From Lachnospiraceae bacterium (GTDB taxonomy: Bacteria > Bacillota > Clostridia > Lachnospirales > Lachnospiraceae): a DNA stretch of 48,447 bases. Positions 1 through 48,447 of this stretch are shown here, piece by piece; the stretch's first letter is position 1, and each line of letters starts with the position of its first letter. The position numbers were made by a program, and so were the translations under genes. The DNA is taken from contig JAJQIL010000077.1 in the NCBI GenBank assembly GCA_021199235.1, positions 1-48,447 on the forward strand, given 5' to 3'. The notes beneath the pieces were generated by a model, which was not told the DNA's origin, made no database searches, and saw only the letters and a program-made list of their open reading frames with translations.

Positions 1-92
1 TCCGGGGCTTATGTTAAAAATTTTTCAGGACATTTTCAAAAACGCTTGACACCCCTAATCCGCCTAATTTTTTTCGAATCTTGCCAGATTTC

Positions 93-121
93 TTGACTTT
101 CCATTTTATAAGCATTATAAT
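93..121 (+). promoter_or_regulatory. Sigma-A-type promoter of the TrpXYZ-like operon
   Basis: TTGACT at 93-98 and a perfect TATAAT at 116-121 are separated by 17 bp, the best promoter match upstream of the binding-protein gene. Transcription from here would give a leader of about 125 nt before the ATG at 255. I recognise no riboswitch or T-box in that leader. The promoter lies inside a 10-bp perfect inverted repeat whose arms are at 1-10 and 192-201. Confidence 0.7.
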
Positions 122-254
122 TCGTTTAAATGTGCGGATATCCACAGACATCATCTTATCTGTCGCGCTTATTTCCGGTTTTCCTTTATCAAAGCCCCGG
201 ACTTAAGTGCAGGATTGGCATATTCCGCATAAAAAAACCGAGGAGGATTTTACC

Positions 255-1259
255 ATGAAGAAACAGATTTTAGCTACTGTTCTTTCCGCAGCAATGGTTG
301 CCAGCTTCTGCGGCGTAAGCGTTAGCGCAGATGAGGCTGAGACCTACAATGTCGGCATTCTGCAGCTGGTAGAGCATGACGCTCTGGATGCAGCGACACA
401 GGGTTTCAAAGATGCTCTGACAGAAGCACTCGGCGATGCAGTGACCTTTGAAGAAGTCAACGCACAGGGCGATTCCGCTACCTGCGCGACTGCTGCCAAC
501 TCTTTCGTGACCAGCGAGGTAGACCTGATCCTGGCGAACGCGACCGCAGCTCTGCAGGCCTGCGCAGCAGCGACCGATTCAATCCCGATCCTGGGTACTT
601 CCATCACTGATTACGGTTCAGCACTCGACATCGATTTCACCGGTACGGTAGGCGGCAACATCTCCGGTACCTCTGATCTGGCTCCGCTGGACGAGCAGGC
701 AGCGATGCTGAACGAGCTGTTCCCGGATGCTGTCAATGTTGGTATCCTGTACTGCTCCGCTGAGGCGAACTCTCAGTATCAGGCAGACACCATTTCCACT
801 TATCTGGAAGACTATGGCTACACTGTTACCTATTATTCATTCTCAGACTCCAACGATATCCAGGCAGTCGCACAGACCGCTGCCGGCGAGAGTGACGTCA
901 TCTATGTTCCGACTGACAATACAGCAGCTTCCAACACCGAGCTGATCAACAACGTATGCCTTGACGCAGGCGTTCCGATCATCGCAGGCGAGGAAGGTAT
1001 CTGCGAGGGCTGCGGCGTTGCCACGCTTTCCATCAGCTACTATGATATCGGATACATCTCCGGTGAAATGGCTGTACAGATTCTGACCGAAGGCGCTGAC
1101 ATCTCCGAGATGGCGATCGAGTATGCTCCGGAAGTTACAAAGGAGTACAACGCAGAGATCGCTGAGACTCTTGGCGTAGAGATCCCGGACGACTATGTAG
1201 CGATCGGTGCGGAAGCGGAAGCTGAGACCGAGGCTGAGACTGAGGCAGCTGCCGAGTAA
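255..1259 (+). CDS. ABC transporter substrate-binding protein, TrpX/PF04392 type
   Basis: 334 aa. This is the extracellular solute receptor of the importer encoded here with the permease at 1526 and the ATPase at 2514. The ATG at 255 is chosen because AGGAGG lies at 241-246 and a signal peptide follows at once (KK, then a hydrophobic stretch, cleavage probably near SVSA-DE at residues 24-28). Cys19 lies in ASFCG, a poor lipobox, so lipid anchoring is uncertain. The mature part (YNVGILQLVEHDALDAA) is typical of the PF04392 ABC_sub_bind family, whose studied members bind tryptophan, tyrosine or related small molecules. The ligand here is unknown. The C-terminus is a run of Ala/Glu/Thr (AEAETEAETEAAAE) that looks like a flexible acidic tail and not part of the fold. 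The family call is firm, the ligand open. Confidence 0.88.
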   Translation: MKKQILATVLSAAMVASFCGVSVSADEAETYNVGILQLVEHDALDAATQGFKDALTEALGDAVTFEEVNAQGDSATCATAANSFVTSEVDLILANATAALQACAAATDSIPILGTSITDYGSALDIDFTGTVGGNISGTSDLAPLDEQAAMLNELFPDAVNVGILYCSAEANSQYQADTISTYLEDYGYTVTYYSFSDSNDIQAVAQTAAGESDVIYVPTDNTAASNTELINNVCLDAGVPIIAGEEGICEGCGVATLSISYYDIGYISGEMAVQILTEGADISEMAIEYAPEVTKEYNAEIAETLGVEIPDDYVAIGAEAEAETEAETEAAAE

Positions 1260-1292
1260 TTCATTGCATTCACAGGAATCTTTTCCGGTAGG

Positions 1293-1376
1293 GCGGCCGA
1301 CGGCAGTGTGCCGGCCGCTGTCCCTGCCGGATGTGCACAGACAGCGGGAAGGGCTTTTCCTCTCCCGCTGTCTGTG
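1293..1376 (+). other. Two strong stem-loops between binding protein and permease
   Basis: The 266-bp gap between the first two importer genes holds no gene. It contains a 7-bp stem (1293-1299 with 1312-1318) and then a perfect 14-bp stem (1336-1349 with 1363-1376, loop 13 nt). No U-run follows the second stem, so it is a weak terminator candidate. It could instead stop 3' exonucleases and so keep the binding-protein message more abundant than the permease message, a common arrangement in importer operons. That role is inferred from structure and position only. Confidence 0.55.
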
Positions 1377-1482
1377 TGCATAATGTTATATTAATCCTCC
1401 ACGGCAACATTTCATGCTCCGCAACCATGCATGATCCGCCGCGCAATTATTTCGAATGATATTTGAATAAAAATATATGATA

Positions 1483-1509
1483 GTAACTGCGACGGGACTG
1501 AACAGTTAC
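1483..1509 (+). repeat. 27-bp near-palindromic repeat, copy 1 (plus orientation)
   Basis: Begins GTAACTG and ends ACAGTTAC, with an 11-12-nt centre ending in ACTGA. It matches the minus-strand copies at 18437, 23952, 26408, 39642 and 48282. It ends 16 nt before the permease ATG at 1526 and directly abuts the ribosome binding site (GAAAGGG), in the same orientation as the gene. Confidence 0.7.
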
Positions 1510-1525
1510 AGAAAGGGTACTCTCA

Positions 1526-2521
1526 ATGAATTTCTCTACTTTGTTCAACGCACTGCCCGGCGCCTGTGCCCAGGGTCTTATCTGGGGCATCATGGCGATC
1601 GGCGTGTACATTACATACCGCATTCTGGATATCGCAGATCTGACCGTGGACGGCACGATGGCCACCGGCGGCGCGACCTGCATTATGATGCTGATGAGCG
1701 GTCACAACATCTGGGTGGCCATGCTCGCAGCGACCGGAGCCGGAATGCTCGCCGGCCTTGTGACCGGCATACTCCATACAGCGATGGGCATCCCGGCGAT
1801 CCTTGCCGGTATCCTCACACAGCTTTCTCTGTACTCGATCAACCTGAAGATCATGGGGAAATCCAACCAGGCTGTAAACGTCAACAATTACGACCTGCTG
1901 GTTTCCCTGCGCTACATCAAAGGCGTTGCCCCCTGGAAGAACACAATCGTTATCGTGATCCTGCTCACGGTTCTGCTGATCGCCATTCTCTACTGGTTCT
2001 TCGGCACGGAGTTCGGAGCCTCGCTTCGGGCAACCGGCTGCAATCCGGGCATGTCCCGCGCACAGGGCATCAACACGAATTTCAATAAAGTCATCGGCCT
2101 GATGATCTCCAACGGACTGGTTGCGTTTTCCAGCGCTCTGCTCGCCCAGTATCAGGGCTTCGCGGACGTCAACATGGGGCGCGGCGCCATTGTCATCGGT
2201 CTGGCAGCCGTCATCATCGGCGAAGCCATTTTCGGAAAGATTTTCCGCAACTTCGCGCTCTCACTGCTGGCGGTATCCTTCGGCGCCATCATTTACTACA
2301 TCGTCCTGCAGGTGGTCATCTGGCTGGGCATCGACACCGACCTGCTGAAATTGCTCTCCGCCTCGGTTGTCGCCGTCTTCCTGGCAGTCCCGTACTGGAA
2401 GGGCAGATATTTCACAAAGCCGGTTCACAAAACAACTACTGTAAGCAGTCAGCCATCTTCTGTTCCTGAAGGAAACTCAAATGACACGAATGCAAAGAAA
2501 GGAGGCAGCCGCAATGCTTGA
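1526..2521 (+). CDS. ABC transporter permease, TrpY-type (PF02653 family)
   Basis: 331 aa, highly hydrophobic, with about eight or nine predicted membrane segments starting near residue 12. It should form the membrane channel of the importer with the binding protein at 255 and the ATPase at 2514. The opening (LPGACAQGLIWGIMAIGVYI) and the conserved FGTEFGASLRATGCNPGMS block are characteristic of permeases paired with PF04392 binding proteins. The C-terminal 35 residues are polar and probably cytoplasmic. Its last codons overlap the start of the ATPase gene by 8 bp, implying translational coupling. The start is supported by GAAAGGG at about 1511-1517. Confidence 0.88.
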   Translation: MNFSTLFNALPGACAQGLIWGIMAIGVYITYRILDIADLTVDGTMATGGATCIMMLMSGHNIWVAMLAATGAGMLAGLVTGILHTAMGIPAILAGILTQLSLYSINLKIMGKSNQAVNVNNYDLLVSLRYIKGVAPWKNTIVIVILLTVLLIAILYWFFGTEFGASLRATGCNPGMSRAQGINTNFNKVIGLMISNGLVAFSSALLAQYQGFADVNMGRGAIVIGLAAVIIGEAIFGKIFRNFALSLLAVSFGAIIYYIVLQVVIWLGIDTDLLKLLSASVVAVFLAVPYWKGRYFTKPVHKTTTVSSQPSSVPEGNSNDTNAKKGGSRNA

Positions 2522-3308
2522 TATCATCAATATTTCCAAGACATTCAATCCTGGCACGATCAATGAAAAAACGGCGCTCAACGGTGTCTCCCTGAATCTG
2601 GAGGACGGCGATTTTGTCACCGTCATCGGCGGCAACGGCGCCGGTAAATCCACTCTTTTAAATGCGGTCGCCGGTACCTGGCTGGTAGACGAAGGGCAGA
2701 TCATCATTGACGGAGTCAATGTGACAAAGCTCCCGGAGCACAAGCGGGCCGCTTACCTGGGACGTGTGTTTCAGGATCCGATGACCGGCACAGCTGCCAC
2801 AATGGAAATTCAGGAAAATCTGGCGCTCGCCGAGCGCCGCGGAAAATCACGCACGCTTCGCCGCGGCATCACAAAGCAGGAACGTGCGGAATACAAAGAG
2901 CTTCTTTCCATGCTTGGCTTAGGCCTTGAGAACCGCATGACCGCCAAGGTCGGCCTGCTCTCCGGCGGCCAGCGTCAGGCGCTCACACTCCTGATGGCGA
3001 CCCTGCAGAAGCCGAAGCTGCTCCTGCTCGATGAGCATACCGCTGCTCTCGACCCGAAAACGGCGGCAAAGGTCCTGGAGATCACCGAGCTGATCGTGAA
3101 CCGCGACCATCTGACCACGCTGATGATCACCCACAATATGAAAGACGCGATCACACATGGCAACCGTCTGATCATGATGAATGAAGGAAAGATTATTCTC
3201 GATATCCGGGGAGAAGAGAAAAAGAAATTGACTGTAAAGAATCTGCTGGACCAGTTCGAGCAGGTCAGCGGAGAGCAGTTTTCAAATGATTCGGCTCTGC
3301 TGGGGTAA
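2514..3308 (+). CDS. ABC transporter ATP-binding protein, TrpZ-type
   Basis: 264 aa. It supplies ATP hydrolysis for the importer. Visible motifs are Walker A GGNGAGKST (about residues 39-47), Q-loop FQDPMTGTAATME, signature LLSGGQRQAL, Walker B LLLLDEHTAALD and switch histidine ITHNM. I start it at the ATG at 2514 because AAAGGAGG at 2498-2505 precedes it. An upstream in-frame ATG at 2481 would add an atypical 11 residues inside the permease gene. All catalytic motifs are intact. The last codons form half of a hairpin shared with the convergent lacI-like pseudogene. Confidence 0.9.
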   Translation: MLDIINISKTFNPGTINEKTALNGVSLNLEDGDFVTVIGGNGAGKSTLLNAVAGTWLVDEGQIIIDGVNVTKLPEHKRAAYLGRVFQDPMTGTAATMEIQENLALAERRGKSRTLRRGITKQERAEYKELLSMLGLGLENRMTAKVGLLSGGQRQALTLLMATLQKPKLLLLDEHTAALDPKTAAKVLEITELIVNRDHLTTLMITHNMKDAITHGNRLIMMNEGKIILDIRGEEKKKLTVKNLLDQFEQVSGEQFSNDSALLG

Positions 3309-3320
3309 TCACCCCAGCAG
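3297..3320. terminator. Convergent-gene hairpin shared by two stop codons
   Basis: A perfect 9-bp inverted repeat (CTGCTGGGG at 3297-3305 with CCCCAGCAG at 3312-3320) encloses the 6-nt loop TAATCA, which contains the stop codons of both converging genes (TAA plus, TGA minus). The arms also encode the C-termini. There is no clear U-run on either side, so it would be a weak or Rho-assisted bidirectional terminator. Confidence 0.5.
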
Positions 3321-4324
3321 CTTCACCGACTCTCCTTCCACAAAAGCACCTGGTACGATGATATGTTCTACGAGGGTCGTCTTTGGTTTTTCGATCAGTC
3401 CGATCAGAAGTTCGGCAGCCTTTCTCCCAATCTGCAGCATATCCTGATGAATGGTAGTCATTTTCGGCTCCATCACCTGGTTCAATGGGATGCCGTCATA
3501 GCCGACGACAGAAATGTCTTCCGGGATGCGAAGCCCTTTTTCACTAATAGCAGTAAGTCCACCGACCGCTGCAAAATCGTCCGGATAAAAAATGCAGGTG
3601 GGCGGATCCGGCAGCGCAAGCAGTTCCTCCGTGATTACTTTTGCCAGAGAAGTATCCCGGTATTCCGATGCCCGGATGTATTCATCAGGCAGTTCAATGC
3701 CGTGTTCGGCTATGGAATGAAAAAAAACTGCCCAGCCGGCTTCTCGTCACGGAGGTATTTTCCCCGTGTATGTACGCGATCTTTCGGTGCCCCCTCCTGC
3801 AGACATAGCTTACCAGAGAGGCCATCCCGTTCACATTGTCTGAAATGACCGCAATCCGGTTGTCAAAAGTATGGTCAATGGTCACGACCGGCACACTGCT
3901 CCGGATCAGCGACAGCACATCCGGGTTATAAAAATCCGTGCAGGCAATCAATCAGCACGCCATCGACTCCGCGGAAACGGCAATATTCATAATAACTCAT
4001 TTTTCGGTCTGCGATACGGTTATTAATAAAAGTGACGTCATAGCCATTCTTCTCCGCAACCCGTTTGAAGCTTTCCAGTACCGGCGCGAAATAATCATGA
4101 GTCAGCCCGCTCTGAGCTTCGTCTTCAAACAGGATACCCAGATTCCAGCTGCGGTCTGACTTCAATGCACGAATGGAAGCATTCTGCAGATACCCCGCTT
4201 CCTCTGCAGCAGCCCGGATCTTCTTCTTCGTCTCTTCCCCGATATCACTGTAATTATTCAAAGCCTTACTGACTGTAGCTACCGAAACTCCGCACTTTTT
4301 TGCAACATCCTTCATGGAAACCAT
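3309..4324 (-). pseudogene. LacI-family transcriptional regulator, disrupted by two frameshifts
   Basis: Read through with two corrections, this is a normal 337-aa LacI/GalR regulator. It has the helix-turn-helix MKDVAKKCGVSVATVSKALN, a periplasmic-binding-protein-like domain with GVDGVLI and VTIDHTFDNRIAVISDN, and the usual ending VEGESVKLLG. The reading frame breaks twice. Near 3940-3950 GATT is present twice in tandem (+4 bp), so GVLIACTDFYNP becomes GVLIDCLHGFL-stop. At 3720-3727 a run of eight A (one too many, +1 bp) breaks the frame after RSRLGSFF. Correcting both gives an exact multiple of three. The 4-bp duplication is unlikely to be a sequencing artefact; the homopolymer could be. 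Divergent from the cellobiose phosphorylase gene, which it presumably repressed. The start is taken at 4324 (GGGGG about 6 nt upstream); Met at 4315 is an alternative. Confidence 0.85.
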
Positions 4325-4360
4325 ATGCAACCCCCACTGCACAACTAACCGCCCAAAATT

Positions 4361-4375
4361 TTACTTAAACGTTTA
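4361..4375. promoter_or_regulatory. LacI-type operator 1
   Basis: Contains the perfect 10-bp palindrome TAAACGTTTA at 4366-4375, a typical LacI/GalR/CcpA half-site arrangement with central CG. The 14 bp TTACTTAAACGTTT recurs exactly at 4581-4594. It lies between the predicted lacI-like promoter and the start codon of that gene, so it would give autorepression. Confidence 0.65.
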
Positions 4376-4390
4376 CGTCATCTTTGCTAT

Positions 4391-4418
4391 ATTTTACTCT
4401 TTTTTCCAAAGATTTCAA
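4391..4418 (-). promoter_or_regulatory. Predicted promoter of the lacI-like gene
   Basis: On the minus strand TTGAAA (4413-4418) and TAAAAT (4391-4396) are separated by 16 bp. Operator 1 follows directly downstream. Confidence 0.45.
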
Positions 4419-4518
4419 GAATATTTTTGCTCTTTTATTAAGTTTTTTTCAAAACAGTTTCGTATGCATTTTCCCGTGAATTCGGATAAAATTTGATGCA
4501 TTTGAAGGAAAATAGTGG

Positions 4519-4547
4519 TTGATTTTCCGCAAAATATGGGATATACT
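4519..4547 (+). promoter_or_regulatory. Predicted promoter of the cellobiose phosphorylase gene
   Basis: TTGATT (4519-4524) and TATACT (4542-4547) with 17-bp spacing. Operator 2 starts about 34 bp after the -10 box, so a bound repressor would block early elongation. The ribosome binding site AAGGAGAAGAG lies at about 4610-4620. Confidence 0.6.
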
Positions 4548-4580
4548 GAGTTTGCTTTAAACAAATATTTATTTGGGGCT

Positions 4581-4594
4581 TTACTTAAACGTTT
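4581..4594. promoter_or_regulatory. LacI-type operator 2
   Basis: Exact 14-bp repeat (TTACTTAAACGTTT) of operator 1, 220 bp away, between the predicted promoter and start codon of the cellobiose phosphorylase gene. The right half-site (GTTTTC) is less symmetrical than in operator 1. The two sites could be bridged by one tetramer or bound separately. Confidence 0.62.
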
Positions 4595-4624
4595 TCACAA
4601 AATAATAAAAAGGAGAAGAGAATT

Positions 4625-7135
4625 ATGAAATTCGGTTATTTTGACGACGCCAACCGCGAGTACGTCATCACAACACCAAAGACGCCGCTTCCCTGGATCA
4701 ACTATCTGGGATGCAATGATTTCTTTTCGCTGGTGTCCAACACCTGCGGCGGCTACAGCTTCTACAAGGACGCAAAGCTGCTGCGCATCACGCGCTATCG
4801 CTATAATGACCTCCCCTATGATACGAACGGCAAGTACTATTACATCAAGGACGGGGACAGCGTCTGGAACCCGGGCTGGAAGCCGACCCAGACAGATCTG
4901 GATTCCTATGAGTGCCGCCACGGCATCGGCTACAGCCGTTTTCTTTCTTCAAAGAATGGCATCAGCGCAGATCTGCTCGCGTTTGTGCCGATGGATGCGT
5001 CCTGTGAGATCAATTCTCTCACTCTGAAAAATACGTCCAATACCGCAAAGACGCTGAAAGTCTTTTCCTATATTGAGTTCTGTCTCTGGAACGCGGTAGA
5101 CGATATGACCAACTATCAGCGGAACTTAAGCACCGGTGAGGTAGAGATAGAGGTAGCGCCCCCTCGCGATGCTCGGCGGCAAGTCGCGCCGTCCATTGAT
5201 GAAAATGCTGCGCATTTGGACGGCGCTGATTCGGTCATCTATCACAAGACGGAGTATCGTGAGCGCCGCAACCATTACGCGTATTCCGCAGTGAACGCTC
5301 CGGTCGCTTCGTTTGACACCAGCCGCGACAGCTTCATCGGCGCATACCGTGACGCTTCCAATCCGGCCGCTGTGGAGAATGGTGTGTGCGAGAATTCCGT
5401 GGCCAGCGGATGGTATCCGATCGCGGCGCATCAGATTGATGTGACGCTTGCTCCCGGTGAGGAAAAGAACCTTGTCTTCGTTCTCGGCTACGCAGAGCTT
5501 CCGAACGAGGAGAAATGGGAGGCGCCGGGCATCATCAATAAGGCTCCGGCCAAAGCGCTTCTGGCCCGTTTTGATACAAAAGAAAAAGTGGATGCCTCCT
5601 TTGCGGCGCTGAATGAATACTGGGAGGGTCTGCTGGCGAAATACCATGTAGAGTCTAAGGACGAAAAGGTAAACCGCATGGTCAACATCTGGAACCAGTA
5701 TCAGTGCATGGTGACCTTCAATATGTCCCGCTCCGCCTCTTATTATGAGTCCGGTACCGGCCGCGGCATGGGCTTCCGTGATTCCTGTCAGGATCTGCTC
5801 GGCTTCGTACACCTGATTCCGGAGCGTGCGCGTGAGCGTATCATCGACATTGCTTCCACACAGTTTGCGGACGGCAGCGCATACCATCAATACCAGCCGC
5901 TGACCAAGAAGGGCAACATGGACATCGGCAGCGGTTTCAATGACGACCCGCTCTGGCTGATCGCCGGTACTTCTGCATACATAAAGGAAAGCGGAGATTT
6001 CTCCATCCTCGATGAAATGGTTCCGTTTGACAATGACGAATCGACGGCAGTGCCGCTCTTCGAACACCTGACACGCTCGTTTGACTATATTGTAAATCAT
6101 AAAGGTCCGCACAATCTGCCGCTCATCGGCCGCGCGGACTGGAATGACTGTCTGAACCTGAACTGCTTCTCCGACACGCCGGGCGAATCGTTCCAGACGA
6201 CCGGACCGTCCGAGGGGCCGGTCGCAGAATCCGTATTCATCGCGGGTATGTTCGTAAAATACGGCCGTGAATACGCGGAGCTCTGCCGTCGTGTGGGCAA
6301 AGAGGAGCTGGCTGCTGCCGCAGAAAAAGAAGTACAGGCAATGAATGACGCGGTGCTTGACGCCGGCTGGGACGGTGAGTGGTTCGTCCGTGCGTATGAT
6401 GCCAACTCCAATAAGGTCGGCTCCAAAGAGTGTGAGGAAGGCCAGATCTACATCGAGCCGCAGGGCTTCTGTGTCATGGCCGGTATTGGTGTAGAGAGCG
6501 GCCAGGCGATTCAGGCGCTGGATTCCGTAAAAGAGCGTCTGGATACCAAATACGGCATCATGCTCCTGCAGCCTGCCTATACAAAATATTATCTGAACCT
6601 TGGTGAGGTTTCCTCCTATCCGCCTGGATACAAGGAGAACGCCGGTATCTTCTGCCACAACAATCCGTGGGTATCGATTGCGGAGACGGTGGTCGGACGC
6701 GGCAACCGGGCTTTTGAGATTTACCGCAAGACCTGCCCGGCGTACATCGAGGACATCAGCGAGATTCACCGCACCGAACCCTATGTATATTCACAGATGG
6801 TAGCGGGCGCGGACGCTGCCCGCCACGGCGAGGCGAAGAACAGCTGGCTGACCGGTACGGCAGCCTGGACCTTCGTAGATGTATCACAGGCTATCCTCGG
6901 CATCCAGCCGCAGTTTGACGGTCTGGGCATTGACCCGTGCGTACCGGAGGGCTTCGGAGATTTCACGATCACAAGGAGTTTCCGCGGCGCGACCTATGAC
7001 ATTCGCGTAGAGAACCCGGACAATGTACAGAAGGGCATCGCGAAGCTTGTCGTAGACGGAAAAGAGATTTCCGGCAATGTCGTACCGTTTGAGGAAGGCA
7101 AGACTCACTATGATGTGACGGCAGTGATGGGATGA
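4625..7135 (+). CDS. Cellobiose phosphorylase (GH94)
   Basis: 836 aa. It cleaves cellobiose with phosphate to alpha-glucose-1-phosphate and glucose in the cytoplasm, saving one ATP per disaccharide. The N-terminus [20 protein letters not shown] and blocks such as [47 protein letters not shown] and [13 protein letters not shown] match clostridial cellobiose phosphorylases as I remember them. RADWND (residues 503-508) probably carries the catalytic acid Asp508. The family is usually about 810 aa. Most of the excess is an in-frame 25-residue insert at residues 177-201, between GEVEIE and [13 protein letters not shown], encoded by a palindromic element. The insert lies in the N-terminal beta-sandwich region, so the enzyme may still fold. 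Predicted to be controlled by the divergent LacI regulator through two operators; since that gene is broken, expression may be constitutive. Confidence 0.93.
5153..5227 (+). repeat. In-frame palindromic insert within the cellobiose phosphorylase gene
   Basis: 75 bp coding for 25 residues absent from related enzymes as I recall them. It contains a perfect 10-bp inverted repeat (GCGCCGTCCA at 5186-5195, TGGACGGCGC at 5217-5226), with a second nested stem (AAATGC/GCATTT) around a tight turn. The length is a multiple of three and the forward frame is open. The encoded peptide is rich in Ala, Arg, Asp and Pro, unlike its surroundings. No clear target-site duplication is visible. It resembles in principle the Rickettsia palindromic elements, which also insert in frame within genes. 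Confidence 0.7.
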
Positions 7136-7194
7136 TGCGCGAACTGCAAATTGCAGAGCATTTATTTCGGTAACATTCCAGATATCTAAATTGG

Positions 7195-7224
7195 GCCGTG
7201 CAGGTTTTCCTGCACGGCTCTTTT
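7195..7224 (+). terminator. Rho-independent terminator of the cellobiose phosphorylase gene
   Basis: Perfect 10-bp stem GCCGTGCAGG (7195-7204) and CCTGCACGGC (7209-7218) with a TTTT loop, followed by TCTTTT, 60 bp after the stop codon. Confidence 0.85.
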
Positions 7225-7233
7225 GATGCGCAG

Positions 7234-7315
7234 GGCCGGCCAGGGTGTTTTGCGGCTAAAGCCGCACCCGGCCCGCGCGGGCGAGTAGGAGCCGACAGGC
7301 CGTCTCCTACTCGAT
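7234..7315 (+). repeat. 82-bp double-hairpin repeat, copy 1
   Basis: Contains the hairpin GCGGCT-AA-AGCCGC (7252-7265) and a 10-bp stem CGAGTAGGAG/CTCCTACTCG (7282-7291 with 7304-7313). The reverse complement matches 41058-41139 closely along its whole length. It fills the gap between the convergent phosphorylase and esterase genes and ends 2 bp from the esterase stop codon. Confidence 0.8.
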
Positions 7316-7316
7316 C

Positions 7317-9731
7317 TTATTCATTGTCAATTTCCACGTAAAACGGCGAAACGCACAGCCCTTCCGGCCCGCAAAGCAGGATTCTTCCCGGAGCACTGCG
7401 AAAAGCATACCGTACACGGCGCGGGCGGCTCAGGCTACCTGCCGGTTTACCCCCGCGCATATCCGCAGGGGTCAGCGTAACGTATTTCCCCTGCACAGCT
7501 GTGCTTGCAGGATACCAGCAATCATCCGTCCCTGCTATCTCAAACAGGCCGATGGGTGCCGCCGCGGGATACAGAGTTTCGCTATGCTCATCCTGCTCTT
7601 TACCGCATGTACAGTCTCTCAAAATCACTTCCCGGTCAAAAGTAAGGCAGATCTTCCATTTCACCGGAATATTCCCTGGAAATGTATCCTCGCTTAATGC
7701 CTCCTCACTTATTTCTTCCTGTGAAGATAACATTCGGTGAGAGCCGTGAAGGGACTCTTCATTCATGATCCGTGCATCCGTAAGTACCGGTCCTTCGCAT
7801 ACGACATCGTCTCCATAGGCAATCTTCTGCAGCGCCAGCGCCGCCCTTTTCGCCGCAGCCTTCTTATTTTGCGGATGCAGATCGTTGTCTTCCCCGATGT
7901 CAATATTCACTGTCACCGCCACATCCGGAATTGTCCGCGCTTTTCGCTGCGCCTCACGGATGACTGCCCATGGTTCCGTACCGCAGTTTAATCCCGCAAT
8001 ATCTACACCGCAGTTCGGCAGCTGAACCACTACAAACGGAAGCTTTTCCTGCATCCAGCGCTCCCGCCAGTCGGCGATCATGTCTTTGAGGAGGCTTTCA
8101 TAATTCTCCGGCCTGCAGTCATTCGATTCGCCCTGATACCAGACCACGCCTTTCACGGTATAAGGCAGACAGGGTGCCACCATCCCATGAAACAATCCGG
8201 TAGGCCCCCGGTTCAGAAATACCTGCTCAGGCGCTTTCTCTGTTCTGGCCAGCACGCAGTATTCCCATTCTCCCGCAAGGCAAATGGAACCGGAACTGTC
8301 GTTTTGAATGTCGTTTCGAATGCCGTTTTGGGTGCCGTTTCGGGTGTCGTTTTGTTCTTCCTTCCATGTCAGTTCCATTTTCTTGCCTGGCGTTACACGT
8401 CCTTCGCCGTTTCTGCAGACCAGATGAATCCGGATTTCATTCTCTCCCTCTTTCAAAATTCCCTTCGGGATCTGATAGATTCTCGGCGGATAACGATAGC
8501 CTGTCTCGCCCACAAGGACGCCGTTTACAAACGTCTGATCCGCATCTGTCAGCGTCCCCAGGCGCAAGACGGCACTGCAATTGGCCCAGAAGCTGCCGCC
8601 TGATGTATCATTCGCATCTGCTCCGCTCTCACTTCCTGTCGCAGATATCTTTGGCAGCCGGAATGTTTTCCGCAGAAGGATACTTCCGCAAAAATCATCG
8701 AGTCCCGCATCCTGCAGATACCCCGGAAGAGAGATCGTTCCGCAGGTTCTCTCTGTTTCTGTTTTATTTTCTGTTTCTGTTTTATTTTCTGTTCTATTAT
8801 CAGTTTCTGTATTAATTATCGTTTCTGTATCTGTTTTCTTTTCCGCTTCCCTTAATGCCTCTTGCCAGGCCATCTCATCAGCGGCATTTTCTTCTGTCAG
8901 GCGGCGGCACCAGTCCGCATCCTCCAGCATCTTGCGCTCTTCCAGGTATTCCGGATGATTTTTTAGTCCCTGGTCGCTCATCCAGGCCTGTATCGGCGTA
9001 CCGCCAAGGCTCAGGTTCAGAATGCCGATCGGCACCTGTTTCTTTTCTACGAGCGTTTTGGCCAAAAACCAGGAAAATGCAGAAACTTCTTCCAGATGCT
9101 CCGGGGTACAGATGTCCCATTTCGCATCCTTATGGTCTTTCGCTTCTTCGCGAAAATCATAGTCCTCCTGCACCTTATATATATGTATCAGGGAACCCCC
9201 GGCTGCAGTTTCCATCTGATTCCGCGCTTCACCTGTATTCGTCTTCTGTTCGGTCGGACATCGTGCGGCATCGGATGCGTCCTCTCCGGTCGCGTATCGT
9301 GCGGCATCCGGCTTGCTTTCGGCGAATTCCTCCGGAAACATTTCCCGCACCCGCCGCATCGGAAGTTCCATATTGGACTGACCGGAACAAACGAAAACAT
9401 CTCCCACACAGACATCCCGGCTTACGATCCGCTCTTTGCCGCTGGTGATCTCCAGAAAAAACGGGCCGCCCGCCTCAAGATTCTCAAAATATGCGGTAAA
9501 TGTGCCGTCTGTTTCCACCCTTGTCCGACAGGTATATGTCACCGTATCCTCTGTCGTTCTCCCCGCAGCAGACACACAGGAATAAGCAGCCTTGGTTCCG
9601 CTCTCCTGCAGGCGAAGCACAGCCTCCACTTTTTCTCCGGGAATCCCCCGGCCCCAGATCCTTGTCTGCGCACCGCGCTGAAGGATACACGCATCCCCCA
9701 GAAGTTTTGGCAGCTTTAACTGTTCTTTCAT
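7317..9731 (-). CDS. SGNH-type acetylesterase (sialate O-acetylesterase family)
   Basis: 804 aa, no signal peptide, so probably cytoplasmic. The family removes O-acetyl groups from sugars; in this context the likely substrates are acetylated plant oligosaccharides brought in by the adjacent importer. GDVFVCSGQSNMELPM holds the nucleophile (Ser about 117). GVVWYQGESND is the second family block, and DNDLHPQNK carries the expected Asp-x-x-His. An inserted beta-sandwich-like region lies between about residues 320 and 510. Two low-complexity stretches interrupt it: a Thr/Glu/Asn/Lys-rich run (about residues 295-327) and an Asn-Asp/Gly repeat (about residues 459-478) encoded by five 12-bp units. 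These make the protein longer than the usual 500-650 aa. It is last in the minus-strand operon, behind a hairpin at 9752. The start has GGAG 9-10 nt upstream. Sialate as substrate is unlikely but not excluded. Confidence 0.82.
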   Translation of the reverse strand: MKEQLKLPKLLGDACILQRGAQTRIWGRGIPGEKVEAVLRLQESGTKAAYSCVSAAGRTTEDTVTYTCRTRVETDGTFTAYFENLEAGGPFFLEITSGKERIVSRDVCVGDVFVCSGQSNMELPMRRVREMFPEEFAESKPDAARYATGEDASDAARCPTEQKTNTGEARNQMETAAGGSLIHIYKVQEDYDFREEAKDHKDAKWDICTPEHLEEVSAFSWFLAKTLVEKKQVPIGILNLSLGGTPIQAWMSDQGLKNHPEYLEERKMLEDADWCRRLTEENAADEMAWQEALREAEKKTDTETIINTETDNRTENKTETENKTETERTCGTISLPGYLQDAGLDDFCGSILLRKTFRLPKISATGSESGADANDTSGGSFWANCSAVLRLGTLTDADQTFVNGVLVGETGYRYPPRIYQIPKGILKEGENEIRIHLVCRNGEGRVTPGKKMELTWKEEQNDTRNGTQNGIRNDIQNDSSGSICLAGEWEYCVLARTEKAPEQVFLNRGPTGLFHGMVAPCLPYTVKGVVWYQGESNDCRPENYESLLKDMIADWRERWMQEKLPFVVVQLPNCGVDIAGLNCGTEPWAVIREAQRKARTIPDVAVTVNIDIGEDNDLHPQNKKAAAKRAALALQKIAYGDDVVCEGPVLTDARIMNEESLHGSHRMLSSQEEISEEALSEDTFPGNIPVKWKICLTFDREVILRDCTCGKEQDEHSETLYPAAAPIGLFEIAGTDDCWYPASTAVQGKYVTLTPADMRGGKPAGSLSRPRRVRYAFRSAPGRILLCGPEGLCVSPFYVEIDNE
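8298..8357 (-). repeat. Intragenic minisatellite, five 12-bp units
   Basis: Five consecutive 12-bp units of the type GYCGTTTYGRRT (8298, 8310, 8322, 8334, 8346) within the esterase gene. Each encodes a four-residue step such as NDIQ, NDIR, NGTQ, NGTR. Unit gain or loss keeps the frame and changes a linker by four residues. Confidence 0.85.
8751..8850 (-). repeat. Degenerate T-rich intragenic repeat
   Basis: Imperfect repeats of TTTCTGTTTTATTTTCTG type within the esterase gene, encoding a Thr-Glu-Asn-Lys-rich linker of about 33 residues. The composition differs sharply from the rest of the gene. Confidence 0.7.
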
Positions 9732-9751
9732 GATTCAATTTCTCCAACAAA

Positions 9752-9776
9752 GAGGACCGGCGCGTGTCCGGTCCTC
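9752..9776 (-). terminator. Hairpin between binding-protein and esterase genes
   Basis: Perfect 9-bp stem GAGGACCGG (9752-9760) with CCGGTCCTC (9768-9776). On the minus strand it is followed only by TTTG, so it is probably a partial terminator that lowers esterase expression relative to the binding protein. Confidence 0.55.
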
Positions 9777-9825
9777 CCATTTTTATTTTATTACTGTTTT
9801 CCGGCTTTCGATATACCGTTCAGAC

Positions 9826-11541
9826 TTATTTGCTTGCCTGATAATAGTCATTGTACAGATTTACAAGGCTGGCTGCGTTCTGTGCCTCAACCTCCGCTAC
9901 ATAGGTATCCCAGTCAGCTTCTACGTCTGCCTGACCCATAGCGAACTTCAGCGTCCAGGTGTTGATCGTATCCTGCAGAGGTGTTGCCCAAAGGTTCGCC
10001 ATCTCCGCGTCATCCTCGCTCATCGCGATGGACGGATCAATCTCGCTTAACTCTCTGTACTCAGCCATTCTGTTGTAGTAATCCTGCAGCTCTGTCGAGA
10101 AGTTGCTGGTCAGAAGCTCAAGGCTGCCGCTGTACATAAAGTTGCCGCATGCATAACCATACTCAAGACGCATATCAATCTGATCGTCAGAAGACTGAGC
10201 GATGGAAAGTCCGCCGCAGTAGTAACCATCTGTCAGAGAGTAAACGCCATCCTCTACGGTGTAGGTATCGCCCTCAACACCCCACTTGGTCATGGTCAGA
10301 CCAGCTTCGGAATACCACAGCCAGTCAACGAAACGCATCATCTTGATGAACTCATCCTCGCCAAGCTCGTTCAGAGCGGTCGAAGAAATGCAGACGCCGC
10401 ACTCAAGGCGGGAATTCTCTGCCTGATAGCTGTTGTTGCCGGTCGGGATCACAACCTCATATACAGAGAAGTTGCCTTCGCCAAGCTGAGAGGTCAGACC
10501 GTCAACCTGTGATGTATAAGAAGAACGGTTCGTGGAAATGATAGCGGTCTCGCCGCGATAGAACTTACCATCCGCCGTATCATCTTCCTGGCTCCAGGTC
10601 TCCGGATCAAGGATGCCCTCGCTTACCAGACGCTGTACAACGCTCATATACTCTTTGTACGCATCGCTCGTAGCACTTAAAACGAACTCATCATTATCCC
10701 AGTCAAAATACAGACCTGCGGAATTGGATGTGATCGACCATCCGCTGTGGATGCCGTAGGTAGCCGCGATCAGGTTCAGCAGGCAGCCGCCCTGGCCGTA
10801 ACCGGACGTAGCGCCGCACCAGCGGTCAGACCAGATATAATCAGACTCACTGATCATACCCTGCTCTACCATATAAGCCTTCACATCAACGAGAATATCC
10901 GTAAACTCATCCCAGGTCCAGTCATCCTCAAGAGTGGTCACGTCATAGCCGGCTGCCTCAAAGATATCAGAACGGATCAGCAGGGAGTAGTCCTGAAGAG
11001 CAGTCTCTTTCAGACCCGGCAGACGATAGTAGCTGCCATCCTCCTGCAGAAGTGTGTCAACCTCGCTCTGCAGATCATAGTCCTCAATCATACCGGAGTA
11101 GTTCGGCATATAATCTACATAATCCGAAACCGCTACGATACCGCCGCCGGTCACATATGCGGTCTCGCTGTACATCTTCGGGATGATGTAAGGAGCTGTA
11201 CCGCCGGAGATTGCCAGCGTTACCTTATCCGAATAGCTTGCATTGTTCACAACTGTGATGTCCAGAGTGACATTGGTCATCTTGGTGATCGTATCAAAAA
11301 TACCGCCCTCCTCATACCAGCTGTCCTTGATCGGATATGCATCGTTGTCGTTGAAGAACATTGTGTAGGTCACCGGCTCATCCGACCAGAATGTGGAACC
11401 GTATGTGTAGCCCAGCTCTTCGTTGTAATAGCTGCCGTCGCCGTTGTCTGTGTCCTCGCTTGCGGAAGCGGTAAAGGTTGTCGCCAGGGACGCCACCATC
11501 GTTGCCGCAAGGAGGATGCTCATTACTCTTTTCTTCTTCAT
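9826..11541 (-). CDS. Extracellular carbohydrate-binding protein, LplA/family 1 type
   Basis: 571 aa. Receptor of the carbohydrate importer formed with the permeases at 11628 and 12535. It has a clear signal peptide (MKKKRVMSILLAATMVASLATTFTASAS, split here as residues 1-28) but no cysteine for lipid attachment, which is unusual for a Gram-positive binding protein. The mature region has TYTMFFNDNDAYPIKDSWYE and DDWTWDEFTDILVDVKA, typical of the long (over 500 aa) binding proteins that accompany LplB/LplC-type permeases and bind oligosaccharides. The ligand is unknown; the neighbouring acetylesterase and cellobiose phosphorylase suggest plant-wall oligosaccharides. No ATPase gene is present in the operon, so a shared MsmX-like ATPase is likely. 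Confidence 0.87.
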   Translation of the reverse strand: MKKKRVMSILLAATMVASLATTFTASASEDTDNGDGSYYNEELGYTYGSTFWSDEPVTYTMFFNDNDAYPIKDSWYEEGGIFDTITKMTNVTLDITVVNNASYSDKVTLAISGGTAPYIIPKMYSETAYVTGGGIVAVSDYVDYMPNYSGMIEDYDLQSEVDTLLQEDGSYYRLPGLKETALQDYSLLIRSDIFEAAGYDVTTLEDDWTWDEFTDILVDVKAYMVEQGMISESDYIWSDRWCGATSGYGQGGCLLNLIAATYGIHSGWSITSNSAGLYFDWDNDEFVLSATSDAYKEYMSVVQRLVSEGILDPETWSQEDDTADGKFYRGETAIISTNRSSYTSQVDGLTSQLGEGNFSVYEVVIPTGNNSYQAENSRLECGVCISSTALNELGEDEFIKMMRFVDWLWYSEAGLTMTKWGVEGDTYTVEDGVYSLTDGYYCGGLSIAQSSDDQIDMRLEYGYACGNFMYSGSLELLTSNFSTELQDYYNRMAEYRELSEIDPSIAMSEDDAEMANLWATPLQDTINTWTLKFAMGQADVEADWDTYVAEVEAQNAASLVNLYNDYYQASK

Positions 11542-11627
11542 TAGAAAACCTCCTTAGATTGAATTAAAATAATAGTGTCACTTTCTTATCATAAGCCCTT
11601 GCCGGGCACATGAACATGGTAAATACA

Positions 11628-12518
11628 TCAGCCCTTCACGCCGCCGAGCATCATGCCCTGTACGAAATACTTCTGGATGAACGGGTACACGCAGATGATC
11701 GGTGCCGCCGTCAGTACCATCGCGCAGGATTTGATATTGGACGCGATCGCAATCGTCTCACCCGCATCCTGCGAAGTCGAGGAGCCCGCGGTAGAGATCA
11801 GGTTCCTCAGGTAGTAAGCCACAGGCCATTTGCTCTGGGTGTCCAGATACAGGAATGCGTCAAACCAGTCATTCCAGTACATAACCAGATAGAACAGCAC
11901 CATGGTCGCGATGATCGGCTTGGACAGCGGAAGTGCGATCCGGAAAAACACACCGTATTTGTTCAGTCCGTCCATCTCGCCAGCCTCTTCAAGTTCCTTC
12001 GGGACCGTCTCAAAGAAAGAGCGCATCAGGATCACGTAATAAGTAGAAATCAATGAAGGAAGAAGGAAGGCCGCTACGGTATCCTGCAGTCCCAGATTGA
12101 TCATCAGCAGGTAGTTCGGGATCATGCCGCCGCCGAAATACATCGTGAAGATGATGAGCGGAGCGATAACCTTGTTGCCCCAGAGTTCGGATTTTGAAAG
12201 CGGATACGCCAGCAGCGCTGAGAAAAACAGTGCCAGAAACGTACCAACTGCTGAGTAAACGATCGTGTTGATGTAGTCCGGAATAAATACACCGTTCGTA
12301 ATCACATAGATATATGTGTCCACGCTGAAATCGACCGGAAGAATTCCCACTTTACCGGCAACAATCGCCTCATAAGAGGAGAACGACTGCGCAATCAGAT
12401 ACAAAAACGGGTAAAGCATGACCACACAGATTAATATCATAAGAATCGTATTGCATACCGTAAATATACGGTACCCCCGCGAAACCTTAATCGCGGTACC
12501 ACTGTGTTTTTTTGCCAT
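11628..12518 (-). CDS. Carbohydrate ABC transporter permease, LplC type
   Basis: 296 aa with six predicted membrane segments. It carries the inner-membrane EAA loop EEAGEMDGLNKYGVFFRIALP, which contacts the ATPase. It is the second permease of the CUT1 importer, 16 bp downstream of the first permease, with a strong ribosome binding site (AAGGAGGAAG) ahead of its ATG. The ending FVQKYFVQGMMLGGVKG is characteristic of the LplC/YtcP group (FIQKYFVQGMMLG in this gene). Confidence 0.9.
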   Translation of the reverse strand: MAKKHSGTAIKVSRGYRIFTVCNTILMILICVVMLYPFLYLIAQSFSSYEAIVAGKVGILPVDFSVDTYIYVITNGVFIPDYINTIVYSAVGTFLALFFSALLAYPLSKSELWGNKVIAPLIIFTMYFGGGMIPNYLLMINLGLQDTVAAFLLPSLISTYYVILMRSFFETVPKELEEAGEMDGLNKYGVFFRIALPLSKPIIATMVLFYLVMYWNDWFDAFLYLDTQSKWPVAYYLRNLISTAGSSTSQDAGETIAIASNIKSCAMVLTAAPIICVYPFIQKYFVQGMMLGGVKG

Positions 12519-12534
12519 CGTACTTCCTCCTTCC

Positions 12535-13497
12535 TTAATACAGGCCAGTGCCGGCGACCTTCTTGGACACCTGGTTTGCCACAGTCAGGAGTGTCAGGTT
12601 GATCAGGCCCTGGAACAGGCCGACTGCCGTCGCATAGCTGTAATTACCGGATCCGAGACCCATGCGGTATACATAGGTAGCGATGATATCGGCCGTCTCA
12701 TATGTAGTCGGCTGATACAGAAGGAAGACCTTCTCAAACGCGCCGGAGCCGCACAGCTGGCCGATGTTCAGGATCAGCAGCGTCGAAATCGTCGGGAGAA
12801 TCGACGGCAGTGTCACATAGAGACACTGCTGGAACCTGCTTGCTCCGTCAAGCTCCGCCGCTTCGTACATATCCGGACTGATGCCTGCCATGGCCGCCAG
12901 ATAGAGGATCGTATTCCATCCAAGTCCCTGCCATACACCGGTCACTACAAAGATCGTCGGGAACCATTGCGGCAGACTGATAAACGTGATCGCCTCTCCA
13001 CCCAGAGAGGTGATGAAGTTGTTGATCGGGCCACTGGTGGAAAGGATCTCACGCACCATACCGGCTACGATAACCATGGAAATAAAGTGCGGCAGATAGG
13101 AAATCGTCTGCACGACTTTCTTAAATCTGGTATTCTTTATCTCATTCAGAAGCAGTGCAAAAATAATCGTAATCGGAAAGCTGATGATCAGATACTCAAA
13201 GTTCAGAAGCAGAGTATTCCGAAACGCTCTCCAGAAATTAGAATCCCGGACGAACTGCTGGAAATACTTCAGTCCGCTCCATTCATCTCCAAAAATACTG
13301 CTGCCTGCGCGGTAGCGGCGGAACGCAATGATGTTGCCCGCCATCGGCACATAACGGAAAATGATGTAATACAAGATCGGTATCAGCATCATCGAATACC
13401 ACTGCCAGTATTTGCGTATGTGTCTGCCCAAAGTTTCTCTCGGCGGCTTCTTCGCGGTCGTTGAGCTGCCGATTGCCTGTTTGCCTGTGTCAGCCAT
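12535..13497 (-). CDS. Carbohydrate ABC transporter permease, LplB type
   Basis: 320 aa, first gene of the minus-strand operon. It has a charged cytoplasmic N-terminus of about 35 residues, then six predicted membrane segments. The EAA loop is EAAELDGASRFQQCLYVTLP. The N-terminal block YWQWYSMMLIPILYYIIFRY and the FRNTLLLN segment are typical of LplB/YteP permeases of complex-saccharide importers. The ribosome binding site is AAAGGAGGAG. The operon is divergent from an AraC regulator 491 bp away, which probably controls it. Confidence 0.9.
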   Translation of the reverse strand: MADTGKQAIGSSTTAKKPPRETLGRHIRKYWQWYSMMLIPILYYIIFRYVPMAGNIIAFRRYRAGSSIFGDEWSGLKYFQQFVRDSNFWRAFRNTLLLNFEYLIISFPITIIFALLLNEIKNTRFKKVVQTISYLPHFISMVIVAGMVREILSTSGPINNFITSLGGEAITFISLPQWFPTIFVVTGVWQGLGWNTILYLAAMAGISPDMYEAAELDGASRFQQCLYVTLPSILPTISTLLILNIGQLCGSGAFEKVFLLYQPTTYETADIIATYVYRMGLGSGNYSYATAVGLFQGLINLTLLTVANQVSKKVAGTGLY

Positions 13498-13988
13498 TTT
13501 TTCTCCTCCTTTATGAATTTTTCGCCCACACTATTTTTTCATTATTGCACAAAACTTTTTTTACGGCTTACCAGATTTTGCGCAATATGCCGTCAATTAT
13601 TGCTTTTTTCTTTTTTCCACCGTCAAATTGCCGTGATTCAGATTTCCTTTTTTTGTCAGGCATTCAGTTTTTCCCGCTTATTGCTATTTCATGGCGGTTA
13701 TGTTATGATAAATAAAGATGAAAGCAAGAGAAAGACCAAAAGGATCGGGCAGCCGTCTGATTCTTCCCAGGCCTTCCGTTTTTTTGTCCGCGTTCCTTTA
13801 AAAATGGCTTTATAAAAGGCTGTTTTTTGTGAAATGTCGCCCGGCCGCTGCGTGAAAAACACATTTTTTTTAAATAATTTATGCAGTTTTCCGGCGCGCA
13901 ATTTTTGCTTATCAATACGTACCTCGCAGCAAGTGCGAGGCACTATCCTGATTCATTATATTATTACAGACAATTGGAGGAAATTCAT
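13498..13988. promoter_or_regulatory. Divergent control region between importer operon and AraC gene
   Basis: 491 bp, AT-rich, no convincing gene. For the AraC gene, TTGCTA (13681-13686) and TATGAT (13704-13709) are spaced 17 bp apart. Two direct repeats carrying CCGTCAA (near 13588-13601 and 13618-13631), with a related GCCGTGATT just beyond, lie on the importer side and are candidate AraC binding sites. A 7-bp stem (13922-13928 with 13934-13940) lies in the AraC leader. Confidence 0.45.
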
Positions 13989-14936
13989 ATGGATCCGGCA
14001 AAACTGACTCTGGACGAGGACCTGCTGAAAATAGGAAAGCAGGACTCAGAACAGTACCACCGCAGGATGGAAAGTGAGCGTGAGGTGGTGGACTATCGTC
14101 CTGATACAACACTGCGTTTTTTTATTAATTCTCAGGCGGAGTCCTATGAAATGCACTGGCATCCCGCCACAGAGCTGATCATGCCGATTGAAAATACATA
14201 CACGGTGATCGTAGGACAGACCCGCTATGACCTGAATCCCGGGGAAATCCTGCTGATCCCGCCGGGAGAGCTGCACCAGCTGATTGCTCCCCCCTCCGGG
14301 CTGCGGCTGATCTATATTTTTGATATGGAAGCCGTCTCCGCGATCAAAGGGTTTTCTTACCTGACGATTTTTATTTCACATGAGGTACTGATCACGCCGG
14401 AAACCTGTCCTACGGTCTACGAGCAGGAGGTTGACCTGATTCTGGAGCTTTGCCGGGAGTATTTTTTCGGCGGACATCTTCGCGCGCTGAACTGCTACGC
14501 CAGCCTGCTGAAGTTCTTTGCCAATTATGGGGAATCCCGCATTGAGCGTGTTCCTGTCTCACAAAGCGCGGAATCCGCATCAGAACGGTCGGTTCGGCTG
14601 TATGAGAAGCTGAACACGGTTTTTGACTATATGGACAGGCATTACAGCGAGGATCTCTCTCTGGAAACCGTTGCTGATGTGGCCGGATTTTCCAAGTTTC
14701 ATTTTTCACGCCTGTTCAAGGAGTGTTCCGGCTATAATTTTTATGATTATCTCTGCCTGCTGCGCATCAAGGCCGCGGAAAACCTGCTGATGTCAAAGGA
14801 ACATTCCATCACGGAGGTGGCGCTGCAGTCGGGCTTCTCCAGCCTGTCTACGTTTAACAGGATGTTCAAAAAGAAGAAGGGATGCACACCGTCCGAGTAT
14901 CGGGCGATGTGCAGTCAGAAGATGTATGAGGGATAG
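13989..14936 (+). CDS. AraC-family transcriptional regulator with N-terminal cupin
   Basis: 315 aa from the ATG at 13989, which has GGAGG at 13976-13980. A longer in-frame opening from 13881 lacks a ribosome binding site. The N-terminal half is a cupin-like sugar-sensing domain (MHWHPATELIMPIENTYTVI, LNPGEILLIPPGELHQL). The C-terminal about 100 residues form the double helix-turn-helix (LSLETVADVAGFSKFHFSRL and ITEVALQSGFSSLSTFNRMF, ending KKKKGCTPSEYR). Divergent position suggests it activates the LplB-LplC-binding protein-esterase operon when an oligosaccharide is sensed. Confidence 0.9.
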   Translation: MDPAKLTLDEDLLKIGKQDSEQYHRRMESEREVVDYRPDTTLRFFINSQAESYEMHWHPATELIMPIENTYTVIVGQTRYDLNPGEILLIPPGELHQLIAPPSGLRLIYIFDMEAVSAIKGFSYLTIFISHEVLITPETCPTVYEQEVDLILELCREYFFGGHLRALNCYASLLKFFANYGESRIERVPVSQSAESASERSVRLYEKLNTVFDYMDRHYSEDLSLETVADVAGFSKFHFSRLFKECSGYNFYDYLCLLRIKAAENLLMSKEHSITEVALQSGFSSLSTFNRMFKKKKGCTPSEYRAMCSQKMYEG

Positions 14937-14980
14937 ATAAAGACCCGCAGACAACGGGGCGGCCTCGGACACGCTCGCGC

Positions 14981-16555
14981 TCATAGTCTCTTTAATATCT
15001 CACGTTCGCGGCTCTGGCAGGTGAAGAGTATGACCTGCCGGCCGCTTTTTTTGAGCCAGCGGAGGGTTGCTTCGAGTCTGTGGTCGTCGTACATGGCGAA
15101 GGTTTCGTCGAGAAGTACGGGAAGAAGAATTTGATTCTCAGTAAGCAGCTCGCCGGCAGCCATGCGGAGTGCGAAGTAAATCTGCTGCATGGTTCCGCTG
15201 CTGACCTGGTTCAGGCTGAGCACACGCGAGGGTGTATGGATCCGCACTTCCGCCGTGTCGTCCATTACAATGCGGTTGTACCTGCCGCAGGTGATCTCTT
15301 CCAGAATCTCTGAGGCGATCTCGTTCAGACGACCGCCATTTTCCCGGAAGATACGGTCTGATATGTCGCAGATGCGGTCGATTGCCAGTGTCAGTGTCTC
15401 GACCTCCATGGAAGGCTGCACATGCTGCTGATACAAAAACTCCAGTTCTTCTTTCAGTTTTCGATACGCTTCCTGACGGCCTCTGATTTCCTTAAGCAGT
15501 TCAGGAGGGCATTCAGTTCCTGATGTAAAGCTCAGCTCCGAATCAGAAGAATTGACGCCGGAATGCTCCTCACCATTGTCCGCGTACGATCCCGCATGCG
15601 GCGGGAAAAGAGCATGCACACCAATCGCCATCATCCAGAACAGAGCTGTCATGACACCCAGAAAAAGGCGCAGAGAAGCTCCCTCTGTCAGAAACGCGCC
15701 TCCCATAGTCAGCGCACCGGCTAATACAAGCATCGTGCAAAGCAGCCGGTACATCAAGGGAGAAATGCCCCTGTCTGGCTGTTCCTCTTCTTCTGCGGAC
15801 CCGATCCATCCGGATTTTTCCTCCGCACCGGGGGCATCTCTGTTCGGAAGATTTCGTCCGCCGCTTCCGCGTCCGGCCGGGCTTTCGTTAAAGTACACGG
15901 CCTGCTGCTCCAGAAGCTCCAGTTCCCGGCGGAGCTGATCTGCCTTTTCCTGCTTCTGTGCAATCTTTTTTTCCAGATCCTCTTCTTCCTTCTTCTTCTG
16001 CTGCTCCAGCTGTTTTTTCTTTTTACGCAGCGACTGCAGCGCCCTCGTCACGTCGATCTCACCGTCCATGGAGCTGCCGCTGTTGATCATATATCGCTGC
16101 AGCTCCTGCGCCAACGTTTCATCCGTCTCACAATGCATCTGTGAAACAAAGACAGAATTGATAAAAGCGCTCTCACTGATCCCGCCCAGCAGCGCATCCA
16201 GATCCTCCTGCGGATGCTCTGATTCCAGCTGTTTCGTCTCACATACCAGTCCGAGCGGTATGCCGCTGCGGTCGAAACAGCGGTCAATCCGGTAAACATT
16301 GCCGTCTTCGCGAATGCGCATGCTCCCCAGAAATGCCCCCGGTGAATCCCACGGCTGACGAATCTGGTACTCATCCATCCTTGCCGCGCGTCCCCGGCCG
16401 CGGTTTAATCCGAAAAACATTGCTTTTATAAAGGAATGGATCGTCGTTTTTCCTGTCTCATTCCCGCCATAGATGATATTGATCCCCGGCTGAAATGTCA
16501 TATGATAGTCTGAAAATTTCCCGTACTTTTTGATCATCAGTTCCTGTATTTCCAT
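14981..16555 (-). CDS. YhaN-like AAA ATPase (SMC/SbcC-related), short form
   Basis: 524 aa, starting at the ATG at 16555 with AGGGGGAG just upstream. It is partner of the nuclease gene upstream, as SbcC is of SbcD or YhaN of YhaO. The N-terminal YhaN AAA domain starts MEIQELMIKKYGKFSDYHMT, with Walker A GGNETGKTT. The C-terminal half holds the ABC signature LNQVSSGTMQQIYFALR and Walker B ILLPVLLDETFAMYDD. Between them lie a coiled coil (about 205-255), two adjacent hydrophobic segments (about 300-355) and a second short coil. YhaN proteins are usually 900 aa or more, so most of the coiled-coil arm is missing. ATPase motifs are intact, so I regard it as a natural short form. Confidence 0.8.
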   Translation of the reverse strand: MEIQELMIKKYGKFSDYHMTFQPGINIIYGGNETGKTTIHSFIKAMFFGLNRGRGRAARMDEYQIRQPWDSPGAFLGSMRIREDGNVYRIDRCFDRSGIPLGLVCETKQLESEHPQEDLDALLGGISESAFINSVFVSQMHCETDETLAQELQRYMINSGSSMDGEIDVTRALQSLRKKKKQLEQQKKKEEEDLEKKIAQKQEKADQLRRELELLEQQAVYFNESPAGRGSGGRNLPNRDAPGAEEKSGWIGSAEEEEQPDRGISPLMYRLLCTMLVLAGALTMGGAFLTEGASLRLFLGVMTALFWMMAIGVHALFPPHAGSYADNGEEHSGVNSSDSELSFTSGTECPPELLKEIRGRQEAYRKLKEELEFLYQQHVQPSMEVETLTLAIDRICDISDRIFRENGGRLNEIASEILEEITCGRYNRIVMDDTAEVRIHTPSRVLSLNQVSSGTMQQIYFALRMAAGELLTENQILLPVLLDETFAMYDDHRLEATLRWLKKSGRQVILFTCQSREREILKRL

Positions 16556-16598
16556 AGTCTCCCCCTGTTTGACCCCCCTGTTATCCACAGAGCTGCTG

Positions 16599-17651
16599 TT
16601 ACTTTCCCGGATACAGCAGTGCCTCCAGCCCGTATGCAAGTGCCTTTTTCTCGGTAAGATTTGCCGGGCCGTCCCCAAAACTCTCAATAAAATCTCCGAT
16701 CAGCTGGCCATGGTACTGCCTTTTCAATTCCTCCAGATGAAACGCGGGAACCGTCTGATCTTCGATATCCAGTATACGCCCGCATTTCAGATACTCCCGG
16801 TAATCCGGGCAAAACTGCGGATGACGTTCTCCTGTAAGGGTGATCCGATATGTATCCTGACTGCCCTTTTCCCGTACCAGACCTGCGATCTTTTCCCGCA
16901 CGGAAAAGGTGGTATCCTCTTCCGTCACCATTACCGATTCCTTCCGATACTGCCGCTGTGCTTTTTCCACGAAGGAAAGCTTCACCTTTTTGCGCTGCAT
17001 TTCCCCGATGATGTAACCATGCGGTCCGATGTCATTGCAGTCGATCGGCTCCAGCGCTCCCGCATACATGGCAAGGTTCCGGACAAATACCTGCGGCCTG
17101 TGGATGTGGCCGAGTGCAATGTAGTCGAATCCTGACTCCGAGAGTCTTTCCCGGCTGATGGGAATGTGCTGCGCGTCTCCGCCGTGAGCAAGTAATATTT
17201 TGAAATAATCGCTTTTCTCCGCGGCAATCCCATCGTACAGCGGAGCGGTAATTTCCTGCTGATGATAGCTGAATCCGTAAATCTCTGTCTTCAGATCCGG
17301 CAGACGCACTCTCTCACACTCCGATGAGAACAGGCAGACTACGTTCTCATTCCACGGATAGTTCAGATACGGGGACCCCGGCGCCAGATAATCATGATTG
17401 CCCGCGATCAGTACCACCACTGTCTTTTCCAGTGTGGAAAAAAGATAGTTGACCTCTTTTAACTCCCGTTCTTCCGGCTGGCGATGAAACAGATCTCCCG
17501 CGATCAGCAGAAGATCCACTTTCTTTTCATTGGCCTCCGCGATACACTGCCGGAAGCTCTCCCAAAGCTCCCGCCCCCTGTCCTTCGACCAGACATAGCC
17601 ATGATCCGGAGCGGCACCCAGATGTACATCCGCAATATGCATAAACCGCAT
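16599..17651 (-). CDS. DNA repair metallophosphoesterase, YhaO/SbcD type
   Basis: 350 aa. Mre11-like nuclease subunit. The phosphoesterase motifs are in order: MHIADVHLGAAPDHG (residues 4-18), LLIAGDLFHR, VVVLIAGNHDYL, LAHGGD and ALGHIHRPQ, giving the two-metal site. The C-terminal 100 residues form the capping domain. It is followed 43 bp later by the YhaN-like ATPase. The pair probably processes broken or blocked DNA ends. Divergent from mscL. Confidence 0.87.
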   Translation of the reverse strand: MRFMHIADVHLGAAPDHGYVWSKDRGRELWESFRQCIAEANEKKVDLLLIAGDLFHRQPEERELKEVNYLFSTLEKTVVVLIAGNHDYLAPGSPYLNYPWNENVVCLFSSECERVRLPDLKTEIYGFSYHQQEITAPLYDGIAAEKSDYFKILLAHGGDAQHIPISRERLSESGFDYIALGHIHRPQVFVRNLAMYAGALEPIDCNDIGPHGYIIGEMQRKKVKLSFVEKAQRQYRKESVMVTEEDTTFSVREKIAGLVREKGSQDTYRITLTGERHPQFCPDYREYLKCGRILDIEDQTVPAFHLEELKRQYHGQLIGDFIESFGDGPANLTEKKALAYGLEALLYPGK

Positions 17652-17697
17652 AAGTCCTCGTCTCCTCTCCCCCTCAAATTTTTTTCAATTTTTTTCA

Positions 17698-17733
17698 GTA
17701 TAACATAGCTTTCACAAAAAAACTATGTTATAC
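17698..17733. promoter_or_regulatory. 11-bp perfect inverted repeat between yhaO-like gene and mscL
   Basis: GTATAACATAG (17698-17708) and CTATGTTATAC (17723-17733) are separated by 14 bp in the divergent intergenic region. The arms contain TATAAC and TATACT, so they could be overlapping -10 boxes, a dyad operator, or both. Confidence 0.5.
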
Positions 17734-17760
17734 TTCTGTAAAACAATTCCGGGCAGCCCC

Positions 17761-17778
17761 GCGGTCTGTGGCCTGCTG
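17761..17778 (+). repeat. GCGGTCTGTGGCCTGCTG repeat fragment, copy A
   Basis: 18-bp sequence shared, with one difference each, with 39263-39280 and with 43622-43639 inside the 64-bp inverted-repeat element. Here it lies about 50 bp before the mscL start. Confidence 0.65.
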
Positions 17779-17825
17779 CTCGAAATTATAAGAAACGGAA
17801 ACCATCACACAGGAGGAAAGGAAAG

Positions 17826-18263
17826 ATGAGTAAGCTTGCAGAGGAATTCAAAGCCTTTATTATGCGCGGCAATGTCATCGATATGGCAGTCGGCGTAATC
17901 ATCGGCGCAGCATTCAGCAACATTGTATCATCACTTGTAAACGACATTGTTATGCCTGTAGTTACGCTGGTGACCGGACGGATCAATTTCACCGATCTGA
18001 TGATCCCGCTCGACGGGAACAGCTATTCTACACTGGCGGCAGCTCAGGAAGCCGGCGCGTCTGTCATCGCATATGGCAACTTTATCCAGATGATCGTGGA
18101 ATTCCTGCTGACCGCTCTGGTAATCTTCTTTGTCATCAAGGGCATCAATAAGCTGCATAAGCCGGCTCCGGAACCGGAAGTGACCACCAAGATCTGCCCG
18201 TTCTGTAAATCTGAAGTACATAAAGACGCGACAAAGTGCCCGAACTGTACATCGGCGCTGTAA
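17826..18263 (+). CDS. mscL: Large-conductance mechanosensitive channel with zinc-ribbon tail
   Basis: 145 aa. Homopentameric membrane channel that opens under hypo-osmotic stress. TM1 follows the classic FKAFIMRGNVIDMAVGVIIG (residues 8-27), and TM2 is about residues 79-100 (FIQMIVEFLLTALVIFFVIKG). The periplasmic loop is short. After the usual cytoplasmic helix region the protein ends in CPFCKSEVHKDATKCPNC, a four-cysteine zinc ribbon seen in some Firmicute MscL proteins but absent from the E. coli protein. AGGAGGAAAGG precedes the ATG. Monocistronic, with a hairpin terminator at 18338. Confidence 0.96.
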   Translation: MSKLAEEFKAFIMRGNVIDMAVGVIIGAAFSNIVSSLVNDIVMPVVTLVTGRINFTDLMIPLDGNSYSTLAAAQEAGASVIAYGNFIQMIVEFLLTALVIFFVIKGINKLHKPAPEPEVTTKICPFCKSEVHKDATKCPNCTSAL

Positions 18264-18337
18264 AAGCTGCGTAACTGCTTTGTATCTTTACGGTTATGGG
18301 GAAAAAGCCCATTGAAAGTTGTATTTTTTTTATGAAA

Positions 18338-18389
18338 ACAGCAGCCCACCCGCTTACGGATATTTCCATGCGGGGTGGCTGCTGTTTTT
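18338..18389. terminator. Terminator after mscL, probably bidirectional
   Basis: ACAGCAGCC (18338-18346) pairs with GGCTGCTGT (18377-18385), with further pairing inside. It is followed by TTTTT on the plus strand and by a T-rich tract on the minus strand, so it could also end the minus-strand J-domain operon. Confidence 0.8.
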
Positions 18390-18436
18390 CCTGCAGATAA
18401 TCTGTCAGGGCTGACTGCCGTTTTTCTGCTGTTCGG

Positions 18437-18462
18437 GTAACTGTCCATACCTTCACAGTTAC
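18437..18462 (-). repeat. 27-bp-type near-palindromic repeat, copy 2
   Basis: On the minus strand GTAACTGT and ACAGTTAC are perfect inverted ends around GAAGGTATGG. It begins 12 bp after the stop codon of the J-domain gene; unlike most copies it is not close to a downstream start codon. Confidence 0.75.
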
Positions 18463-18474
18463 CTGTTCGGTACT

Positions 18475-19236
18475 TTAGCAGCACAGGAAATACGGCATGG
18501 CGCCCATCCGGCCGCCTCCGCCGCAGCAGCAGCTGCAGACGATCCAGGCCAGACACAGACGTGTACAATAGCTGTTGGCATGCGTCATGGGACTGCCATA
18601 TTCTTCTCCCATGGACTGATACCAGCGGCCGCCGCCTTCCATCTCGGAAAGGAGCTGACGGTACTGCATGTTGTTCGGCTCCATCTGAACCGCCTTCTGT
18701 GCGTGATCAAGGGCCAGCACGTTATTGCCCCTGCCGGAATTCGCCAGAGCGCTTAAGTAATACCAGCGCGCTGTACGGTTCGAAATCCCGTTCAGGACAT
18801 TGATCGCTTCATCATAATGATTGCTGCGGATATAATTCTCTGCCGCGCGCAAGTGCGGATCGTCATTCGCGGAAGAGCCGGATGAACTGCTCTGACCGCT
18901 GCCGCCGTAGCTGCCGTAGCCGCCAAAACCACCAAAACCGCCGAATCCGCCGTAGTTGCCATAACCGCCGTAACCACTGCCGCCTGAGCCGCCGGAAGAA
19001 GAGGAACGGCCGCCGCCCTGCTTTGCTTCGTAGCTTCCGGCTCCATGCTCTTTGTCATACATGATCTGCTGGTAAGCCTGCTGAACTTCCTTGAACTTCT
19101 CTTCCGCCTGTGCCTTATTCGGGTTATTGATATTTGCGTCCGGATGATACTGTCGGCTCAGCTTGCGGTATGCCTTTTTGATCTCTTCCTCCGAAGCATT
19201 TCTCGATACCCCGAGAACCTCATATGGATCTTTCAT
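18475..19236 (-). CDS. J-domain protein with TPR-like region and cysteine-rich C-terminus
   Basis: 253 aa. The N-terminal J domain (residues 1-67, [20 protein letters not shown]) has HPD intact in RQYHPDAN, so it should stimulate a DnaK-type chaperone. A Gly/Tyr/Ser linker (about 74-122, [19 protein letters not shown]) follows, then one or two TPR-like repeats ([37 protein letters not shown]). The last 35 residues contain seven cysteines, including SCCCGGGG and a terminal CC, within a hydrophobic stretch. The start overlaps the end of the DUF5685 gene by 17 bp, so the two are co-translated. The cysteine tail could bind metal, be acylated or anchor the protein. Client unknown. Confidence 0.85.
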
Positions 19237-20215
19237 AATCTCCTCCAGTGCCTGTGCGCTGTTCTTTCTTTCGATCGACCTTTTCCTGTATTATGGAGTA
19301 TCTGCACCATACCCCGGAATACAGGATATTGCGGATAATCGGTGCGTACTCTATCACCGGCAGCCGTTCAAACGCCCGGGAAGCCTCCGCCATCATCCCG
19401 GTCAGAATCTTCCGTATCTCCTCACGGCGCGGCTCCTCCCAGATATCGGACAGGCCGGCTCCTGTATCCGGTCCATCCTCACTCTGCACCGGCTTCTTCT
19501 CATCGAAAGCATCGTTTTTCGCCAGAAATACATTGTAATTGCCGTGCTTTCTGTCTTTTTCAATATCTTCCACTGCATCCAGAAGATAAATGAATTTCCC
19601 GAGGTAAAACCCGATCTGCCGTAAATCTTCCTGCCAGAGATCCTCCTTCCAGACATACAGTTCAGCCAGAAAATTGCCGGTAAGGCCGGCAACATAATCA
19701 ATATCCATCGGACTGGCAGCATTCTTATCTGTGCCATCCGGATTCCCGGACGATGCCTTTTTCCAGGCTTCCTCCACCTCATGAAGCAGGCGGATATTCT
19801 CCTCCACGGCCTTTGCCTGACGCGGATATTCCGCGCTGATGCGCTCATAGCCGGATTTCAGCAGAGCCGAGATCGTGCGCCCCGTGACCTTACGTTCATC
19901 CTCCCAGTCATCCAGACCTTTCTGGTAAGCGAGCAGCACACACATATCCGCCGCATAGCCGATCGCGTCGTTCTTCGCCATCGGATGCTTATGCACCGGA
20001 TGCGGCAGACAGCGTTTATCTTCAAATAAAGTCTCCGGCTCGTACAGACCGGTCAGCAGGATCGCCAGGAACGTCATGTCATAATTCAATACCATCTGCG
20101 CTCTCCTGCCGTAACGGCGATGCAGCTCCTGACACAGACCGCAGTAGAAGCTGCGGTAGGTCGTATACTCCCGCAGCTTCAGTTCCTGTTCATTTACATA
20201 AATATATCCAAACAT
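19220..20215 (-). CDS. DUF5685 family protein
   Basis: 331 aa of unknown function, recognised from [36 protein letters not shown], given here as residues 1-36 in two parts: the start [10 protein letters not shown] and the CGLC block. It is soluble, with no signal peptide. Conserved-looking features are [48 protein letters not shown] and [18 protein letters not shown]. The paired acidic motifs on helices ([15 protein letters not shown]) recall helical metal-binding enzymes, but I would not assign an activity. It starts 3 bp after the zinc-ribbon gene and overlaps the J-domain gene, so the three form one transcription unit. Confidence 0.8.
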
Positions 20216-20218
20216 AGC

Positions 20219-20626
20219 TCAGCTCTTTTTCTGAAATTCATTCCGGCATTTCGGACAGGTAATGCAGATTTTTCCTTTCCCGCGCGGGACGCGGATCTTC
20301 TGTCCGCAGGAAGGGCATTTATATATATGGTAATCTTTCGCCTCCTGCGCACGTCTGCCGGTCTTCTGGAATCGGCCGCGAATGCCCTGTGTGATCTCCA
20401 TATACTTCTCATTCTCCGCGCTGCGCTTCACATAGTTTCTGGAGAACATCCGAAAATAGCTCACGATCAGAAGCACCAGAGCAAGAAGATAGATCAGCGA
20501 CTGCCCCGTAAAAATATTGATCACCAGAAGTACCAGACATACAGCCAGTGTAAATCTGGAGAGCTCATCCGTGCCGTACCTCCCGGACATAAAGTTGGAA
20601 AAAAAGTCCGAAATTTTTTGTTTCAT
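20219..20626 (-). CDS. Small membrane protein with C-terminal zinc ribbon
   Basis: 135 aa, first gene of the DUF5685/J-domain operon. The N-terminal 25 residues are polar. One or two membrane segments follow (about 26-60, LAVCLVLLVINIFTGQSLIY then LLALVLLIVSYFRMF). A basic region comes next, then YKCPSCGQKIRVPRGKGKIC and CPKC, a rubredoxin-like CxxC-x(n)-CxxC zinc ribbon facing the cytoplasm. It probably anchors or recruits a partner at the membrane. Function unknown. Confidence 0.75.
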   Translation of the reverse strand: MKQKISDFFSNFMSGRYGTDELSRFTLAVCLVLLVINIFTGQSLIYLLALVLLIVSYFRMFSRNYVKRSAENEKYMEITQGIRGRFQKTGRRAQEAKDYHIYKCPSCGQKIRVPRGKGKICITCPKCRNEFQKKS

Positions 20627-20708
20627 CTCATATCCGCCTCACATTTCTTTAATTGATGCACACAGACGCGCATGGAATGGCTGCTTTGCAGTAGTCATAA
20701 GGAATCCT

Positions 20709-20776
20709 CCGACTACGTCGGCATCTTCGCTGTCGCTTCGGTCGGTGCTTAACGCGTGCCACTGGCACGCAGCACC
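20709..20776 (+). repeat. ACCGACCG-type modular hairpin repeat, copy 1
   Basis: The right part is a nested hairpin: outer stem GGTGCT/AGCACC (20744-20749, 20771-20776), inner stem GCGTGCC/GGCACGC (20754-20760, 20764-20770), loop ACT. The left part (CGCTTCGGTCGGTGCT) is shared with the cluster at 39005-39231. It lies in the 289-bp gap between the histidine kinase gene and the zinc-ribbon operon. The rest of the gap holds only a small imperfect hairpin at about 20806-20829. Confidence 0.75.
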
Positions 20777-20915
20777 CTTATGACATACCTCGCGTCTGGC
20801 GCAAAGTAAAACGACTTACGTCGTTTACTATAATTAATAAAAAACTTTAACGCTATTCTGTCGGAATGTCAACGGATGCTGTCTCAATTTCACAGAAATT
20901 TAAGAGAAAGACAAA

Positions 20916-23207
20916 TCATGCAATCCGAAAATAGAGGCACGCCGTAAACAGGTTGTCCTCTGTCTTAAGCTCCAGTCTTCCTTCCAGAAGCTCCGCCAGG
21001 TTCTGCGCTATCGACAGCCCAAGTCCGCTGCCTTCTGTGCTGCGGCTTGCGTCCCCGCGGACAAACCTCCCGGTCAGTTCGTCCGCTTCTATGGTGATCT
21101 TTTCACGCGATACATTCTGCAGGGCAATCAGCACTTCCCCCTCATCTACTTTTCTTAAGATGATCTGTACTTCCGTGCCTTCTTTCGCGTATTTATAAAT
21201 GTTCCCAAGCAGATTTTCCAGGATACGCCACAGCTGCCGTCCGTCAGCCATGATATAGATCGGCTCTTTTTCCATCCGCCAGACAATTGTCAGGCTTCGC
21301 TCCTCAAGACGCTCTTCAAATTCTCCGCAGGCCTGCATCAGCATGCTCCGCATCTCTACGCGCACGATTTCCAGCTCAATATTGCCCGAGCTGATCTTGC
21401 TTGCCTCCACGAGATCCTCCGTGAGCTGCTTCAGCCGCTGAGATTTCTGCTCAAGCACCTCGACATACCGGCGGGCACGTTCATCCGGCAGGTTCTCCCT
21501 TTTCAGCAGGTCAACATAGTTTACAATCGATGTGAGCGGAGTTTTCAGATCATGCGAAACATTTGTGATCAGTTCTGCTTTCAGACGCTCATTTTTTACG
21601 ATTGCCTCAAGCGCCTTACACAGACTGTCCCCCATCTCGTTCACTGCCTCAGCCATCCTGCGGGATTCGCCCGAAAGAGCCGTCGTGTCAATCCGGTACT
21701 GGAGATCTCCCTGCGACAACTGATAGATGCCCTCATAAACATTCTGTTTTCCGGCCATGTCACGCATCAGATATAAGAGGACAGCCATGTCCAGCAGCAC
21801 GACCAGAACCAGACCGACGCGGCCAAAAAACAGCATAAACAGAGCATTCAGCACAAAAAAGCCAATATAGGACAACAACAACTGGCCGGAAGCGGCCCTT
21901 GATGAGTTCACCTGCCTCCAGGTCAGGATCAATGTGTACGTGACCGAATTCGTCCAGAGTGTTTTTGCCAGCAGGCGCCGCTCAAACCCCAGACAGGCCG
22001 ACAGAAAAATCAGCCACGCAGAAGCGGCAAATACCGCCGCCTGTAGATTTTCGTTTCCCGGAAGAAGAGCAGATATCTGCAGCCAGCCGGAAGCCAGCAG
22101 AGAATATAAGATTGCAACGATCAGATATACCCCCAGCGCAAGCTCGGTCGGAATGGCATCGATTGTCTGCACAAGCCCCCGTCGGGCGCCCAGAAGGGAG
22201 TATACAAAGCAGAACAGCAGCACAGTCATGCAGGTTACCGCACCAACGGTGGAATTCCGGATGATACCTTCCCGCTGCGCGTAGTATTCCGCTCCGGACT
22301 GCAGTTCATCGCCCACCGGATAAGAAGTGTCCACCGCCAGATATACTTTTTCATTAGAGCCTACAAAGCGCTCATTCAAAAACCATTCTGAAGCGGCGCT
22401 GCTCGCCACGCGGTCCGGATTTGTCACCATGATGTTGTAGCTGCGCTCACCCTCATAAAGGCTTAAAAAGTTTTCTTCCTCCTCAGCCGCCTCGACGGCC
22501 TCGTCGTAGGTCGAGCCGCCTGTATTCGTATATAAAAGTCCGCTCGAAGTGTCCTCTATGCAGTAAAGAAGATTGGAAGGCGCGTCCGCAGACCAGCTCT
22601 CATCCTGCTCGGTTGTATATTCCGTATAGCGTTCGTAAAGATCAGCGCAGACCTCATCCAGCTTCGTGTACATTTCTTCCACATACGCTGCCGCGTCCGA
22701 ATACCAGCGCGAGCACTCTGCCAGTGAGATGCCTGTCACAGGTAAAATGGTCTCCAGGGTTCCCGACTGTTCATCCAGCCATTCGCCCGCGTCCCGTCTG
22801 CTGTCACTGTCAGTCGCCGCCTCAATGGCATCGTGAAGAGCCTGCCACCCGCCGCTCTCATAGAAATCAAGCAGATCTCCCAAAAGATAGGTGGTGTTCA
22901 GATCCTGAATCACATTGCCGGTCTCATTGTAAATCTGTATGTCGATCTGTTTGGAACGGTCGAGCTCTCCGTCTGTTTCCAGGAGCCGCGCATTGTCCTG
23001 CCCCCGGATCTTGTTGGAAAGGATCGTATCCACCTGACGGAAAAACAGATCCGACTCCTCGTAGCTCTGGGAAAGTACGTTTAAACTGTTGGAATCCCCC
23101 ACCCAGAAGCTGATGCTGACCATACAAAAAGCGATTCCTCCGGCCGCAACAGCCTGCAGAAGGATCAGGATCGCTTTTATCTGCCTTTTGTAAATCCATT
23201 TGTTCAC
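20916..23207 (-). CDS. Sensor histidine kinase with multi-span membrane region
   Basis: 763 aa. Starts with GTG at 23207, overlapping the response regulator stop by 4 bp (GTGA). The order is: one N-terminal membrane segment (about 12-34), an extracellular acidic sensor domain (about 38-310), then about six closely spaced membrane segments (about 316-480), a HAMP-like linker (LSQGDLQYRIDTTALSGESR), HisKA with the phospho-acceptor in NVSHDLKTPLTSIVNYVDLL, and HATPase_c with ending GSGLGLSIAQNLAELLEG. The additional multi-span block between sensor and HAMP region is unlike the usual two-TM layout. The ligand is unknown. It phosphorylates the OmpR-type regulator at 23204. Confidence 0.9.
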   Translation of the reverse strand: MNKWIYKRQIKAILILLQAVAAGGIAFCMVSISFWVGDSNSLNVLSQSYEESDLFFRQVDTILSNKIRGQDNARLLETDGELDRSKQIDIQIYNETGNVIQDLNTTYLLGDLLDFYESGGWQALHDAIEAATDSDSRRDAGEWLDEQSGTLETILPVTGISLAECSRWYSDAAAYVEEMYTKLDEVCADLYERYTEYTTEQDESWSADAPSNLLYCIEDTSSGLLYTNTGGSTYDEAVEAAEEEENFLSLYEGERSYNIMVTNPDRVASSAASEWFLNERFVGSNEKVYLAVDTSYPVGDELQSGAEYYAQREGIIRNSTVGAVTCMTVLLFCFVYSLLGARRGLVQTIDAIPTELALGVYLIVAILYSLLASGWLQISALLPGNENLQAAVFAASAWLIFLSACLGFERRLLAKTLWTNSVTYTLILTWRQVNSSRAASGQLLLSYIGFFVLNALFMLFFGRVGLVLVVLLDMAVLLYLMRDMAGKQNVYEGIYQLSQGDLQYRIDTTALSGESRRMAEAVNEMGDSLCKALEAIVKNERLKAELITNVSHDLKTPLTSIVNYVDLLKRENLPDERARRYVEVLEQKSQRLKQLTEDLVEASKISSGNIELEIVRVEMRSMLMQACGEFEERLEERSLTIVWRMEKEPIYIMADGRQLWRILENLLGNIYKYAKEGTEVQIILRKVDEGEVLIALQNVSREKITIEADELTGRFVRGDASRSTEGSGLGLSIAQNLAELLEGRLELKTEDNLFTACLYFRIA

Positions 23208-23908
23208 TGGATATTCTCCACTCTGTAGCCAATCCCCCAGATGACCTTAAGATACTTCGGATTCTTGGGATCGATCTCAATCTTTTCCCGGATGTGGCGA
23301 ATGTGCACGGTCACCGTGTTATCCGCGCCAAAAGCCTCTTCCTTCCAGATCTCTTCATAAATCTGATCGATGGAAAACACTTTTCCCTTATTCTTCACCA
23401 GGAAAAGAAGGATGTTGTACTCAATCCGGGTCAGCTTCACCGGTTCGCCGTCCACTGTGACTTCCTTGCGGTCGTCGTTGATCATCAGGCCGCCTGTCCT
23501 GTAGACCTGCTCAGAATTCACAGGCTCAGCCGCCGCCGCGCCAAAACTGGTATAGCGCCGGATCTGGGACTTCACGCGCGCGATCAGTTCCAGTGGATTG
23601 AACGGCTTGGCCACATAATCGTCCGCGCCGAGATTCAGTCCCAGTACCTTGTCCGTATCCTGCGTCTTCGCGGAAAGGATAATGATCGGGATACTGCTTT
23701 CCTCTCGGATCTTCATGATCGCATGAATCCCGTCCATCTTCGGCATCATCAGATCCAGAATCAGCAGATGTACGTCCTCCTGTTTCAAAACTTCCAGTGC
23801 CTGCTCGCCATCGTAAGCCTTCAGCACATGGAATCCTTCCTGTGTCAGATAAAGTTCGATCGCGTCCACGATCTCTTTCTCATCATCGCATACCAGAATG
23901 TTGTACAT
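23204..23908 (-). CDS. OmpR-family response regulator
   Basis: 234 aa from the ATG at 23908, which has AAGGAGA upstream; a longer frame to 23938 begins without one. The receiver domain has acidic pocket CDDEKE, phospho-acceptor in LLILDLMMPKMDG (Asp about 52), and conserved Thr/Ser and Lys in IIILSAK and DDYVAKPFNP. The winged-helix DNA-binding domain ends YLKVIWGIGYRVENIQ. It partners the kinase at 20916. A 27-bp repeat copy lies 44 bp upstream of the start codon. Confidence 0.93.
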   Translation of the reverse strand: MYNILVCDDEKEIVDAIELYLTQEGFHVLKAYDGEQALEVLKQEDVHLLILDLMMPKMDGIHAIMKIREESSIPIIILSAKTQDTDKVLGLNLGADDYVAKPFNPLELIARVKSQIRRYTSFGAAAAEPVNSEQVYRTGGLMINDDRKEVTVDGEPVKLTRIEYNILLFLVKNKGKVFSIDQIYEEIWKEEAFGADNTVTVHIRHIREKIEIDPKNPKYLKVIWGIGYRVENIQ

Positions 23909-23951
23909 ACCGCATCTCCTTCCTGAATCCGCCCGCAAAGATCTGTCAAAC

Positions 23952-23978
23952 GGAACGGTTCCGTACCTTTACAGTTAC
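23952..23978 (-). repeat. 27-bp near-palindromic repeat, copy 3
   Basis: Minus-strand GTAACTGTAAAGGTAC, then GGAACCGTTCC. The left half fits the consensus; the right half has diverged from ACAGTTAC. It lies 44-70 nt upstream of the response regulator ATG in the same orientation. Confidence 0.65.
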
Positions 23979-24061
23979 GTCAAACGCACAAATATATACC
24001 TTACTTTATCAAAACTCTCTTAAATTCCAGGCAGGATTTCATTAATAGTTTCTTAGAATCA

Positions 24062-25501
24062 TTATTTTGCCTCAATGACATGCATCATGTTCGTCATCGC
24101 ACCCTTGCCGCTGACCATATTGGTCGCCGGGTCGCCTGCGGTGAGTACCACCATGTCGCCGGGCTTTACATAGCCGTCACGCTTCACAATATACATCGCG
24201 TGGGAAATGATATGCTCGGTCGTGTCTTCCTCATAGCCCTGCAGTGGCGTCACGCCCCAGTAAATCTGCATTTTCCGCAGCGCCCACGCATTCGGTGAGA
24301 TCGCGTAGATCGGAATCGGCGCACGGAAATTCGACATCAGGCGGGCAGTCTGTCCGGTCATGGTCGGCGTCACAATACAGTCTGCCTGAACGTTGATCGC
24401 CGTCCGGATCGCCGCCAGACCGACCGCGTTGGAGACATTCGCGCCCCCGCGCAGTCCGCGGTATTCCTTCTGCATGTAGCTGTCCTGATTGTAACCTTCT
24501 GTCGTCTCCGCGATCTGTGTCATCATCTTCAGCGCTTCCACCGGATATTTGCCGGCTGCCGTCTCGCCGGAAAGCATGATGGCGTCCGCGCCTTCACGGA
24601 TCGCGTTCGCCACGTCCGTCACCTCCGCCCTTGTCGGACGAGGATTGCGGATCATGGAATCCAGCATCTGCGTGGCGATGATGACCGGCTTGTATTTTTC
24701 ATTGCACTTCTGCACGATCATGCGCTGCACATGCGGCACCTCATAGGCCGGGATCTCCACACCCATATCGCCGCGTGCCACCATGATGCCGTCCGCTGCC
24801 TGAATAATGCGGTCGATGTTCGAAATGCCCTCCGCGTTCTCGATCTTGGCGATAACGCTGATGCGCTCGCCGCCGTTTTCTTTCAGAATCGCCTTGATCT
24901 CCTTAATCGCGTCCGCGTCCCGCACAAAAGAAGCCGCGATAAAATCAATTCCCTCCTGAATGCCAAAAAGAATGTCTTCCCGATCCTTCTCCGTGATGCC
25001 CGGCAGGTTCACTTTTACGTTCGGGACATTCACACCCTTACGCTGTCCCAGGCTGCCGCCGTTCTCGACCTGACAGACAATGTCGCTGCCTTTGATTTCC
25101 TGCACCTTCAGGCCGATCAGACCGTCGTCGATGAGGATCGTATCTCCAGGCTTTACATCTTCCGCAAGCTGCGGATAGGTCTGGCTGACTTTTTGGTCGT
25201 CTCCTTCTATCGTCTCTGAGGTCAGGGTAAACTGCGCCCCTGTCTTAAGCGTCACCGGGCCGCCGTCTTTCAAAAGACCCGTGCGGATCTCCGGTCCTTT
25301 TGTGTCAAGAAGAATGGCGATCGGCTTTTTGATCTCCTGCCGGACGCTTTTAAGCTGATCAAAACGCGCCTTCTGTTCTTCATGTGTGCCATGGGAAAAA
25401 TTGAAGCGGGCAATATCCATCCCGTTTAATGCCAGTGTCTTCATGACCTCCCGGTCGTCCGATGCCGGCCCCATCGTACAGATGATTTTTGTCTTTTTCA
25501 T
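24062..25501 (-). CDS. pyk: Pyruvate kinase
   Basis: 479 aa. Transfers phosphate from phosphoenolpyruvate to ADP at the end of glycolysis. It starts at MKKTKIICTMGPASDDREV with GGAGAGG upstream. Signature segments are IARFNFSHGTHEEQ, the active-site region VIAKIENAEGISNIDRII with catalytic Lys, MVARGDMGVEIP and ADAIMLSGETAAGKYPVEA. The C-terminal domain ends without the PEP-utiliser extension found in some Firmicutes. A sigma-like gene lies 43 bp upstream, so the two may be cotranscribed. Confidence 0.97.
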   Translation of the reverse strand: MKKTKIICTMGPASDDREVMKTLALNGMDIARFNFSHGTHEEQKARFDQLKSVRQEIKKPIAILLDTKGPEIRTGLLKDGGPVTLKTGAQFTLTSETIEGDDQKVSQTYPQLAEDVKPGDTILIDDGLIGLKVQEIKGSDIVCQVENGGSLGQRKGVNVPNVKVNLPGITEKDREDILFGIQEGIDFIAASFVRDADAIKEIKAILKENGGERISVIAKIENAEGISNIDRIIQAADGIMVARGDMGVEIPAYEVPHVQRMIVQKCNEKYKPVIIATQMLDSMIRNPRPTRAEVTDVANAIREGADAIMLSGETAAGKYPVEALKMMTQIAETTEGYNQDSYMQKEYRGLRGGANVSNAVGLAAIRTAINVQADCIVTPTMTGQTARLMSNFRAPIPIYAISPNAWALRKMQIYWGVTPLQGYEEDTTEHIISHAMYIVKRDGYVKPGDMVVLTAGDPATNMVSGKGAMTNMMHVIEAK

Positions 25502-25544
25502 AAAACCTCTCCGCTCTCCTTTCGTCATTTCTGTTCCTGCTGTA

Positions 25545-26366
25545 TTATTGTTCCGTCTCTATCTGATCGCCGGTCACCCGCAGCAGATCCTCGATCTCCC
25601 CGATCGGCATCTCCAGATACGCAGAGACTTCCTCCGCAGACACTCTGTGCCCCAGATCGCGCTCCAGATTGTGCACTGCCTCGTTCAGATGATTTACGCG
25701 GCTTACCAATCCATTGTCCATTTTCTGACCGTCCCGGCTGTCGCTGACTGCCTTCTCCATCGCGCAGCGCACCGTATTGATAATATGGGCACGGCAGGCC
25801 GCCGCACTCTCAAACTGATCCAGCGATTCCATAGCGGTCAGCAGGCCCAGATTTCCTTCCTGGATCAAATCCTCCGAAGAAAGGTCTTCCTCTCCGTAAT
25901 CCTCCGCCATCGTACAGATAAGCGGAAGGTAGATGCCGATCAGACGCTCTTTTGCCAGGGAATCGCCGTTTTTTGTGCGTTCTATCAGAAGGATCTCTTC
26001 CTCATCATCCACATCGGACAGGGTCTCCAGTTCCTCAAGGTACATCGAAAGGCTGAGGCGGGAATCGTCCGAAGTTTCTTCTGCCGGGTCAGCTTCTTCC
26101 AAAGCATCCTCATCTGAAGCTTTCCCATCAGAGGCCGTTTTATCCTGCCTGTCTTTGTGCTGCCGGGAACCGGCCTGTTTTTCTGATTCTGTCACACGGA
26201 TCCCCTGCCCGGCAAGATACTCATAGATTAACTGAAAATGCTCTTCCGTAAGCGGCATATCCTTTAAAATACTCCGAATCTCTTCCTGCGTCAGAATACC
26301 GCCCGTCTCATCGGCAGCCGCTTTCAGATCTGTCAGTCTTTCGCGAAAAAGAATTCTGTTCTCCAT
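25545..26366 (-). CDS. Sigma-70-like protein lacking region 4
   Basis: 273 aa from the ATG at 26366 (GAGGAG about 10 nt upstream). An acidic N-terminal half (about 1-110) of low complexity is followed by a sigma-like core: region 1.2 (LSLSMYLEELETLSDVDDEE), the core-binding segment of region 2 (EDLIQEGNLGLLTAMESLDQ), and region 3-like helices (NHLNEAVHNLERDLGHRVS, then EEVSAYLEMPIGEIEDLL). The usual 2.3-2.4 aromatic stretch that melts and reads the -10 box is replaced by ACRAHIINTVRCAMEKAVSD, and the sequence ends before any region 4. It may bind RNA polymerase without recognising a standard promoter, or use a partner for region 4. A 27-bp repeat copy is 42 nt upstream. Confidence 0.75.
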   Translation of the reverse strand: MENRILFRERLTDLKAAADETGGILTQEEIRSILKDMPLTEEHFQLIYEYLAGQGIRVTESEKQAGSRQHKDRQDKTASDGKASDEDALEEADPAEETSDDSRLSLSMYLEELETLSDVDDEEEILLIERTKNGDSLAKERLIGIYLPLICTMAEDYGEEDLSSEDLIQEGNLGLLTAMESLDQFESAAACRAHIINTVRCAMEKAVSDSRDGQKMDNGLVSRVNHLNEAVHNLERDLGHRVSAEEVSAYLEMPIGEIEDLLRVTGDQIETEQ

Positions 26367-26407
26367 AATTCTGTCACTCCTCAAAGATGGTCCGTCATTT
26401 ATTCTTC

Positions 26408-26434
26408 GTAGCTGTTCAGTACCTTCACAGTTAC
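26408..26434 (-). repeat. 27-bp near-palindromic repeat, copy 4
   Basis: Minus-strand GTAACTGT, GAAGGTACTGA, then ACAGCTAC. Its first bases overlap the TAA stop codon of the protease gene (26431-26433), and it ends 42 nt before the sigma-like ATG at 26366. Confidence 0.78.
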
Positions 26435-27825
26435 TGTTCTTCTGAAAGTTCCTCGACTGCCCGTGCCAGCACGGGGTCGCTCTCTTTCTCCAAATCCGCA
26501 TCTGTGTCCGCATTCTCTGTGTCCGCATCTTCCGCATTTTCATCCACAACAATATCAGGCGTGATACCGTTTCCGTCGATCTCCTGCCCGTTCGGCGTAT
26601 AATAATTCTCCACCGTCAGCTTAAATGCGGAGCCGTCAGAAAGTGAATAGGTCTTCTGCACTACACCCTTGCCATAAGTCTGCGTACCGATGATCGAACC
26701 AATCCCGTAATCCTGAATTGCCCCCGCAAAAATCTCGGAAGCGCTCGCGGAGCCGCCGTTCACCAGGACCGCCACCTCACAGGTCACACTGCGTTCATCG
26801 TCCGCGTTGTATTCCTCGCGGTTTCCGTTTTTATCCTCCGTATATACGATCAGACCTTCCGGCAGGATCTCATCGAGAATATCGCAGACCGCAGAGAGCA
26901 GGCCGCCCGGATTGTCGCGCACATCCACGATCAGCTTCTCCATGCCCTGCTCATTCAGATCCTCAATGGCGCTCTGAAACTGCTCCACCGCGCTCTCGGT
27001 AAACTCCGTCAGCATCAGATAGCCGATGCTGCCATCCAGCATCTCATAAGTCACATAAGTCGGCGTTACATCGCCGCAGGTGATCGTAAGCTCCAGTTCT
27101 TCCTCTGTGTCCGGCCGGTAAACGGTCATGGTAAAGGTATCTTTTGACTTGATCAGGGTCACCAGTTCATTCAGCGTCAGGTCTTCAATCGTACCGCCAT
27201 CCACCGCACGCACGATGTCGTCCACCCTCAGTCCGCCTTCCTCGGCCGGGCTGTCCTCATAGACCTCACCGATGTAAAAATCTCCCGTCTCCGAATCCGT
27301 GCCGATTGACGCGCCGATCCCATAATACTCGCCGCGTGTAGAATCCATCACGGAAGACAACTCCTCCGCCGTATAATAACTCGCGTAGGCGTCATCGAGG
27401 CCCGCGGCTATGCCCTTGAAGAGATACGATTCCAAAAGCTCGCCGTCCACTTCATCCAGGTAATAATCCTCGATAATCTCCTGTACCTGCGCCAGCTTGT
27501 TCAACGTGCTGCCTGTGGTAAGCACTTTTGCTCCCGGATTGCCTTTCCCGGTCAGGTCACGCACGATCCCCGGCACAAAAATGACCGCAGCCATACAAAG
27601 CAGCGCCAGAATCGCTCCCGTCAGCATTCCGTTGACAAAGTGCCGTCTGCCATGCTTTTTTATATCATTCTCAGTGATAGCCGACTGTTCTGAGACTACT
27701 TCCTGCTGCCCGTCAGCTTCTCCCTCCTGTTTTTCTTCCTTTTGTTCAGGTTCCATAGTCTCTGCTCCGGTCGTCATCCGGTCTTCGCTGTCTCTGATAT
27801 CTTCATCCTCCGGCAAAACTGTCAT
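26431..27825 (-). CDS. S41 family carboxyl-terminal processing protease
   Basis: 464 aa. Membrane-anchored serine protease with a cytoplasmic acidic N-terminus (about 1-55), one membrane segment (about 66-90) and an extracellular PDZ domain (GIGASIGTDSETGDFYIGEV to PAEEGGLRVDDIVRAVDGG). The S41 catalytic domain has the nucleophile in NGGSASASEIFAGAI and the Lys general base in TYGKGVVQ. The C-terminal tail is Asp/Glu/Ala rich. GAGGGGAG precedes GTG-ATG; I use the ATG at 27825. It lies between the fused regulator-kinase and the sigma-like gene, so regulated proteolysis of a signalling component is possible but unproven. Confidence 0.92.
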   Translation of the reverse strand: MTVLPEDEDIRDSEDRMTTGAETMEPEQKEEKQEGEADGQQEVVSEQSAITENDIKKHGRRHFVNGMLTGAILALLCMAAVIFVPGIVRDLTGKGNPGAKVLTTGSTLNKLAQVQEIIEDYYLDEVDGELLESYLFKGIAAGLDDAYASYYTAEELSSVMDSTRGEYYGIGASIGTDSETGDFYIGEVYEDSPAEEGGLRVDDIVRAVDGGTIEDLTLNELVTLIKSKDTFTMTVYRPDTEEELELTITCGDVTPTYVTYEMLDGSIGYLMLTEFTESAVEQFQSAIEDLNEQGMEKLIVDVRDNPGGLLSAVCDILDEILPEGLIVYTEDKNGNREEYNADDERSVTCEVAVLVNGGSASASEIFAGAIQDYGIGSIIGTQTYGKGVVQKTYSLSDGSAFKLTVENYYTPNGQEIDGNGITPDIVVDENAEDADTENADTDADLEKESDPVLARAVEELSEEQ

Positions 27826-27894
27826 CACAAATCTCCCCTCGCAATTATTTATTCCAGATCAATCTGATCTTCTGCTTTTGGGCTGCCTTTCTGA

Positions 27895-29781
27895 TCACTT
27901 TTTTTCAATCGTCTCCGTCATTGTTTCCAACCGGACCCGTGCAGTAAAGATCTTGCTGTTTTCAAACCGAAAGGACGCATTCCCGCCGTATTTTTGTGCC
28001 GTTCGTTCAAGGCTGAACAGGCCGTATCCGCCGCCGATACGGCCGCTCGTATACGCTGCTGCCGGAAGAAAGCTCCCGTCCAGACGATGTTTGCCGGAGG
28101 GACGTACATTCTCGCACGGGTTGGCTGCCTGTATCAGAAGCGAACCGTTGATCACGCCGATTTCAACGCTGATCCAGCAGTCTTCCCTGATCTGCTCACA
28201 GGCGTTGATGGCATTTTCCATTAAATTGCCAAACAGAATGGTCAGATCAACCGGAGAAACATTGACATCACCACAGTTTGCCCGCACCCTGCACTGAATA
28301 TTCTGATCCGCTGCCAGCCCCACATAATACTGAAGCAGCCCGTTGATTGTCGTATTTTTACAATAAGTGACCATATCTCTGTGACCAATCCGCTCGGTCA
28401 GTTCGGCAAGGTAGGATTTCGCAAATTCTACGTTGTTCTCAACGAGCATCTCTGACAGATGGTTCAGGGAATGGCGCATATCGTGGCGCAGGATCCTGGT
28501 CTGCTCCATATCACGAACAATATTATCATACTGTATTTTCTGAATTTCCAGCGTTTTGCGCTCTTCATTTTCGCGTTTTCTGATCACCGAATCGTGAAAA
28601 AACTTCCAGTAAAAAACACTGAGCACCGCCGCCACCATCACCATGGGCGGAGCCACCCACCACCAGAACGTCTTCAAAAGTCCCGTCGGTCCGGAAGCGT
28701 AGATCACCATCATAATAAAAAACAGGAACGTGATCAGGATCACCAGCCAGAACTCTCTGCGGATACTGTCAATCTGCATCTCTGCCAGATATTCTCTCAC
28801 AGCCCGCCTCATGAGAAATGCGAAAAACGGGAGAAATAACGCGGCTGTAACAGTGTACAGTAACACATCCAGCGGTGTGTATACCTGTGAAGCCAGATTG
28901 ACAGATGATAAAGTTTCGATCATGCCCACCAGCAGATATTGCGTAGCCGCATAAAGTAATGTCAGTATGAGCACGACCATCTTTTTGATCGTCTCCACCT
29001 GCAATGCACGAACATAGACTACAACAAACAATATAATGGCAGCCGACATATACAGATTTGCAAAAAGCGTCCAAAAAGACGTCCGGCTGATATAGTCAAT
29101 TCCCATATAGAGCGGAAACAGAGCGGAAGCTAACATAGCCAGCGCCAGACTGCTGAGCTGAACACGTCTGCAGGAATACCGATATGCTCCCTCGGCAAAG
29201 GGCAGCAGGCATAGAAGGATTCCGCCTCCGAACTGGATGAGGAAGCCTTCGTCCAGTTTTGGCTCCAGTTCTTCCATAGGCATCCACACACGAAGCAGCC
29301 TGCCGTCTGTCAGGTGCACTTCCCTGGCATGCCCCACACTCTGAATATAGCTGATTTCATCAAGAAATACCGTATGACTTGCATTTCCGTAGGAAAAAGA
29401 AATGACCGGTCGTTTTTTCTTCTGTGTCTCGAAAAAACGACGGAATGTCTCCTCAACACTTTCGCTCGTCACAGGCTTTACCAGATAATGAAGAGCATTG
29501 AGGGAAAACGCATCCACTGCGAAGTCTGTACTGGTAGTGACAAATGCAATCCCGGTAGAAGGTGAGATTGCCCGCAGGCTTTCGGCGATCTTCACACCAT
29601 TTTCGCCGGGCATATAAATGTCCAGAAACGCGATGTCAAAAGGCGTTTTCCTTTCAGCCGCTTCCATCAGATCCTTTCCGCTCACAAAGCATTCCGGCCG
29701 GCGTGAGGGATCATAATCGCGCAAAGCCGCCAGCAGTTGTTCCTGCTCTCTGATACTGTCATCACAAACCGCGATCCGCAA
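27895..29781 (-). CDS. Receiver-truncated LytTR regulator fused to GHKL histidine kinase
   Basis: 628 aa starting with TTG at 29781, supported by AAGGAGGG about 8 nt upstream. Residues 1-120 are a complete receiver domain (VCDDSIREQEQ, FDIAFLDIYMPGENG with Asp about 54, LVKPVT). Residues 126-183 are the first half of a LytTR DNA-binding domain (LDEISYIQSVGHAREVHL to DEGFLIQ), which stops where the usual C-H-R-S strand should follow. From residue 184 the sequence continues in frame as an AgrC-like kinase: six or seven membrane segments, the H-box LRHDMRHSLNHLSEML, then GHKL ATPase motifs (LFGNLMENAINAC, GGGYGLFSLER). In this class regulator and kinase are normally adjacent separate genes, so the layout suggests a deletion joined them. 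No agrB/agrD-like genes are nearby. Confidence 0.85.
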   Translation of the reverse strand: MRIAVCDDSIREQEQLLAALRDYDPSRRPECFVSGKDLMEAAERKTPFDIAFLDIYMPGENGVKIAESLRAISPSTGIAFVTTSTDFAVDAFSLNALHYLVKPVTSESVEETFRRFFETQKKKRPVISFSYGNASHTVFLDEISYIQSVGHAREVHLTDGRLLRVWMPMEELEPKLDEGFLIQFGGGILLCLLPFAEGAYRYSCRRVQLSSLALAMLASALFPLYMGIDYISRTSFWTLFANLYMSAAIILFVVVYVRALQVETIKKMVVLILTLLYAATQYLLVGMIETLSSVNLASQVYTPLDVLLYTVTAALFLPFFAFLMRRAVREYLAEMQIDSIRREFWLVILITFLFFIMMVIYASGPTGLLKTFWWWVAPPMVMVAAVLSVFYWKFFHDSVIRKRENEERKTLEIQKIQYDNIVRDMEQTRILRHDMRHSLNHLSEMLVENNVEFAKSYLAELTERIGHRDMVTYCKNTTINGLLQYYVGLAADQNIQCRVRANCGDVNVSPVDLTILFGNLMENAINACEQIREDCWISVEIGVINGSLLIQAANPCENVRPSGKHRLDGSFLPAAAYTSGRIGGGYGLFSLERTAQKYGGNASFRFENSKIFTARVRLETMTETIEKK

Positions 29782-29814
29782 ACCGATCCCTCCTTCCGGT
29801 CAAAACCTGTCCTC

Positions 29815-29919
29815 TCACAGGCACGCTTTGATTTTTTCGATCATTTCAGAATACTCCGCATCGGTCAGATATACCTTGTCCGGATTCATCTGGAACACTC
29901 CGCCCCACTCATCCGTTTT
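29815..29919 (-). pseudogene. Possible coding remnant directly after the KDG kinase gene
   Basis: Immediately after the KDG kinase stop codon, and in the same frame, 34 codons stay open with coding-like usage (KTDEWGGVFQMNPDK, then VYLTDAEYSEMIEKIKACL) before a TGA. An internal ATG at 29889 gives a 24-aa frame without a good ribosome binding site. It reads like the C-terminus of a soluble protein, but I cannot name the family. It could be the tail of a deleted gene, a former extension of the kinase, or a chance open frame. Confidence 0.35.
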
Positions 29920-31017
29920 TTATCTCTGCACTCTCGCGCCTGCGCCGGACATGATGCCCTCGACTTCTTTCAGGCTTGCCATGGTGGTGTCGCCCGGAGT
30001 CGTCATCGCCAGCGCGCCATGCGCCGCACCGTAATTCACGGCCGCTTCCGCGCCCTTACCCATCATCAGGCCGTACACCAGACCGGATGCGAACGAGTCT
30101 CCGCCGCCGACACGGTCCAGGATCTCCAGGCCGTTGTAATCCGCTGCCTTGTAGATCTCGCCGTCCGCCCAGCACAGAGCGCTCCAGTCATTGACAGTCG
30201 CGGTCTTTACCTTGCGCAGTGTGGTAGCCACTACCTTGAAGTTCGGGTAGGTCTTCGCCGCCTCGTTGATCATCTTGCGGTAGCCGTCAATGTTCAGTTC
30301 CTTTAAGTTCGCGTCGTTGCCTTCGATCTCAAACCCTAAGCAGGCAGTGAAATCTTCCTCGTTGCCGATCATGACATCTACGTATTTCGCGATCTCTTTG
30401 TTCACTTCCTGTGCTTTCGCCTGGCCGCCGATCGCACTCCACATGGACGGACGGTAGTTCAGGTCGTAGGAAACGACGGTGCCGTATTTCTTCGCGGTCC
30501 TGATCGCCGCGATAACAGTCTCGCAGGACTGCTCGGAGAGCGCCGCGTAGATGCCGCCGGTGTGAAGCCAGCGCGCGCCCAGCTCGCCAAAGATGTAATC
30601 AAAATCGAAATCCTCCGGCGTCGCCTTGGAGATCGCCGTATTCGCACGGTCGGAGCAGCCCACCGCGCCGCGGATACCAAAGCCGCGCTCGGTGAAATTG
30701 ATGCCGTTGCGGCAGACGCGTCCGATACCATCCGTCTTCATCCATTTAATGAGGGAGGTGTCCACGCCGCCCTGCAGGATAAAATCTTCCATCAGCTTGC
30801 CGACCTCGTTGTCCGCGAACGCCGTGATTACGCCGGTACGCAGGCCGAAGCAGCGGCGCAGGCCGCGGACGACATTGTACTCGCCGCCGCCTTCCCATGC
30901 GCGGAAGGAACGTGCCGTGCGGATCCTGCCTTCGCCCGGATCCAGACGAAGCATCACTTCGCCCAGAGATACCGCGTCATATTTACATTCACTTGCCGGT
31001 CTTAAATTTAATTCCAT
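29920..31017 (-). CDS. kdgK: 2-keto-3-deoxygluconate kinase (PfkB family)
   Basis: 365 aa from the ATG at 31017 (AAAGG upstream). Phosphorylates 2-keto-3-deoxygluconate to KDG-6-phosphate in hexuronate catabolism. PfkB features: the N-terminal sugar-binding region SFRAWEGGGEYNVVRGLRRC, and the C-terminal signature ILDRVGGGDSFASGLVYGLM with the catalytic Asp of GGGDSF. It is third in the operon uxaC-uxuB-kdgK, and its start lies just inside the end of the uxuB stop region. Other PfkB sugars cannot be excluded from the sequence alone, but the context fits KDG. Confidence 0.88.
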   Translation of the reverse strand: MELNLRPASECKYDAVSLGEVMLRLDPGEGRIRTARSFRAWEGGGEYNVVRGLRRCFGLRTGVITAFADNEVGKLMEDFILQGGVDTSLIKWMKTDGIGRVCRNGINFTERGFGIRGAVGCSDRANTAISKATPEDFDFDYIFGELGARWLHTGGIYAALSEQSCETVIAAIRTAKKYGTVVSYDLNYRPSMWSAIGGQAKAQEVNKEIAKYVDVMIGNEEDFTACLGFEIEGNDANLKELNIDGYRKMINEAAKTYPNFKVVATTLRKVKTATVNDWSALCWADGEIYKAADYNGLEILDRVGGGDSFASGLVYGLMMGKGAEAAVNYGAAHGALAMTTPGDTTMASLKEVEGIMSGAGARVQR

Positions 31018-31033
31018 GGTCTTTGCCTTTCTA

Positions 31034-32647
31034 TTATAATATGTATTTTTCAAGTGTCGCCTTCACTGCTCCCGGTCCCGCGATCAGCTCCTTAAAGTAG
31101 CCGATAACGGTGTCCGCCAGACCGATCTCATACAGATCCACGCCAAAGATATCCGTCCTCTTCAGGATCGGCTCTACTTTTGCTTCCACACCGTCACTCT
31201 CGCCGAGCTTAATGTCCTGTACATACGGGCAGACGGTGGTAAGCTGCGGATCGGGACTGAGTTCAAATGCCTTGCCGGAGTCGTCGATGGCCATCAGATA
31301 GCGGAGCCAGCCGGCCAGTACCAGCGGGATCAGCTTCAGGGATCTGACATCCTTGTCGTCGGCTGCCGCATAAGCCGAGATCGTACCGCCGAAGCGGATC
31401 GCCAGCTTCTGCGAGGTATCGGTCGCGATACGCTGCGGCGTATCCGGCATGAACGGATTCGGCAGACGCACGTTGATAACTTCGCCGATGAACTGCTCCG
31501 GATCGAGCAGATCCTGCTTAACAACCACCGGAAGTCCTTCTTTATAACCAATGGTCTCAACCATCTTTTTCAGTACCGGATCGCGCATCTCCTCATAAAT
31601 ACGCTCATAGCCCAGCAGGCAGCCGAATACCGCCAGCGAGGTGTGCAGCGGGTTCAGGCAGGTGCAGACCTTCATCTTCTCGACGCGGTCCACGTTCTCA
31701 CGGGTCGTATAGATGACGCCGCCCGGCGTGAGATTGATCTTTCCGTTCGGGAAAGCGTCCTCGATCACGAGATACTGACACTCTTCCGCGTTGACGAACG
31801 GAGCGACATAGGTCTTCTTCGAGGTAATGACCGGCTCCAGCTCTTCCAGTCCGTCGTCCGCGAGAATCTTCTCCACATTCGCGTCCGGACGCGGGGTGAT
31901 CTTGTCGATCATGCTCCACGGGAAACCGACCTTTGTTTTGTCATTGATATAGTCCACAAATCCGGCCTCAGCCACGCCGTTCTTCGCCCATTCATTCGCG
32001 AATGTGCTGATCGCGGCATACAGCTTGTCGCCGTTATGCGAGCAGTTGTCCATGCTCACCATCGCGACAGGCTTTGCTCCCGCCTGATAACGGGTGTAAA
32101 GCAGCGCCGCCACCTTACCTATGTAGCTTGTCGCCTGCTCCGGACCTTTTTTGAAATCCTCCTCGACCGCCGGAAGCGTCTCGCCCTTGCCGTTTATGAG
32201 GCTGTAGCCCTTCTCGGTGATCGTAAAGCTCGCCATTTTCAGCGAATCCGCGGTAAAGACCTCCTTCAGTCTGGAAAAATCAGCCGTATTTTCCGGATCG
32301 AGCGTCAGCGACTCCACGATACTGCCGACCACGGTCTTCTCCACTGTGCCGTCGACCTTCAGCGTCGCCAGTACACTGTAGCTGTCATGCGGAAGATACA
32401 TTTTCTCGATGATCTCATAATCAAACCCTTCCGCCACGATCAGGCCGGTCTCACATTCGCCCTTATTCAGCAGTCCCTGCAGCAGGTTCGCCTGAAAAGC
32501 GCGGAAAATGTTGCCCGCTCCGAAATGGATCCATTCCGGCGTCTCTTTTGTCTTTGCCTTCACCGCTTCCCGGTCAAATTCCGGAAGCTGATACCCTTTG
32601 TCCAGCCATTCCTGGCGGTTCTTCAAACCGTTCTCACTTAACTGCAT
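31034..32647 (-). CDS. uxuB: Fructuronate reductase, mannitol dehydrogenase family
   Basis: 537 aa from the ATG at 32647 with GAGGG upstream. NAD-dependent reduction of D-fructuronate to D-mannonate in glucuronate degradation. The N-terminal domain has the dinucleotide-binding region IHFGAGNIFRAFQANLLQGL. The catalytic domain includes MVSMDNCSHNGDKL, where the Lys and nearby His/Asn residues of the polyol dehydrogenase family lie, and VCTCLNPLHTSLAVFGCLLG. It lies 19 bp after uxaC, as expected for the pathway order. Tagaturonate reductase is an alternative, but the partner isomerase acts on both uronates. Confidence 0.88.
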   Translation of the reverse strand: MQLSENGLKNRQEWLDKGYQLPEFDREAVKAKTKETPEWIHFGAGNIFRAFQANLLQGLLNKGECETGLIVAEGFDYEIIEKMYLPHDSYSVLATLKVDGTVEKTVVGSIVESLTLDPENTADFSRLKEVFTADSLKMASFTITEKGYSLINGKGETLPAVEEDFKKGPEQATSYIGKVAALLYTRYQAGAKPVAMVSMDNCSHNGDKLYAAISTFANEWAKNGVAEAGFVDYINDKTKVGFPWSMIDKITPRPDANVEKILADDGLEELEPVITSKKTYVAPFVNAEECQYLVIEDAFPNGKINLTPGGVIYTTRENVDRVEKMKVCTCLNPLHTSLAVFGCLLGYERIYEEMRDPVLKKMVETIGYKEGLPVVVKQDLLDPEQFIGEVINVRLPNPFMPDTPQRIATDTSQKLAIRFGGTISAYAAADDKDVRSLKLIPLVLAGWLRYLMAIDDSGKAFELSPDPQLTTVCPYVQDIKLGESDGVEAKVEPILKRTDIFGVDLYEIGLADTVIGYFKELIAGPGAVKATLEKYIL

Positions 32648-32666
32648 AGTAAAATCCCTCCTTAAA

Positions 32667-34094
32667 TTATGCTCTGCGCGCATCCGGATCCAGATCAAAT
32701 CCGAAATACCGCACCGCGTTCCCATAGGAAATCCCGCGAATCAGCTGTTCCAGTGCCACCTCATCGTTCGGATACTCCCCGTTCTCGACCCAGCCACCGA
32801 TCAGGTTGCAGAGGATGCGGCGGAAATACTCGTGTCTTGTATAGGACAAAAAGCTGCGGGAATCCGTCAGCATACCGAGGAAGTTGCCCAGAAGCCCCAG
32901 GTTTGCCAGCGAGATCATCTGATCAGTCATGCCCTGCTTATGATCATTGAACCACCAGGCGCTGCCCTGCTGGATCTTGCCGATGGCATCCGAATTCTGG
33001 AAGCAGCCGAGGATCGTGCCGATCGCCGCGTTGTCAGTCGGGTTCAGGCTGTAGAGGATGGTCTTCGGAAGAGCATCCTCAATCGCCAGCGCGTTCAGGA
33101 AATCCGCCAGTTCAGACGACGGCGCGTAGTTGTTGATGCAGTCCACACCGGCATCCGGGCCGATGGACTTGTACAGCAGCTGGTTGTTGTCGCGCTTCAC
33201 GCCGTAATGCAGCTGCATCGCCCAGTTGAATTCATGATACAGCGCACCCATCTTCAGCATAAACGCGGTCTTGAACTGCAGCTCCTCAGTGCGGGTGATT
33301 GTCTCACCGTTCAGTCTCTTTGCAAAAATTGCGTTAACCGTCTCCTCAGAGGCCGGCACATACATCACATACTCCAGACCATGGTCGGATACGCAGCAGC
33401 CCCTTGCCGCAAAATATTCCATGCGGACTCTCAGCGCCGCGACCAGATTCTCAAACGACGCGATCTTCATTCCGCTCACCTCAGAGAGCGTCGCGATGTA
33501 CTCCGCGTAATCCGGCTTTTCCAGGTTCATCGCCTTGTCCGGACGCCATGCCGGAAGCACCTGCACCTCAAAGGTCTCATCCTTCGCGATGACCTCATGC
33601 CATTCCAGAGAATCGACCGGATCGTCCGTCGTGCAGATCAGCGTCACACCCGAGCGGCGGATGATGTTGCGCGCGCTCATATCATCCTGATGCAGAGCCT
33701 CGTTGCAGAGGTTCCACACCTCTTCCGCCGTCCTGCCGTTCAGCGCCCCATGATAACCGAAATACCGCTGCAGCTCCAGATGGCTCCAGTGGTAAAGCGG
33801 ATTCCCGATCGCTTTTTCCAGCGTTTCCGCCCATTTCTGGAACTTTTCGCGGTCCGTAGCGTCGCCTGTGATGTACTTTTCCTCAATGCCGTTCGAGCGC
33901 ATCTGTCTCCACTTGTAGTGGTCGCCGCCCAGCCACACCTGCGTGATGTTGTCAAACTTGCGGTCTTCCGCAATCTCACGCGGGTTGATATGGCAGTGAT
34001 AGTCGAGAATCGGCGTCGTCTCGGCATACTCATGAAACAGCTTTTTCGCCGTCTCAGTTGACAGGAGAAAATCCTTGTCCATAAATGCTTTCAT
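32667..34094 (-). CDS. uxaC: Glucuronate (uronate) isomerase
   Basis: 475 aa. Converts D-glucuronate to D-fructuronate (or galacturonate to tagaturonate). It starts at MKAFMDKDFLLSTETAKKLF, with GGAGGG seven bases upstream. Metal-binding amidohydrolase-like features are DYHCHINPREIAEDRKFDNI, WLGGDHYKWRQMRSNGI, TTDDPVDSLEWH, and the C-terminal GMLTDSRSFLSYTRHEYFRR. It is the first enzyme of the uxaC-uxuB-kdgK operon. The HEPN gene upstream runs 41 bp into it, so it may be cotranscribed with the MNT-HEPN pair. Confidence 0.95.
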   Translation of the reverse strand: MKAFMDKDFLLSTETAKKLFHEYAETTPILDYHCHINPREIAEDRKFDNITQVWLGGDHYKWRQMRSNGIEEKYITGDATDREKFQKWAETLEKAIGNPLYHWSHLELQRYFGYHGALNGRTAEEVWNLCNEALHQDDMSARNIIRRSGVTLICTTDDPVDSLEWHEVIAKDETFEVQVLPAWRPDKAMNLEKPDYAEYIATLSEVSGMKIASFENLVAALRVRMEYFAARGCCVSDHGLEYVMYVPASEETVNAIFAKRLNGETITRTEELQFKTAFMLKMGALYHEFNWAMQLHYGVKRDNNQLLYKSIGPDAGVDCINNYAPSSELADFLNALAIEDALPKTILYSLNPTDNAAIGTILGCFQNSDAIGKIQQGSAWWFNDHKQGMTDQMISLANLGLLGNFLGMLTDSRSFLSYTRHEYFRRILCNLIGGWVENGEYPNDEVALEQLIRGISYGNAVRYFGFDLDPDARRA

Positions 34095-34674
34095 GTTGCT
34101 GCCCTCCATTCTTTGTTAACAGGTTACTCTCATTGCTTGCACAGTTACTCTGATTATAACGCATCAGTCTTTTTCTGTAAATCTGATAAAAGCAATTCCA
34201 TTCAAAATTATCTTTCGGTTCAAAGTCTTTTGGGAAAAAAGAACGCAGCTGTTCTTTTACACCATTCTGCTGCAATTCCTCCCTGAGTTCCTCCTTCAGC
34301 CCGTTCACAGCCAGAAATTCTCTGACTTCCTGAAGCCCGATTACCGCTTTCGTTTTCTCCACGCAATAATCAATGTCATATCGCGTATCCGTCTCCCAGC
34401 GCGTCAGCATATCCGCTTTGTCTTCAACCCATTCGGTCACCACGGCGCAGGAACCATTGTTTCCCGACATACGAACCAGCTTGTCAATGTCATGAGTGTT
34501 CGGCACCGTCACACCGACACATTCCAAGAACGCTTTTAATGTCTTCTCAACAGCCTGCTGGAGATGATACGCCACATTATTTATATAAGCTTCGTCATTC
34601 ATCGGAACAGCCAGAAGGTTCTCCGCCGCTTTAAAGTCCAGCCAGGCACGTCTGAACAGCCGAATGTCACACAT
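34054..34674 (-). CDS. HEPN-domain protein, partner of a nucleotidyltransferase
   Basis: 206 aa from the ATG at 34674 (GGGAGGGG upstream). The N-terminal 130 residues match the PF05168-type HEPN helical bundle: FRRAWLDFKAAENLL, YHLQQAVEKTLKAFLECVGV, PNTHDIDKLVRMSG and TRYDIDY. The usual RNase motif R-x4-6-H of toxic HEPN proteins is not evident, so activity is doubtful. The C-terminal about 75 residues are a variable tail. Its last 25 residues are translated from a repeat-like sequence and from the uxaC leader, including its ribosome binding site, and end 41 bp inside uxaC. It overlaps the nucleotidyltransferase gene by 8 bp, as in MNT-HEPN toxin-antitoxin pairs. Confidence 0.75.
   Translation of the reverse strand: MCDIRLFRRAWLDFKAAENLLAVPMNDEAYINNVAYHLQQAVEKTLKAFLECVGVTVPNTHDIDKLVRMSGNNGSCAVVTEWVEDKADMLTRWETDTRYDIDYCVEKTKAVIGLQEVREFLAVNGLKEELREELQQNGVKEQLRSFFPKDFEPKDNFEWNCFYQIYRKRLMRYNQSNCASNESNLLTKNGGQQHESIYGQGFSPVN
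34123..34148 (-). repeat. Diverged 27-bp-type repeat, copy 5
   Basis: Minus-strand GTAACTGTG at the start and GTAAC at the end, with an unrelated centre. It lies 29 nt upstream of the uxaC ATG and within the 3' coding tail of the HEPN gene. Membership of the family is uncertain. Confidence 0.4.
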
Positions 34675-35029
34675 ATTGCCCCTCCCTGTCATACACAACA
34701 ATCCCTTTTTCCGCTATTTCTTTTTTTAACCGGTCTCCGATCCGGTCCCAGTATACCAGATCGATCTCCTCTTCTGTATTGTTGTGAAACGGGACCTCGT
34801 CATAGCGTTCCACGCACAGGTCCAGATCACTGTAGCTATTGCATCGAAATTCCACCGCACTTCCGAACACGATCACTGCCTTCACATTCCGATCCTTTTT
34901 AAAATCCTCCTGCAGCGTCTGAACCAGATCCTGCTTGAGCGGATGGATATATTCCGCGTTGGCAAAGCGAATGCAGCTGTTTTTTCGATCAAAAGTAAAA
35001 TGGAGATCATAGTTATTAAATGTTTTCAT
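34667..35029 (-). CDS. MNT-type nucleotidyltransferase domain protein
   Basis: 120 aa from the ATG at 35029 (weak GGAATG upstream; an alternative Met at 35059 has no ribosome binding site). A minimal nucleotidyltransferase fold is shown by VIVFGSAVEFRCNSYSDLDL, which holds the GS and DxD metal/nucleotide motif, with a further acidic residue in EEIDLVYWD. Such proteins next to HEPN partners can be antitoxins that modify and silence the HEPN protein (MntA/HepT type). Order and overlap fit. Whether this pair is active is not shown by sequence. Confidence 0.78.
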   Translation of the reverse strand: MKTFNNYDLHFTFDRKNSCIRFANAEYIHPLKQDLVQTLQEDFKKDRNVKAVIVFGSAVEFRCNSYSDLDLCVERYDEVPFHNNTEEEIDLVYWDRIGDRLKKEIAEKGIVVYDREGQYV

Positions 35030-35256
35030 AGTTTCATTCCAATCGTTCAATACATCCAACGTCAGTATATCTTACATTATACCGAAAGCACAACCTGTTT
35101 TCCACCAGAATTTTTCTTATTTTCATATATAAATATCTATAAGTGTCTGTTCAGCCTTTACAATATAAATAATTGAGAGCTCCACACAGGGAATACACTT
35201 ATACTCTGTCGTATTTTTCAACATCGAAATAATCCCGGAAAATTTATCACGGTACC

Positions 35257-35285
35257 TTGACATTTTTGTGCTACTCTGCTAGGAT
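35257..35285 (+). promoter_or_regulatory. Sigma-A-type promoter of the ABC exporter operon
   Basis: Perfect TTGACA at 35257-35262, 17-bp spacer, TAGGAT at 35280-35285. The rest of the 371-bp gap (35030-35400) holds no gene; an eroded repeat half (CTGTTCAG-CCTTTACAAT) is seen at 35147-35164. The leader before the ATG at 35401 is about 110 nt. Confidence 0.72.
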
Positions 35286-35400
35286 GGCTGTTGTGCAATT
35301 TCTGTACAAATGCAGCCAATCTGAGTGACATCATGATTCCCATTATTTATATGATATCGCCAGAAAGCAACAATAAAAATCAAACAGACAGAGGCAAACT

Positions 35401-37128
35401 ATGAACCTTATTATCCGCTACATGAAGCCCTACGCCGCCAGAATGGCAGCCAGTATGACCTTTAAGTTCTGTGGAACAATCACAGAGCTTCTGATTCCCT
35501 ATATTCTGGAATATATGATCGACCAGGTGGTGCCGCTCGGCGACGTCACGCGTGTGCTGCTCTGGGGCGCACTGATGATCGCGGTCGCGTTCATCACACG
35601 TTTCCTGAATGTCAAGGCAAACCGCAATGCGGTCGCGGTCGCGTCCGAGTCCATCGGCGTACTCCGGCATGATATGTTTCAGAAGACGCTCAGTCTTTCC
35701 GGCTCCCAGTTTGACGCGTTCGGACTTCCCACGCTGACGTCCCGCATGACCTCGGATTCCTACAACGTGCAGGATTTCATGGTGGATGTACAGGCGATCG
35801 GTATCCGCGCCCCGATCATGCTGATCGGCGGCATCGTGGTCACAATGATCATGGATCCGGTGCTTTCCGGCATCCTCTGCGTACTGGTGCCGATCCTCGC
35901 CGTGGTGATCTTTCTGGTCACCCGTCACGGGATCCCGCTCTATGACCGGGTACAGACCAGTCTGGATAAGGTCATTCGGGTGATGCGGGAAAACATCACC
36001 GGCATCCGTGTCGTGAAAGCGCTCTCCAAGGAGCAGTACGAGATCAACCGTTTTCGGGAAGCAAACAAAAAGCTGACGGATGACGATATCCGCGCCAGCA
36101 TCACGATGGCGACGCCCGGACCGCTCATGCAGCTGACGCTGAACATCGGACTGACACTGGTCGTCCTGGTCGGCGCGCGGCGCGTGAACAGCGGTGCGAT
36201 CCAGCCTGGCGTGATTCTCGCGTTTCTTACCTATTTTAATCTCATCCTGCAGAGTGTTATGAGTCTGAACCGCGTGTTTATGATGGCTTCAAAAGCCATC
36301 GCTTCGGCGAACCGCATTGACCTCATTATGCAGACAAAAGACGATCAGCCGGTGCTCCCGGTCGAGGGGCATGAATATCCCGGGGATGCACAGGATGCGC
36401 ACATTGTCTTTGATCATGTCAGCTTCAGCTACCACAAGACCGGCGAGCAGTGCCTGTCCGATATTGATTTTTCCCTGAAAGCGGGCGAATCGCTCGGCAT
36501 CATCGGCGCGACCGGCAGCGGAAAGACGTCTATCGTCAACCTGCTGATGCGCTTTTATGACTGCGACCAGGGCGGGATTTACATCCATGGGCGCGATGTG
36601 CGGACCTATGAGAAAGACGAGCTCCGCGCCATGTTCGGCGTGGTCTTCCAGAACGATACCATTTTCAACGACACGCTTTTTGAAAATATCTCGTTCGGCC
36701 GCCATCTGAACGAGTTTCAGGTGCGGCGTGCGGCGCAGGCCGCGAACATCTCCGACTTTATCGACGGACTGGAGGAGGCTTACCAGTATAAGGCCGATAT
36801 CAAGGGCGCGAATTTGAGCGGCGGCCAGAAGCAGCGGACACTGATTGCCCGTGTGCTCGCCGACCATCCGCAGATCCTGATCCTCGACGACTCCTCCAGC
36901 GCGCTGGACTACAAGACCGACGCTGCGCTGCGCAAGGCGATCCGCGCCGATTACAGCAGTTCCACCACGATCATGGTCGCGCAGCGGGTCAGCTCAATCC
37001 GGAACCTCGACCACATTCTGGTGCTGGAGAACGGCAGGATGATCGGCTACGGCACACACGAAGAGCTTTTGAAAAACTGCCCCGTCTATCTGGATATCTA
37101 CAGGTCGCAGATGGGCGAGATTGCGTAA
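35401..37128 (+). CDS. ABC exporter half-transporter with degenerate catalytic site
   Basis: 575 aa. Six membrane segments (residues about 12-300), then an ATPase domain: Walker A GATGSGKTS, Q-loop FQNDTIFNDTLFENI, signature NLSGGQKQR, Walker B ILILDDSSSALD. The residue after Walker B is Asp instead of the catalytic Glu, as in the non-hydrolysing subunit of heterodimeric exporters (TM287, BmrC class). The switch His is replaced by Gln (MVAQRVSS). The partner is encoded 12 bp downstream. Probable substrates are drugs, lipids or peptides. No dedicated peptide gene is nearby. Confidence 0.9.
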   Translation: MNLIIRYMKPYAARMAASMTFKFCGTITELLIPYILEYMIDQVVPLGDVTRVLLWGALMIAVAFITRFLNVKANRNAVAVASESIGVLRHDMFQKTLSLSGSQFDAFGLPTLTSRMTSDSYNVQDFMVDVQAIGIRAPIMLIGGIVVTMIMDPVLSGILCVLVPILAVVIFLVTRHGIPLYDRVQTSLDKVIRVMRENITGIRVVKALSKEQYEINRFREANKKLTDDDIRASITMATPGPLMQLTLNIGLTLVVLVGARRVNSGAIQPGVILAFLTYFNLILQSVMSLNRVFMMASKAIASANRIDLIMQTKDDQPVLPVEGHEYPGDAQDAHIVFDHVSFSYHKTGEQCLSDIDFSLKAGESLGIIGATGSGKTSIVNLLMRFYDCDQGGIYIHGRDVRTYEKDELRAMFGVVFQNDTIFNDTLFENISFGRHLNEFQVRRAAQAANISDFIDGLEEAYQYKADIKGANLSGGQKQRTLIARVLADHPQILILDDSSSALDYKTDAALRKAIRADYSSSTTIMVAQRVSSIRNLDHILVLENGRMIGYGTHEELLKNCPVYLDIYRSQMGEIA

Positions 37129-37140
37129 GGAGTATTTGTT

Positions 37141-38919
37141 ATGAAAAAAAGCAGCAAAGAGCAACCGCAAAGTCAAAAGCCAAAGGACCGCAGGGGCACT
37201 CTGCTCCGTCTGATCCGATATACGGCGAACTATAAATACATCATGATCGTCGCTCTGCTCCTCTGTCTCGTGAGCAACCTGATGGCACTGGCAGGGCCGT
37301 TCCTGGCAGGAAGAGCAATCTCAGCCGCGGCCGCCGGGAAAGGGAAGGTGGATTTTTCACTCGTATTTTACTACGCGAAGCTGATGCTGATCTTCTACGT
37401 GGCATCCTCTCTGCTGACGCTGGTGATCAATTTCATCATGATGAACGTTGGGCGGAGGATCGGGCAGCAGATGCGCGAGGACGTCTTTCAGAAGCTGATG
37501 AAGCTCCCGGTCCGCTATTTCGACCAGAACGCGGCCGGTGACATCATCAGCCACGTTTCTTACGATATCGACGTCACCTGTGTCTGCATCTCCACCGACC
37601 TCACGCAGATCATGACCAGCGTGGTCACCGTTGTGGGATCGTTCGTGATGATGCTCTACATCAGCCCGCCGCTGACCCTGACCATGCTCGTCACCATCCC
37701 GCTGGCGACTGTCTATACAAAGCATATGAGCGGCATCACCCGCCCGCTCTTCTCCCGGCGCTCCGCCGCCTACGGCGAGATGAACGGCTATGTGGAGGAG
37801 ATTTTTTCCGGTCAGAAAACGGTGCTCGCCTACGCGCAGGAGGAATCCTTTCTGGATCATTTTGATAAGTATAACCAGGAAGCCTCAGACGCATTCCACA
37901 GAGCAAATTACTACGGCATGACCATGGGGCCGACCGTCGGATCCATCAACAACCTCGGGCTGGCTCTGATCGGAATCCTCGGCTCCGTGCTCTATATGTA
38001 CGGTATCGTGACGCTGGAGCATATCTCCTCTTTCGTCCTGTATTCACGAAAATTCTCCGGACCGATTAATGAAATCGCGAACGTGGTCACACAGATTTTC
38101 TCCGCGCTTTCCGCGGCGGAGCGCGTATTCCATATCCTGGATGAGGCAGAGGAGCTTCCGGACCGGGCGGATGCAGCGGTTCTTGAAGATGTGCGCGGCG
38201 ATGTGAAAATTGAGAATGTTTCTTTCGGCTATGCCCCCGGAAAGACGATCATCCGCAATTTCAATCTCAACGCGGATGCCGGTAAACTCATCGCCATTGT
38301 CGGACCGACCGGCGCCGGCAAGACCACCATTATCAACCTGCTGATGCGCTTTTATGACGTGGATGAGGGACAGATATTTGTGGACGGCAATGAGATTCGC
38401 GACGTGACCCGTGCCAGCCTGCGCCGCGCCTACGCGATGGTGCTGCAGGACACCTGGCTCTTCAACGGCACCATTTACGAAAACATTGCCTACGGCAAAG
38501 AAGGCGCGACCAGAGAGGAAGTCATCGCCGTCGCCAAAGCCGCGAAGATCCATCATTACATCATGCTGCTCCCTGACGGCTACGATACCGTCATCGGCGA
38601 GGACGGCGGCAACATTTCCAAAGGCCAGAAGCAGCTTCTGACCATCGCCCGCGCCATGCTCTACGACGCACGAATGCTGATTCTCGACGAAGCCACCTCC
38701 AACGTCGACACCGGCACTGAGCGGCAGATCCAGGCCGCCATGCGTGAGCTGATGGCCGACAAGACCTGTTTCGTCATCGCGCACCGGCTCTCCACCATCC
38801 AGAACGCCGACCGCATTCTGGTCGTCGATCAGGGCAATATCGTGGAGCAGGGCACTCACCAGGAGCTGATCGCGCAGAAAGGATTTTATTACAGGCTGTA
38901 CGCCGCACAGTACGAATAA
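37141..38919 (+). CDS. ABC exporter half-transporter with consensus catalytic Glu
   Basis: 592 aa. Six membrane segments, then an ATPase domain: Walker A GPTGAGKTT, Q-loop LQDTWLFNGTIYENIAYG, signature NISKGQKQL, Walker B MLILDEATSNVDT, switch His in VIAHRLSTI. The catalytic Glu is present but the signature motif is altered (ISKGQ). With the upstream subunit this gives one consensus and one degenerate ATP site, the classic asymmetric exporter. AAGGAG lies 9 nt before the ATG. Confidence 0.92.
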   Translation: MKKSSKEQPQSQKPKDRRGTLLRLIRYTANYKYIMIVALLLCLVSNLMALAGPFLAGRAISAAAAGKGKVDFSLVFYYAKLMLIFYVASSLLTLVINFIMMNVGRRIGQQMREDVFQKLMKLPVRYFDQNAAGDIISHVSYDIDVTCVCISTDLTQIMTSVVTVVGSFVMMLYISPPLTLTMLVTIPLATVYTKHMSGITRPLFSRRSAAYGEMNGYVEEIFSGQKTVLAYAQEESFLDHFDKYNQEASDAFHRANYYGMTMGPTVGSINNLGLALIGILGSVLYMYGIVTLEHISSFVLYSRKFSGPINEIANVVTQIFSALSAAERVFHILDEAEELPDRADAAVLEDVRGDVKIENVSFGYAPGKTIIRNFNLNADAGKLIAIVGPTGAGKTTIINLLMRFYDVDEGQIFVDGNEIRDVTRASLRRAYAMVLQDTWLFNGTIYENIAYGKEGATREEVIAVAKAAKIHHYIMLLPDGYDTVIGEDGGNISKGQKQLLTIARAMLYDARMLILDEATSNVDTGTERQIQAAMRELMADKTCFVIAHRLSTIQNADRILVVDQGNIVEQGTHQELIAQKGFYYRLYAAQYE

Positions 38920-38937
38920 ACAGTTTCGAACAGCAGC

Positions 38938-38993
38938 AACAGAAAAAGGCAGCTTGAGCAGATTTATCTGCGGAAAGCTGTATTTTTTCTGTT
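38938..38993 (+). terminator. Terminator of the ABC exporter operon
   Basis: Nested stem: AACAGAAAAA with a TTTTTTCTGTT arm outside, CAGCTT/AAGCTG and GCAGA/TCTGC inside, with T6 in the descending arm. It lies 19 bp after the stop codon. Confidence 0.7.
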
Positions 38994-39004
38994 GGGATGG
39001 GCGG

Positions 39005-39231
39005 GCGCTGATCGTCCAGTGGACGGTGCTGAACATCCCGTGGATGTTCGCTTAGCACCGACCGTAGCGAAGCGGAGACGTTTAGCGCCGACCGAAGTGG
39101 AACGGAGACGCCCATACAGTCACAGGTGCTGAGCGCCAGTGGCGTCTACACTCCGTTTCGGTCGGTCCTGATCGCGTGCCACTGGCACGCAGGACCGTTT
39201 AGCACCGACCGGAGCGGCAGCGGAGAATATG
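39005..39231. repeat. Cluster of ACCGACCG-type modular hairpins
   Basis: About 225 bp without a gene, made of related units. The hairpin at 39025-39059 has outer stem GGTGCT/AGCACC and inner stem GAACATCC/GGATGTTC. The hairpin at 39164-39196 has outer stem GGTCCT/AGGACC and inner stem GCGTGCC/GGCACGC. Smaller stems lie at 39013-39025 and about 39132-39144. Between them are three direct units beginning AGCRCCGACCG (about 39054, 39084, 39201) and one inverted unit (CGGTCGGT, 39160). The cluster follows the exporter terminator. The same unit occurs at 20709-20776. Confidence 0.8.
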
Positions 39232-39262
39232 ACGCGTAAGCGGCATATAGCCTGCAGCGCAG

Positions 39263-39280
39263 GCGGTCTGTGGCCTGCAG
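39263..39280 (+). repeat. GCGGTCTGTGGCCTGCAG repeat fragment, copy B
   Basis: 17 of 18 bases match the fragment at 17761-17778. With the preceding GCAGGC it forms a 6-bp hairpin. It closes the repeat cluster downstream of the exporter. Confidence 0.65.
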
Positions 39281-39301
39281 TTTGGCATAATACATAAATT
39301 C

Positions 39302-39340
39302 AAAAGCCCCTCACGGAATTCTCTTCCGCAAGGGGCTTCC
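39302..39340 (-). terminator. Terminator of the small minus-strand gene
   Basis: Stem AAGCCCCT (39304-39311) with AGGGGCTT (39331-39338) and an inner CGGAA/TTCCG stem, followed by TTTTG on the minus strand. It ends the transcript of the small gene at 39449-39589. Confidence 0.75.
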
Positions 39341-39448
39341 TTTATCAATCATAGATTCACCATATGCAATCCTGCATGCGGCGGCTCTCTTTATCTTTCG
39401 TAATGTTCGGGTGCCGGCAAGTGCGCCCCGTTCTCATGTAAGTCCGGA

Positions 39449-39589
39449 TTATTTTTCCAGTAAGTCTTTGACTTTCTTTTTGGCCTCTTCAATATCCTGA
39501 CTTTCGTTCAGCAGTTCAAGAATCTTTCTGGTCTGGTTCTCTTCCGCCAGGTCTCGAATCATTTCACTATTGTTCATATCCTCGTCCAT
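39449..39589 (-). CDS. Small charged helical protein, probably frameshifted near its end
   Basis: 46 aa, MDEDMNNSEMIRDLAEENQ, then TRKILELLNESQDIEEAKKK and VKDLLEK, with a strong GGAGGAAC ribosome binding site. Predicted wholly helical and highly charged. No family recognised. Shifting by one base at the TAA stop opens a further 19 residues (NPDLHENGAHLPAPEHYER) with coding-like usage up to another stop, which suggests the intact protein had about 65 residues and that a base was gained in the A/T run at 39449-39456. It has its own terminator downstream and a 27-bp repeat copy 53 nt upstream. Confidence 0.65.
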   Translation of the reverse strand: MDEDMNNSEMIRDLAEENQTRKILELLNESQDIEEAKKKVKDLLEK

Positions 39590-39641
39590 TGTTCCTCCTT
39601 TCCGGCTGCCTGCCCGCCTTACTCGTCAGCATTCGTAACCG

Positions 39642-39668
39642 GCAACTGTTCAGTACCTTTACAATTAC
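39642..39668 (-). repeat. 27-bp near-palindromic repeat, copy 6
   Basis: Minus-strand GTAATTGT, AAAGGTACTGA, ACAGTTGC, extended by a perfect 8-bp outer repeat (ATTCGTAA/TTACGAAT). Mismatches in the stem are G:U-compatible only if the minus strand is the RNA. It lies 53 nt upstream of the small gene start in the same orientation. Confidence 0.78.
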
Positions 39669-39752
39669 GAATACTAACTACCGGACAGTATAGCACATAG
39701 CTAATTGCATTGCAATCATTTTATATATAATTAATAAAATGAGTCATATTAA

Positions 39753-40841
39753 TTAATATTCCTGCGTCTCCATATAGTTCATATACTTGACCACCATCAG
39801 CGCGATCTTGAACGTGATCGCGTCCTCAAACACGCGCAGGTCAAGTCCGGTCTGCTTCTGCAGCTTGTCAAGGCGGTAGACGAGCGTATTCCTGTGGATG
39901 TAAAGCTGCCGCGACGTCTCCGAGACGTTCAGGCTGTTCTCGAAAAACTTATTGATCGTGGTCAGCGTCTCATCGTCAAAGTCGTCCGGCGACTTCCCGT
40001 CGAAGATCTCCTTGATAAACATCTTGCAGAGCGGGATCGGAAGCTGATAGATCAGGCGGCCGATACCGAGCGAGCTGTAAGCGATCACCTTGCGCTCTTC
40101 GAAAAAGATCTTGCCAACGTTCAGCGCCATACGCGCTTCCTTGTAAGAACGGGAGACTTCCTTGATCTCACCGACGATCGTGCCGTACGCGATCAGAGCA
40201 TCCTTTTTCTTCTCTTCTCCAAGCGAATCCAGGATCATCTCTGCCGTACGGTCCATGTCTTCGTAAGTATCCTGCTCTCCGAGCTCCTTTACCACGATGA
40301 TGCTCTTCTCATCTACTGCCGTGATAAAATCGCCGGAACGCGCACCAAACAGGGCACGAACGCTCTCCAGAGCGCCGGACTCCTTCTCGTGATCCGTCTC
40401 CACGATAAACACAACGCGGCGCGCTTCGGTATCAATATGAAGCTTCTTTGCACGGTTGTAAATGTCAACCAGAAGAAGATTATCCAGCAGAAGATTCTTG
40501 ATGAAATTGTCCTTGTCAAAACGTTCTTTATAAGCAACCAGAAGATTCTGAATCTGGAAGGCAGCCATCCGGCCTACCATATGCACATCATCGCTGTTGC
40601 CGTTTGACAGAAGAATGTATTCCAGCTGATGGTCGTCAAACACCTTGAAAAACTGGCAGCCGGAAACCGTCTGGCTGTCAGCAGGAGAACCTGCAAAGCT
40701 GATCACCGAATCACGGAAATTCTCCGCCTCCGGAAATGTGGTCGCCAGCATGACGCCTTCTGTATCGAGCACGCAGAGATCCACTCTGCTGATTGCCTTT
40801 AATCCATCCAGTGTATTCTGTAAAACCTGATTCGATATCAC
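39753..40841 (-). CDS. CdaR/PucR-family transcriptional regulator
   Basis: 362 aa starting with GTG at 40841, supported by AAGGAGGG. The N-terminal sensory domain (about 1-130) is of the sugar-diacid-recognition type, the middle is a GGDEF-like PucR region, and the C-terminal helix-turn-helix is VSETSRQLYIHRNTLVYRLD (HTH_30). Family members such as CdaR sense glycerate, glucarate or other small acids and usually activate. It stands alone between two repeat-bearing intergenic regions, with no obvious target beside it except glnN, so the regulon is unknown. Confidence 0.85.
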   Translation of the reverse strand: MISNQVLQNTLDGLKAISRVDLCVLDTEGVMLATTFPEAENFRDSVISFAGSPADSQTVSGCQFFKVFDDHQLEYILLSNGNSDDVHMVGRMAAFQIQNLLVAYKERFDKDNFIKNLLLDNLLLVDIYNRAKKLHIDTEARRVVFIVETDHEKESGALESVRALFGARSGDFITAVDEKSIIVVKELGEQDTYEDMDRTAEMILDSLGEEKKKDALIAYGTIVGEIKEVSRSYKEARMALNVGKIFFEERKVIAYSSLGIGRLIYQLPIPLCKMFIKEIFDGKSPDDFDDETLTTINKFFENSLNVSETSRQLYIHRNTLVYRLDKLQKQTGLDLRVFEDAITFKIALMVVKYMNYMETQEY

Positions 40842-41057
40842 GTAAAAACCCTCCTTGTAGCACTCCCGCCCTGATGAGCGGCCCCATTCTTTCGTATCGG
40901 CGGCTCTCCCCGTCTGCCTTCCCGACAGATAGAAAGCTCAGAACCGATTCTTCTCATTACTATAATATAATCACGAAAAAAAATCAATGAAAATTGTGAA
41001 AAATGCACGAAAATTTTTTAATTACAGGAAGTGTAAACTGTTCACTTTATTTCATAA

Positions 41058-41139
41058 ATCGAGTAGGAGGCGGCTTGACGGCTCCTACTCGTCTGCGCCG
41101 GCCGGGTGCGGCTTTAGCCGCAAAACTCCTTGCCCGGCC
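41058..41139 (-). repeat. 82-bp double-hairpin repeat, copy 2
   Basis: Opposite orientation to the copy at 7234-7315. It has a 10-bp stem CGAGTAGGAG/CTCCTACTCG (41060-41069 with 41082-41091) and GCGGCT-TT-AGCCGC (41108-41121). Loop bases differ between copies while stems are kept. It lies in the 380-bp gap upstream of the CdaR-type gene and downstream of glnN; the remainder of the gap holds the glnN terminator and AT-rich promoter sequence for the regulator. Confidence 0.8.
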
Positions 41140-41150
41140 GTGTGCATTGC

Positions 41151-41188
41151 AAAAAGTCCGGGAGTCTGAATGGCTTCCCGGACTTTTT
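41151..41188. terminator. Terminator after glnN, symmetric
   Basis: AAAAAGTCCGGGA pairs with TCCCGGACTTTTT around a 12-nt loop. The flanking A and T runs make it usable in both directions. It lies about 35 bp after the glnN stop codon. A half copy of the 64-bp element's end (CTGTTCTGAACTTATTTAC) lies between at 41200-41218. Confidence 0.85.
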
Positions 41189-41221
41189 CTGTTTTGATGC
41201 TGTTCTGAACTTATTTACCTC

Positions 41222-43333
41222 TTAGACTTCGAAGAGGAGGTCGCCGTAGGACGGCATCGGCCACATCTCTTTGTCTACGATCATCTCCAGCTTGTCGACC
41301 GGAGCACGCAGAGCGCTCATGGCTTCCATCACGGTATCATGATAATATCTCGCCTGAGCTTCGCCTTCTCCCATCCCACCTGCGGTAGCCGTGACTTCCG
41401 CCAGCTTCGCAAGAGCGGCTTTGGTCTCCACCAGAAGTGCGCTGGTCTCGGAGAGCAGCTCTGCCTGTACAGAGGTGTCCGCGCCCGCAGCTTTTACGGT
41501 GTTGATCGTATCCGCAAGACTCTTAGTATACTTAATGACTGCCGGAATGATCTGCTTGCTCGCGATATCAATCATCGACTTCGCCTCAATGTTGATCGCT
41601 TTCGAGTAGTTCTCATACTTGATCTCCACGCGGGATTCCAGCTCGGCCTTTGTAAATACGCCGAACTTCTCGAACATGGAAACGGACTTGTCGGTCACGA
41701 GGCTCGGAATCGCATCCACCATGGACTTAATGTTCGGCAGGCCTCTTCTCTCGGCTTCTTCCACCCATTCCGGCGCATAGCCGTTGCCGTTGAAGACGAT
41801 TCTCTGATGCTCGGTCAGCTGACGCTTGATCAGGCTGTGTACTTCTGCGTCAAAGTCTTCCGCTTTCTCAAGGATGTCGCACGCGTCGCAGAATGCTTCC
41901 GCCACGATCGTGTTCAGCACGATGTTCGGGGAAGCAATGGAATCACGGGAGCCTACCATACGGAACTCAAACTTGTTGCCCGTAAACGCAAACGGTGAAG
42001 TACGGTTGCGGTCGGTCGCGTCCTTCTCCAGATCCGGAAGGGTCTTCACACCGGTCTTGAGGATGCCGCCCTTATTGGAATGCGTCGCCTCACCTGTGCT
42101 GACAAGCTGGGTAACCACATCCTGCAGCTGCTCGCCAAGGAATACAGAGATGATGGCAGGCGGCGCCTCGTTCGCACCCAGTCTGTGATCGTTGCCCGGG
42201 TCTGCCGCGGACTCGCGAAGCAGATCCGCATGTTCATCCACTGCCTTTAAGATGCAGGAAAGCACCAGCAGGAACTGAATGTTCTCGTGCGGGGTCTTGC
42301 CCGGATCCAGAAGGTTGATGCCGTCGTCTGTCGTAATAGACCAGTTGTTGTGCTTGCCGGAACCGTTCACACCCGCGAACGGCTTCTCATGCAGCAGGCA
42401 CTTCAGGCCATGCTGGCAGGCCACACGCTTCAGCGTCTGCATCACGATCTGGTTCTGATCAACAGCCACGTTGGCCTCGGAATAGATCGGCGCCAGCTCG
42501 TGCTGTGCCGGAGCCACCTCGTTGTGCTGAGTCTTTGCCGGCACACCAAGCTTCCAGAGTTCTTTATTGACATCCTTCATAAAGGAAGCGATGCGCTGAC
42601 GGATCGTACCAAAATAGTGATCGTCCAGCTCCTGACCCTTCGGCGGCATCGCACCGAACAGTGTGCGGCCGGTGAAGATCAGGTCCTTCCTCTGCATAAA
42701 CTTTTTCTCATCCACAAGGAAATACTCCTGCTCCGGACCTACGGACGGAGTCACTTTCTTTGAAGTCGTATTGCCAAACAGTCTTAAAAGCCTTAAGGAC
42801 TGTGTATTGATCGCTTCCATGGAACGGAGAAGCGGAGTCTTCTGATCCAGTGCCTCGCCTGTATAGGAACAGAACGCCGTCGGGATACAGAGAATCGCGC
42901 CTGCAGCATCATGACGCACAAACGCCGGGGAGGTGCAGTCCCACGCCGTATAACCTCTCGCCTCAAATGTCGCTCTTAAGCCCCCTGACGGGAAAGAGGA
43001 CGCATCCGGCTCGCCCTTGATCAACTCTTTGCCGGAGAACTCCATCAGAACCGTACCGTCCGGATTCGGAGCCGTGATAAAGGAATCATGCTTCTCTGCC
43101 GTCACGCCGGTCAGCGGCTGGAACCAATGCGTATAATGCGTCGCACCTTTCTCAATCGCCCAGTCCTTCATCGCCGCCGCAATGACATCAGCTGTCGCCA
43201 GATCCAGCTCTTTGCCTTCCTCAATCGTCTTCTGCAGCGCTTTGTAGACCTTTTTCGGGAGACGCTCCTGCATCACCTTTTCGTTGAAGACGTCTTCGCC
43301 GAAAATGTCAGCCACGTTAAAATATTCGCTCAT
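41222..43333 (-). CDS. glnN: Glutamine synthetase type III
   Basis: 703 aa. ATP-dependent synthesis of glutamine from glutamate and ammonia, in the large dodecameric type III form. Typical segments are [20 protein letters not shown] near the start, [29 protein letters not shown] with metal-binding Glu residues, [30 protein letters not shown] and [18 protein letters not shown]. The long C-terminal helical extension is present. GAGGAGG precedes the ATG. A leader hairpin at 43426 suggests control by attenuation. Confidence 0.97.
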
Positions 43334-43425
43334 AATATCCTCCTCTTTGCCTGAAATGGTTACTGTGCCAATTCACTTCGTATAAAGGGCATGCCCCGCA
43401 GACACCGAAACATTCTGATTATACG

Positions 43426-43461
43426 AAAAGGGCATTCCATCATCTTCATTCTGGAACGCCC
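43426..43461 (-). promoter_or_regulatory. Terminator-like hairpin in the glnN leader
   Basis: On the minus strand GGGCGTTCCA (43461-43452) pairs with TGGAATGCCC (43439-43430), ten pairs with one G:U, followed by TTTT. It lies about 95 nt before the glnN start codon. A self-complementary GGGCATGCCC at 43387-43396 downstream could pair with either arm and compete with it. This fits attenuation of glnN. The alternative is an upstream transcript's terminator, but no gene on this strand ends near enough except fba, over 190 bp away. Confidence 0.55.
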
Positions 43462-43589
43462 TCGTCACCTTGTTTTAAAATACTCTATTCTTCTGTAAAA
43501 TGCAAGCAGAAATTTCGGTTAAAACAGAAATTTCCATATTTTTTACGAATCCTGCCTGCTGATACTCTGACTCATTGTATAAAATAGCA

Positions 43590-43653
43590 GTAACAGTTCA
43601 GAACAGTATCGAAATGAAAAGGCGGTCTGCGGCCTGCTGTTCTGAATAGTTAC
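43590..43653 (-). repeat. 64-bp element with 17-bp terminal inverted repeats
   Basis: GTAACAGTTCAGAACAG at 43590-43606 and CTGTTCTGAATAGTTAC at 43637-43653 are inverted with two mismatches. The interior carries GGCGGTCTGCGGCCTGCTG. It starts 6 bp after the fba stop codon and could act as its terminator. Fragments of end and interior occur at 17761, 38921, 39263 and 41200. Confidence 0.75.
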
Positions 43654-43659
43654 AAATGA

Positions 43660-44628
43660 TCAGGCCTTGCCCTCGCTGCCGAGAACAGTCTTGATCTTGT
43701 GAGCTACAACTGCCTTCACATTCGCGCGGCCAACGGTCAGATACTGTCTCGGATCGAAGTACTCCGGATGCTCGTTGAACACCTGACGGCAGCCGGCAGT
43801 CAGACCAAGACGAAGGTCAGAGTCGATGTTGATCTTGCAGACAGCGGATCTTGCAGCCTGACGCAGCTGATCTTCCGGAACGCCGATCGCGTCCTTAAGA
43901 GCTCCGCCATTCGCGTTGATGATCTTCACATACTCCTGCGGTACGGAAGAAGCACCATGCAGAACGATCGGGAAGCCCGGCAGTCTCTTCGTTACTTCCT
44001 CAAGGATATCAAATCGAAGAGGCGGCGGAAGAAGAATGCCTTCCTCATTGCGTGTGCACTGTTCCGGAGTGAACTTGAATGCGCCGTGGCTGGTGCCGAT
44101 CGCGATGGCCAGAGAATCTACGCCTGTCCGATCTACAAACTCCTCAACCTCTTCCGGCTGTGTATAAGAGGAATCCTCAGCGGATACATTGACATCATCC
44201 TCGATGCCAGCCAGCTTACCAAGCTCTGCCTCTACTACTACGCCATGATCATGCGCATACTCTACAACCTTCTTCGTAATCTCGATGTTTTCATCAAAGG
44301 AATACTTGGATGCATCGATCATAACGGATGTGAAACCGCCGTCCACGCAGGACTTGCAGGTCTCGAAATCCGGGCCGTGATCCAGATGCATAACGATCGG
44401 GATATCCGGGCACTCGATAACAGCAGCCTCAACCAGCTTCTTCAGATAAGTCGGGTTCGCATACTTTCTCGCACCTGCGGAAGCCTGCAGGATCACCGGA
44501 GAGTGCAGCTCAGCAGCTGCTTCCGTGATCGCCTGTACGATCTCCATGTTGTTTACGTTGAAAGCGCCGATTGCATAGCCGCCTTCATAAGCCTTCTGGA
44601 ACATCTCTTTACTTGTAACTAATGCCAT
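43660..44628 (-). CDS. fba: Class II fructose-1,6-bisphosphate aldolase
   Basis: 322 aa. Zinc-dependent cleavage of fructose-1,6-bisphosphate to dihydroxyacetone phosphate and glyceraldehyde-3-phosphate. Metal and substrate sites visible: AIGAFNVNNMEIVQAI, IVMHLDHGPDFETCKSCVDG (zinc His), VVEAELGKLAGIEDDV, IAIGTSHGAFKF (zinc His) and FPIVLHGASSVPQEY. Slightly longer than the usual 285-310 aa. AGAGG lies upstream of the ATG. Confidence 0.96.
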   Translation of the reverse strand: MALVTSKEMFQKAYEGGYAIGAFNVNNMEIVQAITEAAAELHSPVILQASAGARKYANPTYLKKLVEAAVIECPDIPIVMHLDHGPDFETCKSCVDGGFTSVMIDASKYSFDENIEITKKVVEYAHDHGVVVEAELGKLAGIEDDVNVSAEDSSYTQPEEVEEFVDRTGVDSLAIAIGTSHGAFKFTPEQCTRNEEGILLPPPLRFDILEEVTKRLPGFPIVLHGASSVPQEYVKIINANGGALKDAIGVPEDQLRQAARSAVCKINIDSDLRLGLTAGCRQVFNEHPEYFDPRQYLTVGRANVKAVVAHKIKTVLGSEGKA

Positions 44629-44744
44629 GTCATTCTACCTCTCTTTGTAAAATGTTTGATCCGTTCCGGACAATCAGGAGCAGATCCCTTTCAATTCGGA
44701 ACCAGTATACTACATATTTCCGGTTCTATCAATCCAAATTTTGC

Positions 44745-45473
44745 CTATTTTTTCACTCCGTTCCGGACAATTTCCGCCGGATGATCGATCAGAAGTCTTC
44801 TTGTCTCCTCGAATCCAAACTTTTTCTCCAGCCAGTCCGCACATTTGCCCAGATTCGGCTTCCGATCCTTCAGGTTGTGCGCATCTGAGGCGACGCACCA
44901 GATCAGTCCGTCCTCCAGCAATCCTTCGCAGTAACGGCGGACAGGGCGCCCCATATCTCCTAAAAGGCTCCCGGCATTGACCTGTATCCTGGCCCCAAGC
45001 TCTACAAGCTCTCCGGCGCGGGCCGTGTCATTCCGCATGCACTCATACCTCTCCGCATGAGCGATCAGCGGGCGGTATCCGCCGGACCGCAGCGCAGTCA
45101 CACGTTCTTTGATAAAAGGATAGGGTGTACTCTCCCGAAATTCCGTCAGAACATATTTGCTCCCGGCCATTGTAGGGCGGCTGCCGGACTTCAGTGTCTC
45201 CACCATTTCCATATTTGCATGAAATTCACAGCCCATATACAGCTTCAGATCAGGAGCCAGCGCGGACGCAGCATCGCAGGTCATCCAGAATGCCCTGTAA
45301 ATACGCGCAAGATCCGGTTCAAACATTTCCACCCGATAATGCGGTGTAACAATAATTGTCCTTACACCATCCTCATACTCCCGCCGCAGCAGTTCCCGTG
45401 TCTCCTCAATTGAATGAGAGCCGTCGTCCACTCCCGGCAGAATATGGCAATGGATATCGTATATGTCCTGCAT
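44745..45473 (-). CDS. CpsB/YwqE-type PHP phosphatase
   Basis: 242 aa. PHP-fold, metal-dependent tyrosine-protein phosphatase of the CpsB/CapC group, which normally dephosphorylates a BY-kinase controlling capsule or exopolysaccharide export. Motifs: YDIHCHILPGVDDGSHS (residues 5-21), IIVTPHYR, GCEFHANMEMVE, PLIAHAERYECM and CVASDAHNLKDRKP. No BY-kinase or polysaccharide genes adjoin it, so it is an orphan in this window. A role other than capsule control is possible. Confidence 0.87.
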   Translation of the reverse strand: MQDIYDIHCHILPGVDDGSHSIEETRELLRREYEDGVRTIIVTPHYRVEMFEPDLARIYRAFWMTCDAASALAPDLKLYMGCEFHANMEMVETLKSGSRPTMAGSKYVLTEFRESTPYPFIKERVTALRSGGYRPLIAHAERYECMRNDTARAGELVELGARIQVNAGSLLGDMGRPVRRYCEGLLEDGLIWCVASDAHNLKDRKPNLGKCADWLEKKFGFEETRRLLIDHPAEIVRNGVKK

Positions 45474-45560
45474 AGAATCCTCTCTCGTCGCAGCTGTTCC
45501 ATATCGTCCCGGTTATTTTACTGCAAAAGAAATCAACCCGGTATGACAGCCCCGTATGCC

Positions 45561-46199
45561 TTACAGGTCGCCGAAAAATACCGGCAGCTCTTTCTGAAAC
45601 ACAGCCAGAAGCTGCCCTGCGATCTCCCGGATCTGCGGATGCGCACCTCCTGCCAAACGGAGTTTTATAAAATGTCTCCACTCCCTCAGGTTCATTGTCA
45701 TCACAAGCTCTGTCTTAAGAGAGTTCGGCAGGATCGATCTCGCCTCCTGAGGTGAGGCGCCGGCATTCAGCATCTCAAAATAGTACTTTTCCGCACTTTC
45801 CATTGCCGCTGTCCAGATCGCATATTTTTTAATATCAGCGGGATCATTCAGATCATATCCAAACCCGGTCGCCAGATCAATGACCGAAATCTGGTTCCCG
45901 AACTTATCCTTTGAATAATTGCAATACCGTGTGCTCTCCTGTGAGTAGCTCGCGATCCGATGCCGCACGATCTCATGCGTTACACCGCGGTCGCAGGTCA
46001 CCTTCACCGTCACGCACTCATGCTCAATGACTGATTCATGACCGCTTCTGATAATTCCGGCGACAAATTTTTCAGCGGTACCATCGCCAATCCGATCTTC
46101 ACTCTTATAGCAGACTCTCCCGATTCGCTCAATTTTATTCAGGATCGTCTGATAATCTTCCATGTCAATGATTTCTATCTCAGGTTTTACAACTATCAT
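45561..46199 (-). CDS. thyX: FAD-dependent thymidylate synthase
   Basis: 212 aa. Makes dTMP from dUMP using methylene-tetrahydrofolate and reduced FAD. The ThyX signature RHRIASYSQESTRY is complete, with SGHESVIEHECVTVKVTCDR before it and SILPNSLKTELVMTMNLREW with RHFIKLRLAGGAHPQIREIA after it. CGGAGA lies before the ATG. It is 15 bp downstream of a small hypothetical gene, so the two are probably cotranscribed. Confidence 0.96.
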   Translation of the reverse strand: MIVVKPEIEIIDMEDYQTILNKIERIGRVCYKSEDRIGDGTAEKFVAGIIRSGHESVIEHECVTVKVTCDRGVTHEIVRHRIASYSQESTRYCNYSKDKFGNQISVIDLATGFGYDLNDPADIKKYAIWTAAMESAEKYYFEMLNAGASPQEARSILPNSLKTELVMTMNLREWRHFIKLRLAGGAHPQIREIAGQLLAVFQKELPVFFGDL

Positions 46200-46214
46200 A
46201 ATTATCTCCGTTTT

Positions 46215-46556
46215 TTAATCGTTATTAACATTCTCCTGCATATGCGAAAATTCACAGCCGCTGTCGTCCTCACCTGACTTTGTCCTTCCGCCGCCGACAA
46301 TTCCGAATTTCCGGAAAACGGCCCAGATATAGGGTGCTCCAAACGCATTCAGTTTTTTCGGCCCGGTAATTTCCTCCGGGAACTCCAGAATCCGGTCATA
46401 CGCTTTCTGAACCGTTGCTCTCGTGATAGATTTACTGTGCCTGTCGACAAACAGCTCGCCGCCGCGTATCGTATAGTGAAATGGAAGTCCTTTTACCGTG
46501 TAAAAAGGCTCCCCCTGATGACTGACAAGGAGCTCCCACAATTCTTCGTGACTCAT
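46215..46556 (-). CDS. Hypothetical protein upstream of thyX
   Basis: 113 aa from the ATG at 46556 (AAAGGAC upstream; a longer frame to 46589 has no such site). Small soluble alpha/beta protein: MSHEELWELLVSHQGEPFYT, then VKGLPFHYTIRGGELFVDRH, an Arg/Lys helix (SITRATVQKAYDRIL), and GPKKLNAFGAPYIWAVFRKF near the end. The conserved-looking tail GAPYIWAVFRKFGIV resembles small clostridial hypothetical proteins and suggests nucleic-acid binding or a regulator, but I recognise no named family. Confidence 0.72.
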   Translation of the reverse strand: MSHEELWELLVSHQGEPFYTVKGLPFHYTIRGGELFVDRHSKSITRATVQKAYDRILEFPEEITGPKKLNAFGAPYIWAVFRKFGIVGGGRTKSGEDDSGCEFSHMQENVNND

Positions 46557-46587
46557 CTTTTGTCCTTTCACAGCCCTGCATATCAGC

Positions 46588-46622
46588 AAAAACGCCGCAG
46601 GGAAAACTTCCCTGCGGCGTTT
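46588..46622 (-). terminator. Rho-independent terminator of the RNase Y gene
   Basis: Perfect stem AACGCCGCAGGGA with TCCCTGCGGCGTT, 5-nt loop, followed on the minus strand by TTTTT. It separates rny from the downstream hypothetical-thyX pair and overlaps their leader. Confidence 0.88.
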
Positions 46623-46649
46623 TAATAACTTTCTGATAAAACTCTGCCG

Positions 46650-48203
46650 TTATTTCGCGTAGTCAACCGCCCTGCTTTCCCGTATGACGCTGACCTTGAT
46701 CTGTCCCGGATATTCCAGCTCCGCCTCGATCTGCTTGGCGATATCTCTTGCCAGCAGCGGCATAGCTGTGTCGCTGACCTGATCCGGTACGACCATAACC
46801 CTTATTTCCCTACCTGCCTGAATAGCAAATGATTTTTCCACACCCTTGAAGGTGTTCGTAATATCTTCTAACTGTTTTAATCTGTTTGTATATGTTTCCA
46901 GAGTCTCTCGCCGTGCTCCCGGACGGGCTGCCGAAATCGTATCCGCAGCCTGAACAATGCAGGCGATGAGGGATTCTGGCTCTACATCTCCATGATGAGA
47001 CTCCACAGCATTGATGACAACCGGAGATTCCTTGTACTTTCTGCACAGCTCCGCACCAATCTGAACATGAGAGCCTTCCATCTCATGGTCAATGGATTTG
47101 CCGATATCATGCAACAATCCCGCACGCTTTGCCATCCTCACATCGACTCCGACCTCACCGGCAAGCAGCCCGGAAAGCTGCGCCACTTCGATGGAATGCT
47201 TCAGTGCGTTCTGGCCATAGCTGGTTCTGTATTTCATTCTGCCCAGAAGACGTATCAGCTCCGGATGGATTCCGTGCACACCAACCTCCAATGCCGCGGC
47301 TTCTCCTTCCTCGCGGATAATCGTCTCAACCTCACGCTGCGCTTTCTCCACCATTTCCTCAATCCTGGCCGGGTGGATACGGCCATCCACGATCAGTTTC
47401 TCAAGGGCGATCCTTGCCACTTCTCTTCTGATCGGGTCAAATCCCGACAGGATGACTGCTTCCGGTGTATCATCTATGATGAGATCCACACCCGTCAATG
47501 TTTCTAATGTACGGATGTTCCTTCCCTCGCGTCCGATGATCCTTCCTTTCATCTCGTCGCCAGGCAGCTGAACCACAGAGATGGTCGTCTCTGCGACATG
47601 ATCAGCGGCACATTTCTGAATTGCCGTGACCACATATTCCTTTGCCTTTTTGCCTGCTTCTTCCTTAGCCTGACTCTCCAGTTCCCTGTAGAGCTTGGCA
47701 GTGTCAATTTTTACTTCATCTTCAACAGTTTTTAAAAGATATTCTTTTGCTTGTTCAGAGGTAAGTCCTGAGATTCTTTCGAGTTCGGCAACACGCTGTT
47801 CTTCAAGCTTTCCGGCTTCAGCGAGTTTTTTCTTTAACTCTTCTTCCCTGGCTGTAATGCCTGATTCCCTACGCTCCAGAGACTCCGCCTTCCTGTCAAC
47901 ACTCTCTTCCTTTGACAGGACACGTTTCTCATAACGCTGCAATTCTGATCGGCGCTCTCTTGACTCTTTTTCCAACTCATTCTTCGTCTTCAAAGATTCT
48001 TCCTTCGCTTCCAGAAGTGCTTCGCGTTTCTTCGTCTCTGCAACCTTCAGCGCGTCGTCGATAATCTGCCTTGCCTTCTCCTCGGCACTGCCGAGCTTCG
48101 CTTCCGTCGCCTTCTGATAACGGCTGACGGAGACAAGGGAGGATATCGCGGCTGCTGCCAGAACCAGTACAATTACAACAGCAATTGTAATCACTGTAGG
48201 CAC
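46650..48203 (-). CDS. rny: Ribonuclease Y
   Basis: 517 aa starting with GTG at 48203, supported by AAGGAGG seven bases upstream. Membrane-anchored endoribonuclease that starts mRNA decay in Firmicutes. N-terminal membrane segment (about 4-24), a long charged coiled coil (about 30-200), KH domain ([20 protein letters not shown]) and HD domain with [19 protein letters not shown], then [13 protein letters not shown]. Length and order match the family. A 27-bp repeat copy lies in the leader. Confidence 0.97.
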
Positions 48204-48281
48204 AGGAGCACCTCCTTATTCATTTTTCATTGTTCGAGTTATCTCATCAGTCCCGCCAAATCCGGTCAATTTCGGCAGGTT

Positions 48282-48308
48282 GCAACTGTTCAGTACCTTC
48301 ACAATTAC
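48282..48308 (-). repeat. 27-bp near-palindromic repeat, copy 7
   Basis: Minus-strand GTAATTGT, GAAGGTACTGA, ACAGTTGC, extendable to an 11-bp stem (GTTGTAATTGT with ACAGTTGCAAC). The two non-Watson-Crick pairs are G:U if the minus strand is RNA. It lies 79 nt upstream of the rny start codon. The remaining 139 bases to the window end show no gene. Confidence 0.8.
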
Positions 48309-48447
48309 AACAATTTGACTAATTCGGAGACTGATCTGTCCAAACAACATTCTAATTTTATACTGTTTTTATAAATGTGTCAAGAAGTATATTTCCTGTA
48401 ATTATTCAGGGTATGGGCCATTTATGATAATGTCCTTATATACCACA

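Follow-up and report, generated by a model that had tools for sequence, protein, structure and literature searches.

In-frame copies of a structured GA-cis repeat in protein-coding genes of a Lachnospiraceae genus

Palindromic repeats that lie within protein-coding sequence have been reported for Rickettsia, Wolbachia and one archaeon, as far as the available parts of the sources go (PMC10969869, PMC2996958, PMC2635572). In those parts, the Rickettsia palindromic elements (RPEs) and the repeats of Wolbachia and Methanocaldococcus jannaschii are small palindromes that sit in frame in unrelated genes and encode a conserved peptide (PMC10969869, PMC2996958), and PARCEL repeats are likewise palindromic and coding (PMC2996958). 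REP/RAYT sequences and MITEs are short, palindromic and dispersed, and carry no gene of their own. The GA-cis RNA (Rfam RF02987) was reportedly described by Weinberg and others in 2017. In the part of PMC11701678 available, it is listed as a table row.

The element described here lies in a 48,447-nt stretch of a Lachnospiraceae bacterium genome (contig JAJQIL010000077.1; the window). It shares with the RPEs and their counterparts the in-frame position in unrelated genes and the conserved peptide, but its unit is 78 nt, against ~150 nt for RPEs in the source text, and it occurs in gut bacteria with assemblies of 2.3-5.6 Mb and belongs to an Rfam structured-RNA family. The original prediction, made from the window alone, had likened it to RPEs; the likeness holds for the way of working, but membership is not supported, the element being a form of GA-cis RNA. 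NCBIfam holds RPE models, and none of these matched when five insert-bearing peptides were searched against protein models at E ≤ 5, a result to be read with the shortness of the peptides and the filtering of weak matches by HMMER. PARCELs, in the available text, are tandem domains of largely membrane or surface proteins, whereas the inserts here are mostly single and lie in metabolic and DNA-handling proteins; tandem in-frame copies, a PARCEL-like trait, also occur. Unlike REP/RAYT sequences and MITEs, the element is mostly intragenic, with no target-site duplication seen and no link to Y1 transposases. Among the papers listed by a literature search that took in few subscription papers, none reported inserts of this kind in Lachnospiraceae.

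A GA-cis copy in a cellobiose phosphorylase gene

The host gene (4625..7135, + strand) encodes a GH94 cellobiose phosphorylase of 836 aa including the insert, as judged from matches to Pfam GH94_b-supersand (8.6e-87) and Glyco_hydro_94 (3e-169) and to PDB 3qde and other structures. Its reading frame stays open throughout, as predicted, and it carries 75 nt, or 25 codons (5153..5227, + strand, with edges ambiguous by a few nucleotides), that the GH94 alignment shows to be missing from empty orthologues. We aligned 24 GH94 sequences: the window, 19 congeners and four from other families, with more distant or partial matches excluded and one sequence (L069) incomplete at its start. The insert was present in three, namely the window and two congeners filled at the same site (G031 and G015), and the 25 residues were missing from 21, as expected of an insertion. 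The insert-less set includes seven congeners with 91-96% identity by tblastn; L068 has four unrelated extra residues close to the site. In PDB 3qde, a solved cellobiose phosphorylase of clostridial origin, the GEVEIE flank and the downstream flank lie one residue apart, bearing out the claim that they are contiguous in the clostridial homologue. The predicted length of 75 bp proved right as the net gain over empty GH94 sites (25 residues) but not as the unit, which is 78 nt (5150..5227, on the − strand, antisense to the host gene, reading AG...ACC plus 2 nt) by comparison of empty and filled sites and by the distance of 78 nt between tandem copies. Some 3 nt of the target were apparently lost or replaced at this site. 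Upstream of the GH94 gene, a gene for a LacI-like regulator (identified by eye; window ~3300-4342, − strand) appears to be split across frames (ORFs 3926-4342 and 3694-3951), as a pseudogene or an assembly error would be.

We then compared the predicted palindrome with the fold of the unit, read on the GA-cis (−) strand. The perfect 10-bp inverted repeat is present and forms stem 1 (5′ arm, 5217..5226; 3′ arm, 5186..5195), the arms of which co-vary among copies. The nested inner stem is also there (~5204-5208 with 5212-5216), and sequence and fold place it in a hairpin (5204..5216, − strand) with a three-base GCA loop (5209-5211). The prediction overlooked that the minus strand folds better, that the unit holds a second hairpin and that the family is already known to Rfam. 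The second hairpin (5158..5180, − strand; GCCGCCGAGC..GCGAGGGGGC) has tandem GA/GA mismatches and is supported by copy comparison, fold and covariation. The RF02987 model matched 5148..5231 (− strand) over its full length (positions 1-88 of 88) with 48.2 bits against a cut-off of 34.7.

The window contains 29 perfect inverted repeats of 10 bp (loop lengths of 3-30 nt), whereas five shuffled versions had 1-3 each, and some host sites, such as the loop of HemB, also vary in length by unrelated sequence. Both observations would suit ordinary indels in a variable loop, the palindrome having arisen by chance. We give this account practically no credence, as it is refuted by recurrence: the same folded sequence turns up dozens of times in unrelated genes. 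The significance of the GH94 insert therefore comes from recurrence and empty sites, not from the rarity of its inverted repeat.

The recurrence that the prediction had made its test was readily found. In the window's genome, 52 copies scored above the Rfam gathering cut-off, and 63 of the 74 matches listed had E ≤ 0.01. At E ≤ 0.01, and with up to the best 59 candidates scored per genome, 16 of 35 congeners had at least one GA-cis match (1 to 55 per genome), and 11 of the 17 carriers, counting the window's genome, had 20-55 copies each. No match at this threshold occurred in 24 genomes from other families of the order. A set of 295 genomes of the order, the window's included, yielded five further carriers. 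All five are from the same family as the window but from other genera, and each has 1-5 matches at E ≤ 1e-4 among up to the best 14 candidates scored per genome. The covariance-model match, the 52 genome copies and these low-copy relatives are what the element has in common with GA-cis. Furthermore, an exact core pattern searched against GTDB species contigs hit at least 105 stretches, of which we used 80; their titles name Lachnospiraceae, Clostridiales, one Clostridiaceae, one Hungatella MAG and three cultured Butyrivibrio contigs. A model built from 47 copies of the window's genome gave 103 matches in these 80 loci at E ≤ 0.001. The carriers, nearly all MAGs, have assemblies of 2.3-5.6 Mb. 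We dropped phage or plasmid carriage as an explanation because the window copy had no match in phage or plasmid collections and the core pattern had none in viral contigs.

Empty sites, host genes and reading frame

To follow the element across relatives, we searched for empty sites with the joined flanks of 16 of the 29 eligible genic copies in nine congeners. An element-less congener was found at 16/16 of these sites, so that, with the GH94 site, presence and absence at the same place between close relatives was observed throughout; two of the 16 sites (C155 and C37) lie in a multi-copy gene family, in which orthology is uncertain. Among 40 fetched comparisons, 30 were without the element and 10 with it, and the net difference in the 30 was 72, 75, 78 or 93 nt, in every case a multiple of three. 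Nine of the 16 sites were also filled in G008, G013 or G014; occupancy is thus a mosaic between close congeners, filled in some and empty in others. This pattern of presence and absence suggests that the element is mobile.

By eye, no target-site duplication was seen in the 16 empty/filled alignments, and we rejected membership of the MITEs, which would call for such duplications beside terminal inverted repeats. The left flank showed a weak preference (C at −4 in 78/122 and C at −1 in 71/122). We also considered whether the arms are copied from the target. After setting aside 18 tandem copies from 140 parsed ones, 12 of the remaining 122 matched the right flank over at least 8 nt, mostly through short 5′ fragments of the element itself; arms and flanks were otherwise unlike, and the idea was abandoned.

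Next, we asked how the copies lie relative to genes. From the window's genome, 74 matches gave 69 processed and 51 usable copies (at least 34 bits, shorter than 90 nt, flanks of at least 200 nt); from other assemblies, 103 matches gave 97 processed and 91 usable copies within the same limits. With genes called by codon-usage score, not taken from annotation, 37/51 own copies and 61/91 copies from other assemblies lie inside open frames. They are antisense to the host gene in 27 and 46 cases, respectively (73/98 together). A stricter genic test was passed by 27/51 and 48/91 copies, and a single frame of the element is used by 16/27 and 29/48 of these (p = 2e-5 and 8e-9 under random use of open frames). 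Any given frame of the six is open in 24-42 of the 51 own copies and in 46-76 of the 91 others, and the frame bias is best read as the outcome of what peptide the proteins can tolerate. In the common frame, the encoded peptide follows the pattern xVETPPRCASAADRxxxAENAxRLxGA, so the expectation that a similar peptide would turn up inside unrelated proteins was confirmed. A unit length divisible by three was found for 41/64 copies outside genes and 57/73 in genes; being common outside genes too, it belongs to the unit itself and does not come from genic selection alone.

The hosts have no evident shared function. They include DNA polymerase III gamma/tau, an ABC ATPase, a TP-methylase/HemD fusion, HemB, an FGGY kinase and NAD synthase, as well as PurL, AcsV, alanine racemase (Alr), AddA, PriA, MutL and an M32 carboxypeptidase; HemB and PriA were each found at a single locus only. 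The domain match runs continuously through the insert in PriA and AddA and falls into two stretches flanking it in HemB, PurL, AcsV, Alr and the M32 carboxypeptidase. In three hosts (gamma/tau, NAD synthase and MutL), the insert falls outside the best domain stretches, either between or beyond them, and so in less conserved parts of the protein. A GyrI-like gene (L138) of the cultured isolate Butyrivibrio sp. LC3010 contains an in-frame copy, and in a GH35 gene of G021 three tandem units yield three repeated peptides. If these stretches are translated, the host proteins would carry ~26 extra residues each.

The HemB loop also holds unrelated inserts of different length across species (L276-L278, L320-L324, L329), as if it were generally tolerant of inserts; the copy in the HemB loop of G001 has other arms and a nested repeat, and we read it as an independent insertion. 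In the window, an esterase-like gene (by eye; 7317-9731, − strand) has low-complexity expansions, and a similar gene of G031 (L341) holds in-frame GA-cis copies.

Insertion into conserved genes together with a conserved RNA-like fold would also be expected of a sequence that is removed from the product, in the manner of an intron or of the translational-bypass elements known from other genomes. An element that is removed would not need to keep the frame, yet the frame is open through 98/142 usable copies, and seven candidate frame-broken genes were found, among 64 copies failing a stricter genic test. All 30 element-less comparisons are multiples of three, and most genic copies fold better on the strand that is not in the mRNA (DNA folds, six copies). 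We therefore consider removal very unlikely, and with the frame kept, the element was not assigned to introns or bypass elements.

Recurrence, empty sites and open host frames instead back the predicted protein-invading repeat family. It is very probable that the GH94 insert represents a single copy of a dispersed, structured GA-cis (RF02987) element, 78 nt long, that has spread through one Lachnospiraceae genus, entering genes and intergenic DNA. Such an element, structured but carrying no gene, would insert widely, in intergenic and coding DNA alike, and because it spans 26 codons and stops are often absent from its six frames, many insertions leave the gene readable. Selection would then retain those that keep the frame and fall in tolerant places, and the outcome would be a set of host proteins, each with an extra stretch of ~26 residues.

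Fold and divergence at shared sites

To examine the element as a nucleic acid, we compared the structure of the copies. The 78-nt unit, of which a 75-nt subtype is also present, consists of AG, stem 1 of ~9-10 bp, an inner 5-bp stem with its triloop, a spacer, the second hairpin with tandem GA/GA mismatches and a TTCC-like tail, and tandem copies are spaced at 78 nt. The apical loop was GNA in 123 of 150 counted; GNA triloops are unusually stable in single-stranded DNA. In the copy alignment, 92.9% of cells pair. The stems co-vary: 126 cells were changed on both sides, against 33.4 in shuffles (0/500 shuffles as high) and 17-34 in slid structures used as a control. Six copies folded as single-stranded DNA had z-scores ranging from −0.81 to −3.79 for the GA-cis strand and from −0.89 to −3.71 for its complement, a range so wide that the structure is not equally clear in every copy. 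The window copy, folded as RNA with its flanks, gave z = −1.72 on the GA-cis strand.

We also noticed two further palindromic repeats. One has variable arms around CCAGTGGA and conserved ends (GGCGCT..AGCGC), and lies in the window at 39025-39097 (+) and 20730-20765 (−); it has 40 genome matches at E ≤ 1, part of them weak, and among 11 copies some are intergenic, some in frame and some nested beside or inside GA-cis copies. The other, ~39 nt long (CTCGCCGGGTGGCATCCTCGCCC..), lies inside the second hairpin of GA-cis copies at G000:C23:122845-122966 and G000:C59:11374-11492, and in another species in L322 (HemB of G001).

Copies at shared sites diverge little. We kept 27 same-site pairs out of 41 (nine matched one flank only and five were duplicate records); the element diverged less than its 200-nt flanks in 22/27 and more in 5/27. 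In 12 comparisons at 10 sites, pS was 0.054 in the element versus 0.278 in the flanks, and pN was 0.039 versus 0.018; since pN is not lower in the element, the peptide is not clearly constrained. We did not adopt horizontal spread together with the flanks as the cause of the low divergence, because the pooled flanks lack a low-divergence tract: in the 12 comparisons, the nearest 15 nt differ by 8.3% and the next 235 by 6.6-8.0%, with sites C58 and C84 less diverged near the element. Across the 27 pairs, 11 pair changes were compensatory, though not all of them independent of one another, where the null gave a mean of 0.97 and a maximum of 5; a further 18 changes break a pair, and 10 one-sided changes still pair. 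Paired positions changed less often (50/1248) than unpaired ones (71/736). The low divergence counts against a simple insertion story, since old neutral insertions would not show it. The copies at shared sites are therefore constrained in place as nucleic acid, repaired from one arm to the other, or of more recent origin than the split between the species.

The first of these would fit a reading in which every copy acts in cis as a functional RNA or DNA structure (a regulator, an antisense transcript or a protein-binding site), kept by selection and only secondarily within genes. The closeness of shared-site copies in 22/27 pairs, their low pS and their compensatory changes speak for such a structure, as do leader-like relatives with a same-strand downstream ORF at 15/16 places (see below). 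Nevertheless, we regard this reading as unlikely. The presence/absence mosaic between close congeners, the 18 uncompensated pair breaks and the lack of an evident common function among hosts all argue against it, and with 73/98 genic copies antisense, most host mRNAs would be without the GA-cis strand.

Mobilisation and leader-like relatives

The dispersed GA-cis element would probably be moved in trans, as a folded single strand of DNA or RNA and by an enzyme encoded elsewhere. A REP-like element moved on its single-strand hairpin by a Y1 (RAYT/IS200) transposase would leave no target duplication, and two hairpins, the 123/150 GNA triloops and the Y1 genes of some carriers would agree with it. 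However, in the 22 of 35 congeners searched, Y1 transposases did not track copy number: G013 and G015, with 27 and 45 GA-cis matches, have no Y1_Tnp, whereas G005, G007, G018 and G020 have Y1_Tnp and no GA-cis match. The window's genome has one partial Y1_Tnp match, at a contig end. Looking for an autonomous parent, we scanned eight copy-rich stretches with the element model and read the ORFs of two; these were metabolic genes, some with tandem in-frame copies, and by eye no Y1 gene or other transposase or mobility gene was recognised among them. No GTAG/CGTC tag was seen at the element ends. We therefore think movement by a Y1 enzyme doubtful and, given the missing association in the 22 congeners, did not place the element among REP/RAYT sequences. 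GC skew followed the strand of the host gene, from which a replication strand bias is not separable.

Finally, we looked at the low-copy GA-cis relatives in other genera of the family, which start with GGAGG and adjoin a gene just upstream of it. In these, an SD-like stretch and a tiny four-codon ORF (ATG ACG AAG TCA TGA-like) lie inside hairpin 1, possibly making this form a translation-sensing leader. The leader pattern, with at most one mismatch, occurs in 4/397 family genomes, in three genera and at 16 places (L304-L319). When the same strand was searched mechanically, an ORF of at least 70 aa lay downstream at 15/16 places, the exception being L314, and none of the 16 copies is spanned by a long ORF. 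In contrast, the consensus of the copies in the window's genus has neither the SD-like stretch nor the tiny ORF. Nor do these copies generally take the upstream, cis position: the window copy is antisense inside an ORF, 37/51 usable copies lie in ORFs, and most genic copies are antisense. The dispersed family is related to the low-copy leader-like sequence of other genera.

One could thus imagine that a leader RNA, or its DNA hairpin, became protein-invading: GA-cis would have lost its ribosome-binding site and tiny ORF, reached 20-55 copies in 11/17 carriers and entered housekeeping genes in frame, while genic copies, still constrained in their fold, would have a second role at the level of the nucleic acid. 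We offer this only tentatively, as a possibility and not as our expectation.

Overall, protein-coding palindromic repeats would extend to gut bacteria. Cultured strains are available for some of these (Butyrivibrio), and insertion, loss and effects on the enzymes would thereby become directly testable. In this genus, an Rfam RNA family would be largely a protein-invading repeat, and its members would form a natural series for comparing a leader-like RNA with a mobile coding insert.
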